Source: Butyribacter intestini
GTDB taxonomy: Bacteria > Bacillota > Clostridia > Lachnospirales > Lachnospiraceae
DNA length: 64,000 nucleotides
NCBI GenBank assembly: GCA_001414325.1
Contig: LLKB01000001.1
Location: 124,001 to 188,000 of the forward strand
Direction: 5' to 3'
Part shown: one piece after another, positions 1 through 64,000 of the stretch
Layout of the letters: each line of letters starts with the position of its first letter
Position numbering within the stretch: position 1 is the stretch's first letter
The notes under the pieces: generated by a model
What the model was told of the DNA's origin: nothing
Seen by the model: the letters and a program-made list of their open reading frames with translations, nothing else
Databases searched by the model: none
Program-made: the position numbers and the translations under genes

Positions 1-176
1 ATGGAAATGATAAGACAAGTGAGACATATGACACTAAAGAAGCAGATGAAGTCAGGTCAAAATATGCAGATGCACAGAATGTCTCATATAATAATACAAA
101 CAATCCATATGAGATTTCAAAGATGGAAAGAGACAGCATGATATTATCCGGAATGAATTTTGATGAGTATGCATAG
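1..176 (+). CDS. 3' end of an unidentified gene (partial)
   Basis: An open frame enters from the left edge (codons starting at position 3) and stops at TAG 174-176. The 57 visible residues are hydrophilic and rich in Asn, Asp, Glu and Tyr, and end in SGMNFDEYA. No domain is recognisable and the start lies outside the window. The last codons and the stop lie inside the first unit of a 13-bp tandem repeat, so changes in repeat number would only alter sequence after the stop unless the first unit is affected. A small membrane protein gene follows on the same strand. Confidence 0.6.
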   Translation, partial: GNDKTSETYDTKEADEVRSKYADAQNVSYNNTNNPYEISKMERDSMILSGMNFDEYA

Positions 177-253
177 CAAACATGCATAGCAAATATGCAT
201 AGCAAGTATGCATAGCAAACATGCATAGCAAGTATGCATAGCAAACATGCATA
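169..253. repeat. 13-bp tandem repeat, about 6.5 copies
   Basis: Units of ATGCATAGCAAAC, with AAT or AGT variants at the end, run head to tail from 169 to 253. Each unit contains ATGCAT, a palindrome. The array starts on the stop codon of the upstream gene and ends 14 bp before the ribosome binding site of the next gene, so it forms the spacer between them. Confidence 0.9.
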
Positions 254-281
254 ATAAGTATTAAACAGGAGGAATTATCGC

Positions 282-662
282 ATGATGAAATGGTGGAGAA
301 GATTGATTTTTTCTATTATCAGTCTGGTATTGGGATATATTTCTCTTGATTATCTTTACTCCGCTTTTACGAAACTTACAAATGCATCGGGAAGTGCAGC
401 AGCATACAGTCCTAAAGGAGATGGCTTGTCACAGCTTTTAGGGGCGGTTATGTTTTTGGGATACTTTGTTGTTCTTGGATTTTATATCTGGATGATAAAG
501 AGGTGTTCACCAAAAATTGACCTTATAGAAGAAGATGCCAAAACCGGAGAGCAGAAAGTAAAGAAAAAATGGTTTGATATTATACTTCAGATAGTTATCA
601 TTATTACCGGTATGATAATAAGATGGGCATATCTTATGTTCATATATCTGCCGAAATTATAA
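282..662 (+). CDS. small membrane protein, unknown function
   Basis: The 126-residue product has three predicted membrane segments (about residues 8-28, 50-72 and 98-120) separated by a polar, charged loop (about 75-97). AGGAGG at 267-272 lies nine bases before the ATG at 282; a second ATG at 285 is also possible. No family is recognised. It follows the tandem repeat directly and ends at a strong two-way terminator shared with the convergent HD-GYP gene. Confidence 0.65.
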   Translation: MMKWWRRLIFSIISLVLGYISLDYLYSAFTKLTNASGSAAAYSPKGDGLSQLLGAVMFLGYFVVLGFYIWMIKRCSPKIDLIEEDAKTGEQKVKKKWFDIILQIVIIITGMIIRWAYLMFIYLPKL

Positions 663-665
663 AAT

Positions 666-760
666 AAAAACACCATAGAATTTAAGATTTAGAGCTGCAA
701 TTATCAGTTTTTAAAACAGAGTGTGAACAGCATTTAAATCTTGTATTCTATGGTGTTTTT
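666..760. terminator. bidirectional terminator with long interrupted stem
   Basis: A perfect 16-bp stem pairs 666-681 with 745-760. It carries A residues on the left and T residues on the right, so it can act on both strands. A second inner stem pairs TAAGATTTA with AAATCTT (683-690 with 736-742). It separates two convergent genes. Confidence 0.8.
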
Positions 761-761
761 T

Positions 762-835
762 CACTATCAGAGAAGTTTTTCTGATAGTGTTATAAACCGG
801 TAAGCAGAGCTTACCGGAAATATCTGCCTGACTAC
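762..835. repeat. family B dispersed repeat with two hairpins
   Basis: Two stems sit side by side: CACTATCAG (762-770) with CTGATAGTG (781-789), and CCGGTAAG (797-804) with CTTACCGG (810-817). The block from 783 reads TAGTGTTATAA, GCAGAGC, GGAAATATCTGCCTGACTA, which follows the pattern of the ~50-bp family B repeat found at seven further places in the window. Here it lies downstream of the HD-GYP gene. Confidence 0.55.
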
Positions 836-859
836 ATATCCTTTTGGAATTTTATACTT

Positions 860-1957
860 CTAAAGCAATGCATCAATGTGCAGATGAAAATCTTTTGAAA
901 GATCGTATGTTTTTGTGTCTGATATGACAATAGGTCTTGAAAGAAAGTTTTTATTTAACAAAACAACACGACCAACATCGCCATTTGACAATTTTACTTC
1001 TGTATTGATGTAGGCTTCAACAGTTCTTTCAATAAATTTATATAATGCTCCCGGTTCGTAGAGTTCTTTTTGCAGCTCCATATGTTCAAGGACAGGGAAC
1101 GGACAAATTCCTTTCCTATATACTCTGTTGGCGGTCATTGCATCATAAACATCTGCAATGGCGACAATACCTGAAAATAAATCGATTTCATTTCTCTTTA
1201 AACCATTTGGATAACCTTTGCCGTCATATCGTTCGTGATGCTGAAGTGCAGCAAGTTTTATTTTAGAGTTTAAATTTTTGGTTGAAAGGATTTCATAACC
1301 ATATTCAGGATGTTTTTTGATAATAGCATATTCGTTATCGGTAAGCTTTGAGGGTTTTTGGATGATTTCAGGTGGAATACGCAATTTTCCTATATCATGT
1401 AACATTCCTGCTATCATAAGCGTTTCAATATCATCATTACTTAAGTTCATCCATGTACCAATAACATTACATATAAGTGCAACATTTATAGAGTGGGCAT
1501 ATGTCAAATCATCGTATCCGCGCATACATTGCATCATTTCAAGAAGATGAAGTGGATTCCTGGATTTTTCAAGTATGCTTTCGATTTCTGAAATCATTTC
1601 ATCGACAAGACCGTCGCTGCTTTTTATTATCATATCATTTAATGTCTTTTTAAATCCTATAAGACATGAATCAAATTGTGATTGAAATTTTTTGAAATCT
1701 TCTGACTGCTCAATTCGTTCAAAGTATGTTGGTTTTTGATTGTCGTTATCATTATTGTTGGTGTTTTCAGTTTTTTCGGGTGAATCATTAACAAGTATAT
1801 ATACTGTTTTAATGGCATAGTGTTTTAGTTTGCTAATTATATCCGGTGTAAGTTCAGTGTTTTCCTGAATGATGAGCCGACCGTTATATGTATAAACGGA
1901 TTCTGCAACAATCATTCCGGGACGCAAATTAGCTGTAAATAGTTTTTTTGTTTTCAT
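860..1957 (-). CDS. HD-GYP domain c-di-GMP phosphodiesterase
   Basis: The 365-residue protein has an N-terminal region of about 60 residues typical of HD-GYP proteins (LRPGMIVAESVY), a polar linker, and a C-terminal HD-GYP domain. The metal-binding HD pair is in HDIGK (about residue 187) and the second signature is HHERYDGKGYP (about residue 240). Known members hydrolyse c-di-GMP. The start is set at the ATG at 1957 because the AGGAGGGAG site precedes it; a longer frame from 1993 would place that site inside the gene. A promoter is visible upstream. It has no receiver or sensor domain, so its input signal is unclear. Confidence 0.88.
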   Translation of the reverse strand: MKTKKLFTANLRPGMIVAESVYTYNGRLIIQENTELTPDIISKLKHYAIKTVYILVNDSPEKTENTNNNDNDNQKPTYFERIEQSEDFKKFQSQFDSCLIGFKKTLNDMIIKSSDGLVDEMISEIESILEKSRNPLHLLEMMQCMRGYDDLTYAHSINVALICNVIGTWMNLSNDDIETLMIAGMLHDIGKLRIPPEIIQKPSKLTDNEYAIIKKHPEYGYEILSTKNLNSKIKLAALQHHERYDGKGYPNGLKRNEIDLFSGIVAIADVYDAMTANRVYRKGICPFPVLEHMELQKELYEPGALYKFIERTVEAYINTEVKLSNGDVGRVVLLNKNFLSRPIVISDTKTYDLSKDFHLHIDALL

Positions 1958-2001
1958 TATTATCATCTCCCTCCTATTTTCAGATAAAGACATCCATATA
2001 T

Positions 2002-2031
2002 ATTATAACATTGTAGTGTATGGTAAAACAA
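2002..2031 (-). promoter_or_regulatory. promoter of the HD-GYP gene
   Basis: On the minus strand TTGTTT (2031-2026) and TATAAT (2007-2002) are 18 bp apart, about 45 bp upstream of the start codon. Confidence 0.6.
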
Positions 2032-2079
2032 GTATATAGGGGTATCAAAAACATTAAATTTATATTTAAAAAGTTTGGC

Positions 2080-2167
2080 GTAACAGTTCAGCACCAAAAA
2101 ACAAGTCAATAATACATTGAGCAAGCTCATGTATTATTGACTCATCTTTTTTGGGCTGAACTGTTAC
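2080..2167. repeat. family A palindromic repeat element, short form
   Basis: The ends are perfect 13-bp inverted repeats, GTAACAGTTCAGC (2080-2092) and GCTGAACTGTTAC (2155-2167). Inside is a further perfect 14-bp stem, AGTCAATAATACAT with ATGTATTATTGACT, around a TGAGC/GCTCA tip. The whole 88 bp can fold into one long hairpin. Related copies lie at 12139-12230, 37805-38065 and, as a half element, near 63345-63408. Confidence 0.8.
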
Positions 2168-2196
2168 AGTTTGGCTGAAAAAATAATAAAAAAGTG

Positions 2197-2225
2197 TTGA
2201 CAAATGTAAAAAAAGCTGGTAGTAT
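2197..2225 (+). promoter_or_regulatory. promoter of tRNA-Leu
   Basis: TTGACA (2197-2202) and TAGTAT (2220-2225) are 17 bp apart, about 45 bp before the tRNA. Confidence 0.7.
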
Positions 2226-2272
2226 ATATCTTGTTCGTGACAAACGATACTTAAGTTTGTTAAGGGTTAAAT

Positions 2273-2356
2273 GCGGAAGTGCTGGAATTGGCAGACAGGC
2301 TAGACTAAGGATCTAGTGTTGGCAACGACGTGAGGGTTCAAGTCCCTTCTTCCGCA
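2273..2356 (+). tRNA. tRNA-Leu (anticodon AAG)
   Basis: A class II tRNA of 84 bases. The acceptor stem GCGGAAG pairs with CTTCCGC, the anticodon stem CTAGA with TCTAG around the loop CTAAGGA, and there is a long variable arm and a TTCAAGT T-loop. Position 34-36 of the loop reads AAG, so it decodes CUU, and CUN if A34 is deaminated to inosine. The discriminator is A, as expected for leucine. CCA is not encoded. A consensus promoter precedes it and a terminator follows. Confidence 0.95.
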
Positions 2357-2370
2357 TTGGATATGTTCGG

Positions 2371-2399
2371 AAGTCTGATGTTGTATCAGGCTTTTTTTG
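2371..2399 (+). terminator. terminator of tRNA-Leu
   Basis: AGTCTGAT (2372-2379) pairs with ATCAGGCT (2385-2392, one G-U pair) and is followed by a run of T. Confidence 0.8.
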
Positions 2400-2636
2400 T
2401 GTATAAATTGATTTATACCAGTTCTAAAAAAATCTGATAAAAAGCGATACATATTTTGTGGATTATACTAATGTATTTGGAAATCTTTAATCAGGAATTA
2501 AAATCATTTATTTATATAAATATATAAAAATCAAAATCGGTCATAATCATTCATTGTTGAAATCAATTATTATGTATAAAACACTTGAAATAGTGGATAA
2601 TAAACATGGGATATTTTACTCTTGTGTAATTGTTAT

Positions 2637-2650
2637 GGAAAGCGTTTTAT
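2637..2650 (+). promoter_or_regulatory. possible cre (CcpA) site upstream of the fru operon
   Basis: GGAAAGCGTTTTAT resembles the CcpA box TGAAAGCGTTTTCA (11 of 14 positions). It is about 65 bp upstream of the fruK promoter, in a 520-bp gene-free, AT-rich stretch (2400-2921) that also holds that promoter and a direct repeat. Confidence 0.3.
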
Positions 2651-2715
2651 AAAAACAATAATATTTTTGTGTATATTGCACAAAAAAATAGGTTATATTT
2701 TGTGGATTAGTTTGA

Positions 2716-2744
2716 TTGATTTTGAGCGAATATGATTATATAAT
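2716..2744 (+). promoter_or_regulatory. promoter of the fruK operon
   Basis: TTGATT (2716-2721) and TATAAT (2739-2744) have 17 bp spacing. Transcription would start near 2751, giving a leader of about 170 bases. Confidence 0.6.
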
Positions 2745-2842
2745 ATGTTCAACAAATCAAAAACAGCCGTAAACGATTAAAGATGAACATTTGTTATTAT
2801 TCAAACTAATTCGCATAGCTGAATTGTTTTTGCGTATATTAG

Positions 2843-2873
2843 ATTTGTTTGAAAAATAAATCTTTTGTTTGAA
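2843..2873 (+). promoter_or_regulatory. direct repeat, possible DeoR-type operator
   Basis: TTTGTTTGAA occurs twice (2844-2853 and 2864-2873) exactly 20 bp apart, two helical turns, between the fruK promoter and the gene. DeoR-family regulators often bind such direct repeats, and a DeoR gene closes this locus. The link is inferred. Confidence 0.35.
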
Positions 2874-2921
2874 TAGTAAGCAAATTTTTAACTTAAAAAT
2901 TTATGGCGGAAAGGATAGCAT

Positions 2922-3845
2922 ATGATTTATACGGTTACATTAAATCCATCATTGGATTATATCGTTGCAGTTGATGATTTTAAACTCGGATATACGAACC
3001 GTACATCAAGTGAGCTGATGCTTCCGGGAGGAAAAGGCACGAATGTTTCAATCGTTTTAAAAAATCTCGGTATTGATAGTACAGCACTTGGATTTGTAGC
3101 AGGTTTTACCGGAGATGAGATTGTCAGAGAACTTGAGGAAACAGGTATAAATACAGACTTTATAAAAATGAAAGATGGAATATCAAGAATAAACTTGAAA
3201 CTTTCATCTATTGACGGAACGGAGATTAATGGACAGGGACCTGATATTCCAAAAGAGCAGTTAGATAAACTTATGGAAAGATTGATGTTGCTCGGTGAGG
3301 GAGATATTCTTGTACTTGCAGGAAGTATTCCGGTTACAATGCCTTCAGATATTTATGAGCAGATAATGAAAAAACTTCAGGACAAAGATGTTACGATTAT
3401 AGTGGATGCGACAAAAGATCTTCTTTTAAATGTTTTGAAGTACCATCCGTTTTTGATAAAGCCAAATCATCATGAGCTTGGAGAGATATTTGGTGTTGAG
3501 TTATCAGAATGGGAAGATGTGGTTCCATATGCAAAGAAGCTGCAGGAGATGGGAGCAGTAAATGTTCTTGTTTCTATGGGAGGAAAAGGCGGAGTTCTCT
3601 TGAGCGAGGACGGAAAAGTAGTTGCTACCAAAGCGACGGTGAGCGTAGTTAAAAATTCAGTCGGAGCAGGTGATTCATCAGTTGCCGGATTTATAGCAGG
3701 ATGGCTGCAAAAGAAAGATTTTGATTATGCGTTCAGCATGGCTATGGCAACAGGCGGTGCAAGTGCAGCATCGGATTATCTTGCTACAAAGCAGGAAGTT
3801 GAGGAGTCGCTTAAGAGAGTAGATTTAAAGCATATTGCCAAGTAA
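2922..3845 (+). CDS. fruK: 1-phosphofructokinase
   Basis: The 307-residue protein is a PfkB-family sugar kinase of normal length. It carries the substrate-site motif GGKGTNVS near residue 37 and the ATP/anion-hole motif GAGDSSVAGF near residue 247. It phosphorylates fructose-1-phosphate, made by the adjacent PTS, to fructose-1,6-bisphosphate in the cytoplasm. The start follows a GGAAAGGA site. The fructose EIIABC gene begins about 55 bp downstream, so the two are co-transcribed. Confidence 0.92.
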   Translation: MIYTVTLNPSLDYIVAVDDFKLGYTNRTSSELMLPGGKGTNVSIVLKNLGIDSTALGFVAGFTGDEIVRELEETGINTDFIKMKDGISRINLKLSSIDGTEINGQGPDIPKEQLDKLMERLMLLGEGDILVLAGSIPVTMPSDIYEQIMKKLQDKDVTIIVDATKDLLLNVLKYHPFLIKPNHHELGEIFGVELSEWEDVVPYAKKLQEMGAVNVLVSMGGKGGVLLSEDGKVVATKATVSVVKNSVGAGDSSVAGFIAGWLQKKDFDYAFSMAMATGGASAASDYLATKQEVEESLKRVDLKHIAK

Positions 3846-3899
3846 ATGAACTTATAAACAATCTTAATGTTTTTACAGAAAGAAAGGATGGAGATGAGC

Positions 3900-5810
3900 A
3901 TGAGAATAACAGATTTATTAGATGCTAAGAGTATAAGCCTGAATTTGTCACCTAAGTCTAAATCTGAAGCTCTTGATATGGCAGTAGACCTTATGGTAAA
4001 GAGCGGCAAGATAAACGATAGAGAGGGTTATAGAAAACAGGTTTACTTAAGAGAAGAAGAAAGCACAACGGGTATCGGCGAAGGAATAGCAATCCCACAT
4101 GGAAAATGTGATGCGGTAGACAGACCGGGACTTGCCGCAATGGTTATAAAAGATGGTGTGGATTTTGACTCAATTGACGGAGATCAGGTTACACTTCTTT
4201 TCCTTATCGCAGCACCGAACACAGAGGATAATGTGCATCTAGATGTATTGAGCAAACTTTCAGTGCTTTTGATGGACGAAGAATTTTCAAAATCTTTACG
4301 AAATGCAAAATCAGTTGATGAGTTTATTTCAATCGTAGACAAGGCAGATGACGAAAATCCGGATATTGACGAGAGACTTAAGAGCACAAATGTTTCAAAC
4401 GAGTCAGGAAAGAAAATTCTTGCAGTTACTTCATGTCCGACGGGTATTGCACACACATATATGGCAGCAGAGGGAATTGAGAAAGCAGCAAGTGCAGCAG
4501 GAGTCAATGTAAAGATTGAGACAAGAGGTTCAGGCGGAGCGAAAAATGTTTTGACAGACAATGATATTAAAGAGGCTGACTGTATCATAGTTGCCGCAGA
4601 TGCAAAAGTTCCGATGGAGAGATTTGACGGAAAGAAAGTTATAGAATGTCAGGTATCAGACGGAATAAATAAAGCTGACAAACTTATAGAGAGAGCAGTA
4701 AACGGTGACGCACCGGTATATCATGCGGCTAACGCATCGGAGAGCCAGAGTAAAGAAACCTCAGGCGGCGGTGTAGGACATAAGATTTATACTCAGCTTA
4801 TGAACGGTGTATCGCATATGCTTCCGTTTGTAGTCGGTGGTGGTATCCTTATTGCGATAGCATTTCTTATCGACGGATTGTCAGTTGACATTTCATCACT
4901 ATCGGTTAAAGACCGTTCAAACTTTGGTACGATAACACCTGTTGCTGCAATGTTTAAGAGTATCGGCGGACTTGCATTTAACTTTATGTTACCCGTACTT
5001 GCCGGTTTTATAGCAATGGCAATCGGTGACAGACCGGCACTTGCACTTGGTTTTGTTGGTGGAATGATAGCATACAACGGAAAATCAGGCTTCCTTGGTG
5101 CTATCGTGGCAGGTTTCCTCGCAGGTTATGTAATACTTCTTCTTAGAAAGGGCTGTGAGAAACTTCCGGAAGCACTTGAAAAACTTGCACCTGTACTTAT
5201 TTATCCTGTTGTAGGAATATTGATAATGGGTCTCGCAATGAATTATGTAGTAGAGCCTGTTATGGGTGTTATAAACACAGGACTTAATACATGGCTTGGA
5301 AGCATGGGCGGTTCAAGTAAGATAGCACTCGGATTTATCTTAGGCGGAATGATGGCTATAGATATGGGAGGCCCATTCAACAAAGCAGCCTATGTATTTG
5401 GCATAAATTCTATCGCAGCCGGAAATTATGATATTATGGCGGCAGTTATGATAGGTGGTATGGCTCCACCGTGTGCTATTGCACTTGCAACAATGTTATT
5501 TAAAGATAAATTTACAAAAGAGCAGAGAGAGAGCGGTCCTACAAACTTTGTAATGGGACTTGCGTTCATAACAGAGGGTGCGATACCTTATGCGGCTGCT
5601 GATCCATTTCGTGTAATTCCATCATGTATAATAGGTTCGGGAGTTGCAGGAGCACTCAGCATGGTATTTAACTGCACATTGATGGCACCTCACGGTGGAA
5701 TTTTTGTATTTCCGGTTGTCGGAGGTTCATGGATGTATTTGCTCGCACTTGTAATAGGAACAGTTATTTCAACAGTATTACTTGGTGTACTTAAGAAAAA
5801 AGTATCATAG
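3900..5810 (+). CDS. fruA: fructose-specific PTS enzyme EIIABC
   Basis: The 636-residue protein joins three PTS parts. EIIA (about 1-145) has the phosphorylatable His in GIAIPHG (about residue 67). EIIB (about 173-270) has the phosphocysteine in VTSCPTGIAH (about 179). EIIC (from about 295) is a multi-pass membrane channel with MDMGGPFNKAAYVFG and PHGGIFVF. It imports and phosphorylates fructose to fructose-1-phosphate for FruK. The start is placed at ATG 3900 behind GGAG (3890-3893); ATG 3894 and an upstream extension are less likely. The A-B-C domain order fits clostridial fructose permeases. Confidence 0.92.
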   Translation: MRITDLLDAKSISLNLSPKSKSEALDMAVDLMVKSGKINDREGYRKQVYLREEESTTGIGEGIAIPHGKCDAVDRPGLAAMVIKDGVDFDSIDGDQVTLLFLIAAPNTEDNVHLDVLSKLSVLLMDEEFSKSLRNAKSVDEFISIVDKADDENPDIDERLKSTNVSNESGKKILAVTSCPTGIAHTYMAAEGIEKAASAAGVNVKIETRGSGGAKNVLTDNDIKEADCIIVAADAKVPMERFDGKKVIECQVSDGINKADKLIERAVNGDAPVYHAANASESQSKETSGGGVGHKIYTQLMNGVSHMLPFVVGGGILIAIAFLIDGLSVDISSLSVKDRSNFGTITPVAAMFKSIGGLAFNFMLPVLAGFIAMAIGDRPALALGFVGGMIAYNGKSGFLGAIVAGFLAGYVILLLRKGCEKLPEALEKLAPVLIYPVVGILIMGLAMNYVVEPVMGVINTGLNTWLGSMGGSSKIALGFILGGMMAIDMGGPFNKAAYVFGINSIAAGNYDIMAAVMIGGMAPPCAIALATMLFKDKFTKEQRESGPTNFVMGLAFITEGAIPYAAADPFRVIPSCIIGSGVAGALSMVFNCTLMAPHGGIFVFPVVGGSWMYLLALVIGTVISTVLLGVLKKKVS

Positions 5811-5851
5811 AGCATTAAGTCAAAGTACAGATTAATATGGTAAAAATTTTT

Positions 5852-5880
5852 TTGACCGATAAGTATAAATATGATAAAAT
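5852..5880 (+). promoter_or_regulatory. separate promoter before the HPr gene
   Basis: TTGACC (5852-5857) and TAAAAT (5875-5880) with 17 bp spacing, about 100 bp before the HPr start, suggest the HPr gene can be transcribed apart from fruKA. Confidence 0.55.
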
Positions 5881-5981
5881 AAAACTACTTAAAGGGAAGA
5901 AACAGGTTATGGATTATATGTTAAAAAAGTAATGATTCAAAATTTTAAAATTATATTTTAAATGAAAGGGGCATTTATATT

Positions 5982-6239
5982 ATGAAAGAATTTATTTACA
6001 CGGTTACAGATCCACAGGGAATACACGCGCGTCCGGCAGGAGAGCTTGTAAAGCTTGCAAAGGAATTTACCAGCAGCGTAACTATTTCAAAAGACGGAAA
6101 GTCAGGAGACTGCAAGAAAATATTTACTATTATGGGACTTGGAATTAAAGGCGGCATGGAAGTCGTACTTAAGTTTGACGGTGAAGATGAGGACGCAGCA
6201 TACGAAAAGATTTCTGCATTTATGAAAGAAAATCTGTAA
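5982..6239 (+). CDS. HPr-like phosphocarrier of the fructose locus
   Basis: The 85-residue protein has HPr length and the catalytic GIHARPAG motif with His15, so it should pass phosphate from EI to the EIIA domain of FruA. At the position of the regulatory Ser46 of Gram-positive HPr the sequence reads DCKKIFTIMGLGI, with Lys at 46. It therefore should not be a substrate of HPr kinase. This suggests a transport-only, locus-specific HPr (like the FPr idea in enteric bacteria) and that the general HPr is encoded elsewhere. A good AAAGGGG site precedes the ATG, and a terminator follows. Confidence 0.85.
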   Translation: MKEFIYTVTDPQGIHARPAGELVKLAKEFTSSVTISKDGKSGDCKKIFTIMGLGIKGGMEVVLKFDGEDEDAAYEKISAFMKENL

Positions 6240-6334
6240 TCAGTATAAGAAATTTAAGATTACGAAATTAAATGTTAAGAAAAAGATTTGATGTTTTTGG
6301 TCGCAAGTGACCGAATCAGAGACATAACAAACAG

Positions 6335-6376
6335 AAAACCCCGGGTATATCAAAATATGGTTGCCACGGGGTTTTT
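6335..6376 (+). terminator. terminator after the HPr gene
   Basis: AAAACCCCG (6335-6343) pairs with CGGGGTTTT (6367-6375), followed by T residues. It lies between HPr and the DeoR gene, so the regulator would depend on readthrough or its own promoter. Confidence 0.75.
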
Positions 6377-6406
6377 TAGGGTTAAAAGTTGAAAGCGAGG
6401 GATAAA

Positions 6407-7156
6407 ATGTTAGTAGAAAAGCGTCAGCAGATGATATTAAAAATGCTGGAGGAGAGAAAGAGCGTAACAGTAAACGAAATAAAAGACTCTCTTGGTATAT
6501 CTGAATCAACGATAAGGCGTGACCTCACAATGCTTGATAAAGAAAATAAACTTATAAAAGTGTTTGGCGGTGCTATAGCCGTAAATTCCAATTACACGGC
6601 GAAAGAACTTTCAGTGTCACAAAAGCTCAGGGTAAATGAAAAAGAGAAGAGACAGATAGCCAGAAAGGCAGCGGAACTTATAAAACCGACGGATTTTGTA
6701 TATCTTGATGCAGGTACGACAACAGGTTATATGATTGAGTATATAAGTTGTAAAGAAGCAACATTTGTTACAAATGCCGTTGCACACGCAAAAAAACTTG
6801 CCGTATCAGGATTTCATGTAATACTTGTTGGCGGAGAATTGAAAGGAACAACTGAGGCGGTAGTAGGTAATGAAGCTATTTTGTCGATACAAAATTATAA
6901 TTTCACAAAAGGATTCTTTGGAACTAACGGCATAAGTTTAAAACACGGTTTTACGACACCGGATGCAAATGAGGCTCTTGTCAAAAAAACAGCGATAAAT
7001 CAGTGCAATCAGAAATATCTTCTTGCCGATTTTGATAAATTTGACAATGTGACATCAGTGAAATTTGCAAACTTCGGAGATATGCATATTTTGACTAACA
7101 AGGCACCAGAGAAATATAAATATCTTGATGAGGGCATGATTGATGAGGTAGTGTGA
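6407..7156 (+). CDS. DeoR-family transcriptional regulator of the fructose locus
   Basis: The 249-residue protein has an N-terminal winged HTH of the DeoR type (VTVNEIKDSLGISESTIRRD, about residues 21-40) and a C-terminal sugar-phosphate sensing domain with the DAGTTT motif near residue 104. The start is ATG 6407 after GAGGGA; the reading frame can be extended to a TTG at 6389 but no site supports that. DeoR regulators next to fruKA usually repress the operon and respond to fructose-1-phosphate or a similar intermediate, which is inferred here from position. The gene lies at the end of the locus instead of the front. Confidence 0.85.
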   Translation: MLVEKRQQMILKMLEERKSVTVNEIKDSLGISESTIRRDLTMLDKENKLIKVFGGAIAVNSNYTAKELSVSQKLRVNEKEKRQIARKAAELIKPTDFVYLDAGTTTGYMIEYISCKEATFVTNAVAHAKKLAVSGFHVILVGGELKGTTEAVVGNEAILSIQNYNFTKGFFGTNGISLKHGFTTPDANEALVKKTAINQCNQKYLLADFDKFDNVTSVKFANFGDMHILTNKAPEKYKYLDEGMIDEVV

Positions 7157-7284
7157 GGAATAAGTGGTTTTTATAACGGCATAATTGCAGGAAGGTTTGT
7201 GAATGTAGGAAATGAACGACTGAACTGTTAATCTCATATTGTATTAAAAACTTGTCAGTTCACAATAATGACAAAAACCGGGAT

Positions 7285-7334
7285 TATAATGGATTATGTA
7301 CTCTCGAAATTCTTCGTTCGGAAGATTTCGAGAG
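7285..7334 (+). promoter_or_regulatory. -10 box and leader hairpin upstream of the subtilase
   Basis: TATAAT at 7285-7290 is followed by a perfect 10-bp stem, CTCTCGAAAT (7301-7310) with ATTTCGAGAG (7325-7334). No T run follows, so it is not a terminator. It would sit at or near the 5' end of the mRNA, where it could protect the message. No convincing -35 is seen. Confidence 0.35.
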
Positions 7335-7367
7335 TGCATATGGATTTCATAAAGGAGGAATCATTAT

Positions 7368-9854
7368 ATGAGGAAAAAGTCCGTTAAAAAAATATCTGCG
7401 ATTGCTGGTGTTATCATTACCTTATCGTTAGGATTGCAGGAGGTATGCGGTGGAAGTATATCGAATACAGATCCGGATGTAGGTTTGGAGAAAAGTTTTG
7501 CTACAGGCAGTGTCAGTGCAGGCGGTAAAGTAGAGTATGGCAGTGACACGGTACAGAAAAGTACATATTCGGGTAGTGGAAACAATACGCAGACAGTGTC
7601 TTATAAAAGTAAAAAGTCTGATGGTGACAATAAGACATCAGACAAGGCGGTTATCGTTGATGATGAAAATGCATATAAAGAAAATGACAACCGCATTATG
7701 ATTGAATACAGAGAGGGAACAAAGGAACCTAAAGAAATAAAAAAATATGCATATAAAGAAAAGGATGTAACTGAACTTATAAAGGTCTATAAGATAAAGT
7801 CAGAAAAATATATAAAAAAAGTAATAGATATTGCAAAAAGATGTGGCTCTGATATTCAGGCGGCACAGCCGGATTATAAGGTAAGAATTGCATCAAATTC
7901 AGAGACATCGTCAAATAAAGTTTCTGTAAAATCAAGCGGGAGCACAAAGGATTATTATGCTGACGGCTCGCAGTGGGCATTGAAAAATAACGGAACATTT
8001 ACAAGTCCGAGCAGCGAATATAAAGATTCGAATATTACTGCCGTAGAGGGTGTGGACTTGAATGCCGAAGAAGCGTGGACAGCAATAAATAATGCATCTG
8101 AAACGATTTCTAAGAATGATGATTCAGTTGTAGTTGCGGTCGTAGATACGGGAATAGATTATACAAATGACGAGATAAAAAATGTTATATGGAAAAATTC
8201 AGATGAAACTGAAAATGGAAGTGACAGTGACGGAAACGGATATACGGATGATACGATAGGCTGGAATTTTACTAATAGTGGAAATAATCCATATGATGAT
8301 AACGGTCACGGTACTGCGATTGCAGGAGTTCTAGCGGCGGCTGACGATAATACGGGAGTTGTCGGGATTGCTTCTGACATAGACATAAAGCTTATGCCTG
8401 TAAAGGCTCTTGATTCGGAGGGAGAGTCAACGATGTCTACACTTATACAGGGTATAGTGTATGCTGACAATAATGGTGCGGATATATGTAATTGCAGTTG
8501 GGGCGGCGAGTCGGGAATGGCAGACATATTCAACAATATGATAATGGAAAATGTTATTGCACAAAGCGATATGCTTTTTGTTGTTGCCGCAGGAAATGAA
8601 TCAAAAAATATAGACCGTCTGACTTATACACCGGCATCATATAGTGAAGATAATCTTATTACTGTCGGAAGTATAGAGTGGGATGGAAGCCTTAGCTGGT
8701 TTAGTAATTATGGAACAAGAAAAGTTGAAATGTGTGCTCCGGGTGCCGCAATATATACAACCGCCGTTGGCGGAGGCTATACCTGTGAATGGGGAACTTC
8801 ATTTTCCGCACCGTATGTGGCAGGTGTGGCAGCACTTGCAAAAGCGGCGGCGGGAAATATTGACGGGAAAGGTCTTAAAGAATTGCTCTGTAATACAGAC
8901 AACATGAAACTTTTGTCAAATTTAAAATACTATGTAACATATGCGGGAATACCGGATGCATCAAAGGTAGTAAATGCGGCTTTGGAATATAGACAGACAG
9001 CAGGGGCAACAGCAGAACCAACACAGACGGCGGCACCACAGCCTTCAGCTTCAAGCAGCAGCGAAGTGTTGGCAACGGAAACACCGAAGGTTACGGAAAC
9101 ACCTGTTGAAACAACGAAAGCACCGTCAATAACGGCTGCCCCTGAAATAACAGATGGACAATCAGGGACAACGGCAACAGAAACACCACAGGAAACATCG
9201 ACACCTGATGTGACGGAAACGCCGATACCTGATGTGATGCAAACGCCGACACCTCAGATAACGGAAACACCGACTATTACCGAAAGTCCACAGGTAACTG
9301 AGACACCGGAACAGCAGTCTGACACGGTCACCAAAACAGGAAATATAAAAATATCTTCCTCAAAAAGCATATATAAAAAATATAAACAAAAGCTGAATGT
9401 GCAGATAAGCGGAAATGTTTCAGCCGTAAAATATGCAGAGGGGAAAAAAGCGGCATCATTTTTTAAGGATGATGATGGCTCATACATATATGTAAACAGT
9501 AAGAAATTTACAATAAATGCATCAAAACCGGGATGGTACACCGTGTATGTAAAATCAACTGCAGGAAATGAATATACCAAAAATATATTTGCAGATGTGA
9601 AGATAGTAAAATTGTCAAAGAGCAAGATAAATATAAGTAAAGGAGCAGGTAAAAAGCTGACTGCATATCTGCAGGGATATAAAAAATATGCCGGAAAACT
9701 TTCGGGAAAGATTTACTTTAAATCTTCCAATAAAAAAATAATAACTGTGAATAAGACAACAGGAAAGATAAAGGCGAAAGCAAAAGGAAAAGCCGTCATA
9801 ACGGCATACACCAAAAACGGAAAGAGTGCAAATTGCACGGTTGTATGCAGGTAG
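7368..9854 (+). CDS. exported subtilisin-like serine protease with Thr/Pro linker and Ig-like tail
   Basis: The 828-residue protein begins with a signal peptide (about 1-29) and a propeptide-like region. The peptidase S8 domain has its triad in VVDTGID (Asp260), NGHGTAIAG (His314) and GTSFSAPYVAG (Ser478), with the oxyanion Asn in AAGN (410). Residues about 545-645 are a Thr/Pro/Glu-rich linker with many TETP-type repeats, likely to span the cell wall. The C-terminal 170 residues are Lys-rich with a Big_2-like Ig domain (SSNKKIITVNKTTGKI). GGAGGAATC precedes the ATG. No LPXTG or membrane anchor is seen. It stands alone between the fructose locus and a glycosidase. Confidence 0.9.
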   Translation: MRKKSVKKISAIAGVIITLSLGLQEVCGGSISNTDPDVGLEKSFATGSVSAGGKVEYGSDTVQKSTYSGSGNNTQTVSYKSKKSDGDNKTSDKAVIVDDENAYKENDNRIMIEYREGTKEPKEIKKYAYKEKDVTELIKVYKIKSEKYIKKVIDIAKRCGSDIQAAQPDYKVRIASNSETSSNKVSVKSSGSTKDYYADGSQWALKNNGTFTSPSSEYKDSNITAVEGVDLNAEEAWTAINNASETISKNDDSVVVAVVDTGIDYTNDEIKNVIWKNSDETENGSDSDGNGYTDDTIGWNFTNSGNNPYDDNGHGTAIAGVLAAADDNTGVVGIASDIDIKLMPVKALDSEGESTMSTLIQGIVYADNNGADICNCSWGGESGMADIFNNMIMENVIAQSDMLFVVAAGNESKNIDRLTYTPASYSEDNLITVGSIEWDGSLSWFSNYGTRKVEMCAPGAAIYTTAVGGGYTCEWGTSFSAPYVAGVAALAKAAAGNIDGKGLKELLCNTDNMKLLSNLKYYVTYAGIPDASKVVNAALEYRQTAGATAEPTQTAAPQPSASSSSEVLATETPKVTETPVETTKAPSITAAPEITDGQSGTTATETPQETSTPDVTETPIPDVMQTPTPQITETPTITESPQVTETPEQQSDTVTKTGNIKISSSKSIYKKYKQKLNVQISGNVSAVKYAEGKKAASFFKDDDGSYIYVNSKKFTINASKPGWYTVYVKSTAGNEYTKNIFADVKIVKLSKSKINISKGAGKKLTAYLQGYKKYAGKLSGKIYFKSSNKKIITVNKTTGKIKAKAKGKAVITAYTKNGKSANCTVVCR

Positions 9855-10011
9855 GATAAGATGGTTGTATATCTTTGTATTTAGTAGTGTAAACATATAT
9901 TGTTTGCTGCTGTAGGCTTATGCAATTTTTGTATAAATATATATTGCGGCAGCTTTTGACTCTTATATCATTTTATGTAATATTTCGTGTATTTTAAGTC
10001 GCCTAATTACA
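9855..10011. other. AT-rich spacer after the subtilase
   Basis: No gene and no convincing terminator. A weak GCTGC/GCAGC pairing with a long AT-rich loop is present before a TTTT stretch near 9950. Confidence 0.3.
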
Positions 10012-10040
10012 TTGTAATTTATGGATGCCGCAATTAAAAT
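10012..10040 (+). promoter_or_regulatory. promoter of the GH26-like gene
   Basis: TTGTAA (10012-10017) and TAAAAT (10035-10040) with 17 bp spacing. The leader of about 185 bases contains a small hairpin, GCATAC (10115-10120) with GTATGC (10124-10129). Confidence 0.5.
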
Positions 10041-10232
10041 GATGGTATATATGGAACATGGGCAGATATACATTTCTATGTACAAAAAATGAGTGCAGAA
10101 ATGGATATTAATATGCATACTTTGTATGCTATATAAATAATATAGGCTGAAATTGTTGCAGTCGTGCTTAATGTGTAAAAGGTGACAGATATGTTCCGCA
10201 AAAATGTCATAAAACAAAATTGGAGGATAAAG

Positions 10233-11681
10233 ATGAGCGAATTAAAGGCAAAAACACTTCATATGGGACCTGCACAGTGTGCTGTTGATCTTGGTGATGG
10301 AAGTGAGCGTGGAGAATATGTAAATCAGGATTATATTTTACAGAAACTTGGCAGACCGCATAGAGCGATAAATCTTATGTATTGCTATTATCCGAATGAT
10401 GAGGGGTGGCCGGGCAGAGCAAGTGTTGTTCATGCTGACCCGTCAGTACAGTTTGCATGGGATTTCCCGTATGATGATTATTTTACATATAAGGGTGGAC
10501 TTAACGGTACATTAGATGATGAGCCGTTTACCTGCATGAGAGATGTAAGAAGACATGGACAGGATGTACTCCTTACAATGACTATCGACCCTAAGGTATC
10601 AGACGAGCATCTTGTGGCAATCGCAAAAGACCTTAGAACATTCGGCAGGGTTCAGCTTCGTATAAATCATGAAGCAACAGGAAACTGGTTCTCATTCAAC
10701 AAGAGAGCAAGTTATGAGGAAGTTGCAGCATTCTTCAAACACGCAAGTGAGATAATCAGAAAAGAAGCTCCAAATGTTAAGACTATCATCTGTCTTGACG
10801 GATGTAAGGAACTTGAAGACGAAAAGATGGAGATGGAAGACATATTTGCAGAAGCTTCAAGGGCAGCAGATATTGTATCCGTAGACAGATACATGGCACT
10901 TCATTGGGGCTGGCCATATGATGTTGCAGAAGAAGGCGGTACAACATTTGCACGCCATGCAGTAAGCAAGATATATCAGCTTGCAAAGAACAGCTATGAG
11001 AGATACACATATGTAAATAACGGAGTTAAAAAGCCTATGGTATTGTCCGAGTTTAACTCAGACGGTGATGTAACAGGACCGTACGATCAGGCATCAATGC
11101 TCAAAGAATTCTGTGAAATGCTTAAAAAAGACGACGAGAAATGGCTTTCAGGCTTCACAATGTATCAGTTCAGGGACAGAGGTCGTCTCGGACTTGAGAT
11201 AGAAGATCCAAACAACAAAGATGTTGGAATTGAGCAGCCACTCATGGATACATATAGAGAAATCATTCATGACGATTTCTTCAGTCCGTCAATGGAAACA
11301 GGCTCAGATGTAGAACTTCCCGCAAAACTCCGCTGGGGTGGTTCGGAAGATGCCGACGGAGTAGCAATCGACCTTCACTTTGACAGCAATCCTGTATTCT
11401 GTGAAGCATACTTTGATGATGACAATGTAGACATGAACCTTATGATAGAATTAAACGGACACTGGTTCTATAAAGCACCGGGCGTAAAATGTGTAGACAT
11501 GATGAGTGCATTCTTCAAAAAGCCGCTTGACGGAGCAAAAGATATGACACTTAAGATATTTGCACCACCGGCATCTGGAGAAAATGACGAGACTCAGGGA
11601 GATGACTGGCAGACAAATTATTATACAGAACTTAAGTCACTTCCTCAGATAAGAATAAGATTTGCACCGATTGTTAAGTAA
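10233..11681 (+). CDS. GH26-like glycoside hydrolase, probably cytoplasmic
   Basis: The 482-residue product has no signal peptide. RINHEATGNW (His146, Glu147) resembles the acid/base region of clan GH-A family 26 enzymes and VLSEFNSDG (Glu273) fits the nucleophile strand. VDRYMALHWGWP between them also fits. Family 26 includes beta-mannanases, but the substrate cannot be told from sequence. Residues from about 360 form a separate, possibly beta-sandwich domain. The ATG at 10233 follows GGAGG; an upstream frame to 10182 is unsupported. It stands as a single gene with its own promoter and terminator. Assignment to a glycosidase is fairly safe, the family number less so. Confidence 0.6.
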   Translation: MSELKAKTLHMGPAQCAVDLGDGSERGEYVNQDYILQKLGRPHRAINLMYCYYPNDEGWPGRASVVHADPSVQFAWDFPYDDYFTYKGGLNGTLDDEPFTCMRDVRRHGQDVLLTMTIDPKVSDEHLVAIAKDLRTFGRVQLRINHEATGNWFSFNKRASYEEVAAFFKHASEIIRKEAPNVKTIICLDGCKELEDEKMEMEDIFAEASRAADIVSVDRYMALHWGWPYDVAEEGGTTFARHAVSKIYQLAKNSYERYTYVNNGVKKPMVLSEFNSDGDVTGPYDQASMLKEFCEMLKKDDEKWLSGFTMYQFRDRGRLGLEIEDPNNKDVGIEQPLMDTYREIIHDDFFSPSMETGSDVELPAKLRWGGSEDADGVAIDLHFDSNPVFCEAYFDDDNVDMNLMIELNGHWFYKAPGVKCVDMMSAFFKKPLDGAKDMTLKIFAPPASGENDETQGDDWQTNYYTELKSLPQIRIRFAPIVK

Positions 11682-11813
11682 ATATAAAGCGTAAAAAACA
11701 GGATTTACAAAAAGTAATTGTAAAACAGAATACTAAAAGTAAAAAGACAAGCTAGTTGAAAAGCGTGATGGTACAATAAAATGCTAAATATTAAAAAGAC
11801 TGGCAGTTAAATG

Positions 11814-11879
11814 AAAAATTGATGTGGTAATCTGAGTGGAAATGTGAGTATTTCTCAGTCTGGTATCACATCAATTTTT
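11814..11879 (+). terminator. terminator after the GH26-like gene
   Basis: A 13-bp perfect stem, AAAAATTGATGTG (11814-11826) with CACATCAATTTTT (11867-11879), and an inner CTGAG/CTCAG pair. A-rich on one arm and T-rich on the other. Confidence 0.75.
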
Positions 11880-12138
11880 GTTTATTTGCACGAAATCAAT
11901 GCTCTGACGGAGAAGATTTATTTATTTCATTTGAGTGCACACTTAGGTTTTGAGCTCATTTCAAGAGTGAAAGATTTTTCTAACATAAGAATATAATTGA
12001 TAATATAATGAGCAGACCGTGGTTTAACAATTATATTTTTATATCTGAAATGTTATATCTTAATAAAAATATAAGGAAAAATATATTTTTTATTAAAGAA
12101 ATTTGTTGTATTATACAAGAGTGTAGATTGTTTATAAA

Positions 12139-12230
12139 AGTTCAGTTTTTAATTTCCCACATTTAATCGATGCAATGTGGCATTTGTTTATTTCGTAAAA
12201 TTTGAAATGCCATTTAAGGCTGAACTGTTA
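12139..12230. repeat. family A palindromic repeat element, diverged copy
   Basis: AGTTCAG (12139-12145) pairs with CTGAACT (12220-12226), and the right end continues GGCTGAACTGTTA as in other copies. Nested stems are CCACATT/AATGTGG (12157-12163, 12174-12180) and GGCATTT/AAATGCC (12179-12185, 12205-12211). It lies in a 700-bp gene-free stretch (11682-12387). Confidence 0.55.
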
Positions 12231-12285
12231 TGAACATTCATATAATGATAAGCATTTAGAATTTATAAACTTATATTTTTTACGC

Positions 12286-12346
12286 ATAACAGGTGATTGC
12301 AAAAATATGATAACAGGTGTTTGCAAAAATATGATAACAGGTGTTT
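12286..12346. repeat. 24-bp tandem repeat, 2.5 copies
   Basis: ATAACAGGTGATTGCAAAAA-TATG (12286-12309) is repeated with one change (12310-12333) and then partly (12334-12346), just upstream of the next gene. The core GGTGATTGCAAAA also occurs at the ends of family C repeats. Confidence 0.75.
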
Positions 12347-12387
12347 AAATTATTATGATAATACCTAACTTAGGGAGGAGATTTTTA

Positions 12388-13494
12388 ATGAGAAAACATG
12401 GTCGATTGATGAAAAATATAGCAGGGCTTTTATTGTTGCTGGCACTGCTTTCTCTTTTGTTTCCATTCTGTAAATTTAATGCAGGTGATGGAAATATGAC
12501 ACTTTCAGGAATAGAGGTCATAAAAACAGGGGGAAAAGCAGGATATACATACTTTAAAGAGGGGAGACTTTCAGAAAATTATGTAATTAAAGCACCATAT
12601 ACATGGGGAGATATAAGGGACAGTGTTTCTTATATAAATCATGCAGGAGGTGCAAATATACTCGTATTTTGTGCCGTGGCAATAGCCGTTCCGTTAGTTT
12701 TATGTTTTCTTTCGATGTTCATGCTGTTTATGGCGGAAGGAAAAAAGACAATGTTCATGCCGACCTTGTTCACGCTTGTCGTGGTGGCGGAAATGCTTCT
12801 TATCGTGTTTGGCATCACACCGCTTCGACCGTTTTTGAAAATAGGTGTTTATTTGTTTACGATATTAAATGTAATCGCACTTCTATTTATAATAGCAGGC
12901 TGGATAACAGGCGGTTACAGGCAGCCTGATAAAAGACAGAGCAGATACGGTTACGGCGGAAAAGGTGATACCAATAATGACGGTGACGATGGAGATAATA
13001 ATCGTTCATATAGAAGAAAACGCAGAAAAACACGCCGCAAAACAAAGAAAAAGAAGAAAACCAAAAAAGATAAAAGTTCAGATGATGATAACAAAAAAGA
13101 AAACAACGAAGACAGTAAAAATAAAGAGAAGAAAGTATCAGGCGAGCCTGTTACGGGTGTGATAAGCAATGGAAGTGGCATTTATCATGGTCTTTCATGG
13201 AATTTAAAAGACGGAAAAGATGCATCAGTAACCATAGGAACTACATTTGATGCAGTGGAAGCATTAGAATCCGGAAGTCTTAGAGGAATTGACAGCATAG
13301 CAGAAAATAATTGCAGGATAGTATTTGATGCAGCAGCAAAGCAATACAATATTGAAAGTCATTCCAAACAGGCAGTGCTGATATTGCAAGACGGAAAAGT
13401 TGTTAAATGGCTGAAAAACGGGGACAGCTATGCTGTGACGAGCAAGGCGGTGCTTCAGGTAGATGGCAGGAGAGATGCTGTGAAACTGGGGTGA
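12388..13494 (+). CDS. membrane protein with charged linker and FHA-like C-terminal domain
   Basis: The 368-residue protein has four membrane segments (about residues 9-28, 93-120, 125-147 and 150-172). A very basic then acidic low-complexity stretch (about 195-260, runs of Lys/Arg then Asp/Asn/Glu) follows. The C-terminal 110 residues resemble an FHA fold: VTIGTTF, NNCRIVFD, YNIESHSKQAVLI, LKNGDSYAV. The conserved GR..S..H residues for phosphothreonine are weak, so binding may be lost. The start is ATG 12388 after GGAGGAG. It is cytosolic after the last membrane pass by the positive-inside rule. A decayed integrase begins directly after its stop. Confidence 0.6.
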   Translation: MRKHGRLMKNIAGLLLLLALLSLLFPFCKFNAGDGNMTLSGIEVIKTGGKAGYTYFKEGRLSENYVIKAPYTWGDIRDSVSYINHAGGANILVFCAVAIAVPLVLCFLSMFMLFMAEGKKTMFMPTLFTLVVVAEMLLIVFGITPLRPFLKIGVYLFTILNVIALLFIIAGWITGGYRQPDKRQSRYGYGGKGDTNNDGDDGDNNRSYRRKRRKTRRKTKKKKKTKKDKSSDDDNKKENNEDSKNKEKKVSGEPVTGVISNGSGIYHGLSWNLKDGKDASVTIGTTFDAVEALESGSLRGIDSIAENNCRIVFDAAAKQYNIESHSKQAVLILQDGKVVKWLKNGDSYAVTSKAVLQVDGRRDAVKLG

Positions 13495-13495
13495 G

Positions 13496-13948
13496 AGAAG
13501 ATGCCGTTATAAATATAATGATGCGTTTGGAAAAAGGAAGTCGGTATATAGTTGGAGACTGACTGAATCTAATCCATACCCAAAGGGTAAACGCAAGGAC
13601 ATTTCCCTTAGAGAGAAAGAAAAAGAAGTTGAGAAAGCATTGAGAGATGTAGTTACAACGAATGGTGGGAATATGACGGTATTAGAATTGGTACAAAAGT
13701 ATATAAGTCAAAAAAGAGGTGTAAAGCATAATACGAAGGCGAATTATAATTTTATTATCAATGTGATAAAAAGTCGTGGGATAAAAGGTATGAAAATAGC
13801 CCAGAATTTAGCCCAAATGAAGGACAAGTTATGCAAAGTTATTAAAAATTATGCTGAAAATGTGAACAAAAGCACTATCACAGAAATATTGCAGAATTGT
13901 TGTAAGTGCCGAAAATACAGTAAAATCAAGCGTTTAGAGAGGATTTAG
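13496..13948 (+). pseudogene. N-terminal fragment of a Tn916-type tyrosine integrase
   Basis: Reading from about 13496 gives RYKYNDAFGKRKSVYSWRL, ESNPYPKGKRKDISLREKE and a SAM-like start (NMTVLELVQKYISQK), as in the arm-binding and core-binding region of Tn916/Tn1549-like integrases. The true N-terminus is missing and homology fades after NVIKSRG, so only about 100 residues remain. No start codon fits the frame before 13640. The catalytic C-terminal part of a like integrase lies 2 kb downstream. It begins one base after the stop of the FHA-like gene, which marks a probable junction of the island. Confidence 0.7.
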
Positions 13949-13951
13949 ATA

Positions 13952-13996
13952 TATGATAAAAGTACTTTTCATCTGCCACGGCACTCCAGTTTTATG
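13952..13996 (+). pseudogene. 5' fragment of a low-molecular-weight phosphatase gene
   Basis: ATG at 13952 encodes MIKVLFICHGTPVL then a stop. It matches the first ten residues of the intact phosphatase at 21163 (MIRVLFICHGNICRS), and the DNA is near-identical over TTCATCTGCCACGGCA. It is too short to function. Confidence 0.6.
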
Positions 13997-14224
13997 ATAA
14001 TGCATATCTTCGCAGACTGGGGCAGAGTACGGCATAATATGGCGGAAAGCCTCGGAATTACTACGGTTTCGACTACTAAGGCTCATGGCAGAATCGGGGT
14101 AAATGCAAAGGTGTGGGGAGAAATTCTTAGTAGTAATGAACTACTTACAGGCAATGTAATAGAACTTGTAACGATGAAAATGCGGAAAAAATATAAAAAC
14201 TATTGCAATTTTTCTGAGTTTTGA
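13994..14224 (+). CDS. short open frame, doubtful, possible gene remnant
   Basis: A 76-residue frame. The middle (LGITTVSTTKAHGRIGVNAK then VWGEILSS) is faintly like the C-terminal OB fold of NfeD-type proteins, but this is not firm. No good ribosome binding site precedes it, and its 3' end overlaps the promoter of the abiF RNA. It lies between two broken genes and is probably not functional. Confidence 0.2.
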   Translation: MIMHIFADWGRVRHNMAESLGITTVSTTKAHGRIGVNAKVWGEILSSNELLTGNVIELVTMKMRKKYKNYCNFSEF

Positions 14225-14231
14225 ATATACT
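14203..14231 (+). promoter_or_regulatory. promoter of the abiF small RNA
   Basis: TTGCAA (14203-14208) and TATACT (14226-14231), 17 bp apart. Transcription would start at about 14238, immediately before the structured RNA. Confidence 0.7.
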
Positions 14232-14237
14232 ATATGT

Positions 14238-14301
14238 AACAGAGTTGCCCGAAGTCTTTTGGACATTGGGGACCAAGCTGAGTCGTGTGCTCAGCTTTTT
14301 T
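14238..14301 (+). ncRNA. abiF-type small RNA, candidate RNA antitoxin
   Basis: About 64 bases lie between a near-consensus promoter and a terminator made of AAGCTGAG (14275-14282), a seven-base loop, CTCAGCTT (14290-14297) and a T run. The 5' part, TTGCCCGAAGTC then TTTTGGACATTGGGGACC, can form a short GTC/GAC stem and CCC/GGG pairing. A structured RNA directly upstream of abiF genes is known (the abiF RNA motif), and RNA antitoxins have been reported for AbiF. The open frame that could extend AbiF upstream crosses this RNA and is not a coding extension. Confidence 0.65.
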
Positions 14302-14319
14302 ACGTTAAGGAGAGATTTT

Positions 14320-15210
14320 ATGGATTTGAAAAAACCATTGACCTTTGATGAACAGTTAGATAAGTTAATAGCTCACGGGATGATTGTCGCTGATAGAGAA
14401 AAAGCAAAAGATATATTAAAAAGAGTAAATTATTATCGTTTTACGGGGTATGCTTTGCAATTCAGACAAGAGCCTTCTGGTAGTGACTATCTTGAAGGAA
14501 CTACTTTTGAAACGGTGTATCATTTATATAAAGTAGATGAAATATTGCGTGATACATTTCGGCGGTATATCGAAAAGGCAGAAGTATATTATAGGACTCA
14601 GATAGCATATGGATTTTCAATAGCCAAATGTACGGAAGCCCCATATGATCAGCATTACGATGAAAATAATTTCTATAACAAAAAGGGTTACAAGGAAGTT
14701 ATGGAAAATTTCAGCAGGGAGAAAAATTATTACAAAGATAGTCTGATTGTGAAACATCACAAGATAAAATACTCCAGCAAAATGCCGTTGTGGGTTATTG
14801 TAGAATTAATGTCTTTTTCTAATATGTCTAAATTATACAGCTCTATGTATTATTCAGAAAAAGATGTCATTGCTCATATGGTTGGTGTTGGAAGAGATAC
14901 ATTAGAAAATCATCTTCATTGTTTATCGGTTTTACGAAACAAATGTGCACATGCGTCTAGAATGTATAATACAGATTTTAATCCTCCGGCAAAGTTTACA
15001 ACATCATTTTTGAGAAAACATCCAGAAATAAAGAATAATTCATTATTCGCGTATACATTAGTCTTGCTAAAAAGACTTCCAGATGAAGAGAGTAAGAAAT
15101 CTTTGGTGCAGATAGTGGAAACAGTGATAGATGAATACAGAAATGATATTGATTTGGAGTTGATTGGTTTCCCAGAGAATTATTTGGAAATTATGAATAA
15201 TAATTTGTAA
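14320..15210 (+). CDS. abiF: AbiF/AbiD (Abi_2) abortive-infection protein, HEPN RNase
   Basis: The 296-residue protein is of normal length for Abi_2 family proteins. It has the N-terminal KPLTFDEQLDKLIAHGM and RVNYYRFTGYA blocks and the HEPN catalytic RX4H motif in RNKCAHASRMYN (Arg206, His211). HEPN Abi proteins cut RNA and stop growth or phage spread. The start is ATG 14320 with AAGGAGAG at 14308-14315. The small RNA upstream likely restrains the toxin. Codon use favours TTA over the CTT seen in core genes, which fits transfer. It is the first apparently intact cargo gene in the island, lying between the two integrase fragments. Confidence 0.85.
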   Translation: MDLKKPLTFDEQLDKLIAHGMIVADREKAKDILKRVNYYRFTGYALQFRQEPSGSDYLEGTTFETVYHLYKVDEILRDTFRRYIEKAEVYYRTQIAYGFSIAKCTEAPYDQHYDENNFYNKKGYKEVMENFSREKNYYKDSLIVKHHKIKYSSKMPLWVIVELMSFSNMSKLYSSMYYSEKDVIAHMVGVGRDTLENHLHCLSVLRNKCAHASRMYNTDFNPPAKFTTSFLRKHPEIKNNSLFAYTLVLLKRLPDEESKKSLVQIVETVIDEYRNDIDLELIGFPENYLEIMNNNL

Positions 15211-15225
15211 AATAAGAATAAACAA

Positions 15226-15259
15226 CCACTTTTCGTTAGCAGTAATCTATGAAAAGTGG
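15226..15259. terminator. hairpin after abiF
   Basis: CCACTTTTC (15226-15234) pairs perfectly with GAAAAGTGG (15251-15259). No T run follows on either strand, so termination is uncertain. Confidence 0.4.
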
Positions 15260-15295
15260 CTATATAAAATGTCAAGACTGAATGTACAAAAAATA

Positions 15296-15811
15296 TTATA
15301 TAAAAATGTACCACTTTACAACTTTATAAATGGCCCCATGTTTCCTAAATGCTTGTTTTATAGCACTTATCACGGATTTTGATTTTATTTGGGTTTCGAT
15401 ATTTTGTACGAAACCAGTGAAAAATATCTGCTTACGGATGCCCTCACTTATGACAAAACTGCCTGTGGGTGCCGGTGCCAGATCATAAATGACAGAGTCT
15501 GACCTTGCATTACCGATCAGGTCAAGATTAGGGTATTCGTCAACAACGGAAACAAGACTCTTTTTCATATACCATCTGTCACAAAGGACGATAACATTTT
15601 TCTTTTGTGAAAATTCAGGCATAATCTGGCGGACCATAGATGCGGCAAGCTGCAGTTTTGATTCTTTTTTCTGCCACATCCTGTAACCTAAAGGTACAGC
15701 AAGACAGGAAATCCTGTTGTGTTTCCAAACCGGTATGCAGAGCATCAGACTTACAAAACAATGACCATTTAAGTAATTAGAGCCATTGTGGGCAGCATGG
15801 TCAAAAAGCAT
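15296..15811 (-). pseudogene. DDE transposase remnant
   Basis: On the minus strand, FDHAAHNGSNYLNGHCFVSL, LAVPLGYRMWQKKESKLQLA and VIVLCDRWYMKKSLV followed by NARSDSVIYDLAPAPTG match a family of IS4-like DDE transposases from Firmicutes. The N-terminal third is absent, and after PAPTG the sequence leaves the expected path, so it is truncated at both ends or frameshifted. No terminal inverted repeats were found. It sits convergent to abiF inside the split integrase. Confidence 0.7.
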
Positions 15812-15975
15812 TTAAAGATTTCTAAGTTATTCCGGATAAAAAATGCTGATACAGGAATCTTATTGAATGAACTGATTCCAAAGCCAATATTGAAAGTACC
15901 AGTAAAAACAGTGTATCTGCGGTAGGTGCAGGAAAAGTTTTAAAATAAAAAAATATTGATTTAGTCTACCAATTA

Positions 15976-16338
15976 GTGTGTTTTCGTTGTATAATAGGAA
16001 TGCCACTGGTTGCTATGCACTGGGAACACAGATTTAATAATATGGTCGGCAGATACAATGATATTTATCGGGTACAGATGCAAAATATCACACCCCATGT
16101 ATGCCGTCATACATATTGCAGCAATATGGCGAAATCGGGAATGAATCCTAAGACACTACAGTATCTGATGGGACATTCGGATATTGCCGTGACACTTAAT
16201 GTTTACACCCATGTTGGACTTGAGGATGCAGAGAAAGAATTTCAGAAGATGCAGGGGTTGGAAAATGCAAGAAAAGAGATGGGACTTTCGGACAAGGACG
16301 ATAAGCCTTTGAAACAGAATATGTTCAAGATGGTTTAG
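15976..16338 (+). pseudogene. C-terminal catalytic fragment of a tyrosine integrase
   Basis: From about 15997 the frame reads GMPLVAMHWEHRFNNMV, then ITPHVCRHTYCSNMAKSGMN, YLMGHSDIAVTLNVYTHV. This is the catalytic end of a Tn916-like integrase, with Arg and His of box II (RHTYCS), His of LMGHS and the nucleophile Tyr in NVYTH. The first catalytic Arg and everything before it are missing; a GTG at 15976 opens the frame but encodes unrelated residues. It may belong to the same gene as the fragment at 13496, separated by insertion and deletion. Confidence 0.75.
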
Positions 16339-16356
16339 AATAAAAATATGATTGAT

Positions 16357-16396
16357 AGCTGGCACTCAGGCAGAAATGCTTGGGCGTCAGCTTTTT
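16357..16396 (+). terminator. terminator after the integrase remnant
   Basis: AGCTG (16357-16361) pairs with CAGCT (16388-16392) with further interrupted pairing inside (GGCA / TGCT), followed by TTTT. Confidence 0.65.
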
Positions 16397-16480
16397 GTTC
16401 CATAAAGATAAGATATAGTGAAAATCACTATATATAGGCATTTTTATTGATAGTACTTAGGAATAATGCACTAAAAGGGA

Positions 16481-16509
16481 TTGATAAAATCTCATTAAAG
16501 GTATAGAAT
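16481..16509 (+). promoter_or_regulatory. promoter of the riboswitch-controlled operon
   Basis: TTGATA (16481-16486) and TAGAAT (16504-16509), 17 bp apart, put the transcription start near 16516, directly before the aptamer. Confidence 0.65.
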
Positions 16510-16515
16510 ACATAT

Positions 16516-16629
16516 ATCAGATTTTAGCAAAACATTCGAAAGGATGTGACGCAAAACTATAGGACATAAGCAAGTATGTGGTATCCAGTTGCACGTTCAT
16601 TGCATTGCTAAAATAGCAGTGCATTTTTT
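16516..16629 (+). promoter_or_regulatory. c-di-GMP-I riboswitch with intrinsic terminator
   Basis: The leader carries the class I (GEMM) landmarks: AGCAAAACATTC-GAAA-GGATGT (a 6-bp stem, 16532-16547, capped by a GNRA loop), then GACGCAAAAC (16548-16557), then CTATAGGACATA...TATGTGGTATCCAGTTGC, close to clostridial aptamers. GCAA (16527-16530) pairs with TTGC (16589-16592) as P1. The expression platform is TGCATTGCT (16601-16609), loop, AGCAGTGCA (16615-16623) and six T. TTTTAGCAA (16522-16530) is the exact complement of TTGCTAAAA (16605-16613), a 9-bp antiterminator that excludes both P1 and the terminator. Ligand binding should therefore favour termination, an OFF switch. Confidence 0.8.
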
Positions 16630-16650
16630 AATGTTGGAGGTAATTGAACT

Positions 16651-16821
16651 ATTGACGGATATATAACAATCAACGAGGTTGCTGAAAAATGGGAAGTAAC
16701 TCCAAGAAGGGTACGAGCTATGTGTTTGAATGGACAGATAGGTGGAGCAGCAAAATTAGGAAGAGAATGGGCGATTCCAACGGATGCAGAGCGTTCACAA
16801 GATGGTCGTATTGCTCTATAG
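16651..16821 (+). CDS. small HTH (excisionase/MerR-like) DNA-binding protein, ATT start or degraded start
   Basis: The 56-codon frame encodes DGYITINEVAEKWEVTPRRV, then LNGQIGGAAKLGREWAIPTD, a helix-turn-helix of the excisionase/MerR-like (HTH_17) type, nearly full length. GGAGG (16636-16640) lies ten bases before ATT at 16651, where homologues would have ATG; a stop (TGA) in frame lies six bases upstream of that ATT. Either it uses the rare ATT start or the start has been lost by mutation. It is the first gene after the c-di-GMP riboswitch and would be a natural regulator of the operon. Confidence 0.5.
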   Translation: MDGYITINEVAEKWEVTPRRVRAMCLNGQIGGAAKLGREWAIPTDAERSQDGRIAL

Positions 16822-16858
16822 GAGAATAGAAAGATTGGAGAAAGGGGGAGAGGATGTT

Positions 16859-17584
16859 TTGAAAAGATTATATGCACCTACTCAAGAAATTTATTGTTTT
16901 ATAGGTTTTAATGATTTTATTATAGGTCAGTTGCATAAATATTTGATGTGTCAAGGTGGAAATTTGTTTATTACTGATGAATTTAAATCGTTTTATTATA
17001 TCAAGGAAAATGTAAAAGCAGATATTTCATATTTTTTAAATTTGATTTTTGAAGAGGATTCAATGGGATTTATACCAGTTAAAAGAAACATTAGAATTAC
17101 AAGTGAGGCATTGATTGATTTATATAATTTAGTTTATGTAAACGAGTATAAAACTGTTCTTCAATATATGGAGAATCGTCACAACTATAGTTTCAATGAA
17201 AAATTTAAAAAATATTGTTATAGAGGTGATTTCACAATACAGTCAAAGTTAAACATTGCAAAGGATAATGGATTTGGTAACGAACTTGATTTTTTAAAAA
17301 ATGGTTTATTAAAGGAAACTAATAAGTATATTCATGCTAGTATTTTTGTTCAACCTAATAATTATGATTTTGATTCCAAATTAGGAGAAGCTAAGGCGTT
17401 GTTACAATTAGAACTAAAAATTTATCAATTGGCTCTTAAAATTCTTTGTAACAAATATAACTTTGATATTAGTTTATATACATATAATTATCAGGCACCT
17501 TTTGAACAGGTATATAGTTATTGCGTTGAAAAAATAAAATGTATGTATTTGATTGATATGCAAAATCCATATAGTTTTATATGA
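16859..17584 (+). CDS. unknown protein of the riboswitch operon
   Basis: A 241-residue, very AT-rich gene. The start is set at TTG 16859 after GGGGGAGAGG; the frame can run upstream to 16784 but would overlap the HTH gene. No signal peptide or membrane span. The protein is rich in Tyr, Phe, Asn and Lys. The segment ETNKYIHASIFVQPNN near residue 165 looks like a conserved core, but no family was recognised. It overlaps the next frame's first possible ATG by four bases, so the genes are translationally linked. Confidence 0.6.
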   Translation: MKRLYAPTQEIYCFIGFNDFIIGQLHKYLMCQGGNLFITDEFKSFYYIKENVKADISYFLNLIFEEDSMGFIPVKRNIRITSEALIDLYNLVYVNEYKTVLQYMENRHNYSFNEKFKKYCYRGDFTIQSKLNIAKDNGFGNELDFLKNGLLKETNKYIHASIFVQPNNYDFDSKLGEAKALLQLELKIYQLALKILCNKYNFDISLYTYNYQAPFEQVYSYCVEKIKCMYLIDMQNPYSFI

Positions 17585-17604
17585 AAGAATGGGGAAAGTG
17601 CGAA

Positions 17605-19722
17605 ATGAGTGATTTATCAGTATTAAAAACGCAAAGAGATGATTTATTAATAGAGATTCATGAAATAGAGGAATCTTGTGAAGGGATAGAGAATGAAAAT
17701 AATGCAAAGAGAATACAAGAATTAAATCTTGAACATGCACAGTGCTTGGTACAAAGACAAGAAATGTCTTCTAGATTAGATGAGTTAGATGGAAAAATAT
17801 CAAGTATAAATGAAGAAATTGCTAAACTGTCAGGAACCGGAGTTGACAGGATTCTTGAGGCGATTAAGAATCAGAGATGGTATTTTTTTAAGAATAAAAC
17901 GAAGGTGTTGATGGATAGAGATACGGGAATTTTATGGCCTAATTTAGCATATTATAATTGCTGTAAAGATGATAATGGAAAATATTATGCATATAACGAA
18001 TCATACTCAAAGATATATGAATATGAGATTGATGGATTCAAAAAATGGGATATTCCATGTCAAAAAGAAGTAATAGATTTATTGGATGATTATACTTTTC
18101 CATATTCAATAAATAAAAGTGGGTCACATGAAATATTAAATAATGGGTTTGTATGTAGTAGATTACGAGTTAAAGATCATAATAATACTTCTGTTATGCT
18201 GTACAATTATAGGAAAAGAATGTATGGAATTCAAGCGGATTATGGATGCACAGAATCTTCTTGTTGGTTACCTATGACAAGAACACTAATTGAAGGCGTG
18301 GATTATCAAGAAAATGTTTCACCTAATAATCCTAATTATACCGAAAAAGAACGACTACAATTTACTTTAGATTTGTTCACTCAAAATGAATTATGGCCAA
18401 TCTTTGATGATGAAGAAATTACTGAATTATACAAAAAAATATATTTTGAGAAGCCGAAGTTGTTAGCTCAATTGCAGGAACTTCAATCTCAGATTGAAGA
18501 ACTTCAGACAGTAACATTGCTTTCATCAGATTTTGACTATACAGCATTATTAGCGAAGTATGATATAAAGGCAATTGACGATTCCATCATCAAGTATTAT
18601 CAGGCAGTGCAGCAGTGGTGTACTGAGCTTATGGAAAAGTTAGACTATTACGAAGACGAGAAGGCTTCTGTAATAAAGGATTTTAATTTGATCAGTCTTA
18701 AGCTTTCAAAGAAATATGAAGATAATCCTAATCTTACGAAAGATGAGAATGCGTTACTTCGGAATAGACAGAGATTCTTCCAGAAAAAATTCTCACTTAG
18801 GATGAATAGTATTAAAGCAAAGATTCTTGCTGTAAAGAAACAGGCAGATGATTTGGAATACAGAATAGATGAGATTGACGAGGGCGTAAATTCTATATGT
18901 GAGTTGGCAGAATTAGAACAGGAAAAAAGAGCAAGTTTTTCTTTTATAGCAGAAAATACGGCAAAGATTATAAAAAATGCACTGCTAAAGATTGAATACT
19001 TTGAGGATAATCATTCCTTTGTAATGAATGCAATAAATTTATGGGAGAGTTGGACAGAAGATTATAGGGTATTCAAAACAACATATAAAGAAGATATGAA
19101 ACATGACTGTGAAGACGATGGAATCGAAAAAAAAATATGGTCAAGCTGGTATCAGGATTGGCAACAGTTGAGATATGCCATTGAACTAAAGATGCAACCC
19201 GTTATTGAACGAGGCTTAAGAGGTTCTATGCCAACCAATAGCGAATTAGAAACTTCTGTTCCAGAACAGCTTATCGCAGTTTTGGAGGAATATAAAAATC
19301 AGATTGACAGTTTTTATCAAGAAGAACGAAAAGGTATCTATCAGAAATTTGCGTTTCAAGCTGGTGGAGAATTGCAGGATAAATTTGAAACAGAGAGTAG
19401 TATTTATAAATATGTGTCAATGTTTCAGTCGTCATTACAGGATATTATTTTTAATTGTAAGAATGTAGAGGATAGGGTTTGGATTTTGAATTGGGCAAAC
19501 AGTTTGCTGGATATTCAGATAGATGAGATTTTAGATTTTGTTGCGGATAATGATCTGCAGAAGATATCTCATACCATTTTGGATGAGTTTGCTTCGCTGA
19601 AACAAAAGAATTATGATATTTATCTTGCAGATGTAAAGGCGTATAGTGAAGAAAAGGCAAGGCGTGAAAAGGAGTATAATTCTCTTATTTTCAAAATGCG
19701 TAAGGATTTGATGAAACAGTAG
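17605..19722 (+). CDS. large coiled-coil protein of the riboswitch operon
   Basis: The 705-residue protein opens with a coiled coil (about 1-75) and then a module with MDRDTGILWPNL and FKKWDIPCQKEVIDLL (about 95-160), the pattern of DUF1566/Lcl-type domains (TGL-W ... W-lP ... EL). A long helical coiled-coil stretch follows (about 280-470) and the rest is helical. No signal peptide or membrane span. The start at 17605 follows GGGGAAAG; ATG 17581, overlapping the previous stop, is an alternative. TTA and TTG are common leucine codons, unlike the core genes. Cytoplasmic scaffold or sensor is a guess. Confidence 0.6.
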   Translation: MSDLSVLKTQRDDLLIEIHEIEESCEGIENENNAKRIQELNLEHAQCLVQRQEMSSRLDELDGKISSINEEIAKLSGTGVDRILEAIKNQRWYFFKNKTKVLMDRDTGILWPNLAYYNCCKDDNGKYYAYNESYSKIYEYEIDGFKKWDIPCQKEVIDLLDDYTFPYSINKSGSHEILNNGFVCSRLRVKDHNNTSVMLYNYRKRMYGIQADYGCTESSCWLPMTRTLIEGVDYQENVSPNNPNYTEKERLQFTLDLFTQNELWPIFDDEEITELYKKIYFEKPKLLAQLQELQSQIEELQTVTLLSSDFDYTALLAKYDIKAIDDSIIKYYQAVQQWCTELMEKLDYYEDEKASVIKDFNLISLKLSKKYEDNPNLTKDENALLRNRQRFFQKKFSLRMNSIKAKILAVKKQADDLEYRIDEIDEGVNSICELAELEQEKRASFSFIAENTAKIIKNALLKIEYFEDNHSFVMNAINLWESWTEDYRVFKTTYKEDMKHDCEDDGIEKKIWSSWYQDWQQLRYAIELKMQPVIERGLRGSMPTNSELETSVPEQLIAVLEEYKNQIDSFYQEERKGIYQKFAFQAGGELQDKFETESSIYKYVSMFQSSLQDIIFNCKNVEDRVWILNWANSLLDIQIDEILDFVADNDLQKISHTILDEFASLKQKNYDIYLADVKAYSEEKARREKEYNSLIFKMRKDLMKQ

Positions 19723-19734
19723 GAGGAAAGTCCT

Positions 19735-20979
19735 ATGAATGATAATATCATAGCAAAGTCACCAGTGATAAATGTAGAGTTTTTGGTTGAAGAAAGCTGG
19801 AGTCAGAGAAAGCCTAAAATGGGGGATCATATCAGAGTTAAGCGTATAGGTGGATTATATGCTCATCATGGAATATATGTTTCTGATAAAGAAGTGATTC
19901 ATTTTACAGGAAAAGAGGATGACAGCATATTGGATTGGTCGAAACCGGAAGTGATATCGTCTGATTTAGATTATTTTTTAAAGGGGGGCATTTTGGAAAT
20001 TAAAGAATACACGGATGAAGAATTTCTAGATTTGTATTCACCAGAGCAGATTGTTACATATGCACGAGCTTGTCTGGGAGATAAGGGATATCACTTAGCA
20101 TTTAATAATTGCGAGCATTTTGCTAATGTATGTACTTTAGGAAGATTTAGAAGTAATCAGGTTGAAAGAGTATTACTGGGGAAATTACCAAATGAACAGG
20201 AGGATAAGAATATGGGACTTTTAGGAAAAATTGGTGGAGCGATTAAGAGTTTATTTGGTGGTGGAAGTTCAGGTGGTGGTGGAAGTCGTTCTACCACTAC
20301 ATATGAGCCGGATAAAGTAAAGGTTGCAGAGATTGAGGCTGATACAAAGATTCGTCTTGCACATATGGAAACTGATCGTATTGAGATTATGAAACAGGCG
20401 AGATTGGATATCCTTCAATTTGAAACAGAGAGCCAGATTGCTTTAGAGCAGGCGAGAGCACAAGGACTGACAGTGATGGCACAGACAATTTTGACATTAC
20501 AGGAGAAACTTAATGAGGTGGCTGAGAAAAGATTGCTCATCATTGAGAAAGGCTCTTTGCAGGTGGTTAAGGATATTGAGAATTTTTATGATGAATTGGG
20601 AACAAAAATTCAAGAGGATGATGATAGATATAATACAGAGAAACTACCTGAGCTGTTGTCAATTCTTGAAAAATACGAGGAAGATTCGCCTTCTCATAAG
20701 ATTTATATGAAGAGAATTGAAGAGGATATGGCATTACAAGCTAAGCATTATACTCATCAGATAGAAGCTATTTCTCAAAGACAATCACAGATCATTGAGG
20801 GATTTTTACAGAGTAAAGATAAGATTTTAGAGCAGACAGGACAGATTACAGCCGGAATGCTTGAAACAATACAGAATCAGACATTGGCACTTGGTATGAA
20901 TAGAAGCCAGAGTGAAGAAAATAGTGCGGCACTACTTGGCGAAAAGGAAAAGTTGGCACTTCCGGGAGAAAATGAATAA
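19735..20979 (+). CDS. LRAT-domain (NlpC/P60-like) protein fused to coiled coil
   Basis: Residues about 25-150 form an LRAT-type papain-like fold: GDHIRVKR, YAHHGIYV (His45), VIHFTG (His56) and FNNCEHFANVC (Cys126), giving the His-His-Cys triad of LRAT/HRASLS acyltransferases and lipases. After a Gly/Ser-rich hinge (about 172-190, FGGGSSGGGGSRS) there is a long coiled coil (about 195-395). An internal ATG near 20212 (MGLLGKIGGAIK), after AGGAGG at 20200, could give a separate coiled-coil protein. The gene begins 12 bp after the previous one with its own GGAGG. It may modify lipids or N-acylate amines; its role in the operon is unknown. Confidence 0.75.
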   Translation: MNDNIIAKSPVINVEFLVEESWSQRKPKMGDHIRVKRIGGLYAHHGIYVSDKEVIHFTGKEDDSILDWSKPEVISSDLDYFLKGGILEIKEYTDEEFLDLYSPEQIVTYARACLGDKGYHLAFNNCEHFANVCTLGRFRSNQVERVLLGKLPNEQEDKNMGLLGKIGGAIKSLFGGGSSGGGGSRSTTTYEPDKVKVAEIEADTKIRLAHMETDRIEIMKQARLDILQFETESQIALEQARAQGLTVMAQTILTLQEKLNEVAEKRLLIIEKGSLQVVKDIENFYDELGTKIQEDDDRYNTEKLPELLSILEKYEEDSPSHKIYMKRIEEDMALQAKHYTHQIEAISQRQSQIIEGFLQSKDKILEQTGQITAGMLETIQNQTLALGMNRSQSEENSAALLGEKEKLALPGENE

Positions 20980-21029
20980 TACTATTGATGGGGAGTTATT
21001 CTTCAATAAAAATAATAGTTTTATTATAT

Positions 21030-21060
21030 GGTGTGTAAAATCAATTAGCACACCCTTTTG
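21030..21060 (+). terminator. terminator of the riboswitch operon
   Basis: GGTGTG (21030-21035) pairs with CACACC (21049-21054), followed by CTTTTGTT. Moderate strength. Confidence 0.5.
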
Positions 21061-21162
21061 TTAAATAATGCACACCCCCATCCGTAGTCTGAACCCCCTT
21101 AACTGACTACGATTTGACTACTACACACGGCATTACAGGGCATTTCAGAACAGGAGAATTTT

Positions 21163-21627
21163 ATGATTAGAGTATTATTCATCTGCCACGGCAATATCTG
21201 CCGCAGCACAATGGCACAATTCGTTTTTCAGGACATGGTAAACCATGCCGGTCTTGCCGATGAATTTTTCATCGACTCAAAAGCAACCAGCACGGAGGAA
21301 ATTGGCAATCCACCGCACCGTGGCACGGTTCGCAAGATGAACGAACTTGGCATACCGATGCAGCCGCATTTTGCATCGCAGGTCACAAAGAGTGACTACA
21401 ACAAATTTGATTATATAATAGGAATGGACAAGTGGAACTATAAGAATATGATGCGTATTTTTGGCGGTGACCCAGATGGGAGGGTGTCGCTTCTTCTTGA
21501 ATTTGCGGGAAGTGGCAGGGATATTGCCGACCCGTGGTACACGGGAAATTTTGATGACACATACAGAGATGTAAAAGAGGGATGCGAGGCACTGTTATAC
21601 AAATGTGTCGGTGAAATTAAAGCCTGA
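21163..21627 (+). CDS. low-molecular-weight protein tyrosine phosphatase
   Basis: The 154-residue protein has the P-loop CHGNICRS (Cys8, Arg14) right after the first strand and the general-acid loop DPWYTGNFDDTY. Length and layout match LMW-PTPs, which remove phosphate from tyrosine (or arginine) residues in the cytoplasm. CAGGAG precedes the ATG. It closes the island. A 45-bp piece of a very similar gene start is found at 13952, next to the other integrase fragment, so the phosphatase gene may mark the element's insertion point. Confidence 0.9.
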   Translation: MIRVLFICHGNICRSTMAQFVFQDMVNHAGLADEFFIDSKATSTEEIGNPPHRGTVRKMNELGIPMQPHFASQVTKSDYNKFDYIIGMDKWNYKNMMRIFGGDPDGRVSLLLEFAGSGRDIADPWYTGNFDDTYRDVKEGCEALLYKCVGEIKA

Positions 21628-21644
21628 CACAGATTGTCAGGCTT
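21620..21644 (+). terminator. hairpin overlapping the phosphatase stop
   Basis: AAGCCTGAC (21620-21628) pairs with GTCAGGCTT (21636-21644); the stop codon TGA lies in the left arm. Only a weak T stretch follows. Confidence 0.55.
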
Positions 21645-21847
21645 ATACAACAGTGATTAGAATTTGCGTGATTACTTAAAATAAGTTCAGCCCATTGAGT
21701 GCCATGCTGTATATACAACAGTGATTAGAATTTGCGTGATTACTTAAAATAAGTTCAGCCCATTGAGTGCCATGCTGTATATACAACAGTGATTAGAATT
21801 TGCGTGATTACTTAAAATAAGTTCAGCCCGTTGAGTGCCATGATGCA
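21644..21847. repeat. 68-bp direct tandem repeat, three copies
   Basis: Three near-identical head-to-tail copies (21644-21711, 21712-21779, 21780-21847) each read TATACAACAGTGATTAG..., TTGCGTGATTACTTAAAATA, AGTTCAGCCCATTGAGTGCC. The third has small changes near its end. They lie in the 510-bp gene-free stretch 21628-22138. Confidence 0.9.
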
Positions 21848-22008
21848 TATATGACAGCGTCAAACCTGAATTCTGGTTTATCAATGACGGAAGTACGGAT
21901 AAAGTCATGCTATATATATGACAACATTAAACCGCCAAAAATTTATCATCTACGGGTGATACGAATCGTTGATGTAAGACTTGTGTTATGTTAGAATTGT
22001 AATTAGTG

Positions 22009-22029
22009 TATTGTATCATTGATACAATA
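22009..22029. promoter_or_regulatory. 21-bp palindrome upstream of the histidine kinase, possible operator
   Basis: TATTGTATCA-T-TGATACAATA is a perfect 10-bp inverted repeat around one base, about 110 bp before the gene. No T run, so more like a protein-binding site than a terminator. Confidence 0.4.
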
Positions 22030-22138
22030 TACCAGGTGTGAATGGAATTTTATATGATGTTGTGGCAAAAGACATTTTGCATCATTATATAAAAGGATAT
22101 AAAAGGGTTAAACTTTTTTGAAAGAGAGGAAACTCTTA

Positions 22139-24604
22139 ATGAAATGGAATTATGATTTTTACATAGCATCATCAGTTGTGTTAATAGTTCTTATAATATA
22201 TTATTACAGGGTTGCTGAACTTAATAAACTTTCACGGAGAATATATGGATATTTTCAGATAATCTGTCTGGCAAGTTGTGTGACAGATATGTTTTCAACA
22301 GTAGTTCTTAGAAAGTATTTTCCGGATATGACAGGTCTTAATTATTTTGGTCAGATGGTTGGATATACTTTTCAGCATTTGATACCGTGTATGTACTTTT
22401 TTTATATAGTATCAATGGCACGAGATATAAAGACCATAAGAAAAAAGATGCTTTTTTGGGCGATTCCTGCGATAATAGAGCAGGTTATGATATGGACAGA
22501 TTATTTTACTGATGCCTTATTTAGTTATTCGGTCAGTGAGGGATACCGGCGTGGACCATTTATGCCGGTTCTTATAGTATGTACAGTTTATTACTTTGCA
22601 GCAGCTATTGTGCAGGCATTTTCAAAAGAAAGTGTTTTAGAACGCCGTTATAAACTTGTCACAATATGGTTTATGCTTTTAAGTTTTGCAGCTATGCTTA
22701 CACAGATGCTTAATCCGGAAATTGTAGTTATAGGTGCGAGTAGTGCATTAGGATGTCTTATTATGCAGATGACATTGCAAAACAATATTCTTATCAGACA
22801 GGCAAACCACAAGGAGATTGAGGCAAGACAGGCTGCTGAGGAGGCAAATAGAGCAAAGTCAACATTTCTTGCAAATATGTCACATGAGATAAGAACACCT
22901 ATGAATGCAATATGCGGTATGGCAGATATTCTTGAAAAATGTGAACTCACGCCACTTGAACATGAATATGTAGAAACGATACAGACGGCAGCAGAGTCAT
23001 TGTTGTCCATTATAAATGATGTACTCGATTTTTCAAAGATAGATGCGGGCAAAATGGAACTCTGTCCTGTTGAGTATCGTTTTGATTCATTTATAGAGGG
23101 GATTGAAAATGTCATTTCTGCCAGGATTTTTGATAAAAAACTTGAGTTTGAGGTTTCTATGTCCGAAGGAATCCCAATATATATGTACGGTGACTATGCT
23201 AAGATTAACCAGATCCTTATCAATATATTGAGCAATGCAGTCAAATTTACCGATTCGGGAAAGATTAAACTTGATATACGCTCAAAGCAGATCAATAAGA
23301 ACAATATTGAACTGAGTTTTGCCGTTAGCGATACCGGTATAGGTATTAAAAAAGAGGATATGGGTAAATTGTTCAATCAGTTCAGCCAGGTTGATGCTAT
23401 GCGTAACAGAAAGCGTGAGGGAACTGGTCTGGGACTGGCACTTGCAAAAAAAATAGCACAGCTTATGGGTGGGGATATTGAAGTCCGGAGTGAGTACAAT
23501 GTTGGAAGCTGTTTTACGGCAAGGATTAACCAGAGAATATGCAATGATGATAGCGAGGAGTTGAGACGGGAGGCAGCAGATAAGTACAGAAATAAGACTA
23601 TATTTTTATATGAAAATGACTATAGCAGCAGAACGCATTTGATAGAGATTTTTGAACAGCTTAATCTACATGTTATTTGTATTAATTCCATAGACGAGAT
23701 AGGCAGAGAAGTGTATAATATATATTCAGATGAACAAAAATTGTTTGTTTACAATTATAATGCTTATCTTAGGGTTAAAAATAAATTTTCAAGTAAGGAG
23801 TTGTTAAAAAAGATAAAAAACATTGCTCTGCTTGAATTTTATACTGTTTTTGAAGAAAACGAGATGCCGGGATTATATATAAGAAAGCCCTATGATTTGT
23901 TCAAAATTTACAGAGTCTTATTTGAAGAAAAATTGGACGGGTATAATATTAATGCCATTGGAAAATTGTTAAAAAATGGTCATGCAGATAATTCGCTCAT
24001 AAAGCTTGATAATGCAGATGTTGAAGTTGATAAGTCTCGTTCATATAAAGAAAATAATCAGCCTGAGAGTAGACAAAAGGCTGTCAATGGCAGTGATAAT
24101 AACATTGAGAAAGCTCAAGAAAGCGGGGATGTTAGAGGAAATACGAATAGAAATATTAAGGAAGAAAATTTTAAAAAACAGGATTCTGCCGTGAAAGTTT
24201 CGGGTGATATGTTTAAAAATATAAGAGTTGCAATTGTTGATGACAACAAGGTTAATCTTAGAGTTGCGGTAACTCAGTTAAGGCAGCTGGGTGTTATGGC
24301 AGAGGTGTTTTCAAGTGGCGGTGCAATTATTAAGGCACTTGAAAGAGAGCGTAAATATGATATGATATTTATGGATCATATGATGCCTGAAATGGATGGC
24401 ATTGAGACCACGAAAGTAATACGAAATATGGCTTCGCAAGATTGCAAAGATGTTCCTATCATAGCACTTACCGCAAATGCGGTTACGGGTGTAGAGAGAG
24501 AATATAAAGAAGCGGGAATGAACGGCTGGATGTTTAAACCGGTAAAACTTGATGATTTTAAGGAGATACTACTTAAGTTTGTATCAAAAGAAAAGGTGTC
24601 TTAG
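22139..24604 (+). CDS. membrane hybrid histidine kinase / response regulator
   Basis: The 821-residue protein begins with about seven membrane segments (residues about 8-215). A coiled linker leads to the HisKA box SHEIRTPMNA (His249) and a HATPase domain with INILSNAVKFTDSG (N box), VSDTGIGIKKED (G1) and GTGLGLALAKKI (G2). A receiver-like region without clear acidic site and a polar linker follow. The C-terminal receiver has IVDDNK, the phosphoacceptor Asp in MIFMDHMMPEMDG, ALTANA and FKPVKL. The start is ATG 22139 after AGAGAGGAAA. It signals with the next gene, 21 bp downstream, but no output regulator with DNA-binding domain is adjacent. Confidence 0.88.
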   Translation: MKWNYDFYIASSVVLIVLIIYYYRVAELNKLSRRIYGYFQIICLASCVTDMFSTVVLRKYFPDMTGLNYFGQMVGYTFQHLIPCMYFFYIVSMARDIKTIRKKMLFWAIPAIIEQVMIWTDYFTDALFSYSVSEGYRRGPFMPVLIVCTVYYFAAAIVQAFSKESVLERRYKLVTIWFMLLSFAAMLTQMLNPEIVVIGASSALGCLIMQMTLQNNILIRQANHKEIEARQAAEEANRAKSTFLANMSHEIRTPMNAICGMADILEKCELTPLEHEYVETIQTAAESLLSIINDVLDFSKIDAGKMELCPVEYRFDSFIEGIENVISARIFDKKLEFEVSMSEGIPIYMYGDYAKINQILINILSNAVKFTDSGKIKLDIRSKQINKNNIELSFAVSDTGIGIKKEDMGKLFNQFSQVDAMRNRKREGTGLGLALAKKIAQLMGGDIEVRSEYNVGSCFTARINQRICNDDSEELRREAADKYRNKTIFLYENDYSSRTHLIEIFEQLNLHVICINSIDEIGREVYNIYSDEQKLFVYNYNAYLRVKNKFSSKELLKKIKNIALLEFYTVFEENEMPGLYIRKPYDLFKIYRVLFEEKLDGYNINAIGKLLKNGHADNSLIKLDNADVEVDKSRSYKENNQPESRQKAVNGSDNNIEKAQESGDVRGNTNRNIKEENFKKQDSAVKVSGDMFKNIRVAIVDDNKVNLRVAVTQLRQLGVMAEVFSSGGAIIKALERERKYDMIFMDHMMPEMDGIETTKVIRNMASQDCKDVPIIALTANAVTGVEREYKEAGMNGWMFKPVKLDDFKEILLKFVSKEKVS

Positions 24605-24625
24605 GTTTGAATAAGGGGGATTAAT

Positions 24626-27136
24626 ATGGATGGAAAAATTTTTGAAAAGCTTATTGAGGTGTCAGAGTGTGCATTCTTTATTTCAAAGCCGGGCGGCGAA
24701 ATGGAAATAACATATGCAAGTAAAAAATTTTATTCAATATTACAATACACAAAAGAGGAGTTTCAGGAGAAGTTCAAAAACAGTCTTATGGCTGTAATCC
24801 TGCCGGAAGAAAAACAGAAAGTTAAAAATCTTATAGCAAGACAGTTTGCAGCCGGCGGTGCAGTAAACATTGAATGTAGGGTAAAAAGAAAAGATGGGAC
24901 TACCGCATGGCTTTCAATTTCAGCGAAAACCCTGTTACATATGTCGGAAAACAGATTTTTCTGTTCCTGCCTGGACATAACAAAATCCAGGAACAATGTT
25001 GAAAATATGTTTAAGGCAAAACATGAGATTGATGTTATCGCAAACAGTATTCCGGGAGGAGTTTTGAAAATCCGTATGAAAGATATGAAGATTCTTTATG
25101 CCAATGACGGATATTATATGTTGTCAGGGTATTCGAGAGCCGAATTTCATATAAATTTTGGAGACTACTGTGATAAAATAATTTATCCTGCTGACATGAA
25201 GATGGTTAAGAGTGTTTTTGGAACGACTGTCGAGAACAATGGTCTTCTTGGTTTTGAGCATCGCATCGTTGGCAAGACCGGTCATACAAAATGGCTTTAT
25301 GTGAACGGCCGCAAGATTGATGATGAGAGCGGTGAGGATGTATATTTATGTGTTCTTATGGATGTTACATCCAGAAAAAGCATGGAGGCAGAGTTTGAGG
25401 AGAATATAAGAAGATTTAAGTATGTCTCAGAGTATCTAAAGGAGACTATGTGGACATATGACATAAATAATAAAACTTTTACGAGGAGTGGAAGTCTCGG
25501 CGAATCTTTTTCAAAAGAAAACTTTTTAAGGACATGGGATGACATGCCTGAGATGCTTGAACTTTTCCATCCGGATGATGCAAAGATATTTGAAAAGAAT
25601 GTAAAAAACAGAATTGAAAATATTGGAAGCAGCCGCTATATATATAGGATAAGAGATAACAGTTCAATGTTTAGAAATGTTGAGATATGTGCCGTGTCTG
25701 TATCTGATAATGGCAATGATAAGCCGGATAAAATTTATACGGTTACCAGACTTGTAGATAATGCCGAAGAAATTTCATCAAGACTCGACCATGAGAGAGA
25801 AGAGATTTCAGAGCGCAACAAGCTTGTAAATATGGCTAAGTCAGCACAGGCACAGGCTGAGGACAATATTACATCACTTATGCCGTATGCTTCATTTATG
25901 AATAAGGCAGAAAAAATTCTTAGTAAGAGAAAAGAAAAAGAGCATTATGCACTTGTATGTGCCGATATAAATGAGTTTAGAAAATTCAGCCATCATTATG
26001 GTTTTTCAATAAGCAACAGGATTTTGGAAGAATTCTCAAAAACACTTCTCAACAATCTTGCAAAAGAGGGTGTTTGCTCACGAGTTGACGGAGATTATTT
26101 TGTATTGCTCACAAAATATGAGAGTCACAAAGAGCTTCTGCGTATGATGTCCGAGATGGTAAGAGCAAGAAATGTTGCTGAGGAAGAAGAAAAGGATGTA
26201 AATATAGAGTTTGGAACTACCACGGGAATTTATCTTGTTCAGGAGTCAGACTGTGAACTGCTTGAAATGCTTGAAAAGGCAGATATGGCAAGAAGAAGTA
26301 TAAAAGGGCTTCGTGGAAACCATTATGCGATATATACCGATGACCTTAAGAGTGAGCAGTTCAAGGAAGAAGAAACAATAAGTGAAGTTTATGATGCGGT
26401 AAGAAATAATGATATAGAGATATGCTATATGCCTAGAATAAAAGGTGACAGGGAAAAGATTGTCGGCTGCAAGGCTGTTCCAAGAGTACAGTTAAAGGAT
26501 GGTCATGTCCTTGAATCTGATGAATTGACAAGACTTATCGAGCGTGGCGGAAAACTGAGCAGTTTTGCATTGGCTACTTTATCGACCGTATGCTGCAGCG
26601 TCGGGGCATGGAAAAAACTTGGAAACAAAATCGTGCCGTTTTCAATAGAAATGACGGCGAGCGAGCTTTCAATACATAATGTTGTCAAAAAAATAGATGA
26701 TATTGTTGTTGAAAAGAACGGACTTGAACCAAAGGATGTTATCATAGAAATTCAGGAGAGGTATCTTGCGGACATGACAACGGTGCTTGAAATGGCAATA
26801 GAGAAGCTGTGCGGCATGGGTTACAATGTAGTTATAAGCAGATTTGGAACAGACCACACGGCTATCCACTCTATCAGAAAGTTAAATGTAACGGGAATCA
26901 AGTTCCACGGAGAGTATTTCAATGAATACATGACATCGGAGAAAGAGTGCATTATATTGAGTAAGACCGTTGAGATGGCAAAGAGTCTTGGTCTAACAGT
27001 TACCTGCGGAGGAATACACACACCTATGCATGAGGAATTTGCCAAAAAGATAGGCTGCGAGATGTTTGAGGGTGATATGTATTACGGTGCAGTCAGGGCA
27101 AATGTATTTGAAAAATGTTTTCTGTCAAATTTATAA
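24626..27136 (+). CDS. PAS-GGDEF-EAL protein with both catalytic motifs degenerate
   Basis: The 836-residue cytoplasmic protein has three PAS-like modules (about 1-130, 135-265, 270-385), a coiled linker, a GGDEF-like domain (about 425-580) and an EAL-like domain (about 590-836). The GGDEF signature is replaced by RVDGDYFVLL, and the EAL motif by GCKAVPRVQ; the later DDFGTG site reads SRFGTDH. It should neither make nor break c-di-GMP, and may act as a sensor scaffold or protein-binding partner of the kinase encoded 21 bp upstream. AAGGGGGA precedes the ATG. Confidence 0.82.
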   Translation: MDGKIFEKLIEVSECAFFISKPGGEMEITYASKKFYSILQYTKEEFQEKFKNSLMAVILPEEKQKVKNLIARQFAAGGAVNIECRVKRKDGTTAWLSISAKTLLHMSENRFFCSCLDITKSRNNVENMFKAKHEIDVIANSIPGGVLKIRMKDMKILYANDGYYMLSGYSRAEFHINFGDYCDKIIYPADMKMVKSVFGTTVENNGLLGFEHRIVGKTGHTKWLYVNGRKIDDESGEDVYLCVLMDVTSRKSMEAEFEENIRRFKYVSEYLKETMWTYDINNKTFTRSGSLGESFSKENFLRTWDDMPEMLELFHPDDAKIFEKNVKNRIENIGSSRYIYRIRDNSSMFRNVEICAVSVSDNGNDKPDKIYTVTRLVDNAEEISSRLDHEREEISERNKLVNMAKSAQAQAEDNITSLMPYASFMNKAEKILSKRKEKEHYALVCADINEFRKFSHHYGFSISNRILEEFSKTLLNNLAKEGVCSRVDGDYFVLLTKYESHKELLRMMSEMVRARNVAEEEEKDVNIEFGTTTGIYLVQESDCELLEMLEKADMARRSIKGLRGNHYAIYTDDLKSEQFKEEETISEVYDAVRNNDIEICYMPRIKGDREKIVGCKAVPRVQLKDGHVLESDELTRLIERGGKLSSFALATLSTVCCSVGAWKKLGNKIVPFSIEMTASELSIHNVVKKIDDIVVEKNGLEPKDVIIEIQERYLADMTTVLEMAIEKLCGMGYNVVISRFGTDHTAIHSIRKLNVTGIKFHGEYFNEYMTSEKECIILSKTVEMAKSLGLTVTCGGIHTPMHEEFAKKIGCEMFEGDMYYGAVRANVFEKCFLSNL

Positions 27137-27155
27137 GAACTGTAATTTTATAAAA

Positions 27156-27200
27156 GGAGTTCCTGATTTTACAGAATAGAGCAATAAGCAGTTGGGACTT
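27156..27200. repeat. diverged copy of the 44652-44695 hairpin
   Basis: ATAGAGCAATAAGCAGTTGG-GACTT closely matches the right arm of the hairpin at 44652-44695; the left arm is diverged, so pairing is weak. It lies just after the PAS-GGDEF-EAL gene. Confidence 0.35.
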
Positions 27201-27274
27201 GTTTATAATAGTGCAGTAGGAAAGAAAAATATTTTTGCTGTTTACATCTGTGGGATGACAGTCAATGTTTCAGG

Positions 27275-27303
27275 TTGCAATATTTCGATAATATGTGTAA
27301 AAT
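27275..27303 (+). promoter_or_regulatory. promoter of serS
   Basis: TTGCAA (27275-27280) and TAAAAT (27298-27303), 17 bp apart. The leader of about 130 bases holds a hairpin, ACGGCTTT (27363-27370) with AAAGCCGT (27386-27393), but no T-box consensus. Confidence 0.65.
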
Positions 27304-27440
27304 AAAATGGATGTCGGGTGACATTTAGGCATGATGCAGCCGGCAGCGAAATTCGTTTATAAACGGCTTTAAAATTTAGCTTTGAAAAGCCGTATGATTA
27401 TGACTATTAAAATGACAAAAGAAGTAAAAGGAGATAAAAA

Positions 27441-28724
27441 ATGATAGACATAAAATTTCTGAGAGAAAATCCGGATATTGTAAAGCAGAATATTAAAAAC
27501 AAATTTCAGGATGACAAACTTCCTTTAGTAGATGAAGTTATAGAGTTCGATGCTAAGTCAAGACAGGCAAAGCAGGATGCAGATGCACTCCGTGCTTCAA
27601 GAAAATCAATTTCAAAAGAAATCGGTGCACTTATGGCTCAGGGTAAGAAAGAAGAAGCTGAGGCAAAGAAAGCAGAAGTTTCAAAGAATGCTGAAAAACT
27701 TGCGGAGTTAGAAGAACTTGAAAAAGAGTATCAGGAAAAAGTAAAAGAGAGAATGATGGTCATTCCAAACATTATCGATCCTAGTGTTCCTATAGGTAAA
27801 GATGACAGCGAAAATGTTGAGATTGAAAAATTTGGTGAGCCTGTTGTTCCTGATTTTGAAGTGCCATATCATACAGAGATTATGGAAAAATTTGATGGTA
27901 TAGACCTTGATGCAGCAGGAAAAGTTGCAGGAAACGGTTTCTATTATCTTATGGGAGATATTGCAAGACTTCATTCAGCAGTTATTTCATATGCCAGAGA
28001 TTTTATGATTGACAGAGGATTCACATATTGCATACCACCATTTATGATTAGAAGTAATGTAGTTACCGGTGTTATGAGCTTTGCTGAGATGGATGCCATG
28101 ATGTACAAGATCGAGGGAGAAGATTTATACCTCATCGGAACAAGTGAACATTCAATGATCGGTAAATTTATCGACACTATTGTTGATGAGAAAGAGCTTC
28201 CAAAGACTCTTACAAGCTATTCACCATGTTTCAGAAAAGAGAAAGGTGCTCATGGTATAGAGGAGCGTGGAGTTTACCGCATACATCAGTTTGAAAAGCA
28301 GGAAATGATAGTTGTATGTAAACCTGAAGAAAGCAAGATGTGGTTTGATAAATTATGGCAGAATACGGTTGACCTGTTCAGAAGTCTTGATATTCCTGTT
28401 CGCACACTTGAGTGCTGTTCAGGAGATCTTGCAGACCTTAAGGTTAAATCTATTGATGTTGAAGCATGGTCACCTCGTCAGAAGAAATACTTCGAGGTTG
28501 GAAGCTGTTCAAATCTTGGTGATGCACAGGCACGCCGCCTTCAGATTCGTGTTCGTGGCGAGAATGGTGAAAAATACTTTGCACACACCCTCAACAATAC
28601 GGTTGTTGCACCACCTAGAATGCTTATCGCATTTCTTGAGAACAATCTTCAGGCAGATGGAAATGTCCGTATTCCTGAGGCACTCAGACCGTATATGGGT
28701 GGCAAGGAGTTTTTAGGTAAATAA
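27441..28724 (+). CDS. serS: seryl-tRNA synthetase
   Basis: The 427-residue class II synthetase has the N-terminal tRNA-binding coiled coil (about 25-110), motif 2 in SPCFRKEKGAHGIEERGVYR and motif 3 in PRMLIAFLENN. Length and layout are standard. It charges tRNA-Ser and tRNA-Sec with serine. AAGGAG precedes the ATG. Its own promoter is visible, and no T-box leader, which often controls serS in this phylum, was found. Confidence 0.95.
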   Translation: MIDIKFLRENPDIVKQNIKNKFQDDKLPLVDEVIEFDAKSRQAKQDADALRASRKSISKEIGALMAQGKKEEAEAKKAEVSKNAEKLAELEELEKEYQEKVKERMMVIPNIIDPSVPIGKDDSENVEIEKFGEPVVPDFEVPYHTEIMEKFDGIDLDAAGKVAGNGFYYLMGDIARLHSAVISYARDFMIDRGFTYCIPPFMIRSNVVTGVMSFAEMDAMMYKIEGEDLYLIGTSEHSMIGKFIDTIVDEKELPKTLTSYSPCFRKEKGAHGIEERGVYRIHQFEKQEMIVVCKPEESKMWFDKLWQNTVDLFRSLDIPVRTLECCSGDLADLKVKSIDVEAWSPRQKKYFEVGSCSNLGDAQARRLQIRVRGENGEKYFAHTLNNTVVAPPRMLIAFLENNLQADGNVRIPEALRPYMGGKEFLGK

Positions 28725-28827
28725 TCATAACATTTAGATTTGTTTTATTGCAGACCGTAATGTTACATCTATAAGGTATGTCATTGTCTGCATATACTAT
28801 ACAGCAGATGAATTGGAGGGATTGCAC

Positions 28828-29265
28828 ATGACACTTGACAGAAAAGACTTTAAGAAAAAGCTGGATGAAAATGTGCATGAATGTGCACAGTGTGGTCGTA
28901 TATTAAATAAGGTGTATAAGGATGACCTTTGTCCGGAGTGCAAGGATTTGAATTTGTTTGCGGAAGTAAAAGATTATATCCGGGAAAATGAAGTAAAAGA
29001 AATAGATGTTGCAGAACATTTTGGAATACCTGTTTCAAAAGTCCGCAGATGGATAAAAGAAGGTCGTATTCAGTATAAAGAAGGGGAAAATATTACACCA
29101 ATTCATTGTCAGATATGTGGAAAAACCATAGATTTTGGTTCTGTATGTCCTGAATGTAGAAGGAAAAATGGTCTTCACATATATGCAAAAAAATCTTATA
29201 GTGATGATGATATACAAAGTGCAATGAGATTTTTAGGTAAAAGTGAAGAGGGCAAAAGATATTAG
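28828..29265 (+). CDS. zinc-ribbon and HTH protein, YvyF-like
   Basis: The 145-residue protein has an N-terminal zinc ribbon (CAQCGR...CPEC, about residues 15-37), a helix-turn-helix-like middle (EIDVAEHFGIPVSKVRRWIK, about 56-75) and a second ribbon (CQICGKTIDFGSVCPEC, about 94-110). This order resembles the flagellar-operon protein YvyF. Start ATG 28828 follows GGAGGG; a frame from 28813 is possible. The family role is unsettled, with links to flagellar gene control. It is followed by a strong terminator. Confidence 0.6.
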   Translation: MTLDRKDFKKKLDENVHECAQCGRILNKVYKDDLCPECKDLNLFAEVKDYIRENEVKEIDVAEHFGIPVSKVRRWIKEGRIQYKEGENITPIHCQICGKTIDFGSVCPECRRKNGLHIYAKKSYSDDDIQSAMRFLGKSEEGKRY

Positions 29266-29275
29266 TATAAAGAAT

Positions 29276-29317
29276 AAAAAAGAAGCAGTGCGTTTTTTTT
29301 CGTGCTGCTTCTTTTTT
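29276..29317 (+). terminator. strong bidirectional terminator
   Basis: A 13-bp stem, AAAAAAGAAGCAG (29276-29288) with CTGCTTCTTTTTT (29305-29317). Confidence 0.9.
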
Positions 29318-29554
29318 AATGTAGTAAAATGCTAGTAATGTAATGCCAATGAGAATTGCTTTGCTATTTTATATTCAAATTGTATAACAAATTGCACAAA
29401 ACAGCACTGATTTCTGTGGCTTTTTATAAATGTAAGAAATGATATGATAGATTTAGATTTCAAATGTTTTGTATTGATTGCAGCAATATTTTGTGGATAT
29501 ATATTGCGTCAAAGTCAGCTTATATATCGTTATAAATAAATAAGCAGGTTGTTT

Positions 29555-29605
29555 GCTGAATTGATTATATGCTGTGTTAATCATTGATTATGACAGTTTT
29601 ACAAA
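29555..29605. repeat. partial family C repeat
   Basis: TGATTATATGCTGTGTTAAT matches the conserved inner part of family C repeats at 37223 and 41429. Clear inverted ends are missing. It sits in the 376-bp spacer 29266-29641, which otherwise holds the terminator above and no gene. Confidence 0.4.
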
Positions 29606-29641
29606 CACAAAAAAGCATAATGAAAAAAGGGGAGGAGTAAA

Positions 29642-32161
29642 ATGATAAGATTAGAGAATATATACAAATATTACTATTCTGAGTCATCGGTCACACAGGC
29701 ACTCAGAAATGTAAATCTTGAATTTTCAAAAGGTGAGTTTGTTGCCATTACCGGAGAGAGTGGCAGTGGAAAGACGACGCTTTTAAATGTGATAAGTGGT
29801 ATTGATACATACGACGAGGGCGAGATGTATGTCAATGGACAGCCTACATTCCAATATGATGATGACGACTGGGAGGCGTACCGCCGAAATAAGATAGGCT
29901 TTGTCTTCCAGAATTACAATCTTATAGGTCACTATACCGTACTCGACAATATGATAAGTGCACTCCTTATACTCGGTGTCGGCGAGAAGAAAGCAGAGAA
30001 AAAGGCGTTAAAATATCTTGAGAAAGTCGGACTGAAAGGTTTTGAGAAAAGCAGGGCTTCAAAACTTTCAAGCGGTCAGAAACAGAGACTTGCCATCGCA
30101 AGAGCACTTGCAAAAGAGACGGATATTATCATGGCGGATGAGCCGACAGGAAACCTTGACAGCGAGACTGGACTTCAGATAATAAAACTTTTGGCTGAAT
30201 TATCAAAAGAAAAACTTGTTATCATGGTAACTCACAATTATGAACAGGCACAGGACTATGTGACGAGAAAGGTTAAGATACATGATGGTGAGATAGTGCT
30301 TGATGTGGCAGTAAATACGGATAAGAGGATAAATTATAAAGCTGAACAGCCGAGTGATGATAAAAATGCGGATGCCGGGGAAAAATTAGGAAATCAGCCG
30401 AAAAACACACAGGTAGATTTAAATCAAAAGAGGAAAGAAGAAAACAGCATCGCAAGGTATTTTGCGTGGAAAAACTTTTCTACACAAAAATTAAGAGGGC
30501 TGTTGTTTATAGTGTTTTTTATGGTTGTTTCAACTGCATCATTCTTGTTTTTAGGTCAGATATATTCCAATATTGATGATTCATCAACAAAAAAATATGA
30601 CGATTCAGTTTATTATAACGGTGATAAGACGAGAATATCCGTGAGGAAAAAAGACGGAACATCTTTTAATAAGAGTGATATAGAAAAACTGAATAAGATA
30701 AAATATGTAAAAAATACAGATATATGCGACAAGGCAGATGATATAAATTATTACTGCGAGGAGGGAAAGGATTATAAATATTCATATGGTGCGGTAGAGT
30801 CAGATGGTTCATCATATGGTGCATTGGATCCGGATGATTCATCATCTTCATATAGCATCCGTACACAGTCGGAGAACAACTGGACATTTGCAAAAGGTAT
30901 TAAAAAAGCTGTAAAACAGGATATGAATGTTAATTTTATCAAAAAAAATAAGTTTATGAGGTCGGTTAGCTGCATTACAAAATCAGACCTTGTGAAAGGA
31001 AGTCTTCCAAAGAAAAACAACGAGGTTGTCGTATATTCAAAGGACAGTTCAGTAGTCGGAACGACGAAGAGGTTTTATTTTACGGCAAAAAACATTTGGG
31101 GAATGGACGGATATTACTACGAGGATATGAAAATTACAGGTTGCCTTAAGGAAGAGACAGAGCAGGCATATTTTGCTGAAAGTCTTTGTAATATGCTTTC
31201 ATCATCGGCTGATGGAGCAAAATTTAAGATTGATTTTATGTATGATACAAAGACAGACAGTTATCAGGGAAGTTACAAATTGATTCCGATATACAGTGAA
31301 ACAAGGGATAACCTGTATGACAGTAGTGCGGACATGACTGAGGATGAGGACACAAAAGACAGAGATTATGATTATAGGAATGGAGTGCCATCCGGCGAAA
31401 AAGCAAGAGCTTCATGCAATACACAGGTTACATTAAATAATTTAGGTACTTATGATGAAACATACGATGAAGATGCAACTGCGATGATGGGAACAGACAG
31501 ACTTACCATCACCAAAAAAGATAAAAATGGTGAGCTGACAGGAGAGAGTGATAAGCTTGTGCTTGAAGTGACAAAAGAAGTGACTGATTATTCGGACAGG
31601 TTTATAGAAATTTCAAAGCATCTTTATTATAAGTATTTCAAGAATGAGAGCAATCAGGCAGCGGTTTATATCAGCAATTATGCAAAGACGGATAAAGTTA
31701 TAAAAAGTATTGAAAAGCTTGATAAAAACTATGAGGCTGTAAGTGCCTATAGAATGTCACTTGGAGAATATAATGATGAAAAAGTATCAGAGCGGCTTGT
31801 AACACTTGGAATAGCACTTGGAGTTCTTGTAATGCTTATTATACTTGAAATATTTATTCTTCGTTCACTCATGAAGATTAAGATTAAAGATTATTTTGTA
31901 CTTAAATTTATAGGTATGAAGTTAAATACGATAAACAAGATAAGTATTATGGAAATGTTTTCGTATTGTGCGGTCACGATTGTTTTTGTGATAGTGGCGG
32001 CAAATATTATCGCATTGTGCGGCAGCCGTGTAATGATTGATATGCTTGCCTATTATACGATACCATTTTATCTGATTTTTATAGTGTATAATCTTATCTT
32101 GTGTGGTGTTACGGTAAAAGCGTTTAATAAGTTACTTGTACAACGAATGATTAAGAATTGA
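29642..32161 (+). CDS. fused ABC transporter, MacB-type (ATPase plus FtsX-like permease)
   Basis: The 839-residue protein starts with an ATPase of about 225 residues: Walker A GESGSGKTT, Q-loop FVFQNYNL, signature LSSGQKQRL, Walker B IIMADEPTGN. A linker leads to one membrane span (about 280-300), a large extracytoplasmic domain (about 305-715) and three C-terminal spans, the MacB/FtsX layout in which ATPase and permease are joined. Such proteins move signals or peptides and lipoproteins rather than import solutes. The extracytoplasmic part is rich in Asp, Ser and Tyr. GGGGAGGAG precedes the ATG. A second transporter of the same design follows. Confidence 0.85.
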   Translation: MIRLENIYKYYYSESSVTQALRNVNLEFSKGEFVAITGESGSGKTTLLNVISGIDTYDEGEMYVNGQPTFQYDDDDWEAYRRNKIGFVFQNYNLIGHYTVLDNMISALLILGVGEKKAEKKALKYLEKVGLKGFEKSRASKLSSGQKQRLAIARALAKETDIIMADEPTGNLDSETGLQIIKLLAELSKEKLVIMVTHNYEQAQDYVTRKVKIHDGEIVLDVAVNTDKRINYKAEQPSDDKNADAGEKLGNQPKNTQVDLNQKRKEENSIARYFAWKNFSTQKLRGLLFIVFFMVVSTASFLFLGQIYSNIDDSSTKKYDDSVYYNGDKTRISVRKKDGTSFNKSDIEKLNKIKYVKNTDICDKADDINYYCEEGKDYKYSYGAVESDGSSYGALDPDDSSSSYSIRTQSENNWTFAKGIKKAVKQDMNVNFIKKNKFMRSVSCITKSDLVKGSLPKKNNEVVVYSKDSSVVGTTKRFYFTAKNIWGMDGYYYEDMKITGCLKEETEQAYFAESLCNMLSSSADGAKFKIDFMYDTKTDSYQGSYKLIPIYSETRDNLYDSSADMTEDEDTKDRDYDYRNGVPSGEKARASCNTQVTLNNLGTYDETYDEDATAMMGTDRLTITKKDKNGELTGESDKLVLEVTKEVTDYSDRFIEISKHLYYKYFKNESNQAAVYISNYAKTDKVIKSIEKLDKNYEAVSAYRMSLGEYNDEKVSERLVTLGIALGVLVMLIILEIFILRSLMKIKIKDYFVLKFIGMKLNTINKISIMEMFSYCAVTIVFVIVAANIIALCGSRVMIDMLAYYTIPFYLIFIVYNLILCGVTVKAFNKLLVQRMIKN

Positions 32162-32163
32162 TG

Positions 32164-32206
32164 TATGAGCAGGCAGAAGAACGGATTGCAAATATCGGCA
32201 TGACTT
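32164..32206. repeat. family B dispersed repeat
   Basis: ATGAGCAGGCAGAAG then CGGATTGCAAATATC then GCATGACT matches the family B consensus. It fills the spacer between the two transporter genes. Confidence 0.6.
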
Positions 32207-32228
32207 GTACCGGAGGGAGGCTTGAAGG

Positions 32229-34799
32229 ATGATCAGAGTTAAAAAATTAAATAAATATTTTAATAAAGGAAAAAATAATGAACTCCATGTGTTAAATGAT
32301 ATAAATCTGGAGTTTGAAAATAATGGACTTGTCGTAATCTTAGGTGAGAGCGGTTCGGGAAAAACAACGCTTTTAAATACGATAGGCGGACTTGATGTGT
32401 TTGCCGATGGTGAGATAGATTATGACGGTGAGACTGTAAACAGATATTCGCCAAAGAAGATAGAAAAAATAAGAAATGACAAATTCGGATATATATTTCA
32501 AAATTATTATCTTTTGATGGATAACTCTGTTGAGTATAATGTAAAACTTGCACTTAGCGTTTATGATATGACGGATGAGGAGAAGCAGGAGCGGACGGAG
32601 TATGTTCTGGATGCCTTAAATATGGGGCGTTACAAAAAGAAACTTGTCTCCGAACTTTCAGGTGGACAGCAGCAGAGAGTATCTATAGCAAGAGCACTTG
32701 TAAAAGCACCATCAATAATACTTGCCGATGAGCCGACTGGAAATCTCGATGAAGAAAACACGATAAACACTATGAGTCTTTTGAGAAATATCTCAAAGGA
32801 ATGTCTTGTAATAGTTGTATCACACGAAAAACGCATATCAAAATTTTTTGCTGACAGGATAATCGAGATACAGGACGGACAGGTAAAGAAAGATTATAAA
32901 AATAAAGCTACAAAAAGCTATGAAAAGGCGGACGACTCTAATATATATTTAAGAGAGCTTTCAAAAGAGAGCATGGAAAATGATGATTTTAGGATAAATA
33001 TATATAAGGACAGCCGGCAGATAAAGGGTAATGCGGATAAAGAAAATAGTAAAATAATATCCGGAGAAAATATAAGTGAAAAAATAAAAACTGTGGCTGC
33101 ACAAGATAAGGAAAATCAAGGGAATGAAATAAAAAATGAGACTGACAAGATAGTGCTCAATTTTGCATGGAAAGACGGAAAACTCTACATACAAAATCTT
33201 TCTGACACAGAGATAGCTTTTGAAGGGGAGGAGTCAGGTTGTCAGATGGTGGATGACAAAAAGCCACAGATAGACATAAGCAGTGTCGATGAGATAGATT
33301 ATTCGCTTGAAAAGCCAAAAGCAGGCAGAACTGCAAAGCTTCCGTTTAGGGAGATAGTAAAAATGGCGAGAGAAAATTTAAAACTTCTCGGAAAAAAACA
33401 GGCATTTATGATAGGAACGCTTTTGATGGTATCAGTGCTGTTATCCGTAGGTGCGGCGGATTTTACAAATCGTATGTCGATAGATAAACAGAGTGTTGTG
33501 AAAAGTGATTCTCATGTTGTTACGGTGCAGTTAAGTCCGGTGGAGGGGGTTTTTGACGATCAGCTCAATAAAGCGGCGAAAGATTTTATCGGAAAAATAA
33601 AGCAGGAAAACAAATATTCAGATATATTTATTTCTGCAAATTGCGATATGGCGGTAAAATATAACGGATACAGTCAGCTTGGGGGAAGTGTTGCAAAACT
33701 TAGCGGATATTCGTTTATTTCAAATAAACATTTGAAAAAATCATCACTTATATGTGGAAAAATGCCGGAAAACAGGGATGAAGCGGTAGTCGATAAATGG
33801 GTGCTTGAAAACTTTATGAAATCGGATAGTGCCATAGCACCGTTATACAAAAAAGTTGATGATTTTATCGGAACAACGATAATATCACCGGCAAATCAGA
33901 TTGAGTTTAAGATAACAGGAGTGTCCGACACAGGAGAACCGGATATATTTGTTGAAGAAAATAAACTGCTAGGTCTTTCATATTCTGCTATGAATCTTGC
34001 TTCACTTGATGAGATGAAACGGATTTATGCGGATAAAAAAGGCAGTGGAATAAAATCAGATACTAAGCTTGAAAGCAAAAAAGTGCTTGCGAGAAAATCC
34101 ATATATAATCAGGATAAGATGATGGGTTCATTTTTGTTTACGGATCAGAGGTATGGAACATTTGAGATTGTAGGGTATTTCGATGATGATATAAATGTAG
34201 ATTATATTGCAAATGAGCAGGACTGCGAAAATATACGAACTACCTATAATGCATATTCAAAGTCATTTGATGTTTATACTGATGATGTAGACGGTGCGAT
34301 AAAATATTTAAAGAAAAAAGCATCAGCTTACAGAAAAAAATATTTTACGGCGAGTGTAAAATGCCAATACAATAATCAGCTTAATAAATATAGGGAAAAG
34401 CGTAAAATGAATGTTGGTACAAAAAATATTGTCACAATCGCACTTGCGGTACTTGCATTTATAATGATATACTTTTCAATAAAATCAAATGCTGTTTCGA
34501 GAATAGAAGAACTGACGGTTTACAGACTTCTTGGAATAGAAAAGGGAAGCATACTACAGGCATATGTACTCGAAATGATGATGCTTTGTGCATACACCGT
34601 ACTGCCGGGGGCATTGATAACAAGCAGTATTATAAAATTTATGGCACAAGTGCCATCGCTTCAGATAAAAATGATATATCCGTGGTGGGCGGTTCTGCTG
34701 CTGATAATCATTATTTTTGCAATAAACATAATACTCAGCATACTTCCGGTAAACAAGATAATATCAAGGCCACCTGCAGAACTTGCGGTAAAGGACTGA
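32229..34799 (+). CDS. second fused MacB-type ABC transporter
   Basis: The 856-residue paralogue of the upstream gene has Walker A GESGSGKTT, FIFQNYY-type Q-loop (YIFQNYY), signature LSGGQQQRV and Walker B IILADEPTGN. A long charged linker with an insertion (about 225-375) precedes the first membrane span (about 395-412); an extracytoplasmic domain and three spans (about 735-850) follow, ending in ILPVNKIISRPPAELAV. The pair may form a heterodimer. GGAGGGAGG precedes the ATG. Its 3' end abuts the next gene within 50 bp. Confidence 0.85.
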   Translation: MIRVKKLNKYFNKGKNNELHVLNDINLEFENNGLVVILGESGSGKTTLLNTIGGLDVFADGEIDYDGETVNRYSPKKIEKIRNDKFGYIFQNYYLLMDNSVEYNVKLALSVYDMTDEEKQERTEYVLDALNMGRYKKKLVSELSGGQQQRVSIARALVKAPSIILADEPTGNLDEENTINTMSLLRNISKECLVIVVSHEKRISKFFADRIIEIQDGQVKKDYKNKATKSYEKADDSNIYLRELSKESMENDDFRINIYKDSRQIKGNADKENSKIISGENISEKIKTVAAQDKENQGNEIKNETDKIVLNFAWKDGKLYIQNLSDTEIAFEGEESGCQMVDDKKPQIDISSVDEIDYSLEKPKAGRTAKLPFREIVKMARENLKLLGKKQAFMIGTLLMVSVLLSVGAADFTNRMSIDKQSVVKSDSHVVTVQLSPVEGVFDDQLNKAAKDFIGKIKQENKYSDIFISANCDMAVKYNGYSQLGGSVAKLSGYSFISNKHLKKSSLICGKMPENRDEAVVDKWVLENFMKSDSAIAPLYKKVDDFIGTTIISPANQIEFKITGVSDTGEPDIFVEENKLLGLSYSAMNLASLDEMKRIYADKKGSGIKSDTKLESKKVLARKSIYNQDKMMGSFLFTDQRYGTFEIVGYFDDDINVDYIANEQDCENIRTTYNAYSKSFDVYTDDVDGAIKYLKKKASAYRKKYFTASVKCQYNNQLNKYREKRKMNVGTKNIVTIALAVLAFIMIYFSIKSNAVSRIEELTVYRLLGIEKGSILQAYVLEMMMLCAYTVLPGALITSSIIKFMAQVPSLQIKMIYPWWAVLLLIIIIFAINIILSILPVNKIISRPPAELAVKD

Positions 34800-34849
34800 T
34801 GGATATGCAGCGAAGAAAGAATAAAGATAAAAGAAAGGAAATCAAAGAC

Positions 34850-35260
34850 ATGGAAACAAGAGTAGAGAAAACAATAGAAAGACACAATAAAGGATATAAC
34901 TGTGCACAGGCGGTTGCCTGCACATACTGTGACCTTGTCGGAATGGACGAGGAAACAATGTTCAAGGCAACAGAAGCATTAGGACTTGGAATGGGCGGCA
35001 TGGAAGGAACCTGCGGTGCACTTACCGGTGCGTGTGTTGTAGCAGGAATGAAAAAAAGTTGCGGAAACCTTGAAAATCCTGTAAGTAAAGGAGAAACATA
35101 CAGTTATTCAAGACAGATATTAAAAAAATTCCTTGACCAGAACAAAGCCACACGCTGCAAAGACTTAAAAGGTGTGGAAACAGGAGTTGTCTTAAGAAGC
35201 TGCCAGGACTGCATAAGAGATGCTGCAAAGTTTTTGGAAGAAGTAGTGTTTGCCGAGTAA
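34850..35260 (+). CDS. C_GCAxxG_C_C family redox protein
   Basis: The 136-residue protein has an N-terminal GYNCAQAVACTYCD and the signature CGALTGACVVAGMKKSCG, then Cys in CKDL and SCQDCI, as in the C_GCAxxG_C_C family, thought to be redox-active or cofactor-binding. The start is ATG 34850 after AAAGGAAA; the open frame extends to 34586 inside the transporter gene in another frame, which is not coding. Function is not known. Confidence 0.8.
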   Translation: METRVEKTIERHNKGYNCAQAVACTYCDLVGMDEETMFKATEALGLGMGGMEGTCGALTGACVVAGMKKSCGNLENPVSKGETYSYSRQILKKFLDQNKATRCKDLKGVETGVVLRSCQDCIRDAAKFLEEVVFAE

Positions 35261-35446
35261 GTAAATTACAGATATTTTCAGAACTGTTACATTCAGCCAT
35301 AAAATAAATTTCTCTCCCCCTTTAAAAATGATAAAAGTTGTGTTATATTATAAATGAGTACAATTTTTTAGATGAAAATTTTTATCTGAGTTATTATAAA
35401 TAAGGAAAATGAAAATAGTAAATGAAAAAGAAAGGGGATGTTTGAG

Positions 35447-36733
35447 ATGGATACCGCTGTTTATAATCATCTGATGACGCAGTATCGACCAAAAGAGCTG
35501 ACTAAATATGATACACACAAAGCATCAGAACTTAGAAGTGTTGTAAATCAGATTGCTAAAAAAACAAAGACATCTCCGATATATATGGTTAGGCTTACAG
35601 AGGCAAAACAGTCATATGCACTTGGTGTCAAAGAGTCGTCCATGCTTCTTGGGACAGGACTTAAAGAGCTTTCAGACACTTCAGCAGATGGTGTTTTTTC
35701 TAAGAAGAAAGCATATGCATCTGATCCTGAAAAAGTCGGAGTTGAAATAGTAGATGAGGACGAGGAAAAACTTCCCGATGAGTTTTCACTTAAAGTTGAG
35801 AAGCTTGCCACTCCACAGTATAACATTGGAAATCCGGTTTATGGTTCAAGCCAGAGTCTTCCGGGGGGAACATACAAGTTCAGGATAAGTGTTCTTGATG
35901 ATATGTATGATTTTCAGTATAATATTAAAAAAGACTCGGATAATGCGGAAGTTATGAATGGAGTTGCGTCATTTATAAATAAAGCAAATATCGGTCTGAA
36001 TGTTGGAGTCGTTCCAAATGATAGCGATGACAGAGTAAGGATGAATATTGTTTCCGATGCAACGGGAAACAGCGGAGACGAGAGGATATTTACACTCACT
36101 GACAGAAACAGTGACGGAAAGCTGGGGATAGTCGATTATTTTGGATTAAATGAGCAGGAAAAGAGTGCAACAAGTTCAAAATTTTATATGGATGGCGTAG
36201 AAAAGAGTACGCTGGCAAATGAATTTACCATTGGAAAAGCACTCAGGGTATCATTAAAGGGAACAAATATTGACGGTGACGGTATCAGTATCCGGTACAG
36301 ACCCGACAGTGAGAAGATACTTACGAGCCTAAATAAAGTAAAAGATGCTTACAATTATATGATAGAGGGCTCAGATGAGTACGCAAAGATAACAAACAAG
36401 ACATCAAAACTTGCGTCAGAACTTAAATATCTTGTCGAGCCGTTCAAGTCAGAGATGGAATCATGTGGTCTTTTATTTGAAGAAGACGGCACGATGAAAA
36501 TAGATGAATCACTTGCAACTCAGGCGATTAACGATGGAGATATGCAGAAGCTTTTTGCATCAGATTCGGATTTATCAAAACGCCTGCTCGGTAAAAGTGA
36601 GAGTGTAAAACTTGACCCTATGGAGTATGTAGACAAACTTCTTGTCTCATACCCAAACTACACAAAAGAGGGTGTGGGTTACTCCTATATCACTTCGCTT
36701 TATAGCGGAATGTTGTTTAATTACTATTGCTGA
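35447..36733 (+). CDS. FliD-like (flagellar cap-like) protein
   Basis: The 428-residue protein lacks a signal peptide. Its middle and end match the layout of flagellar hook-associated protein 2: a LKVEKLAT segment (core after about 115), ISIRYRPDSEKILTSLNKVK then AYNYMIEGS (linking helices), and LFEEDGTMKIDESLATQAIN then LFASDSD. FliD caps the growing filament. Here the N-terminal coiled coil is unusual and no other flagellar gene is adjacent, so it may be a paralogue. Start ATG 35447 follows AAAGGGG; ATG 35438 is too close to it. Confidence 0.55.
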   Translation: MDTAVYNHLMTQYRPKELTKYDTHKASELRSVVNQIAKKTKTSPIYMVRLTEAKQSYALGVKESSMLLGTGLKELSDTSADGVFSKKKAYASDPEKVGVEIVDEDEEKLPDEFSLKVEKLATPQYNIGNPVYGSSQSLPGGTYKFRISVLDDMYDFQYNIKKDSDNAEVMNGVASFINKANIGLNVGVVPNDSDDRVRMNIVSDATGNSGDERIFTLTDRNSDGKLGIVDYFGLNEQEKSATSSKFYMDGVEKSTLANEFTIGKALRVSLKGTNIDGDGISIRYRPDSEKILTSLNKVKDAYNYMIEGSDEYAKITNKTSKLASELKYLVEPFKSEMESCGLLFEEDGTMKIDESLATQAINDGDMQKLFASDSDLSKRLLGKSESVKLDPMEYVDKLLVSYPNYTKEGVGYSYITSLYSGMLFNYYC

Positions 36734-36753
36734 TTGTCTGGTAAGATACGAAG

Positions 36754-36790
36754 AAAAGCCTCATTACCCTTGGGTGATGGGGCTTTTTTT
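36754..36790. terminator. terminator between convergent genes
   Basis: AAAGCC-TCAT-ACCC pairs with GGGT-ATG-GGCTTT (36755-36787) and is followed by T residues. Confidence 0.8.
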
Positions 36791-36791
36791 G

Positions 36792-37193
36792 TTATTTAAC
36801 TACAGCGTCAGGTGCATCATCATCTGTCTTGTCATTAGAAGAATGGTCAATGGAAATCACGACTTTATGCGGCAGACACACGATAGTCTCGCCCTCATAT
36901 CTTATACTGTGCTTTTTAACACAGGTCTGGTCAGGGCAGTCGGCTTCGGTCATGTCGGCAGTACCGCCGCTTATTTTAAGAACATTTTTACCGCCGTTTA
37001 CTCCATTTATCGTAACGGTCTTGTCAACATCAATGGGATAAGAAGCGGTAACTTTGCCATCAACCTTAACTGTGACAAACTTACCTGATTTATTAAAATA
37101 TAACTTGTAAGCCGCAAAACAAATGACAGCGGCGACGACAACGCATATGATAAGGATAATGTCATTGCGTTTTTTTGTATCTTGTAAATTCAT
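36792..37193 (-). CDS. NusG domain II membrane protein
   Basis: The 133-residue protein has one membrane span (about 12-32) and an extracytoplasmic NusG_II-type domain with CPDQTCVKKHSIRYEGETIV then CLPHKVVI. Members often sit near electron-transport or FMN-related genes and their role is unclear. AAAGGA lies nine bases upstream of the ATG. It converges on the FliD-like gene across a shared terminator. Confidence 0.8.
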   Translation of the reverse strand: MNLQDTKKRNDIILIICVVVAAVICFAAYKLYFNKSGKFVTVKVDGKVTASYPIDVDKTVTINGVNGGKNVLKISGGTADMTEADCPDQTCVKKHSIRYEGETIVCLPHKVVISIDHSSNDKTDDDAPDAVVK

Positions 37194-37222
37194 GTTTAAA
37201 ATCCTTTCATTATAAATAATGG

Positions 37223-37437
37223 TAGGTATTTGCGAAACTAATTGTATGTTGTGTTAATTGCACAGCTATAACAAATAATACCGTCGGCACGCTTTCGCTA
37301 TGTTGTCGTTCGTAGCAGTACATAAATCAGCAAAAAACGCTGCCATTAAGTGCTGACGACGACAAAAATGCCGACTAACATTATTTGTTATATCTGCACA
37401 ATTTAATCAAGGTTTATGATAGTTTCGCAAATGCCTA
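37223..37437. repeat. family C MITE-like inverted-repeat element, long form
   Basis: The ends are 18-bp inverted repeats, TAGGTATTTGCGAAACTA (37223-37240) and TAGTTTCGCAAATGCCTA (37420-37437), with one mismatch. Inside, AATTGCACAGCTATAACAAA mirrors TTTGTTATATCTGCACAATT, and GTCGGCA mirrors TGCCGAC. The 215 bp can fold into one long hairpin. No open frame is present. Shorter relatives are at 41429 and 47954. Confidence 0.8.
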
Positions 37438-37804
37438 TAATAAGTAGATAGGTGCTTGGTGATTGCAAAACTACTTATATATCGTGTTAATTGCAAAAAA
37501 ATAGCAAATACTATTTTATATATTGAGTGTATAACAAAAAGCAAGTATTATTATATACAAAAAAATATCTATATAAAAGTGTAAAAGAAAAAAATTATAC
37601 TAAAAAGATAAAAATAATCGTTACTGTTCATACATAAACTTCTCATTATCTGTTAAGTGAAATACTGACAAATGAGTTTGTAATATTAAAGTATATATAA
37701 AAGCAGATACAAAAAATATAAAACATTTTAATAATATAACATTTAGTATTTATTAGAAAATATGTAAAAATATACCACAATCCATTCTAAGCGTCCGTGA
37801 ACTA
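37438..37804. other. AT-rich spacer with a family C fragment
   Basis: A partial family C copy, GGTGATTGCAAAACTA with TCGTGTTAATTGCA, lies at about 37458-37495. The remainder is very AT-rich and shows no gene, terminator or promoter that can be defended. Confidence 0.4.
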
Positions 37805-38065
37805 GTTGTAACAGTTCAGCCTTGCATTTCTTACATTCATAAACCTGCCAGCGAGCTGACAGTCGCTGCTTTGCAGCTTTTGTTTATTTACGCGAAAGTA
37901 AAGTGAGGATGGAACAAATAAATTTGTTCCATCTGAGCGCACTCGCGAGGGCTTTGCCCTCCTTTCAGAAATGAAAGGCTATTCTACCATAAAAAGGTAC
38001 TTAACAATACAATGAACAAGCTCATTGTATTGCCAATTATCTTTTTATGGCTGAACTGTTACAAC
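37805..38065. repeat. family A palindromic element, long form
   Basis: Perfect 17-bp inverted ends, GTTGTAACAGTTCAGCC (37805-37821) and GGCTGAACTGTTACAAC (38049-38065). Internal palindromes include GGAACAAAT/ATTTGTTCC, GAGGGC/GCCCTC and CAATACAATGA/TCATTGTATTG. The 261 bp contain no gene. It lies just before the promoter of the rpmG operon. Confidence 0.85.
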
Positions 38066-38090
38066 CAGTTACAAATTCCCCAAAAACCAC

Positions 38091-38120
38091 TTGACGAGGG
38101 GTGCATTTTTGTGATATATT
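38091..38120 (+). promoter_or_regulatory. promoter of the rpmG-secE-nusG-rplK-rplA operon
   Basis: TTGACG (38091-38096) and TATATT (38115-38120), 18 bp apart, 25 bp after the family A element. Confidence 0.6.
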
Positions 38121-38249
38121 TGATAAGCGATGTAACAGGTCTTTTTTTTATGCCTAAAATTCTTTAGCGATATTAAGAAAAAGGTCATGGTAAAAAGCCA
38201 TGAAAACAGAACTAATCGTAACACAAAATATTATATGGAGGTGAAACCT

Positions 38250-38399
38250 GTGAGAGTAAAAATTACATTAGCATGTACAGAATGTAAGCAGCGTAACTAT
38301 GATACTACTAAGGAAAAGAGAAATCATCCTGACAGAATGGAAACAAAGAAGTATTGCAGATTCTGTAGAAAGCACACAATGCACAAAGAGACAAAATAA
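38250..38399 (+). CDS. rpmG: 50S ribosomal protein L33
   Basis: The 49-residue zinc-binding form has CTEC and CRFC. The start is GTG 38250, five bases after GGAGGTGA; the frame extends upstream to 38187 but without support. L33 sits near the E site of the large subunit. Two cysteine pairs mark the zinc-dependent paralogue. First gene of the secE-nusG operon, a common clostridial order. Confidence 0.93.
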
Positions 38400-38445
38400 G
38401 TCTTAGTAAATATGCAAGCAATGCTTGTTACAGTAGGAGGCAGTT

Positions 38446-38763
38446 ATGGGAGATTCCGAAAACAAAGAAGTATTACAGAACGAAGCAGTTGCAGAAAATA
38501 AACAGGCAGACAATGCTGTTGATACAAAAAAAGCAGACAAGCCTGTAAAAGATAAATCTGCAACAGATAAATCTGTGAGAAAAAAAGGTGGTTTTTTCCG
38601 TTCATTAAAGTCAGAGTTCAAGAAAATCGTATGGCCTGACAAGGAGACAACCATCAAAGAAACTACTGCGGTAGTTATTGTAACAGTTATTTTGGGCGCA
38701 ATCATTGCTCTGCTTGATTTTGTTATCAAGACAGGCCTTGATAAGATTATTCAGATGGGTTAA
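38446..38763 (+). CDS. secE: preprotein translocase subunit SecE
   Basis: The 105-residue protein has a charged N-terminal extension of about 50 residues rich in Lys and Asp, then the SecE core FRSLKSEFKKIVWPDKETT and one membrane span (about 75-97). It binds SecY in the translocon. AGGAGG lies before the ATG; nusG starts 11 bp later. Confidence 0.93.
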   Translation: MGDSENKEVLQNEAVAENKQADNAVDTKKADKPVKDKSATDKSVRKKGGFFRSLKSEFKKIVWPDKETTIKETTAVVIVTVILGAIIALLDFVIKTGLDKIIQMG

Positions 38764-38774
38764 GGTGATAGATT

Positions 38775-39299
38775 ATGGCAGATACAGAAGCGCGTTGGTA
38801 TGTGGCTCATACTTATTCAGGGTATGAGAATAAAGTAAAAGCAGACATAGAGAATACTATCGTAAATCGTAATCTTCAAGATCAGATTTTAGAGGTATAT
38901 GTACCTATGCAAGAGGTTGAAAGGGAAGGAAAGGACAGCAAAAAGCTTGTTCAGCAGAAAATGTTCCCTGCATATGTTTTGATAAAGATGTTTATGAATG
39001 ATGATACATGGTATGTTGTCAGAAATACTCGCGGTGTTACAGGATTCGTTGGTCCGGGATCAAAGCCGGTTCCACTTACGGATGAGGAAGTGGCAAGCAT
39101 GGGACTTATGAGTTCGGTAGCTGAAGCTCCATTTAGCATAGGCGATTCTGTAATCGTCACATCGGGCATCTGGGAAGATACGGTTGGTATTGTTCGCCAG
39201 ATAGATCTCAAGAACAAAACAGTCACGATAAATATTGATATGTTTGGTCGTGAGACACCAACTGAATTGAGCTTTAATGATGTAAAAGTTTGTGACTAA
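38775..39299 (+). CDS. nusG: transcription elongation/termination factor NusG
   Basis: The 174-residue protein has the NGN domain (WYVAHTYSGYENKVK...VRNTRGVTGFVGPG) and a C-terminal KOW domain (SIGDSVIVTSGIWEDTVG). It couples RNA polymerase to pausing and to the ribosome. Typical length and position. Confidence 0.95.
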   Translation: MADTEARWYVAHTYSGYENKVKADIENTIVNRNLQDQILEVYVPMQEVEREGKDSKKLVQQKMFPAYVLIKMFMNDDTWYVVRNTRGVTGFVGPGSKPVPLTDEEVASMGLMSSVAEAPFSIGDSVIVTSGIWEDTVGIVRQIDLKNKTVTINIDMFGRETPTELSFNDVKVCD

Positions 39300-39359
39300 T
39301 TAAAGCAATGCAGTTTCAGATTGTTACCATGTATTTATTATTTAGGAGGTAAATTAAAA

Positions 39360-39785
39360 ATGGCTAAGAAAGTCGAAGGATATATTAAATTACAGATTCC
39401 TGCAGCAAAGGCAACACCAGCACCACCTGTTGGTCCTGCTCTTGGTCAGCACGGAGTTAATATCGTACAGTTCACAAAGGAGTTCAATGCTAAGACGGCT
39501 GGACAGGAAGGAATGATTATTCCTGTTGTTATCACTGTATATCAGGATAAGAGCTTCAGCTTCATCACAAAGACTCCACCGGCAGCAGTTCTTATAAAGA
39601 AAGCTTGTAACATCCAGTCTGGTTCAGGTGTTCCTAACAAGACTAAGGTTGCTACAATCACAAAGGCACAGGTCCAGGAAATTGCTGAGACAAAGATGCC
39701 TGACTTAAATGCTGCAAACCTTGAAGCTGCTATGAGCATGATCGCTGGTACAGCACGCAGCATGGGTGTTACTGTAGAGGAATAA
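39360..39785 (+). CDS. rplK: 50S ribosomal protein L11
   Basis: The 141-residue protein has the L11 signature [20 protein letters not shown] near the start. It forms the GTPase-associated centre of the ribosome. The start is ATG 39360 after AGGAGG, not the upstream codon at 39321. Confidence 0.96.
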
Positions 39786-39850
39786 TAAGCAAAAATCAGG
39801 TATAATATTTAAAAAGAATATCGCATAGGAAGATTTGTTATAGATTGAAC

Positions 39851-39914
39851 GTTGTGGGAGGCGACATACATAAAATTCCGGTATGTCTTAGAACCCGCCG
39901 TTACTACCACCAGG
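39851..39914 (+). promoter_or_regulatory. structured leader before rplA, possible L1 autoregulatory site
   Basis: Three nested pairings are visible in the 142-bp rplK-rplA spacer: GTGG with CCAC, GGCG (39860-39863) with CGCC (39896-39899), and GACATAC (39863-39869) with GTATGTC (39881-39887). L1 is known to repress its own operon by binding an RNA that mimics its rRNA site. The assignment here is from position and structure only. Confidence 0.4.
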
Positions 39915-39927
39915 AGGTTTTATTATT

Positions 39928-40620
39928 ATGAAAAGAGGAAAGAAATATGTAGAGGCTGCTAAGTTGTACGATAAGACTCAGCAGTATGATGTTGCAGAAG
40001 CAGTAGGTATTGTAAAGAAAACTTCTACAGCAAAGTTTGATGAGACAGTTGAAGCTCATATCAGACTTGGTGTAGACGGACGTCATGCAGATCAGCAGAT
40101 TCGTGGTGCCGTTGTATTACCACACGGAACAGGAAAGAAAGTAAGAGTTCTTGTTTTCGCTAAGGGTGACAAGGTAGACGAAGCATTAGCAGCAGGTGCT
40201 GATTATGCAGGTGGCGAGGAACTCGTACCAAAGATTCAGAACGATGGATGGTTTGAGTTTGATGTAGTTGTAGCTACTCCTGACATGATGGGTGTTGTTG
40301 GTCGTCTTGGTCGTGTACTTGGACCAAAGGGCTTAATGCCAAACCCTAAGGCTGGAACAGTTACGATGGATGTAACAAAAGCCGTAAACGATATCAAAGC
40401 AGGTAAGATCGAGTACAGACTTGACAAGGCTAATATCGTTCATGTTCCTGTAGGAAAAGTATCTTTCACTGAAGAGCAGCTTACAGACAATGTAAACACA
40501 TTGATCGCAGCTATCACAAAGGCTAAGCCGGCTTCAGCAAAGGGTCAGTACTACAGAAGCTTTACACTTGCTTCTACAATGGGACCTGGAGTTAAACTTA
40601 ATGTAGCTAAACTTGTTTAA
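39928..40620 (+). CDS. rplA: 50S ribosomal protein L1
   Basis: The 230-residue protein has the L1 signature [20 protein letters not shown] and the first and last segments of domain I. It binds the stalk near the E site. AGGAGG precedes the ATG. The operon ends here with a terminator, so rplJ and rplL are not adjacent, unlike in many relatives. Confidence 0.96.
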
Positions 40621-40676
40621 TTATAAACAGATTTGAGCGTGCATGGGTTTTGATACCAAAAAAGCATATTTAATAT

Positions 40677-40730
40677 AAAAAAGTACCATCGGGACAGACG
40701 GGTAAGTGGTCGTCCTGATGGTACTTTTTT
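40677..40730. terminator. terminator of the rpmG-rplA operon
   Basis: AAAAAAGTACCATC (40677-40690) pairs with GATGGTACTTTTTT (40717-40730), plus inner GGGAC with GTCCT. Confidence 0.9.
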
Positions 40731-40877
40731 GTTGAGACAAAAGTAAATGATGTATTTTTGACTTTAGCCGGAAAGTAAGCAAAATCTGAAAGCGATTGGT
40801 ACTTTTTGAATGAAATCCAATAAGATAAACGAGTCCCAAAAACTTCCAATATTTGTTTTAAATTTTAACTTAATAAC

Positions 40878-41393
40878 CTACAATGTCACATCTATGCGGT
40901 TTGATGCACGGTAAATTTTGTTTGCATAGAAGTTTATTTTTTTCGTAAATTCACTGTCTTCTGAGAATAATTTACCAATTTTGGCAGGTTTAGTTTCCAT
41001 AAGTTTATCCTCGTCCAGTTTGAGCTTGCCTGATGCCGATATTGTAATTCCAATATCAGAAAGAGCCTTTTCCTGGTCTTTTGTAAGACTTTTGATAAAT
41101 TTTTCAGGATGCGATATATCATACTCGTTTGATGAGCCCGAACTTTCCATAAGATTGTTGTAAGCATTTACAAAGGATTTTACGGTGTAAAATATATCAT
41201 TGCCGTTGTCCGGTGAAAAATCCATTTTACGAAGTGTTTTTGAAATCTTTGTCATTGCACTTGAGTCTGCTTTAGCGAGTTTATTTGTTTTATATGAAGC
41301 ACGCTGTTCACTTTTTGAAGCATTTCTGTCAATCGAGTAGAAATCACGAAAATACATATCATATGACTTTGTAATTGAATAATCTATAGCCAT
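40878..41393 (-). CDS. short FliD-like protein
   Basis: The 171-residue protein resembles the end of FliD-type proteins: FVNAYNNLMESSGSSNEYD, ITISASGKLKLDEDKLME and IGKLFSEDSEFTKKI. Compare the larger FliD-like protein at 35447. It lacks the N-terminal half. No signal peptide. AAGGAGGA precedes the ATG on the minus strand. It might be a truncated paralogue or a small relative with its own role. Confidence 0.5.
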   Translation of the reverse strand: MAIDYSITKSYDMYFRDFYSIDRNASKSEQRASYKTNKLAKADSSAMTKISKTLRKMDFSPDNGNDIFYTVKSFVNAYNNLMESSGSSNEYDISHPEKFIKSLTKDQEKALSDIGITISASGKLKLDEDKLMETKPAKIGKLFSEDSEFTKKINFYANKIYRASNRIDVTL

Positions 41394-41428
41394 GTGTAAA
41401 TCCTCCTTATATGATTAAAAAATAAATA

Positions 41429-41492
41429 GTCATTTGCAAAACCAATTATATGCTGTGTTAATTTCAGTTTTTGATAGTTTCGCAATCACCTG
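41429..41492. repeat. family C repeat, short form
   Basis: CATTTGCAAAACCAA at the left and TTGATAGTTTCGCAATCACC at the right are imperfect inverted ends around ATTATATGCTGTGTTAATT. It lies in the 338-bp spacer 41394-41731, with the promoter at 41644. Confidence 0.6.
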
Positions 41493-41643
41493 TTAAAAAT
41501 TTCAATAAAATGCAAAATATAACCTATATATAATATCGGAGAAGTCATGCTATAAGTTTACCATTGATGTAGATATGCATTGTGCATATGGCGGGCATAA
41601 ATAGCATACAAGTGTATGGTGTCGAAAAAACGCAGTTTTGCAC

Positions 41644-41671
41644 TTGCAAGAATGTGTTAAATGTATATAAT
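41644..41671 (+). promoter_or_regulatory. promoter of the DUF2156 gene
   Basis: TTGCAA (41644-41649) and TATAAT (41666-41671), 16 bp apart. Confidence 0.55.
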
Positions 41672-41731
41672 AGTAGGATGCAGGGATAAAATAATATAGA
41701 AATTTACCAGTAACCGGAAATGGAGATTAGA

Positions 41732-42625
41732 ATGATTTTTAGAGATATAGAACTTAGTGACAGGGATTGGCTTGACAAAAAGTTCAGGGAAGATAATAAA
41801 AAAGCCTGCGAGTTTTGTTTTGCCAACAATTATTTATGGAGAAAATATTTTCCGACCCAGATAGCCACGGAGGGCGATTGTGTCATTTTGAGATATTATG
41901 CCGAGAATGATGCTATGTATGTTTTTCCTATTGGAAACGGAGATAAAAAGAAAGCATTGGAGCAGTTGTTTTTATATGGTCAGGCTAAGGGAGAGCAGAT
42001 ACACCTTTATGGACTGCTCGATTACGAAGTTGAACAGCTTAAGGAGTGGTATCCGAAACACTTCAGATACGAGGCTGACAGGGATATGTTTGATTATATC
42101 TACGAGACAGAGCATCTTGCAAATCTCTCAGGAAAGAAATTTCATGGGAAGAGAAATCATATTGCGAGATTTATGGATGATGATGACTGGGAATATGAAA
42201 AGCTTAACAGTGAAAATGTACATGAATGCATAGATATGAACAATAACTGGATTCAGAAAAAGTATGATGATGATGCATGGAGTCAGGAAGTGCAGGATGA
42301 ATATGATGTTGTAAAAGGTGCACTGATTGATTATAAAAGGCTTGGACTTGTCGGCGGTGTGCTGAAAAAATATGGCGAGGTCGTTGCATTTGAGATTGGT
42401 GAGCCGTTAAATGATGATACATTTGTTGTTCATTTTGAAAAGGCATACGCTGATGTTCAGGGTGCATACCCTATGATAAATAAACAATTTGTATTGCATG
42501 AATGTCAGGGTTATAAATATGTAAACAGAGAGGAAGATGATGGAGAAGAAGGCTTAAGAAAAGCAAAACTTTCCTATCACCCGGACATATTACTAGAGAA
42601 ATACAACGCCTACAAAATCGGGTGA
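41732..42625 (+). CDS. DUF2156 / phosphatidylglycerol lysyltransferase-like GNAT protein
   Basis: The 297-residue protein has the DUF2156 pattern: FANNYLWRKYFPTQIA, GKKFHGKRNHIARFM, and VVHFEKAYADVQGAYPMINK, a double GNAT-like fold related to the catalytic part of MprF but without membrane segments. It probably transfers an aminoacyl or acyl group; substrate unknown. ATG 41732 follows GGAG with six bases; ATG 41720 lacks a site. An inverted repeat, TATCACCCG with CGGGTGATA, brackets the last codons. Confidence 0.75.
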   Translation: MIFRDIELSDRDWLDKKFREDNKKACEFCFANNYLWRKYFPTQIATEGDCVILRYYAENDAMYVFPIGNGDKKKALEQLFLYGQAKGEQIHLYGLLDYEVEQLKEWYPKHFRYEADRDMFDYIYETEHLANLSGKKFHGKRNHIARFMDDDDWEYEKLNSENVHECIDMNNNWIQKKYDDDAWSQEVQDEYDVVKGALIDYKRLGLVGGVLKKYGEVVAFEIGEPLNDDTFVVHFEKAYADVQGAYPMINKQFVLHECQGYKYVNREEDDGEEGLRKAKLSYHPDILLEKYNAYKIG

Positions 42626-42769
42626 TAGTCTTATAAATTTACCTGAGAAAATGTATATTTTTGCAAGCCGATTGCATCCGAAAAAAGAAGAAAAATGTAA
42701 TATTTTACAAAAACTTGTCTTATTTTACAAAAGGGGTGCAATTTCTGAAAAAATATGTATAATAATAAT

Positions 42770-42895
42770 TGTCAGAGAGATAAGATATAAAAATCTGACA
42801 TATAAATAAGCTAATGACATAGTTGCAACAGAGCAACGAAGAGATATACCCCTCAACCCCACCCCATTGGATCAAACCAATGGGGACTCTTTTTT
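42770..42895 (+). ncRNA. candidate small RNA with C-rich segment and terminator
   Basis: A TATAAT at 42758-42763 (with a weak GTGCAA -35, 16 bp upstream) precedes about 125 bases without a gene. TGTCAGA (42770-42776) pairs with TCTGACA (42794-42800), and GTTGC with GCAAC (42822-42837). Then comes an unpaired C-rich run, ACCCCTCAACCCCACC, and a terminator CCCCATTGG (42862-42870) with CCAATGGGG (42877-42885) and six T. The C-rich run could pair with Shine-Dalgarno sequences. It could instead be only the terminator of the upstream gene. Confidence 0.45.
42862..42895 (+). terminator. strong intrinsic terminator
   Basis: Perfect 9-bp stem CCCCATTGG/CCAATGGGG with loop ATCAAA, then ACTC and TTTTTT. 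Confidence 0.9.
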
Positions 42896-42952
42896 ATACG
42901 AGCAATTCGTTATACGAACATTTCGTTATACATATGAGTGAAGGGTGTATGA

Positions 42953-44410
42953 TTATTTAAGTCGTTTTAAAACTTCAAGCGTAAATTTCCATGTTCTTAT
43001 GACACTTTCTATTGAAAGTCTTTCTTTAGCCGTATGAATATCATAGATTGCAGGACCAAATGATACGCAGTCGAGTCCGGGAAGTTTTTCAGAGAAAAGA
43101 CCACACTCAACACCGGCATGAAGTGCATTGATAATAGGTTTGTAACCGTACTGTTCTTCAAATACTTCAGACATTACATCTCTAAGATGTGATTCCTTTT
43201 TAAATTCCCATGCAGGATATTCACCAAAGTTTGTGATATAGCCGCCAAGTGAGTCCATAAGACATGAAATCATATCCATAAGCATAAACTTTTCACTGCT
43301 TACGCTGCTTCTGATAGAAAAGCTTGCCTGCATCTCATTTTCAGTGGTTTTTAATATGCCCATGTTAAGGGAAGTCTGAACAAGCCCGTCAATATCGTGA
43401 CTCATGCGGTGAACACCACCCGGAAGATTTACAAGAGCTGTGATAAACGCTTTAGTAGACTGTTTTGTCATTGCATCGGCGGAAGTGTTGTCGCTAAATG
43501 ATACCGTGGCTGAAAGTGATGGGTCTGTGACAGCATATTCATGTTTGTAAGTATCGTTCATTTCTGAGACTGAAGAAGAAAAAGCATCTTTTACACCGGC
43601 GTCTGTCAGAATAAGAATAGCAGTTGTCTTGTTAGGTATGGCATTATCCTTAAGACCACCGTTGACACTCACAAGACTAAAATCATATTTCTTAGAAAGA
43701 GCATATAAAGTTCTTCCCATAAGTCTGTTTGAGTTTGCCCTGTCTTTGTTTATCTCTGTACCTGAATGTCCTCCGACAAGACCTGAAATTGTAATCTCAG
43801 CCGTAAGTCCATTTGTTTTTTCAAATGTGAGAGGGAGATGTGCAGTAGTAGAAACACCGCCGGCACAGCTTACAAGAAGTGAACCCTCATCTTCTGAGTC
43901 AAGATTTAACATTATTCTTGATTTTAGAGGGGAACAGTCAAGACTTGCGGCTCCGAGCATACCGATTTCTTCATCAACAGTAAAAACAGCCTCGATAGGA
44001 GGATGAGGAATATCTGTTGAATCGAGTATTGCAAGTGCAAAAGCGACAGCAATACCATCATCACCGCCGAGGGTTGTGCGGTCGGCATGAATATCGTCCC
44101 CATCAACGATAAGGGAAAGTCCGTCTTTTTCAAAGTCTATATCACAGTCATGCTCTTTCTCACATACCATGTCAAGATGCCCCTGGATGATAACGGATGG
44201 AGAGTTTTCATACCCGTTTGTTCCGTCTTTCCAGATAATGATATTGTTAGACTCGTCCTGTGAATATTTTAAATTGTGCTCTTTGGCAAAAGAAACGCAG
44301 AAATCGCTTATCTGCTTAGTGTTTCTTGAACCGTGTGGTATAGAGCATATCTGTTCAAAATAATTAAATACTGATTTTGGTTCTAAATTTGATAAAATAT
44401 TATTACTCAA
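42953..44410 (-). CDS. pepD: aminoacyl-histidine dipeptidase (peptidase M20)
   Basis: The 485-residue protein is a PepD-type M20 metallopeptidase: GHLDMVCEKEHD (metal His and Asp), TTLGGDDGIAVAFA (bridging Asp), TVDEEIGMLGA (general base Glu and metal Glu), and HAGVECGLF near the end. It cleaves dipeptides such as carnosine-like X-His. The start is TTG 44410, seven bases after GGAGGTAG on the minus strand; a longer frame from 44440 runs over that site. Standard length for the family. Confidence 0.92.
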   Translation of the reverse strand: MSNNILSNLEPKSVFNYFEQICSIPHGSRNTKQISDFCVSFAKEHNLKYSQDESNNIIIWKDGTNGYENSPSVIIQGHLDMVCEKEHDCDIDFEKDGLSLIVDGDDIHADRTTLGGDDGIAVAFALAILDSTDIPHPPIEAVFTVDEEIGMLGAASLDCSPLKSRIMLNLDSEDEGSLLVSCAGGVSTTAHLPLTFEKTNGLTAEITISGLVGGHSGTEINKDRANSNRLMGRTLYALSKKYDFSLVSVNGGLKDNAIPNKTTAILILTDAGVKDAFSSSVSEMNDTYKHEYAVTDPSLSATVSFSDNTSADAMTKQSTKAFITALVNLPGGVHRMSHDIDGLVQTSLNMGILKTTENEMQASFSIRSSVSSEKFMLMDMISCLMDSLGGYITNFGEYPAWEFKKESHLRDVMSEVFEEQYGYKPIINALHAGVECGLFSEKLPGLDCVSFGPAIYDIHTAKERLSIESVIRTWKFTLEVLKRLK

Positions 44411-44570
44411 AATGCTACCTCCAAAAAATTGATATATCATTATATTTGTGCCAAAAGGTGTTTTGCCTCTTGCATTATATTACAAATATACCACAAAAAT
44501 AAATCAAAACAAGTGGATTTGTGCATGATTAAGTAAATATTTGGAATGATAAGAAAAAGTTAATTTTTAA

Positions 44571-44620
44571 TAGTGTTATGAGCAAGCAGCAGAGTATATT
44601 ATGAAAATCTGACGGACTGC
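44571..44620. repeat. family B dispersed repeat, diverged
   Basis: TAGTGTTATGAGCAAGCAGCAGAG begins like the family B copies at 44748 and 53193, then diverges. Confidence 0.5.
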
Positions 44621-44651
44621 ATATGTTCGACAAGATTTAACACTATCAAGG

Positions 44652-44728
44652 AAGTCCCACACTTGTATTGCATAGAGCAATAAGTGGTGGGACTTTCTTG
44701 TATCAGGAGGGGATAAGCCCCTTCTGAT
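44652..44728. terminator. two consecutive hairpins between pepD and the asparaginase
   Basis: Hairpin one: AAGTCCCAC (44652-44660) with GTGGGACTT (44687-44695) and inner TATTGC/GCAATA, followed by TCTT. Hairpin two: ATCAG-AGGGG (44702-44712) with CCCCT-CTGAT (44718-44728). The first could end transcription. Both lie in the gene-free stretch 44411-44855. Confidence 0.5.
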
Positions 44729-44747
44729 ATGTTGCGATAGCAGCTAA

Positions 44748-46061
<1,314 letters not shown>

Positions 46062-46132
46062 GAAGATAAGTTCTGACTGATATTGCACAAATTTGATAGT
46101 TGCTGTCAGTTTATGCTTTAATGAATTTATTT

Positions 46133-46180
46133 TAACACTATCAGGCAGGAGCAGAGCGGATTGTAAGTATCTGCTTAACT
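46133..46180. repeat. family B dispersed repeat
   Basis: TAACACTATCAGGCAGGAGC then AGAGCGGATTGTAAGTATCTGCTTAACT, just before the ribosome binding site of the deacetylase gene. Confidence 0.65.
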
Positions 46181-46200
46181 TTGATTTTAGGAGGAATTTT

Positions 46201-47433
46201 ATGAATAGAAAGAAAAAAATAATATGCATTGTGTTGTGCATTGCAATGGTCGTGACGGTAAGCGGCGGTTTTAACAAAAAAATATCACCAAAACATATTT
46301 TTGCATACTCTGAAAATATGGTAAATACGGCACAGGTGGCAAGTGATGCAGCTATACAGACAGAAATGCCTGTTACAAAGACAGCGACACCGGGGGCGGC
46401 AGAGCCGTCTGAAACAACATCGGGCGGTGTCATAATAGCACCGACGATAAAACCTGATTATGTGGTTGCACCTACTATCAAACCGACAGTAAAGCCGACA
46501 AAAAGTCCTAACAGCAGTAAGAACGGATTTGTTGTAAATGCAAATGGCAGGTATTATTATAAAGATGGAAAAATGGTAAAAAACAAGTGGATGAAGATAG
46601 ATGGAAAGAAATACTACTTCAAAAGCAATGGAGCGGCGGCGATAGGCTATAGGAACATCAACGGAAAAGGTTATTATTTTACAAGCAGTGGTGTGATGTA
46701 CACGGGATTTGTGAATATCAACGGAAAGAAATATTATTTTGGAAAAAACGGTGTCAAGGTATGCAGCAAAAAGAAGATAGGCAGATATATGTGCTATTTT
46801 AGAAAGTCCGGGGCATTGTATAGAAAGATTAATACAAAAAAGAAACTTGTTGCACTTACATACGATGACGGTCCGTCAAAAAATACAAATACCATTCTTA
46901 ATATATTGAAAAAGAATAATTCAGTTGCAACATTTTTTGAGGTTGGAAACAGGATAGCATCGTATAAGAGCATCGTTAAAAAGATTGACAGGATGGGCTG
47001 TGAGATTGGAAATCATACATATGGACACAAAATTCTTACCGGATGCAGCAGGGCAGAGATAAAAAAACAGATAAACGGCACAAACAATGTTCTTAAAAAA
47101 GTAATTGGGAAAAAGACTATCATTACCAGACCGCCCGGAGGAAATCATAGTGCTGTTATTGATAAGATAATAAACACACCAGTCATCATATGGTCGCTTG
47201 ATACCAAGGATTGGAAGAACAGAAATGCCGCAATGGTGACAGATGCCGTCTTGAAAAATATTAAAGATGGTGATATTGTTCTTATGCATGACTTATACAA
47301 AAGTACGGCAGATGCATCGAAAAAGATAATACCGACACTTGTAAAAAGAGGGTATCAGCTAGTGACGGTAAGTGAACTTTCAGATTGCAGAAAAGCAATG
47401 AAAAAGGGCAGTTCCTACAGTGCGTTCAGATAA
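46201..47433 (+). CDS. exported polysaccharide deacetylase with cell-wall-binding repeats
   Basis: The 410-residue protein starts with a signal peptide (about 1-30), a Thr/Pro linker (about 55-100) and three or four choline-binding-type repeats (GRYYYKDGKMVKNKW, KKYYFKSNGAA, KGYYFTSSGV). The NodB domain (about 220-400) has TYDDGP, GNHTYGH and RPPGG, the metal and catalytic motifs. It probably removes acetyl groups from wall peptidoglycan or another glycan while bound to the wall. AGGAGG precedes ATG 46201; an extension to 46093 would run through a repeat. Confidence 0.9.
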   Translation: MNRKKKIICIVLCIAMVVTVSGGFNKKISPKHIFAYSENMVNTAQVASDAAIQTEMPVTKTATPGAAEPSETTSGGVIIAPTIKPDYVVAPTIKPTVKPTKSPNSSKNGFVVNANGRYYYKDGKMVKNKWMKIDGKKYYFKSNGAAAIGYRNINGKGYYFTSSGVMYTGFVNINGKKYYFGKNGVKVCSKKKIGRYMCYFRKSGALYRKINTKKKLVALTYDDGPSKNTNTILNILKKNNSVATFFEVGNRIASYKSIVKKIDRMGCEIGNHTYGHKILTGCSRAEIKKQINGTNNVLKKVIGKKTIITRPPGGNHSAVIDKIINTPVIIWSLDTKDWKNRNAAMVTDAVLKNIKDGDIVLMHDLYKSTADASKKIIPTLVKRGYQLVTVSELSDCRKAMKKGSSYSAFR

Positions 47434-47469
47434 AAATATTATCAATAAAATTGAAAGGCGTGAGATAAA

Positions 47470-47949
47470 ATGGGTAAGGAAGTTAAGACAAATGCAGTTC
47501 GTATTCTAGACAGAAATAAGGTTGAATATGAACTTAACAAATACGAATGTGATGATTTTAAGGATGGCGTGTCGATAGCAGATATGCTTGAACAGAGTTA
47601 TGATATGAGTTTTAAGACGCTCGTTACGGTCGGAAAAAGCGGCAAATATTATGTTTTTGCGATTCCTGTTGACAAAGAGATAAACATGAAGAAAGCTGCG
47701 AAAGAAGTCGGTGAGAAGAATATAGAGATGGTGCATGTAAAAGACATAAATGCCGTTACGGGATATATAAGAGGCGGCTGCACACCGATAGGAATGAAGA
47801 AAAATTATCCGACGGTCATAAATGAGAGTGCAAAAGAGCATGAGAAGATAATTGTCAGTGGAGGAAGATTAGGACTCCAGATAATTTTGAAACCGGATGA
47901 TCTTGTGAAAGTCACTAATGGAAGATATGCGGACATTATTATGCACTGA
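47470..47949 (+). CDS. ybaK: Cys-tRNA(Pro) deacylase, YbaK family
   Basis: The 159-residue protein matches YbaK/EbsC: KTLVTVGKSGKYYVFAIP, KAAKEVGEKNIEMV and GYIRGGCTPIGMKK. It hydrolyses wrongly charged Cys-tRNA(Pro) in the cytoplasm. Start ATG after GAAAGG. It lies close behind the deacetylase gene. Confidence 0.9.
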   Translation: MGKEVKTNAVRILDRNKVEYELNKYECDDFKDGVSIADMLEQSYDMSFKTLVTVGKSGKYYVFAIPVDKEINMKKAAKEVGEKNIEMVHVKDINAVTGYIRGGCTPIGMKKNYPTVINESAKEHEKIIVSGGRLGLQIILKPDDLVKVTNGRYADIIMH

Positions 47950-47953
47950 TTTG

Positions 47954-48026
47954 TATCTGCAAAACTGATTATAGGTTGTGTTATAGCTGCATAATTTAAT
48001 TTTATATAAAGAAAGTTTCGCAGATA
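47954..48026. repeat. family C repeat, short form
   Basis: TATCTGCAAAACT (47954-47966) is an inverted copy, with one mismatch, of AGTTTCGCAGATA (48014-48026), around ATTATAGGTTGTGTTAT. Confidence 0.65.
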
Positions 48027-48074
48027 TATGAATTTGGATAAGAAGTGTAGTAGGATTTTTAGAAGGAGATTAAT

Positions 48075-48698
48075 ATGAGTGATAGAGAACATGTAAGAGG
48101 TATGAAGAAGCAGACGGACAATAAATTTTTGAATATGTACGAGTTAAATGCCGTGGATAGGAATGGCAGGGAGCATCCGTATTATTTTGCAACGAGAAGA
48201 AAAGACGGTGACCTTATGTGCCAGACGGGTGAACTGAAAGCAGATGGTACGGTTATTTATGCGGTGCTTAAGGATGATCCGGAGAAGATTGTTCTTGTGA
48301 GACAGTACAGATATCCTATAAACAAGTATATTTATGAGCTTCCGGCTGGTCTTATTGATGAGGGCGAAACATCTGAGCAGACTGCAATAAGGGAGATGAA
48401 AGAGGAGACAGGGCTTACATTTGAGCCGTTTACCGATTATGATGACTGTCTTAAAAGACCATTTACGCAAAATCAGGGTATGTCAGATGAATGTGATACT
48501 GCCGTGTTTGGTTTTGCCACAGGCGAGCCGTCTAATTCAGGCAATGAAGCATCAGAGGACATTGAGGTGGTTATTGCAGATAAGGCAATGGTAAAGAAGA
48601 TATTGAAAGAGGAGATTGCGACTATAAGAGGTGCATATCTTCTTATAAATTTTCTTCACAGTGATAAAAATGACCCGTTTGCTTTTTTGAAGATTTAA
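48075..48698 (+). CDS. Nudix hydrolase, ADP-ribose pyrophosphatase type
   Basis: The 207-residue protein has the Nudix box GLIDEGETSEQTAIREMK then EETGL, preceded by VRQYRYPINKYIYELPAG, the pattern of ADP-ribose pyrophosphatases. It would split ADP-ribose or related nucleotide sugars. AAGGAG precedes the ATG. The final product may differ. Confidence 0.88.
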   Translation: MSDREHVRGMKKQTDNKFLNMYELNAVDRNGREHPYYFATRRKDGDLMCQTGELKADGTVIYAVLKDDPEKIVLVRQYRYPINKYIYELPAGLIDEGETSEQTAIREMKEETGLTFEPFTDYDDCLKRPFTQNQGMSDECDTAVFGFATGEPSNSGNEASEDIEVVIADKAMVKKILKEEIATIRGAYLLINFLHSDKNDPFAFLKI

Positions 48699-48745
48699 TA
48701 CTATTAAGCAGGTCTGCTGCTTCGATTGCAAGCATCTGCTTGATA
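48698..48745. repeat. family B dispersed repeat, diverged
   Basis: ATACTATTAAGCAGGTCTGC then GATTGCAAGCATCTGCTTGAT follows the family B pattern. Confidence 0.5.
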
Positions 48746-48795
48746 TAAAAATCATAACATTTTTGCAAATGCTAAAATAAATTCAGAGGTGGAAG

Positions 48796-50889
48796 ATGAG
48801 AAGTAAAATAAAACAGACGATAAGTGTAATTTTATGCCTTTCTATGATATTAGGTATGACAGGTTGTGGAAAGAAAGTTAAAAAAGAGCCAAAGCCGAAG
48901 CCAAAGGTGACAATTTCAACAAAAAAAGGAAGTGCACAGGCGGGCGGAAAAGGTGATGGACAGGCAGATTCGCCTATAGTGATAGGCTGTGATAAGTTAA
49001 ATAAAAACTTTAATCCGTTTAGTGCTAAAAGTGCAGGTGACAAAGAGGTAGTAAGACTTACACAGGCATATCTTGTCACAAATGACAGAGCAGGAAAACC
49101 GGTTTATAAAGGTGTCGAGGGAGAAGTAAGGCTCTACAATGATAATGGGTACACTTATTATGGTCCCGCTGATATATCGGTACAGTATAGAAAGAAGAAA
49201 AACAGAACGGTTTATACGATAAAGCTTGATGATGATTTGCTTTTTAGTGACGGCGAAAATGTAACGGCAGATGATGTTATTTTTTCGTTATATGCATTTT
49301 GTGATAAATCTTATAAGGGCGATGAGAAGATAGGTAAACAGAAAATAACGGGACTTCAAAAATACAGGAAAAATAAAAAAGTCAGAAAAATATCAGGAAT
49401 AAGAAAGACCGGAAAATACAGTCTTACCCTGACAACAGACGGTTACAGTGATGATACAATAAAAGCATTGCAAATACCGATATGTCCGCTGCATTATTAT
49501 GGTGATGAGTCGAAATATAATTATAAAAAAGGCAGATTTGGATTTAAAAAAGGTGATATATCATCAGTTCGTGCGAATAAGAGATCTCCTATGGGAGCAG
49601 GACCGTACAGATATGTAAAATACGAAAAAAAGATAGTTTATTACACCTACAATGAGCTTTATTTTAACGGCTGTCCTAAAACGGCATTTGTGCAGATAAA
49701 GGAAATGTCAGGTATTCTAAAAAAAGCAAACAAGCGTGTTGCTAAAGTTATAGCGGAGGAAAAAAAGGCAGAAGCAGCAGGTGAAGATGAAAAGACTCAG
49801 GACAACAATGAAGATGCCAAAGCAGGAGACGATAAGGCAAAAGACGAAAATGCATCTGACGAAGAAACTGTTAATCATGTTGCGGAAGTGACAGAGGTAA
49901 CGGAGGGAACAGTTGATGTATTGGACAGAAACATCAGCGGAGATGACCTTGAGTGGATAGCAAAAGCGAACTCAAATGGGAAATTATACGGTTCAGATAT
50001 AAATACAAGTTTTACTTCTGATAAGAAATTCAGTTATGTAGGAATAAATGCAAAGAATGTGCGTGTCGCAAACAAGAGTGAGTCTGAACAGTCAAAAGCA
50101 CTCAGGAAAGCGATAGCTTCTGCTATAAGTGCACAGAGGATACAGAGGGCAGAAGAACTTGCAGGTAAGGTAAAGATATTAAATTATCCTTACACATCAG
50201 AATCATGGCTTTCACCAAATACAGGTGATGAGGATTATAATAGGGCATACAGTGACACAATAGATGGCGAAGAAATATATAATGATGATATGACAGACGA
50301 AGATAAAAGGATAGCGGTCAAGGATGCAGCCACTAAATATCTTGAAAAAGCAGGATACACATTTAAAGACGGTGTTTTGGAAAGTATTCCGGTGGGAGCA
50401 TCTAAAACATACAGGATATATGTTGAAAATGGAAGAAAAAATATGCTCTATCCGATGATAAAAGAAACATCTGCATTGCTTAAAGATATAGGGGTTAACC
50501 TTAAGATTGTATCAGTAACAAAAAAACAGATGAATTCAAAGAAATTTATAAATAAAGCACAGTTGTGGTGTGCTGAAACAGATACATCATACGGATACAG
50601 CCTCTATAAAAAATATATGTCAAAGACAAATATGTTTGGAATTAAGATACCTGAATTTTCAACATATCTTAAAAAGACCGATGCCACCGTAAAAATGGGG
50701 AGAAAACAAAAGCTTTATAAAAAAGTCTTTAACAACATACTTGAGCAGGCAGTAGAAGTGCCGGTATTTCAAAAACAAAAAGCCACATTGTTTAGTGCAA
50801 AGAGAATAAAAATGAGCACTGTGACAAAAGATACAACGGCTTACTATGACTGGATAAATGAAATTCAAAATGTTGAGATGAAGGAGTAG
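48796..50889 (+). CDS. peptide/oligopeptide-binding lipoprotein (SBP_bac_5 type)
   Basis: The 697-residue protein has a lipoprotein signal with lipobox LGMTGC (Cys about 27), then a solute-binding domain of the OppA/DppA type: LDDDLLFSDGENVTADDVIF, GAGPYRYVKY and AIASAISAQRIQRA. A long acidic, Lys/Glu-rich insertion (about 315-375) interrupts it. It should hold peptides outside the membrane for an ABC importer, but no permease genes are adjacent. The 61-residue DUF951 gene starts five bases after its stop. Confidence 0.8.
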   Translation: MRSKIKQTISVILCLSMILGMTGCGKKVKKEPKPKPKVTISTKKGSAQAGGKGDGQADSPIVIGCDKLNKNFNPFSAKSAGDKEVVRLTQAYLVTNDRAGKPVYKGVEGEVRLYNDNGYTYYGPADISVQYRKKKNRTVYTIKLDDDLLFSDGENVTADDVIFSLYAFCDKSYKGDEKIGKQKITGLQKYRKNKKVRKISGIRKTGKYSLTLTTDGYSDDTIKALQIPICPLHYYGDESKYNYKKGRFGFKKGDISSVRANKRSPMGAGPYRYVKYEKKIVYYTYNELYFNGCPKTAFVQIKEMSGILKKANKRVAKVIAEEKKAEAAGEDEKTQDNNEDAKAGDDKAKDENASDEETVNHVAEVTEVTEGTVDVLDRNISGDDLEWIAKANSNGKLYGSDINTSFTSDKKFSYVGINAKNVRVANKSESEQSKALRKAIASAISAQRIQRAEELAGKVKILNYPYTSESWLSPNTGDEDYNRAYSDTIDGEEIYNDDMTDEDKRIAVKDAATKYLEKAGYTFKDGVLESIPVGASKTYRIYVENGRKNMLYPMIKETSALLKDIGVNLKIVSVTKKQMNSKKFINKAQLWCAETDTSYGYSLYKKYMSKTNMFGIKIPEFSTYLKKTDATVKMGRKQKLYKKVFNNILEQAVEVPVFQKQKATLFSAKRIKMSTVTKDTTAYYDWINEIQNVEMKE

Positions 50890-50894
50890 TAAAG

Positions 50895-51080
50895 ATGGCA
50901 GACAAGGTTGAACTTAAGATAGGCGACATAATAAAGATGAAAAAGCCGCATCCCTGTGGAACAAACGCATGGGAGATAAAGCGTGTCGGAATGGATATAA
51001 GACTTTGCTGCACCGGCTGCAATCATCAGGTTATGCTTCCGAGAAAACAGGTAGAAAAAGGTTTTAGAGGTTTCGTATGA
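50895..51080 (+). CDS. DUF951 protein
   Basis: The 61-residue protein has the DUF951 signature: MKKPHPCGTNAWEIKRVGMD, RLCCTGCNHQVMLPR. Two Cys pairs suggest zinc or nucleic acid binding; function is unknown. It overlaps nothing and is closely linked to the lipoprotein upstream and the rpsF operon downstream, a common clostridial arrangement. Confidence 0.88.
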   Translation: MADKVELKIGDIIKMKKPHPCGTNAWEIKRVGMDIRLCCTGCNHQVMLPRKQVEKGFRGFV

Positions 51081-51088
51081 AAAAATGC

Positions 51089-51117
51089 TTGCATGAGATA
51101 AAAAAATGTGGTATGAT
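51089..51117 (+). promoter_or_regulatory. promoter of rpsF-ssb-rpsR
   Basis: TTGCAT (51089-51094) and TATGAT (51112-51117), 17 bp apart. The leader of about 130 bases includes a TGTGTT/AACACA stem near 51170 and may carry ribosomal autoregulation. Confidence 0.6.
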
Positions 51118-51254
51118 AAGAAACTGTGATACGTTAAATTTTTCCTTGCTCTTTTCTGTTAGGACAAAGTGTGTTGAAACACATCGATTTTGAATTATCA
51201 CACAAAGTCGGCGTCATGAAGAGAGCCAGAGACCAAAAGGAGGTACAGACAGCT

Positions 51255-51542
51255 ATGAACAAATATGAATTAGCATTAGTTGTCAATGCAAAGATCGAGG
51301 ACGATGCAAGAGTAGCTACTGTCGAGAAGGCAAAAGAATATGTCACAAAATTCGGCGGTAACATTACAAATGTTGAGGAATGGGGCAAGAAGAAACTTGC
51401 TTACGAAATTCAGCATATGAAAGAAGGATTCTACTACTTCATCCAGTTTGATGCAGAAGCAGATGTTCCTGCACAGCTTGAGCAGGCAGTCCGCATCATG
51501 GACAATGTTCTCAGATACTTATGCGTTAGACAGGAAGCATAA
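51255..51542 (+). CDS. rpsF: 30S ribosomal protein S6
   Basis: The 95-residue protein begins MNKYELALVVNAK and has WGKKKLAYEIQHMKEGFYYF. S6 pairs with S18 on the small subunit. AGGAGGT lies about ten bases before ATG 51255; the frame extends upstream to 51171 without support. Confidence 0.95.
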   Translation: MNKYELALVVNAKIEDDARVATVEKAKEYVTKFGGNITNVEEWGKKKLAYEIQHMKEGFYYFIQFDAEADVPAQLEQAVRIMDNVLRYLCVRQEA

Positions 51543-51562
51543 GAAAGGAAGGTGTTTCCTTC

Positions 51563-52027
51563 ATGAATAAGGTTATTTTAATGGGACGTCTGACAAGAGA
51601 TCCTGAGATAAGATATTCAGCGGGAGAAAATCAGACAGCCGTTGCAAGATATACACTTGCAGTAGATCGTAGATTTAGACGCCAGGGAGATGAGCAGACA
51701 GCAGACTTTATCAACTGCGTAGTATTTGGCAGAGGTGCAGAGTTTGCAGAGAGATATCTTCATCAGGGCACAAAGATTGTAGCAACAGGTCGTATCCAGA
51801 CAGGAAGCTACACAAACAAAGATGGCAATCGTGTTTATACAACAGATGTAGTTGTAGAGGAACAGGAATTTGCTGAGAGTAAGGCAGCAGCATCAGAGAA
51901 TGCAGGCGGTGGATACCAGCAGGCTGGGGCCGCAGCTCCAACAAGACCGGAACCTACTCAGGCAGCAGGTGACGGATTTATGAACATTCCGGATGCCATC
52001 GAAGAGGAATTACCATTTAAGTGTTAA
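51563..52027 (+). CDS. ssb: single-stranded DNA-binding protein
   Basis: The 154-residue protein has the OB fold start MNKVILMGRLTRDPEIRY, then FINCVVFGR. A Gly/Ala-rich tail leads to the acidic end EEELPFKC. The usual SSB tip ends in LPF; here KC follows it, which may weaken or change partner binding. Order rpsF-ssb-rpsR is standard. Confidence 0.95.
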   Translation: MNKVILMGRLTRDPEIRYSAGENQTAVARYTLAVDRRFRRQGDEQTADFINCVVFGRGAEFAERYLHQGTKIVATGRIQTGSYTNKDGNRVYTTDVVVEEQEFAESKAAASENAGGGYQQAGAAAPTRPEPTQAAGDGFMNIPDAIEEELPFKC

Positions 52028-52069
52028 TGTTTATCAAAACATTACGGAAAAATTAAGGAGGATTTCGAC

Positions 52070-52330
52070 ATGGCTTACAATAAGAGCGATAGAGATGGCG
52101 CAAGAAGAAGACCTATGCGTAGAAGAAAAAAGGTTTGTGCTTTTTGTGCAGATAAAGAGCATGATGTAATTGATTATAAAGATGTAAACAAGTTAAAGAG
52201 ATATGTCTCTGAAAGAGGAAAAATTCTTCCTAGAAGAATTACAGGAAACTGTGCTAAGCATCAGAGAGCTTTAACAGTTGCAGTTAAGCGTGCAAGACAC
52301 GTTGCAATTATGCCTTATACAACAGACTAA
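52070..52330 (+). CDS. rpsR: 30S ribosomal protein S18
   Basis: The 86-residue protein has [19 protein letters not shown] and [17 protein letters not shown]. Two or three Cys suggest the zinc-binding type. AGGAGG precedes the ATG. Confidence 0.95.
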
Positions 52331-52353
52331 TTTTTGTGTGATTTACACAATTG

Positions 52354-52395
52354 AAAAAAGAACCATTGTATCTTTTGATATGATGGTTCTTTTTG
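52354..52395 (+). terminator. terminator of the rpsF operon
   Basis: AAAAAGAACCAT pairs with ATGGTTCTTTTT (52355-52394), with inner TATC/GATA. Confidence 0.9.
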
Positions 52396-52532
52396 ATTTA
52401 ATGATAAAGTTATATTATAACTCTATTAAAATGCTTTGATAATAAAAATATTATTGAAAAAGATTGATTATTAATGATATAATTAAAGCGTTGCTTAAAG
52501 ATATTAACAGAATTTTGAGGGAGGGAGAAGCC

Positions 52533-53120
52533 ATGTTTACGATTGCGATACATCCACCGTTGTTTTGTGTAGCGTTTTTGGTTGTTTTTATCATAACATT
52601 TTTAGTCAGGATTATAAAAAGAGAACACAGGATTAGACTGTGTTACATAGGGATTATTGAGTTATATATCATGTTGCTGATAAGTGTAACGATTTTTCCT
52701 ATCAGAATAATTCCGTCTGAAATGAGAACTGGTAAAAACAGCATCTTGGATTTTTGCCAGTTAATACCCTTTAAAGATATTATTGATATTGTTAAGAATA
52801 GTGGAATTATAAATATACAGTTGATAGGAAACATTATACTGTTAATGCCAATGCCTGTTCTTATAGGGTATTTAAGTAAAAAAGTTAATTATAAAGTATT
52901 ATTTTTTAAATCAATATTATTTTCATTTGGGATTGAGATAATACAGCTTATCATTGACAAACTGCTGTCTTATCCGAGCAGAATATTTGATGTGGACGAT
53001 ATTATACTTAATGGAATTGGAATTTTAATAGGTATGATTATTTTTAAAATATTAAAAGAACAGCAAAAAATTTATGATTTCATAGGGGAGAAAATTGTCT
53101 GGAATACACAAAAACAATGA
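52533..53120 (+). CDS. VanZ-family membrane protein
   Basis: The 195-residue protein has four or five membrane segments and VanZ-like motifs: LIPFKDII, NIILLMPMPVLIGYL and SRIFDVDDIILNGIGILIG. VanZ proteins give low-level teicoplanin resistance in some hosts, but most chromosomal members have no known role. The start is ATG 52533 after GGGAGGGAG. Confidence 0.8.
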   Translation: MFTIAIHPPLFCVAFLVVFIITFLVRIIKREHRIRLCYIGIIELYIMLLISVTIFPIRIIPSEMRTGKNSILDFCQLIPFKDIIDIVKNSGIINIQLIGNIILLMPMPVLIGYLSKKVNYKVLFFKSILFSFGIEIIQLIIDKLLSYPSRIFDVDDIILNGIGILIGMIIFKILKEQQKIYDFIGEKIVWNTQKQ

Positions 53121-53192
53121 TAAAATACACGAAAAATTAAATGCGTAATAAAATATTATGGCATTGTTCACAAACTACATATAATAAATTGA

Positions 53193-53240
53193 TAGTGTTA
53201 TGAGCAAGTCGTAGAGCGTATCAGAAATATAAGCTTGATT
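53193..53240. repeat. family B dispersed repeat, diverged
   Basis: TAGTGTTATGAGCAAGTCGT then AGAGCGTATCAGAAATATAAGCTTGATT, before a terminator. Confidence 0.55.
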
Positions 53241-53244
53241 ATAA

Positions 53245-53279
53245 CCAGCCCGGCGGTTTGTCTGCCGGGCTGGCTTTTT
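53245..53279. terminator. GC-rich terminator
   Basis: CCAGCCCGGC (53245-53254) pairs with GCCGGGCTGG (53264-53273), then CTTTTT. It separates the convergent VanZ and MerR genes. Confidence 0.9.
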
Positions 53280-53352
53280 AAGTAATAGGAAATTGCTTGG
53301 ATCATAGAGCGATTCTTGCAGAGGTAAAACACTGTTTTTGCCTTTTTATACA

Positions 53353-53916
53353 TTATCTTGGAATTCCTATAGCACCTCCCTGAAGATTGCTTTTTACTTT
53401 TGGATGTGCGAAATAATAGCTGGATGCAACCAATTTTGAATATTCCTTGTGTTCATCAGTTTTTTGTTTGCGTAAATCATAATCGGTAAAAGGTTCATCA
53501 AAAGTGCTGAGGTCATAATCGGAAAAATAGTCATCAAGTATAGTTTCACGGCGGAGCATTTCAACTTGTTCAGTAAGGTCTTTGGCTTCATTTATATGGC
53601 TAAAATCAACATCATCAAGAAGTTTGCATATCTGAGTCATAACGCCGATTTCACGTTCAAGATTATTTCTGTGCGTATTGCATATTTCAGCAAGCTTTTC
53701 AGGTTCAGCAAATAAAGCTTTTATTTCATCAATGGAAAAACGGAGCTTGCGCAGTCCGATAATTGTTTTCAACTGGGTTATTGCTGCTTCGTCATAATCT
53801 CTGAAAATTCTGCCTGATTTATTTTGTGTAAGTGGCATTATAAATCCACAATCTTCATAGTAGCGTATGGTTTTCTGACTGACATTAAGTAAATTTGATA
53901 ATTCTTTGATTTTCAT
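53353..53916 (-). CDS. MerR-family transcriptional regulator
   Basis: The 187-residue protein has the MerR HTH start MKIKELSNLLNVSQKTIRYY then EDCGFIMP, and the second wing FRDYDEAAITQLKTIIGLRK. A coiled helix (about 65-110) and a short C-terminal region follow, without clear metal-binding Cys. The signal is unknown. GAGGGA precedes the ATG on the minus strand. Confidence 0.85.
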   Translation of the reverse strand: MKIKELSNLLNVSQKTIRYYEDCGFIMPLTQNKSGRIFRDYDEAAITQLKTIIGLRKLRFSIDEIKALFAEPEKLAEICNTHRNNLEREIGVMTQICKLLDDVDFSHINEAKDLTEQVEMLRRETILDDYFSDYDLSTFDEPFTDYDLRKQKTDEHKEYSKLVASSYYFAHPKVKSNLQGGAIGIPR

Positions 53917-54202
53917 AATAATCCCTCATTTCTGACTGATATTAAACTGTTGTTTTTGGTATCTGTAATAAAATTACCATATAACCTTAGGGAATAAGCA
54001 AGCTTTTTTTGAAAAAAATTGAAAAAGTTCGTATCAGACAAAAGTTTGAACTGTTGCAATCTCTTTAGAAAGTAAAAAAATGAGATTAAATACACAAAAA
54101 TAATGATAAAATACACAAAAGACAATATCTGTAATAAAATGTTATGCTAATGTTCACAAACTATTAACAAAAACAACATTGCATATTCATAATAGTTAGG
54201 TA

Positions 54203-54302
54203 ATATATAACCATCAAATGAAACGGAATCATTTGATAAGTGCTTAAATTTTTTTCATACCTTCTCCTTTAAGAATCGCTTCTCCAGGCGATTCTTTTTT
54301 TT
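54203..54302 (+). ncRNA. candidate small RNA with anti-Shine-Dalgarno segment
   Basis: In the 520-bp gene-free stretch 53917-54436, ATCAAATGA (54213-54221) pairs with TCATTTGAT (54229-54237). An unpaired ACCTTCTCCTTT, complementary to AAAGGAGAAG-type ribosome binding sites, follows. A terminator, AAGAATCGC (54271-54279) with GCGATTCTT (54288-54296) and eight T, ends it. A weak promoter (TTGCAT at about 54182, TAATAT 16 bp on) lies upstream. This is the build of trans-acting small RNAs. Confidence 0.45.
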
Positions 54303-54338
54303 ATGTTCCAGGAAACGAGAAGTTTCCTGGAACATAAA
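54300..54338. terminator. perfect 17-bp hairpin with T and A flanks
   Basis: TTTATGTTCCAGGAAAC (54300-54316) pairs with GTTTCCTGGAACATAAA (54322-54338) around GAGAA. T residues to the left on the other strand and A residues to the right make it a possible terminator for minus-strand transcripts, for example from padR. Confidence 0.6.
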
Positions 54339-54436
54339 AAATACTTCGTGAGAGTGTCAGTAATAAAAAATTGCACATAGCTTTGTAGTCAGTGATATAA
54401 AGCTATGTGCAAATGAACAGCGATAAAATGAAATGT

Positions 54437-54784
54437 TTACTCCTCGTTTTGTTCTTTTAAACTGTGAAAAATCTTATCAACGCCCAGTGACATATTTTGA
54501 TAAGTTTCGTATAGTTTGTTGTAGTAGTCCCGCCCCTTATCTTCGAGATGGAAATAAATCCTAGTGCGTTTTTTTCCAACCTTTACATTTTTTTCAGTAA
54601 CAAGACCGCTATCAATCATCTTGCAGGTTGCAGCATATGTTGTGTTATATGAGAGAGAGATAAGACCATCAGAATTTTCTTTGATAATCTTGCAAATCTC
54701 ATATCCGTAGCTGTCTTTTTCATTTAATATAGATAGTATTAATAATTCTGCAATGCCGGTTGTAAGTGTATTCTTTGCAGCCAT
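54437..54784 (-). CDS. PadR-family transcriptional regulator
   Basis: The 115-residue protein has the PadR winged helix: LLILSILNEKDSYGYEICK, YNTTYAATCKMIDSGLVTEK, and a short C-terminal dimer helix. Repressors of this family sense small molecules or act with membrane partners. The start is ATG 54784 after AGGGA; a longer frame from 54829 runs through hairpins. It lies at the end of the minus-strand arm of the secreted-protein locus and probably controls it. The inverted repeats at 54895, 56311 and 56412 are candidate operators. Confidence 0.85.
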   Translation of the reverse strand: MAAKNTLTTGIAELLILSILNEKDSYGYEICKIIKENSDGLISLSYNTTYAATCKMIDSGLVTEKNVKVGKKRTRIYFHLEDKGRDYYNKLYETYQNMSLGVDKIFHSLKEQNEE

Positions 54785-54825
54785 AAAATCCCTGCCATTC
54801 CTTAAATAATATTTTTTAATATGAT

Positions 54826-54890
54826 ACAATGAACGCTTATGCGTTCATATTAAGAGTTTCTTTGAAACTCTGCTGTGTGCAAAATTTATG
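54826..54890. other. three hairpins upstream of padR
   Basis: Closely packed stems: ATGAACGC with GCGTTCAT, AGAGTTTC with GAAACTCT, and TGTGTGCA with TGCACATACA-like right arm. They lie between the secreted-protein gene and padR on the minus strand, and may slow or stop transcription there. Confidence 0.5.
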
Positions 54891-54894
54891 CACA

Positions 54895-54940
54895 TACATT
54901 ATGATACAATAATGTAATATAAAAACAAGCATAATGTCAA
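54895..54940 (-). promoter_or_regulatory. padR promoter region with inverted repeat
   Basis: On the minus strand TTGACA (54940-54935) is perfect but the -10 (TTACAT, 17 bp on) is weak and lies inside the inverted repeat TACATTAT (54895-54902) / ATAATGTA (54909-54916). A repressor there would block the promoter; ACAT/ATGT arms suit a PadR site. Confidence 0.4.
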
Positions 54941-54946
54941 TAGTTT

Positions 54947-55444
54947 TTATGAGATTGTACCATTTTTAGAACAGGTTATCGTAACATTTTTATTTATGTT
55001 AGTTTTGCAAGTATTATTGTATGTATGAACGACAACAGCATTTACAGTGGCAGAGTTATCTTTTTTTGATGATGATATGGATTTTATAGTCCAGTTTGTG
55101 GTATAGGTTTTTGAGCTATGTGAACATGATACACATTTTGCACTTGAACCATTGTAGGTAAATGTACCTGTAATTGATACTGACCACATACTTTTACCGC
55201 TAGCTGATTTATATGTGCTGGTTTTTGTCTTTGTAATCTGTTTTGTGCTTCTTGTAAATAAGCTGATTTCAGAAAGTGGTAATTTTGTTTGCTCGCTTTG
55301 AATTTTTGTTTCAAGATAGTCACCATTTTCTAAATATATGATTTGAGAATTAAAATCTGTGCTGTTTGTCATTTGTGCAGAAACATTTACCGGTGCAGTT
55401 AATATAATGGCTAAAGTGGTTATAATAGTAATAATATTTTTCAT
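54947..55444 (-). CDS. small secreted protein, Trp/Cys/Ser-rich
   Basis: The 165-residue protein has a signal peptide (about 1-23, ending VSA-Q). The mature part reads SMWSVSITGTFTYNGSSAKC, VSCSHSSKT, WTIKSISSSKK and ends NVTITCSKNGTIS, a pattern of beta-strand and Cys-rich small exported proteins seen in Lachnospiraceae without a name. The start is ATG 55444 after AAGGAG. It is third in the minus-strand operon after two DUF6120-like genes and before padR. A similar-sized secreted protein lies across the divergent promoter. A bacteriocin or signal protein is possible. Confidence 0.65.
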   Translation of the reverse strand: MKNIITIITTLAIILTAPVNVSAQMTNSTDFNSQIIYLENGDYLETKIQSEQTKLPLSEISLFTRSTKQITKTKTSTYKSASGKSMWSVSITGTFTYNGSSAKCVSCSHSSKTYTTNWTIKSISSSKKDNSATVNAVVVHTYNNTCKTNINKNVTITCSKNGTIS

Positions 55445-55463
55445 GATTTTGACTCCTTGTAAT

Positions 55464-55859
55464 TTATTTGTTGTTAAGTTGTTCAATTAAATTTTTTTCA
55501 TATTCAAAAATTTGATCGGCTCTGTGATAGTACCAAATTGACGCTGAGGTGACAATTAAAAATGCAATTAGCGAAAATGTCAAAATTCTGATTATCCATT
55601 TTTTAACATTTATTTTTTTAAAATATGGTACAATATTATCTGGATTTTCAGACATATAGCTGTTGATTGTTTCCTGTGGAGAACCAAAAATATTGTATAA
55701 ATCTTCTATAGCAGCATCCGGATTATCAATACAGTAATCATTAACTGAAGTTGAAATGTAATTTATGTATTTCTTTTCATTTTGACGAATTACAGGAAAA
55801 AAGCATTTTATCTGCGATATATATTCTTTGCATAGTTTAGTCTTTTTTTCGGAATTCAT
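55464..55859 (-). CDS. DUF6120-like membrane protein (second copy)
   Basis: The 131-residue protein has a cytoplasmic N-terminal part with KCFFPVIRQNEKKYINYIS and LYNIFGSPQETINSYM, and one membrane span (about 86-108). The gene upstream encodes a clear paralogue. The GSPQETI segment recalls the LG-P motif of DUF1700 proteins, which also go with PadR regulators, so a membrane partner for the PadR is plausible. AAGGAGG precedes the ATG. Confidence 0.65.
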   Translation of the reverse strand: MNSEKKTKLCKEYISQIKCFFPVIRQNEKKYINYISTSVNDYCIDNPDAAIEDLYNIFGSPQETINSYMSENPDNIVPYFKKINVKKWIIRILTFSLIAFLIVTSASIWYYHRADQIFEYEKNLIEQLNNK

Positions 55860-55883
55860 ATTAACCCTCCTTATTATATTGTG

Positions 55884-56273
55884 TTATTCTATGGTTTCTT
55901 CGTAATCGTAAATGGCTGTATCTTTTAAAGTCTTGTAGTCATTATGCAGTTTTATTACTTCGAGAGTTGAAGCAATCATAATAACGGCTATAAGGATGAT
56001 TGAGATATATCTAAAAGTTCTTGCCCGTTTGACTTTTTTAAAATATGGCTTTAAGGAGTCGGTGGTTGTCATTATATAGTTATTGATGGTTTCCTGGGGA
56101 GAACCAAATTGTTCATATATATCCTGTATATTTGCATCAGAGTGTTCTGTGCAGTAATCATCTACTGAGTTTGATATTATTTTTAAAAATTTTCGTTCAT
56201 TTTTAGCTTTTACAGGAAAAAATGCCTTGACTTGTGACATATATTTCCGGCGTAGTTTATTTTTGAAGATCAT
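55884..56273 (-). CDS. DUF6120-like membrane protein (first copy)
   Basis: The 129-residue paralogue of the next gene has VKAFFPVKAKNERKFLKIIS, IYEQFGSPQETINNYI and one membrane span (about 84-105). First gene of the minus-strand operon, with AAGGAG before the ATG and a promoter at 56329-56356. Confidence 0.65.
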   Translation of the reverse strand: MIFKNKLRRKYMSQVKAFFPVKAKNERKFLKIISNSVDDYCTEHSDANIQDIYEQFGSPQETINNYIMTTTDSLKPYFKKVKRARTFRYISIILIAVIMIASTLEVIKLHNDYKTLKDTAIYDYEETIE

Positions 56274-56310
56274 GGTAAACTCCTTTTTTTCGTATATGTA
56301 GTTTATAATA

Positions 56311-56356
56311 ATACTTAAATATGTATTTATTGTAAAAGAAAATATTTAAAAGTCAA
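56311..56356 (-). promoter_or_regulatory. promoter and operator-like site of the DUF6120-padR operon
   Basis: On the minus strand TTGACT (56356-56351) and TACAAT (56334-56329), 16 bp apart. Just downstream ATACTTAAATATGTAT (56311-56326) is an imperfect 16-bp palindrome of the same form as 56412-56427. Confidence 0.5.
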
Positions 56357-56378
56357 TATTTTGAATATAAAAATATTG

Positions 56379-56427
56379 TTGACAAAAATATTAAAAAGAT
56401 GTAATATCTAAATACATGGTCATGTAT
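56379..56427 (+). promoter_or_regulatory. promoter and operator-like site of the secreted protein-ABC operon
   Basis: TTGACA (56379-56384) and TAATAT (56402-56407), 17 bp apart. ATACATGGTCATGTAT (56412-56427), a perfect palindrome, covers the start region. ATACAT half sites are shared with the divergent promoter, which suggests one regulator for both arms, likely the PadR. Confidence 0.6.
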
Positions 56428-56465
56428 AGTTATTTAATTTAAGAGAGAAAGGATAAGTGAAATTT

Positions 56466-56852
56466 ATGAAAAAAGCAGTAAAAGTAATTATGTCATTAGT
56501 AGTAGCATTAAGTATTATGTTGGTTCCGCAGTATGGGTGTGCAAAGACTAAATCAACGATTATACATCTTTCTGAAAAGAATGTATTTTGTAATAGTGAA
56601 ATAACTAGAACGAGTGCTTCTGGAACTACAGGTAATGATGGATGGATAAAAGTTAAAGTTACATCAACTTATATATGTGCTGTTAATGGTAAACAGAAAA
56701 AACCTGTAACAAGTAGTAAATTGAGTTATAGTTCAATTGCGCAAGTTGGGTTTAAAGCCGTTAATAATGGAATAAGCCTTAGTGTTTCATCATCACATTA
56801 TGCAAGTTATGCGGGTTCGACTGGCACAGGGCATACAGCAGTTGCATATTAA
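56466..56852 (+). CDS. small secreted protein
   Basis: The 128-residue protein has a signal peptide (about 1-26, VPQYGCA-K). The mature part is Ser/Thr/Tyr-rich with IKVKVTSTYICAVNGK and ISLSVSSSHYASYAG near the end and two Cys. No family name is known. ATG 56466 follows AGAAAGGA; a GTG at 56457 is too close to it. First gene of an operon with a solute-binding lipoprotein and ABC exporter genes, 17 bp upstream of the lipoprotein. Confidence 0.65.
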   Translation: MKKAVKVIMSLVVALSIMLVPQYGCAKTKSTIIHLSEKNVFCNSEITRTSASGTTGNDGWIKVKVTSTYICAVNGKQKKPVTSSKLSYSSIAQVGFKAVNNGISLSVSSSHYASYAGSTGTGHTAVAY

Positions 56853-56869
56853 AGAGGAGTAATTAATAT

Positions 56870-58363
56870 ATGAAAAAGAAATTAGTAGCAGTATTTTTAA
56901 CATCTGCACTTATTTTAACTTCATGTAATTCAAGTGGGGCTGGCAGCAAGACAGCCCCTTTGAAGTCTGATAAAAAGACATCTGACAATGAGGTTGTGTG
57001 GACTCTTGAGGATGGGGCAAAAGTACCTGAAGATAATGTGAAAAAGCTAAATGAAGCATTGTATAAGAAAGGTTATGATGTTTCTGTCAGATTTAATTAT
57101 CTTAAAAATGATTATGTAAAGAACAGTCCGAAGGAATATCATAGTGCATTGGAGAAAACAATCAAAGAAAAAAAGACGGATATTGCATTTTGTGGGTGGG
57201 AATATGAAAATTATCCCGGCGAGATGACAGAATTTATCAGGAAAGGATATTTTTATCCTTTGGAAAAGTGGCTTGTATCATCTGATGGCAATGCAGTATA
57301 TAAGCTTTACGATAAGGAAATATGGGACTGTGCAAAGATTGATAATAAGAACTATTTTCTGCCAAATGAAAATATGTCATATACACCATCAAATGTGATT
57401 GGTTTTAATAAAAAGTATATATCTCAGGATAAGATAGAGTCATGGAATGGAACATGGGCAGGGTTACTTAGCATAATGGACGGACTTAAGCTTAAGGAAG
57501 ATGCTGCTAAGATTTTAGGCTTTCCTTCAATAAATTCTTTTCAGGATATGACTTCAAGAGAAGTTTATACATATAAAGACGGACTATTTTATAATGTGAA
57601 AACAGGGGAGATAACTAATCCTTTTAATACGAAAGGTTTTTATGAGTATTTATCATTTTTACATAAATGTTATCTTAAGAAGTATATTAAACATGGTATG
57701 GATGATAATGGTGTGACAGATGATAATGAGTCAGAACAGTATGACACAGGTAAGTTTGCAATGATGTTTAATGTTACGGATGACAGTGGCAATGCAGATA
57801 TGGTATATAAGAAAAGAAAATTTGCTATTTCAAATGATATAGGTATCGGAACTGCCGTATGTGCAAATTCTGATAAGAAAGATAAGGCATTATTGCTTCT
57901 TAAGGCATTGCGTACTGATGATGACCTTGCAAATATCCTGTTATGGGGTGACGCGGATAAATCAAAACTCACTGATGCAGACGGATTTGTGGATGAGGAT
58001 AAAGTGAAAAACGGTATTATATATCAGCCTGCGGCGATTGGTCTTAGTGATGGAACTTTTCAGCTGAAAGGTGCAAAAGCAACAGATATGAGGGTATATA
58101 AAAAGAAGTGTCTTTCATCAAAACTTAGGGTAAAGTCGGCTATTGCTGGATTTAATCCGGATTATAGTAATTTAAAGAAAGAGTTGTCGGTTTATACAAA
58201 ATTACTAGAAATGTATCAGGACTGTTGGCAAAAAGCAGATTTCGGCAAAAAGATGTATAATGATATAAAATTAAAAATAACAAAGAAGTCAGAGCGACTA
58301 GTAAAAGAGTTAAATGCACAGGTGGAGGAGTATAAAGTTGAAAAACAGAACGGGAAAAAATAA
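56870..58363 (+). CDS. extracellular solute-binding lipoprotein
   Basis: The 497-residue protein has a lipoprotein signal with lipobox LTSC (Cys about 19). The rest resembles family 1 solute-binding proteins: TDIAFCGWEYENYPG, RKGYFYPLEKWL, GKFAMMFNV. The ABC genes in the operon look like an exporter, so it may capture or sense the secreted protein or another ligand. GAGGAG precedes the ATG. The next gene overlaps its end by 26 bp. Confidence 0.72.
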   Translation: MKKKLVAVFLTSALILTSCNSSGAGSKTAPLKSDKKTSDNEVVWTLEDGAKVPEDNVKKLNEALYKKGYDVSVRFNYLKNDYVKNSPKEYHSALEKTIKEKKTDIAFCGWEYENYPGEMTEFIRKGYFYPLEKWLVSSDGNAVYKLYDKEIWDCAKIDNKNYFLPNENMSYTPSNVIGFNKKYISQDKIESWNGTWAGLLSIMDGLKLKEDAAKILGFPSINSFQDMTSREVYTYKDGLFYNVKTGEITNPFNTKGFYEYLSFLHKCYLKKYIKHGMDDNGVTDDNESEQYDTGKFAMMFNVTDDSGNADMVYKKRKFAISNDIGIGTAVCANSDKKDKALLLLKALRTDDDLANILLWGDADKSKLTDADGFVDEDKVKNGIIYQPAAIGLSDGTFQLKGAKATDMRVYKKKCLSSKLRVKSAIAGFNPDYSNLKKELSVYTKLLEMYQDCWQKADFGKKMYNDIKLKITKKSERLVKELNAQVEEYKVEKQNGKK

Positions 58364-59531
58364 TAAATTTTTGTTTGTGGCAGTTGGTATTGTTGTAATT
58401 GCATTAGTGTGTGTCGTGGTTAAGATAAACTTTGGCAGCAGGAAAAGTACGGATAATAAAAAATCTGAGCAAAAGGCTCAGTTGCATGACAGCATTACCG
58501 GTTATACAGAGCAGTATTTTGAAGATGGTATATTGTATGTAGATGACAATTATATGAGATTTTGCTCTAATGCTGCAAATGAAGACGGACTTATTTGTGC
58601 AAGACCGAATTGTAAGCATCAAAAGTCGAGAACAGAGGAATGTGGGGCATATGTAGATAATATAAACACCACAGGGTTTGCAAAGCGTGGTGATAAAATT
58701 TATTATATCGGTGCTGGGGATACAGGTGAGGATTATTCATTATATAGTGAAGATCTTGAGGGACAAAACAGGAAAAAACTTGTTAAACTTCCTAAGGCAA
58801 ACTATATTTTTGAGGCTTTGTATCATGACAATACGGTATATATTGCATATATGTATAAAAATTATACTGATGATGCTTCTAAAACTACACTTGGAATATA
58901 CAAATATGATACTGGCAGTGAACAGGGCAATGTTTATTTTGAGACAAAAGCATACGGTTTTTCGTTTGACGGAATGGTTATGGGAAAAGATACATTATAT
59001 ATGTCTTATGTGTGCTCAAATGTATCTAATTCAGATGTTCTGAAACATAAGTCTGACAAGTATTATGAAAGAAAGCACAGTCGTAAATTTGTTAAAGGTC
59101 TTGATGTAAAATCAGGAAAAGAAAAAGTTTCGTTAGACGGTTATGGAAATAATAATACGCTTTTATATGTTTCAGGAAAATTATTTTATAATACGGGAAA
59201 AGACAATTTATATTATGATGAAAATACCAGAGAGACTCAAAAGATAAGCGGTGACAACCTTATACCTGTAAAAAGCACGGATAAACAGTATGCGTATTTT
59301 ATGTCATATGATAAAAAGACAAAAAAGAGAACTTATTTAAGATATGATACATCAAATGACGAGATGAACATAATAGCACAGGGAGATTATATCCTTTGTG
59401 CCGTTTATGAGGATAAAGTTTATCTGTCAAATGCGGAGGGAGAGAAAACGGAGTATTCATATATCGCACTTTACGATTTTGTTAAAGGTGATATTACAGG
59501 TGTGAAGAAGTATAAGTCAATGTGGGGATGA
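58338..59531 (+). CDS. membrane-anchored protein with propeller-like repeats
   Basis: The 397-residue protein has one N-terminal span (about 10-30) and an extracellular part with repeated short blocks such as GDKIYYIGAGD, DNTVYIAYMY, GKLFYNTGKDN and DKVYLSNAE, typical of beta-propeller (DUF5050-like) blades. Cys in CARPNCKH and ECGAY are also found in related proteins. The start is TTG 58338, seven bases after GGTGGAGGAG; ATG 58314 lies inside the upstream gene. Ends seven bases before the permease gene. Confidence 0.65.
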   Translation: MKNRTGKNNKFLFVAVGIVVIALVCVVVKINFGSRKSTDNKKSEQKAQLHDSITGYTEQYFEDGILYVDDNYMRFCSNAANEDGLICARPNCKHQKSRTEECGAYVDNINTTGFAKRGDKIYYIGAGDTGEDYSLYSEDLEGQNRKKLVKLPKANYIFEALYHDNTVYIAYMYKNYTDDASKTTLGIYKYDTGSEQGNVYFETKAYGFSFDGMVMGKDTLYMSYVCSNVSNSDVLKHKSDKYYERKHSRKFVKGLDVKSGKEKVSLDGYGNNNTLLYVSGKLFYNTGKDNLYYDENTRETQKISGDNLIPVKSTDKQYAYFMSYDKKTKKRTYLRYDTSNDEMNIIAQGDYILCAVYEDKVYLSNAEGEKTEYSYIALYDFVKGDITGVKKYKSMWG

Positions 59532-59538
59532 TTTTATT

Positions 59539-61578
59539 ATGGGTTTGATAAAGCAGGAATTTAAAAAGGTGTGCAAATTTGATGTTTTTTGCCGAATTAT
59601 TATTGCAATATTATTATTGTCGTTTTTTATATCTTATTATAATGCGGTAAATGTGCAGGATGCAGCGAAGTGTCAGCCAAAGGACTACTGCCGTATCTCA
59701 AAAAGCATATATGAAACCGACATAAATAAGGCAGTTAAGAAACTTGAAAAGGAACAGGAAAAAAGTCTGAATACTGGTTCGGGTTCTTATGCTGCAAATA
59801 AGACTGTACTTGAGGAACTTGAAAATATAAAAAGTTATAAGAATTATCTTGATAATCTTAAAAATGGTTCAAGCGGAGGGCTGTTGGCAGAAAAACAGGA
59901 TAGTTTTCAAAGCAGGGTAAGGGCAAAGTGTAAGAAACTTTATAAGAAACTTGACGCATCAAAGGTCAGATATTCAGCTTCAAGGGGTATTGAACTGTTT
60001 ATGCAGACTGATACTACGGACTTTGTAATAGCATTTATGGTGCTTTTTATAGTGTTTAGGATTGTTACTATTGAGAGTGAGACAAGTATGGGATGTCTGC
60101 TTGCAGGTTCGGTAAATGGAACTAAAAAAACAACATTTGCAAAGTGGGTCGTGGGTCTTTGTCTTGTATGTTTTTTGACCGGATTATCGGTTTTGATAAA
60201 ACTTATTATATATACAGGAGAGTATGGCTTTTCAAGCTGGGGTGCACTGATACAATCCGTGCGGGGGTATCAGGCAGTTGCGGGAGAGTTTACGATAGCT
60301 TTATATACTGTATTTTTTATTATATTTAAGATAATAGGATTTATATTTTTATATACTCTGTTTTTTCTTATAGCAGAAATAATAAAAACTCCGGTTTTGA
60401 CATTTTTAAGTGAGATTATCATTTCGGCAGCGTTGTTGTTTTTGATGTTAAAAATACCGCTTTCAGGTAATATGGCATTTTTTAGTTATTTTAATCCGTT
60501 GAGATGTGTTGACCAGCAGATGCTCATGTTTGGGTATAATGCTTTGAATTTTTTTGAGAAGCCTGTTGATTATATGATGGCATGGCTGATATATGCACTT
60601 ATATTGTTTGTAGCAATGCTTGCTGTGATATTTAATATAAGCAGTGCATCAGCGGGTGTGTCTTTTCAGGTAAGAACTCTGGAGAAAAATAAAAAAGGCA
60701 CAAACGGATTAAAAAAGTTTCTTATTTATTTTGAAAGTGTTAAGAGTTTAAAATATGGAGGAGGTCTGGCAATTCTGTTTTTTGCTGTTGTGGCAGTGTT
60801 TGTATTTTATTATCCGCCACAGGAGAATTTATCTGCTTCTTCTGATTTTTATTATCGTGAATATGTCATCAAATATCATGGAAATTGCACGGATAAGAAA
60901 TGTATTAAACTTTCTGATGCTTATAAAAAACTGGAAGATTTAGAGAAAGATTTGGAATTAAACGGTGACAAATATACTGAACTTGCGGCAAAAGCGGCAT
61001 CAGATGAACTTGAAAAAATGGAGCCGCTGAAAAAAATCATAGATTATTCAAAGTACCTTAAAACCAAGAAAAATGCACATATTGTATATGAAAAAGGTTA
61101 TCTTATGCTGCTTGGCAGGAATATACCAGGAAGTTATCTTAGATGGTGTGATATTTTAGGTGTTTTAGTTGTAGTTCTTATCTCTGTTTCAATGTGGGGA
61201 ATGGAGGAATGGTATGGGACAGATGTGTTGTGCCGTTCGACAAAATACGGACTAAAAAGCATAAATAAAAGAAAGATGATATTAAATGTCATATATGGAA
61301 TTATTGTGGCAGTTATCATTTATGTACCGTGGATAGTTCAGGTGTCAAAGGCATATCAAGTGGGGGATATGGGTGCTTCTGCGGCGAGTATAAGAACACT
61401 TAAAAATATAGAATTTTTGAGTATAGGACAGGTGACATTTTTAAGTTATGTCATAAGAACCGTATATCTGGCAGTTTCAGGTATGGCAGTAAGGGTGGTT
61501 CAGAAACTTGTGCACGGAAAGATACTGACAGTTGCGATAAGCTGGATATTGATGACGCTTCCGCTGATAATGTTATGA
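59539..61578 (+). CDS. ABC transporter permease (ABC-2 type, large)
   Basis: The 679-residue protein has about twelve membrane segments in two groups, each opened by a span and a charged extracellular loop with coiled-coil character (about 45-145 and 440-530). It lacks an ATPase domain; the next gene supplies it. The two-half layout resembles bacteriocin or lipid exporters' permeases. The last codons and stop (ATGTTATGA) lie inside a family B repeat, so the repeat has set the C-terminus. Confidence 0.75.
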   Translation: MGLIKQEFKKVCKFDVFCRIIIAILLLSFFISYYNAVNVQDAAKCQPKDYCRISKSIYETDINKAVKKLEKEQEKSLNTGSGSYAANKTVLEELENIKSYKNYLDNLKNGSSGGLLAEKQDSFQSRVRAKCKKLYKKLDASKVRYSASRGIELFMQTDTTDFVIAFMVLFIVFRIVTIESETSMGCLLAGSVNGTKKTTFAKWVVGLCLVCFLTGLSVLIKLIIYTGEYGFSSWGALIQSVRGYQAVAGEFTIALYTVFFIIFKIIGFIFLYTLFFLIAEIIKTPVLTFLSEIIISAALLFLMLKIPLSGNMAFFSYFNPLRCVDQQMLMFGYNALNFFEKPVDYMMAWLIYALILFVAMLAVIFNISSASAGVSFQVRTLEKNKKGTNGLKKFLIYFESVKSLKYGGGLAILFFAVVAVFVFYYPPQENLSASSDFYYREYVIKYHGNCTDKKCIKLSDAYKKLEDLEKDLELNGDKYTELAAKAASDELEKMEPLKKIIDYSKYLKTKKNAHIVYEKGYLMLLGRNIPGSYLRWCDILGVLVVVLISVSMWGMEEWYGTDVLCRSTKYGLKSINKRKMILNVIYGIIVAVIIYVPWIVQVSKAYQVGDMGASAASIRTLKNIEFLSIGQVTFLSYVIRTVYLAVSGMAVRVVQKLVHGKILTVAISWILMTLPLIML

Positions 61579-61617
61579 GCAAATAGCAGGCAGAGCGGAT
61601 TGCAAATATCTGTTTAA
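61568..61617. repeat. family B dispersed repeat overlapping a gene end
   Basis: GATAATGTTATGAGCAAATA then AGAGCGGATTGCAAATATCTGTTTAAAT. It contains the stop codon of the permease gene (61576-61578). Confidence 0.7.
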
Positions 61618-61639
61618 ATGTTATGGGATGGTGAGTAAA

Positions 61640-62512
61640 ATGGTATTAGATATAAAAAATATTGTTAAAAGATATAAAGATGTTGTTGCGCTAAATGATT
61701 TTTCATTACATATGGAAAACGGTCTGTATGGTTTTCTTGGGGAGAACGGTGCAGGAAAGTCGACACTGATAAAAATATTGTCATGTAATCTCGTACAGGA
61801 TGAGGGAGTTATACTTGCTGATGGAAAGGATATAAGACTTACTCCCGAAGAATATAGAAAAAGGATAGGTTATATGCCGCAGGAGTCAGTCGGGTATCCC
61901 GGTATGAGAGTACAGGAATTTATGGAGTATATGGCTGTCCTAAAGGGGTTGTCGTTAAAAGAACCTTCGGTGAAAGAGCAGATATTACGCTTACTGAGAC
62001 AGGTGCATTTAGAGGAACATATGAAAAAGAAATTTTCACAGCTTTCAGGTGGTATGAAACGGAGGCTGTTGTTTGCACAGGCTGTTCTCGGAAATCCATC
62101 ATTGCTTATTCTTGATGAACCGACTGCGGGACTTGACCCGAATGAGCGTATTGCCATGAGAAATCTTATAGCAAAGGAGGCTCTTGACAGGATTGTTATA
62201 CTTGCGACGCATATTATAAGCGATGTAGAGTGTGTTGCCGATGAAATCGTACTTATGAAAAAAGGACAGTTAGTGGGGTGTAAAACTCCGGAGGTCTGGC
62301 TTGACGATGTGAAACCATATGTGAGGGAATTTGTATGTAAGCCCGGTGAGATTGAAAAGATACAGGAGGATTATGTGGTAAGCAATATGCGTCAGTGTCA
62401 GGAGGGTATAAGTATCAGGGTTATTGGAGAAAAATTTGACGGAAATATTTTTAAACTTGCAGAAACATTGCCGACACTTGATGATGTGTACCTTTATTTT
62501 GCATCTGTTTAA
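61640..62512 (+). CDS. ABC transporter ATPase
   Basis: The 290-residue protein has Walker A GENGAGKST, signature LSGGMKRRL and Walker B LLILDEPTAGLD, the form found with ABC-2 exporters. It should drive the permease encoded upstream. The start is ATG 61640 after GGTGAG; ATG 61628 is an alternative. End of the plus-strand arm of the locus. Confidence 0.92.
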   Translation: MVLDIKNIVKRYKDVVALNDFSLHMENGLYGFLGENGAGKSTLIKILSCNLVQDEGVILADGKDIRLTPEEYRKRIGYMPQESVGYPGMRVQEFMEYMAVLKGLSLKEPSVKEQILRLLRQVHLEEHMKKKFSQLSGGMKRRLLFAQAVLGNPSLLILDEPTAGLDPNERIAMRNLIAKEALDRIVILATHIISDVECVADEIVLMKKGQLVGCKTPEVWLDDVKPYVREFVCKPGEIEKIQEDYVVSNMRQCQEGISIRVIGEKFDGNIFKLAETLPTLDDVYLYFASV

Positions 62513-62665
62513 TTTTATTCCATCAGTCGCATCGCAGGCTTAAACTAATCAATTATCGTTCCGAAAAAAGTTTGTGTAAAGCCGGCATAAATCATTGACA
62601 AATATTTGTGCTGGTTTAAAATTGTATTGATGGGGGGGGAAAACGACTTTAGAGAGGAACGAGAG

Positions 62666-63325
62666 ATGGGAAAAAAATTAAGTGAGATGCAGAGTGGTGC
62701 AAAAGTTCATCTGACAGCAAGTGCAGGTCTTAATACACTTGAGTTTGATACGAGCATTGTCCAGGCAGGTGAAGGTCATATAATAGTTGAGCCGATTAAG
62801 CATGATGATAAGATTTTAAATTTTTCAAATAATGATATTATTAAGAATATAGTTGTCGAAACTGAACCATTACCGGAGAAGTATATAAATGTCGAGGTAG
62901 GGATAACGATGCTCGACAATAAAAAATATCATATAGTCCTTTGTGATAAAGAGGGTATTCAGGTAAACAGGAGAGATGATTTCAGAGTATATGTGGGGAG
63001 TTATGTCAACGCACAGTTAGCGAGCATCAATGTGACTACGGAAGCTATACTTAAGGATGTAAGTATAGGCGGATTTTCGCTTGTTATAAGAAGTGAGGAA
63101 ATAGATGGAATTGTCGGCTGGGTAGGGCAGCAGATAAAAGCAGTTTTTTATCATGGTGGTAAGGAGCGTATTCCGATGGTATTTATAGGAGAGGTTGTCA
63201 GGGAGGAGAGCCTTGAGGACGGCAGGACTGTTGTCGGATGCAAGAGCCTTAGGCAGCCATTTGGTATCGAAAAGTTTATTGCAGAAAAGCAGCGTGATGA
63301 GCTTAGAAGAAAAAATAATGAATAA
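62666..63325 (+). CDS. PilZ-domain c-di-GMP receptor, YcgR-like
   Basis: The 219-residue protein has an N-terminal YcgR_2-like domain (about 1-95, GAKVHLTASAGLNTLEFDT) and a C-terminal PilZ domain with the binding motifs NRRDDFRVYVG (RxxxR, about residue 98) and DVSIGGFSL (DxSxxG). YcgR-type proteins bind c-di-GMP and slow flagellar rotation or act on other targets. The start is ATG 62666 after GAGAGGAACGAG; the frame runs up to 62606 without support. It stands alone. Confidence 0.88.
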   Translation: MGKKLSEMQSGAKVHLTASAGLNTLEFDTSIVQAGEGHIIVEPIKHDDKILNFSNNDIIKNIVVETEPLPEKYINVEVGITMLDNKKYHIVLCDKEGIQVNRRDDFRVYVGSYVNAQLASINVTTEAILKDVSIGGFSLVIRSEEIDGIVGWVGQQIKAVFYHGGKERIPMVFIGEVVREESLEDGRTVVGCKSLRQPFGIEKFIAEKQRDELRRKNNE

Positions 63326-63344
63326 ATAGGATGATACATAATAT

Positions 63345-63408
63345 AATCAGCAATACAATGAGCAGGCTTAGATATTGCCGATTATATTTTTATGGCTGAA
63401 CTGTTACT
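63345..63408. repeat. half family A element
   Basis: The right end GGCTGAACTGTTAC with a preceding CAATACAATGAGCAGGCTTA loop region matches family A elements; the left end is lost. Confidence 0.5.
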
Positions 63409-63435
63409 AAATTTCATTAAATAATCAGTATTTTA

Positions 63436-63465
63436 TTGTTTTTCGCCATACATATATGATATACT
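63436..63465 (+). promoter_or_regulatory. promoter of the DUF1292 gene
   Basis: TTGTTT (63436-63441) and TATACT (63460-63465), 18 bp apart. Confidence 0.45.
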
Positions 63466-63530
63466 TCTGATATAGTTTAACATTGTGATGCAAGGGACTA
63501 TTTATAAAAAGTGAAGAAATGGAGATTATT

Positions 63531-63974
63531 ATGAACGATAGAAATGCAAACTTATTTTTTAACAACAATGGTGAGGAAGTAGCAGTTATCACTCTCAATG
63601 ATGAGGAGGGAAACGAAGTAGAAGCAGCAGTTATGGCTGTTTTTCAGCTTGAGGAGCAGTATCCTGATTATGAATTTGCCGTGCTTATGCCTATGGAACA
63701 GGATGAGGAAGCTATTGAGAGCGGTCAGGGAGAGGTGCTTATCTTCAGATATTTTGAGGATGAGGACGGAGATCCTAATTTTGAACCTATCGAGGATGAC
63801 GATATTGCACAGACAGCAGTTGAGGCTTTCCAGTCTATGATTGACAACGGCGATATAAACATTGAATTCAGCGAGGATGAATCAGAGGATGAAGAAGAGG
63901 TGTCTACAGCTTCAGTTGGTGGAAACTCTATTGACCTCGGAGATGTTGTTGTTCATCTTGATGATTATAAATAG
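63531..63974 (+). CDS. DUF1292 protein
   Basis: The 147-residue, very acidic protein has the DUF1292 core, VAVITLNDEEGNEVEAAVMA then FQLEEQYPDYEFAVLMP and EVLIFRYFEDEDGDPNFEPI. Its function is unknown; in Firmicutes it often lies next to ruvX or alaS. The start is ATG 63531 after GGAG. The C-terminal quarter is a longer acidic tail than usual, with EDESEDEEE. Confidence 0.85.
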   Translation: MNDRNANLFFNNNGEEVAVITLNDEEGNEVEAAVMAVFQLEEQYPDYEFAVLMPMEQDEEAIESGQGEVLIFRYFEDEDGDPNFEPIEDDDIAQTAVEAFQSMIDNGDINIEFSEDESEDEEEVSTASVGGNSIDLGDVVVHLDDYK

Positions 63975-64000
63975 ACTGAGCGCTATATATATAGTATATA

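Follow-up and report, generated by a model that had tools for sequence, protein, structure and literature searches.

A predicted GEMM-I OFF-switch leader precedes sensor-effector-like cargo genes on a genomic island of Butyribacter intestini

The window considered here, a 64,000 nt stretch of the Butyribacter intestini genome, contains a 7.2-kb island lying between direct repeats of 32 nt (88 %) at 13952–13983 and 21162–21193, with all features described below located on the forward strand. The left repeat reproduces the 5′ end of the gene at 21163, and the right repeat lies at the start of that low-molecular-weight phosphatase-like gene. Within the island are an AbiD (Abi_2) gene (14221–15210; PF07751, 2.1e-46; PADLOC AbiD, 7.2e-85) and the C-terminal fragment of a tyrosine integrase (15976–16338; PF00589, 4.5e-14, profile positions 104–168 of 172). 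These features bear out the mobile-type island of the original prediction; a complete integrase is absent from it, and as only the C-terminal fragment is present, its present mobility is doubtful. AbiD was the sole match when PADLOC was applied to nine island proteins, and for the matching stretch in genome G013 the repeat finder reported no direct repeats.

Downstream of the integrase fragment lie a leader and three cargo genes, P2, P3 and P4. The leader opens with a promoter-like site, TTGATA-17-TAGAAT (16481–16509), identified by consensus match only. Of the near-consensus promoter first proposed, the match itself (10 of 12 positions) and its good placement stood, whilst frequency lent nothing further, with promoter-like sites being as common as in shuffles (23 vs a mean of 23.7). 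Beyond this, at 16516–16596, RF01051 (c-di-GMP-I) matches at 44.0 bits against a gathering score of 35 (E-value of 2.5e-5 across the whole window), a significant covariance result that upholds the proposed class I riboswitch. Both A47 (the first A of GACGCAAA) and C92 are kept in this aptamer. The AGCC strand, the tetraloop receptor, reads ATCC, the sole such case in 81 parsed aptamers, with 22 more not parsed and one further odd row representing a mis-parse. Position 20, where G is the mark of c-di-GMP specificity, is occupied by A (16526). Because of this A20 and the AGCC change, membership of the GEMM-I family stands, but the predicted ligand, c-di-GMP, becomes likely rather than assured, with 3′,3′-cGAMP or a dead switch as the alternatives. 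Positions are numbered after known aptamer sequences, checked against the residue lists of PMC7288161. The window aptamer scores lowest amongst eight HTH-linked aptamers.

An intrinsic terminator (16601–16629; −12.9 kcal/mol) follows, and possesses the expected T-rich tail (T6) after a 10-pair stem, suitably placed behind the aptamer. It is the single terminator-like site found within 16300–21200 (detected at 16601–16623), a count not above chance (shuffle mean of 0.9), and hence it is position that supports it. The antiterminator was likewise recovered, and is longer than originally claimed, at 10 rather than 9 bp. Its 5′ arm (16521–16530) overlaps the aptamer strand around GCAAA and includes A20, and its 3′ arm (16605–16614) overlaps the terminator 5′ arm. 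The transcript to 16616 adopts this pairing in its predicted minimum-energy fold (−21.4 kcal/mol, vs −16.4 kcal/mol with 16605–16616 kept unpaired), and a 10 bp antiterminator was reached by 4 of 2000 dinucleotide and 6 of 5000 mononucleotide shuffles. For eight other leaders compared, the antiterminator was not clearly above chance (the best, G185, at 87 of 2000 shuffles), and a conserved antiterminator was rejected as unproven. In the window, the predicted aptamer, terminator and antiterminator form an anatomy that fits an OFF switch for P2-P3-P4, in keeping with the original prediction.

As to what is sensed, the genome holds 16 GGDEF matches, with the Ser of Hypr enzymes found in none of the 15 readable ones, and a search of it for SMODS cyclases returned no match (controls positive in 3 of 14). 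Since GGDEF domains are many and no cGAMP synthase was recognised by a search covering SMODS and Ser-type (Hypr) GGDEF, we infer c-di-GMP to be the most likely ligand. Because position 20 is A, it may be bound less tightly, or the aptamer may also accept 3′,3′-cGAMP. That the aptamer senses 3′,3′-cGAMP instead, or both messengers, owing to A20 seems to us quite improbable. Position 16526 does carry the A of 3′,3′-cGAMP (GEMM-Ib) riboswitches, and G is found there in all 26 other aptamers first compared; in a larger set of 80, itself A-enriched through the A20 search, position 20 is G in 58 and A in 22. In the literature, a class I RNA bearing the G20A change is reported to bind cGAMP (PMC7288161, PMC6274999), and A20G switches a Geobacter cGAMP riboswitch to c-di-GMP (PMC6456294). 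Set against this, the genome yielded neither a SMODS cyclase nor a Ser-type GGDEF, and A20 aptamers of the family precede what by eye are targets of the ordinary kind, namely signalling proteins of the PAS or response-regulator type, surface proteins and, in G194, a MotA-EAL operon. The idea that A20 is unique to the window was rejected: across 397 family genomes, the pattern occurs at 37 sites, spread over 33 of them, including one in G225 that resembles coding sequence (reversed-pattern control of 1). A c-di-GMP-II search of the same genome gave no match, but its controls were equally silent.

With regard to the cargo, the reading frames of P2, P3 and P4 are open and closely spaced, and this part of the predicted operon holds. 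P2 (16859–17584), of 241 aa from a TTG, has no match in Pfam, PADLOC, NCBIfam or PHROGs. In P3 (17605–19722; 705 aa, in an ORF opening at 17581), a conserved helical/coiled-coil frame encloses a hypervariable insert (alignment columns 109–236), which makes P3 a candidate recognition protein; the P3 profile has no match in the PDB. P4 (19735–20979; 414 aa) joins an LRAT/PLAAT-like domain (residues 26–137) to a long helical region. The LRAT model (PF04970) scores 87.9 bits against a cut-off of 24.3, the NCEHF Cys and an upstream His are present, and H45, H56 and C126, presumably the catalytic residues, are invariant across three aligned rows. Residues 25–145 of P4 align with 4dpz (7.4e-10). Predicted structures are of low confidence (mean pLDDT of 44 for P3 and 54 for P4), and the P4 helices derive from that model. 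PADLOC models gave no match to any of P2, P3 and P4; exact peptide patterns, which detect close relatives only, found none of the three in IMG/VR, nor P3 in plasmids; and a literature search returned no paper on a bacterial LRAT domain in phage defence. Two Acinetobacter phage records contain partial matches to P4 (30 % of its length). P3 and P4 look like a sensor-effector pair, plausibly related to defence or competition.

It is somewhat unlikely that P3-P4 serves adhesion or a surface function rather than defence, under the usual motile–sessile riboswitch control. Such a role would suit the weak match to the lectin-like Lcl_C/DUF1566 domain in the P3 insert, which lies below the Pfam cut-off in both the window (E-value of 0.04) and L043 (0.047) and is not found in P3 of L048, L046 or L040, as well as the many family GEMM-I targets that by eye are surface or signalling genes. 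It sits poorly with the lack, by eye, of a hydrophobic signal sequence at the N terminus of either P3 or P4, with the LRAT/PLAAT domain of P4, and with the AbiD neighbour and a HEPN_AbiU2 gene (without a PADLOC match) situated between P3 and P4 in L046.

Between the leader and P2 is the remnant of an excisionase-like HTH_17 gene (16651–16821; 26.6 bits, cut-off of 27). Its frame (16651–16818) has no ATG, GTG or TTG start upstream of the HTH domain and stops short of the conserved tail found in relatives; thus the HTH protein of the predicted operon was not confirmed, and the gene is broken in the window. GEMM-I together with an excisionase-like HTH gene of ~70 aa recurs at eight loci in seven genera, with differing cargo. 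GEMM-I precedes the HTH gene at 7 of the 30 HTH loci examined, G631:C43 being the one further locus, and once five query-tied loci are removed it is present at 3 of 25 (0.018 expected), these three having been found independently of the leader sequence. The G194 unit, an A20 copy, stands at the head of an operon that includes a MotA-EAL fusion (EAL is a domain of the c-di-GMP type), and the G103 unit precedes WYL, PDC-M40B-like and AAA genes. Judged from sequence, the window leader represents a single copy of a portable unit of GEMM-I and excisionase-like HTH gene that recurs within the family before varied cargo. Searches with the leader in phages and plasmids gave short core matches only, in two and one records, respectively, and a literature search found no paper on c-di-GMP-I in Lachnospiraceae. 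On a viral contig (L145), a GEMM-I stretch that shares this type of leader's terminator arm heads what by eye is a histidine-kinase-like gene, and not the window cargo.

The search for the same leader before homologous operons, suggested in the original prediction, was positive, with a leader of the same kind, for G317 and negative for the P3 genes of L048, G410 and G400. G317, from another genus, has a G20 GEMM-I directly before P3-P4, without an HTH gene, with a terminator arm of the GCATTG type, as in the window; its P3 (59 %) and P4 (80 %) are homologous to those of the window. In L048, which holds the closest P3-P4 pair (77 % for P3, 90 % for P4), the preceding 7 kb are free of GEMM, and none occurs in 1.5 kb for G400 or in 0.5 kb, all of the sequence examined, for G410. 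The G317 arrangement bears on whether the true target is the excisionase-like HTH gene, acting in element excision or as a local regulator, with read-through into cargo being incidental. This gene is the common partner at the eight loci, where downstream genes vary, and in G361 by eye it lies beside housekeeping genes. We nevertheless find it doubtful as the target, given that G317 dispenses with it and that no further terminator-like site occurs up to 21200.

A decaying, ligand-blind leader, with P2-P4 on or off regardless of how much messenger is present, would suit the lowest score of the HTH-linked set, the 1 in 81 ATCC, and the broken HTH and integrase genes. The promoter-like site, the terminator and the 10 bp antiterminator, A20 included, are all intact, as are the P2, P3 and P4 frames, and we regard decay as rather unlikely.

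The reading that we favour, with confidence a little better than even, is that a portable GEMM-I leader, likely responsive to c-di-GMP, is the OFF switch of the P2-P3-P4 cargo. Transcription would start near 16516 and produce the aptamer. Without ligand, 16521–16530 would pair with 16605–16614, blocking the terminator and letting RNA polymerase continue into P2-P3-P4; once ligand is bound, 16521–16530 would be held in the aptamer, the terminator would form, and the operon would be off. As the HTH gene is broken here, the switch would act on cargo alone, and P3, with its recognition-type insert, and P4, a putative LRAT/PLAAT hydrolase or acyltransferase, would be made when c-di-GMP is low. This OFF-switch reading draws on the covariance score, antiterminator, terminator, G317 P3-P4 leader, HTH-locus enrichment, many GGDEF domains without SMODS, the G194 MotA-EAL and G103 units, the island repeats and AbiD. 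Counting against it are A20 and ATCC, the lowest score, the GEMM-less L048, G400 and G410 loci, the weak antiterminators of other leaders, the lack of PADLOC matches for P2-P4, and the decayed adjoining gene. More tentatively, and short of an even chance, the portable unit may place acquired, partly defence-like operons under a cyclic dinucleotide, keeping them off in sessile, high-c-di-GMP cells, with A20 copies perhaps tuning or altering the signal sensed. If so, a cell-wide second messenger would time horizontally acquired defence-like genes via a co-travelling RNA element, and natural A20 GEMM-I aptamers would exist outside Geobacter, which could reveal cGAMP or relaxed c-di-GMP sensing.

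Compared with known systems, the window leader shares with RF01051 its fold, GNRA loop, GACGCAAA, C92 and terminator-coupled platform, but differs in A20 and in ATCC for AGCC. The G317 leader has c-di-GMP-I-GGC (RF03167) as its best clan match, at 52.1 bits and below the cut-off of 59, and in GACGCGAA it carries A in place of the G of the GGC consensus, the G to which that name presumably refers. P4 aligns over residues 25–145 with PLAAT/HRASLS phospholipases of the LRAT family, but is bacterial and has in addition a C-terminal half that is long, helical and coiled-coil-like. Geobacter cGAMP (GEMM-Ib) riboswitches have A20 in common with the window aptamer, a likeness that rests on this residue, whereas the genome here has no recognised cGAMP synthase. 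The notion that control of cargo by a c-di-GMP riboswitch has no precedent was not supported, since C. difficile prophages carry c-di-GMP riboswitches (PMC11477304, PMC7699646); the literature searched contained no report of such cargo as P2-P4 under c-di-GMP-I. According to PMC7699646, cdi1_4 and cdi1_5 drive type I antitoxin RNA, alongside a conflicting report of no response. Whilst their target is thus an antitoxin RNA, and not an HTH or P3-P4 operon, these prophage elements and the window leader have in common a class I riboswitch, a mobile element and, as predicted for the window, OFF control by termination.

The leader at 16516-16596 (+) scores 44 bits for the Rfam c-di-GMP-I family (RF01051; cut-off 35), so that the covariance check upholds the class I assignment of the original prediction. 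It is the sole RF01051 match at E 0.001 in its own genome (150 of 221 initial candidates scored), whilst under stricter filters at least one c-di-GMP-I match occurs in 34 of the 99 genomes searched, own genome included. Within the genus, 2 of 28 genomes have a match, namely that of the window and one in the comparison genome G027. The window aptamer carries ATCC, as against AGCC or AGCT in 79 of 81 parsed aptamers (22 were unparsed, and one further odd row is a mis-parse), and loss of function is therefore possible.

Upstream of the aptamer is a promoter-like site (TTGATA-17-TAGAAT, 16481-16509, +) and downstream a terminator with a 10-pair stem and T6 (16601-16629, +), neither kind of site being commoner than in shuffles. 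Alongside this T-tailed terminator, the antiterminator pairing originally proposed is present, as 10 bp: 16521-16530 is perfectly complementary to 16605-16614, a length matched 4 times when the 60 nt downstream were dinucleotide-shuffled 2000 times. For a transcript to 16616, the predicted antiterminator fold has −21.4 kcal/mol, and the most stable fold with 16605-16616 unpaired is 5 kcal/mol weaker, whilst in the full leader the terminator is favoured (−26.0 vs −21.4). The aptamer strand around GCAAA forms one arm of the antiterminator; a bound ligand would therefore be expected to promote termination, and we infer an OFF switch. In eight other leaders the longest complement is not clearly above chance (best 87 of 2000 shuffles, in G185; 1836 of 2000 match that of G317, from another genus), and conservation therefore gives the antiterminator no support.

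The gene behind this leader (16651-16821, +) was expected to encode an HTH protein of the operon, but its frame has no standard start codon and stops ahead of the conserved tail, and it is therefore broken. The remnant resembles phage excisionases (PHROG 2655, 1e-8), its NCBIfam excise match being below the cut-off. The HTH family itself is common, as its protein profile matches 240 of 378 family genomes; a DNA search with 16340-17590 matched 35 of 378, mostly in the aptamer core alone, with leader and HTH matched together in G631, G103 and G194. Amongst the 30 loci listed, seven have a c-di-GMP-I aptamer just upstream of the HTH gene (G631, G103, G194, the window, G185, G031 and G361), and a second G631 locus, on contig C43, has the same arrangement. 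With query-tied loci (L195-L198 and L204) removed, the count is 3 of 25, against 0.018 expected from the family density of such aptamers, 41 in 187 Mb (Poisson P ~9e-7). Of 8 HTH-linked leaders (linkage assigned by hand), 6 have GCATTG or GCATCG as terminator arm, vs 4 of 72 others, G317 among the four; this enrichment is partly circular, as the window served as query and DNA similarity to it led to the leaders of G631 and G103. Independent HTH-linked leaders carry the arm in 3 of 3 cases (P 5e-4). At L193 (G185:C2), a GEMM-I leader with a GCATTG arm lies directly 5′ of an uncharacterised gene, followed by antitoxin-like genes (by eye).

The cargo behind this unit varies. In G103 it comprises a WYL regulator, a PDC-M40B-like protein, a coiled coil and an AAA protein; at L188 (1734-6999, −) WYL, PDC-M40B-like, coiled-coil and AAA genes behind the unit form a candidate defence operon. 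WYL also follows the unit of G631:C43, whilst that of G631:C7 precedes two proteins lacking a Pfam match, that of G031 an AAA_14/DUF4143 protein, and those of G185 and G361, by eye, an ABC transporter and housekeeping genes. In G194 the cargo is VanZ, MotA-EAL and a SpaA-type surface protein, the MotA-EAL channel part being ZorA-like in PADLOC (2.6e-17). At L228, an A20 riboswitch and an HTH gene lie ahead of a fusion of a MotA/ExbB channel to an EAL domain (9628-11169, −); its neighbour encodes a protein that has SpaA domains and whose N terminus is weakly ZorB-like.

The base directly before GCAAA we take to be specificity position 20, as placed by aligning known aptamer sequences with the residue lists of PMC7288161. 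That paper lists C46, A47, A48, A49, G50, G19 and G21 for class I, and A14 and C15 for the cGAMP structure (PMC7288161). Position 20 is A in the window (16526) and G in 26 of 26 other aptamers of the first locus set. Across 397 family genomes the A20 pattern has 37 sites, spread over 33 genomes (reversed control, 1 match); it is present in at least 5 of 41 c-di-GMP-I matches from 61 family genomes by our count, and at 4 of 67 sites among IMG/VR pattern matches; the units of the window, G194 and G631:C43 are A20, the other five G20. In published work, G20A class I RNA binds cGAMP (PMC6274999, PMC7288161) and A20G converts a Geobacter cGAMP switch to c-di-GMP (PMC6456294). That the window aptamer senses 3′,3′-cGAMP rather than, or besides, c-di-GMP is nevertheless improbable: no SMODS cyclase was found in its own genome, the Ser of Hypr enzymes is in none of 15 GGDEF domains readable by eye (16 matches), and family A20 copies, including that of the G194 MotA-EAL operon, precede what by eye are ordinary signalling or surface genes.

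In the window, the c-di-GMP-I riboswitch precedes P2 (16859-17584), P3 (17605-19722) and P4 (19735-20979, all +). Of 299 family genomes, 8 have a P4 match, near full length only in the window and G317; for P3 the figure is 5 among 392 genomes from the order, and its three named relatives are Lachnospiraceae bacterium, Hungatella and Ruminococcus MAGs, which makes Lachnospiraceae the probable family. In G317, P3 (59 %) and P4 (80 %) lie directly behind a G20 riboswitch, whose best match is c-di-GMP-I-GGC, although the 52.1 bits fall short of that model's cut-off, 59; the pairing is thus found twice. The same kind of leader before a homologous operon is accordingly seen in G317, but no GEMM was found upstream of P3 in L048 (7 kb searched), G400 (1.5 kb) and G410 (0.5 kb). 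This makes 2 of 5 loci with upstream sequence, L046 and L047 having none, and a partial G478 match (no GEMM hit) and a weak G098 match not being counted.

P3 is, by alignment, a conserved frame with a variable insert, its identity to L048 being 74 % (columns 1-108), 26 % (109-236) and 89 % (237-713). The insert has weak Lcl_C likeness, and of the four relatives scanned three show no such match. In P4, an LRAT domain (8.3e-25; nearest PDB entries, HRAS-like suppressor/PLAAT phospholipases) is followed by a long region predicted to be helical. A HEPN_AbiU2 gene (30.8 bits, cut-off 26.8; no PADLOC match) separates P3 and P4 in L046. PADLOC has no match for P2, P3 or P4, for which modularity and neighbours would suggest a defence role.

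A 32-nt direct repeat (88 %) lies on both sides of 13984-21161, its right copy forming the beginning of a gene for a low-molecular-weight phosphatase-like protein, and the repeats (13952-21193) suggest that integration took place at this gene's 5′ end. In the comparison genome G013, the 14 kb read have the same flanking genes and, between them, an integrase (84 % DNA identity) and AbiD (92 %), and nothing matching the riboswitch operon; with the same flanks and other cargo, the genus may have an integration hotspot here. A stretch resembling the repeat lies inside the G013 island, though a repeat-finding program gave no direct repeats there. Ahead of the left repeat in the window, the frame at 13640-13948 resembles, by eye, a tyrosine integrase in its N-terminal portion, with no Pfam integrase match, and 15296-15811 (−) is a possible DDE transposase remnant (DDE_5, E 0.005, below cut-off). 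Shortly 3′ of the island, 24626-27136 encodes a GGDEF protein with a degenerate GGDEF motif and, by eye, an EAL-like part.

Neither the riboswitch-HTH unit nor the P3-P4 pairing was found described in the open-licence papers searched. Mobile DNA is already known to carry class I riboswitches: PMC3649979, PMC11477304 and PMC7699646 describe them in two C. difficile prophages, driving an antitoxin RNA. A second study cited there has a C. difficile prophage riboswitch giving no response to c-di-GMP, and one of the two prophages has an HTH-17 excisionase elsewhere in the prophage (PMC3649979, PMC11477304, PMC7699646).
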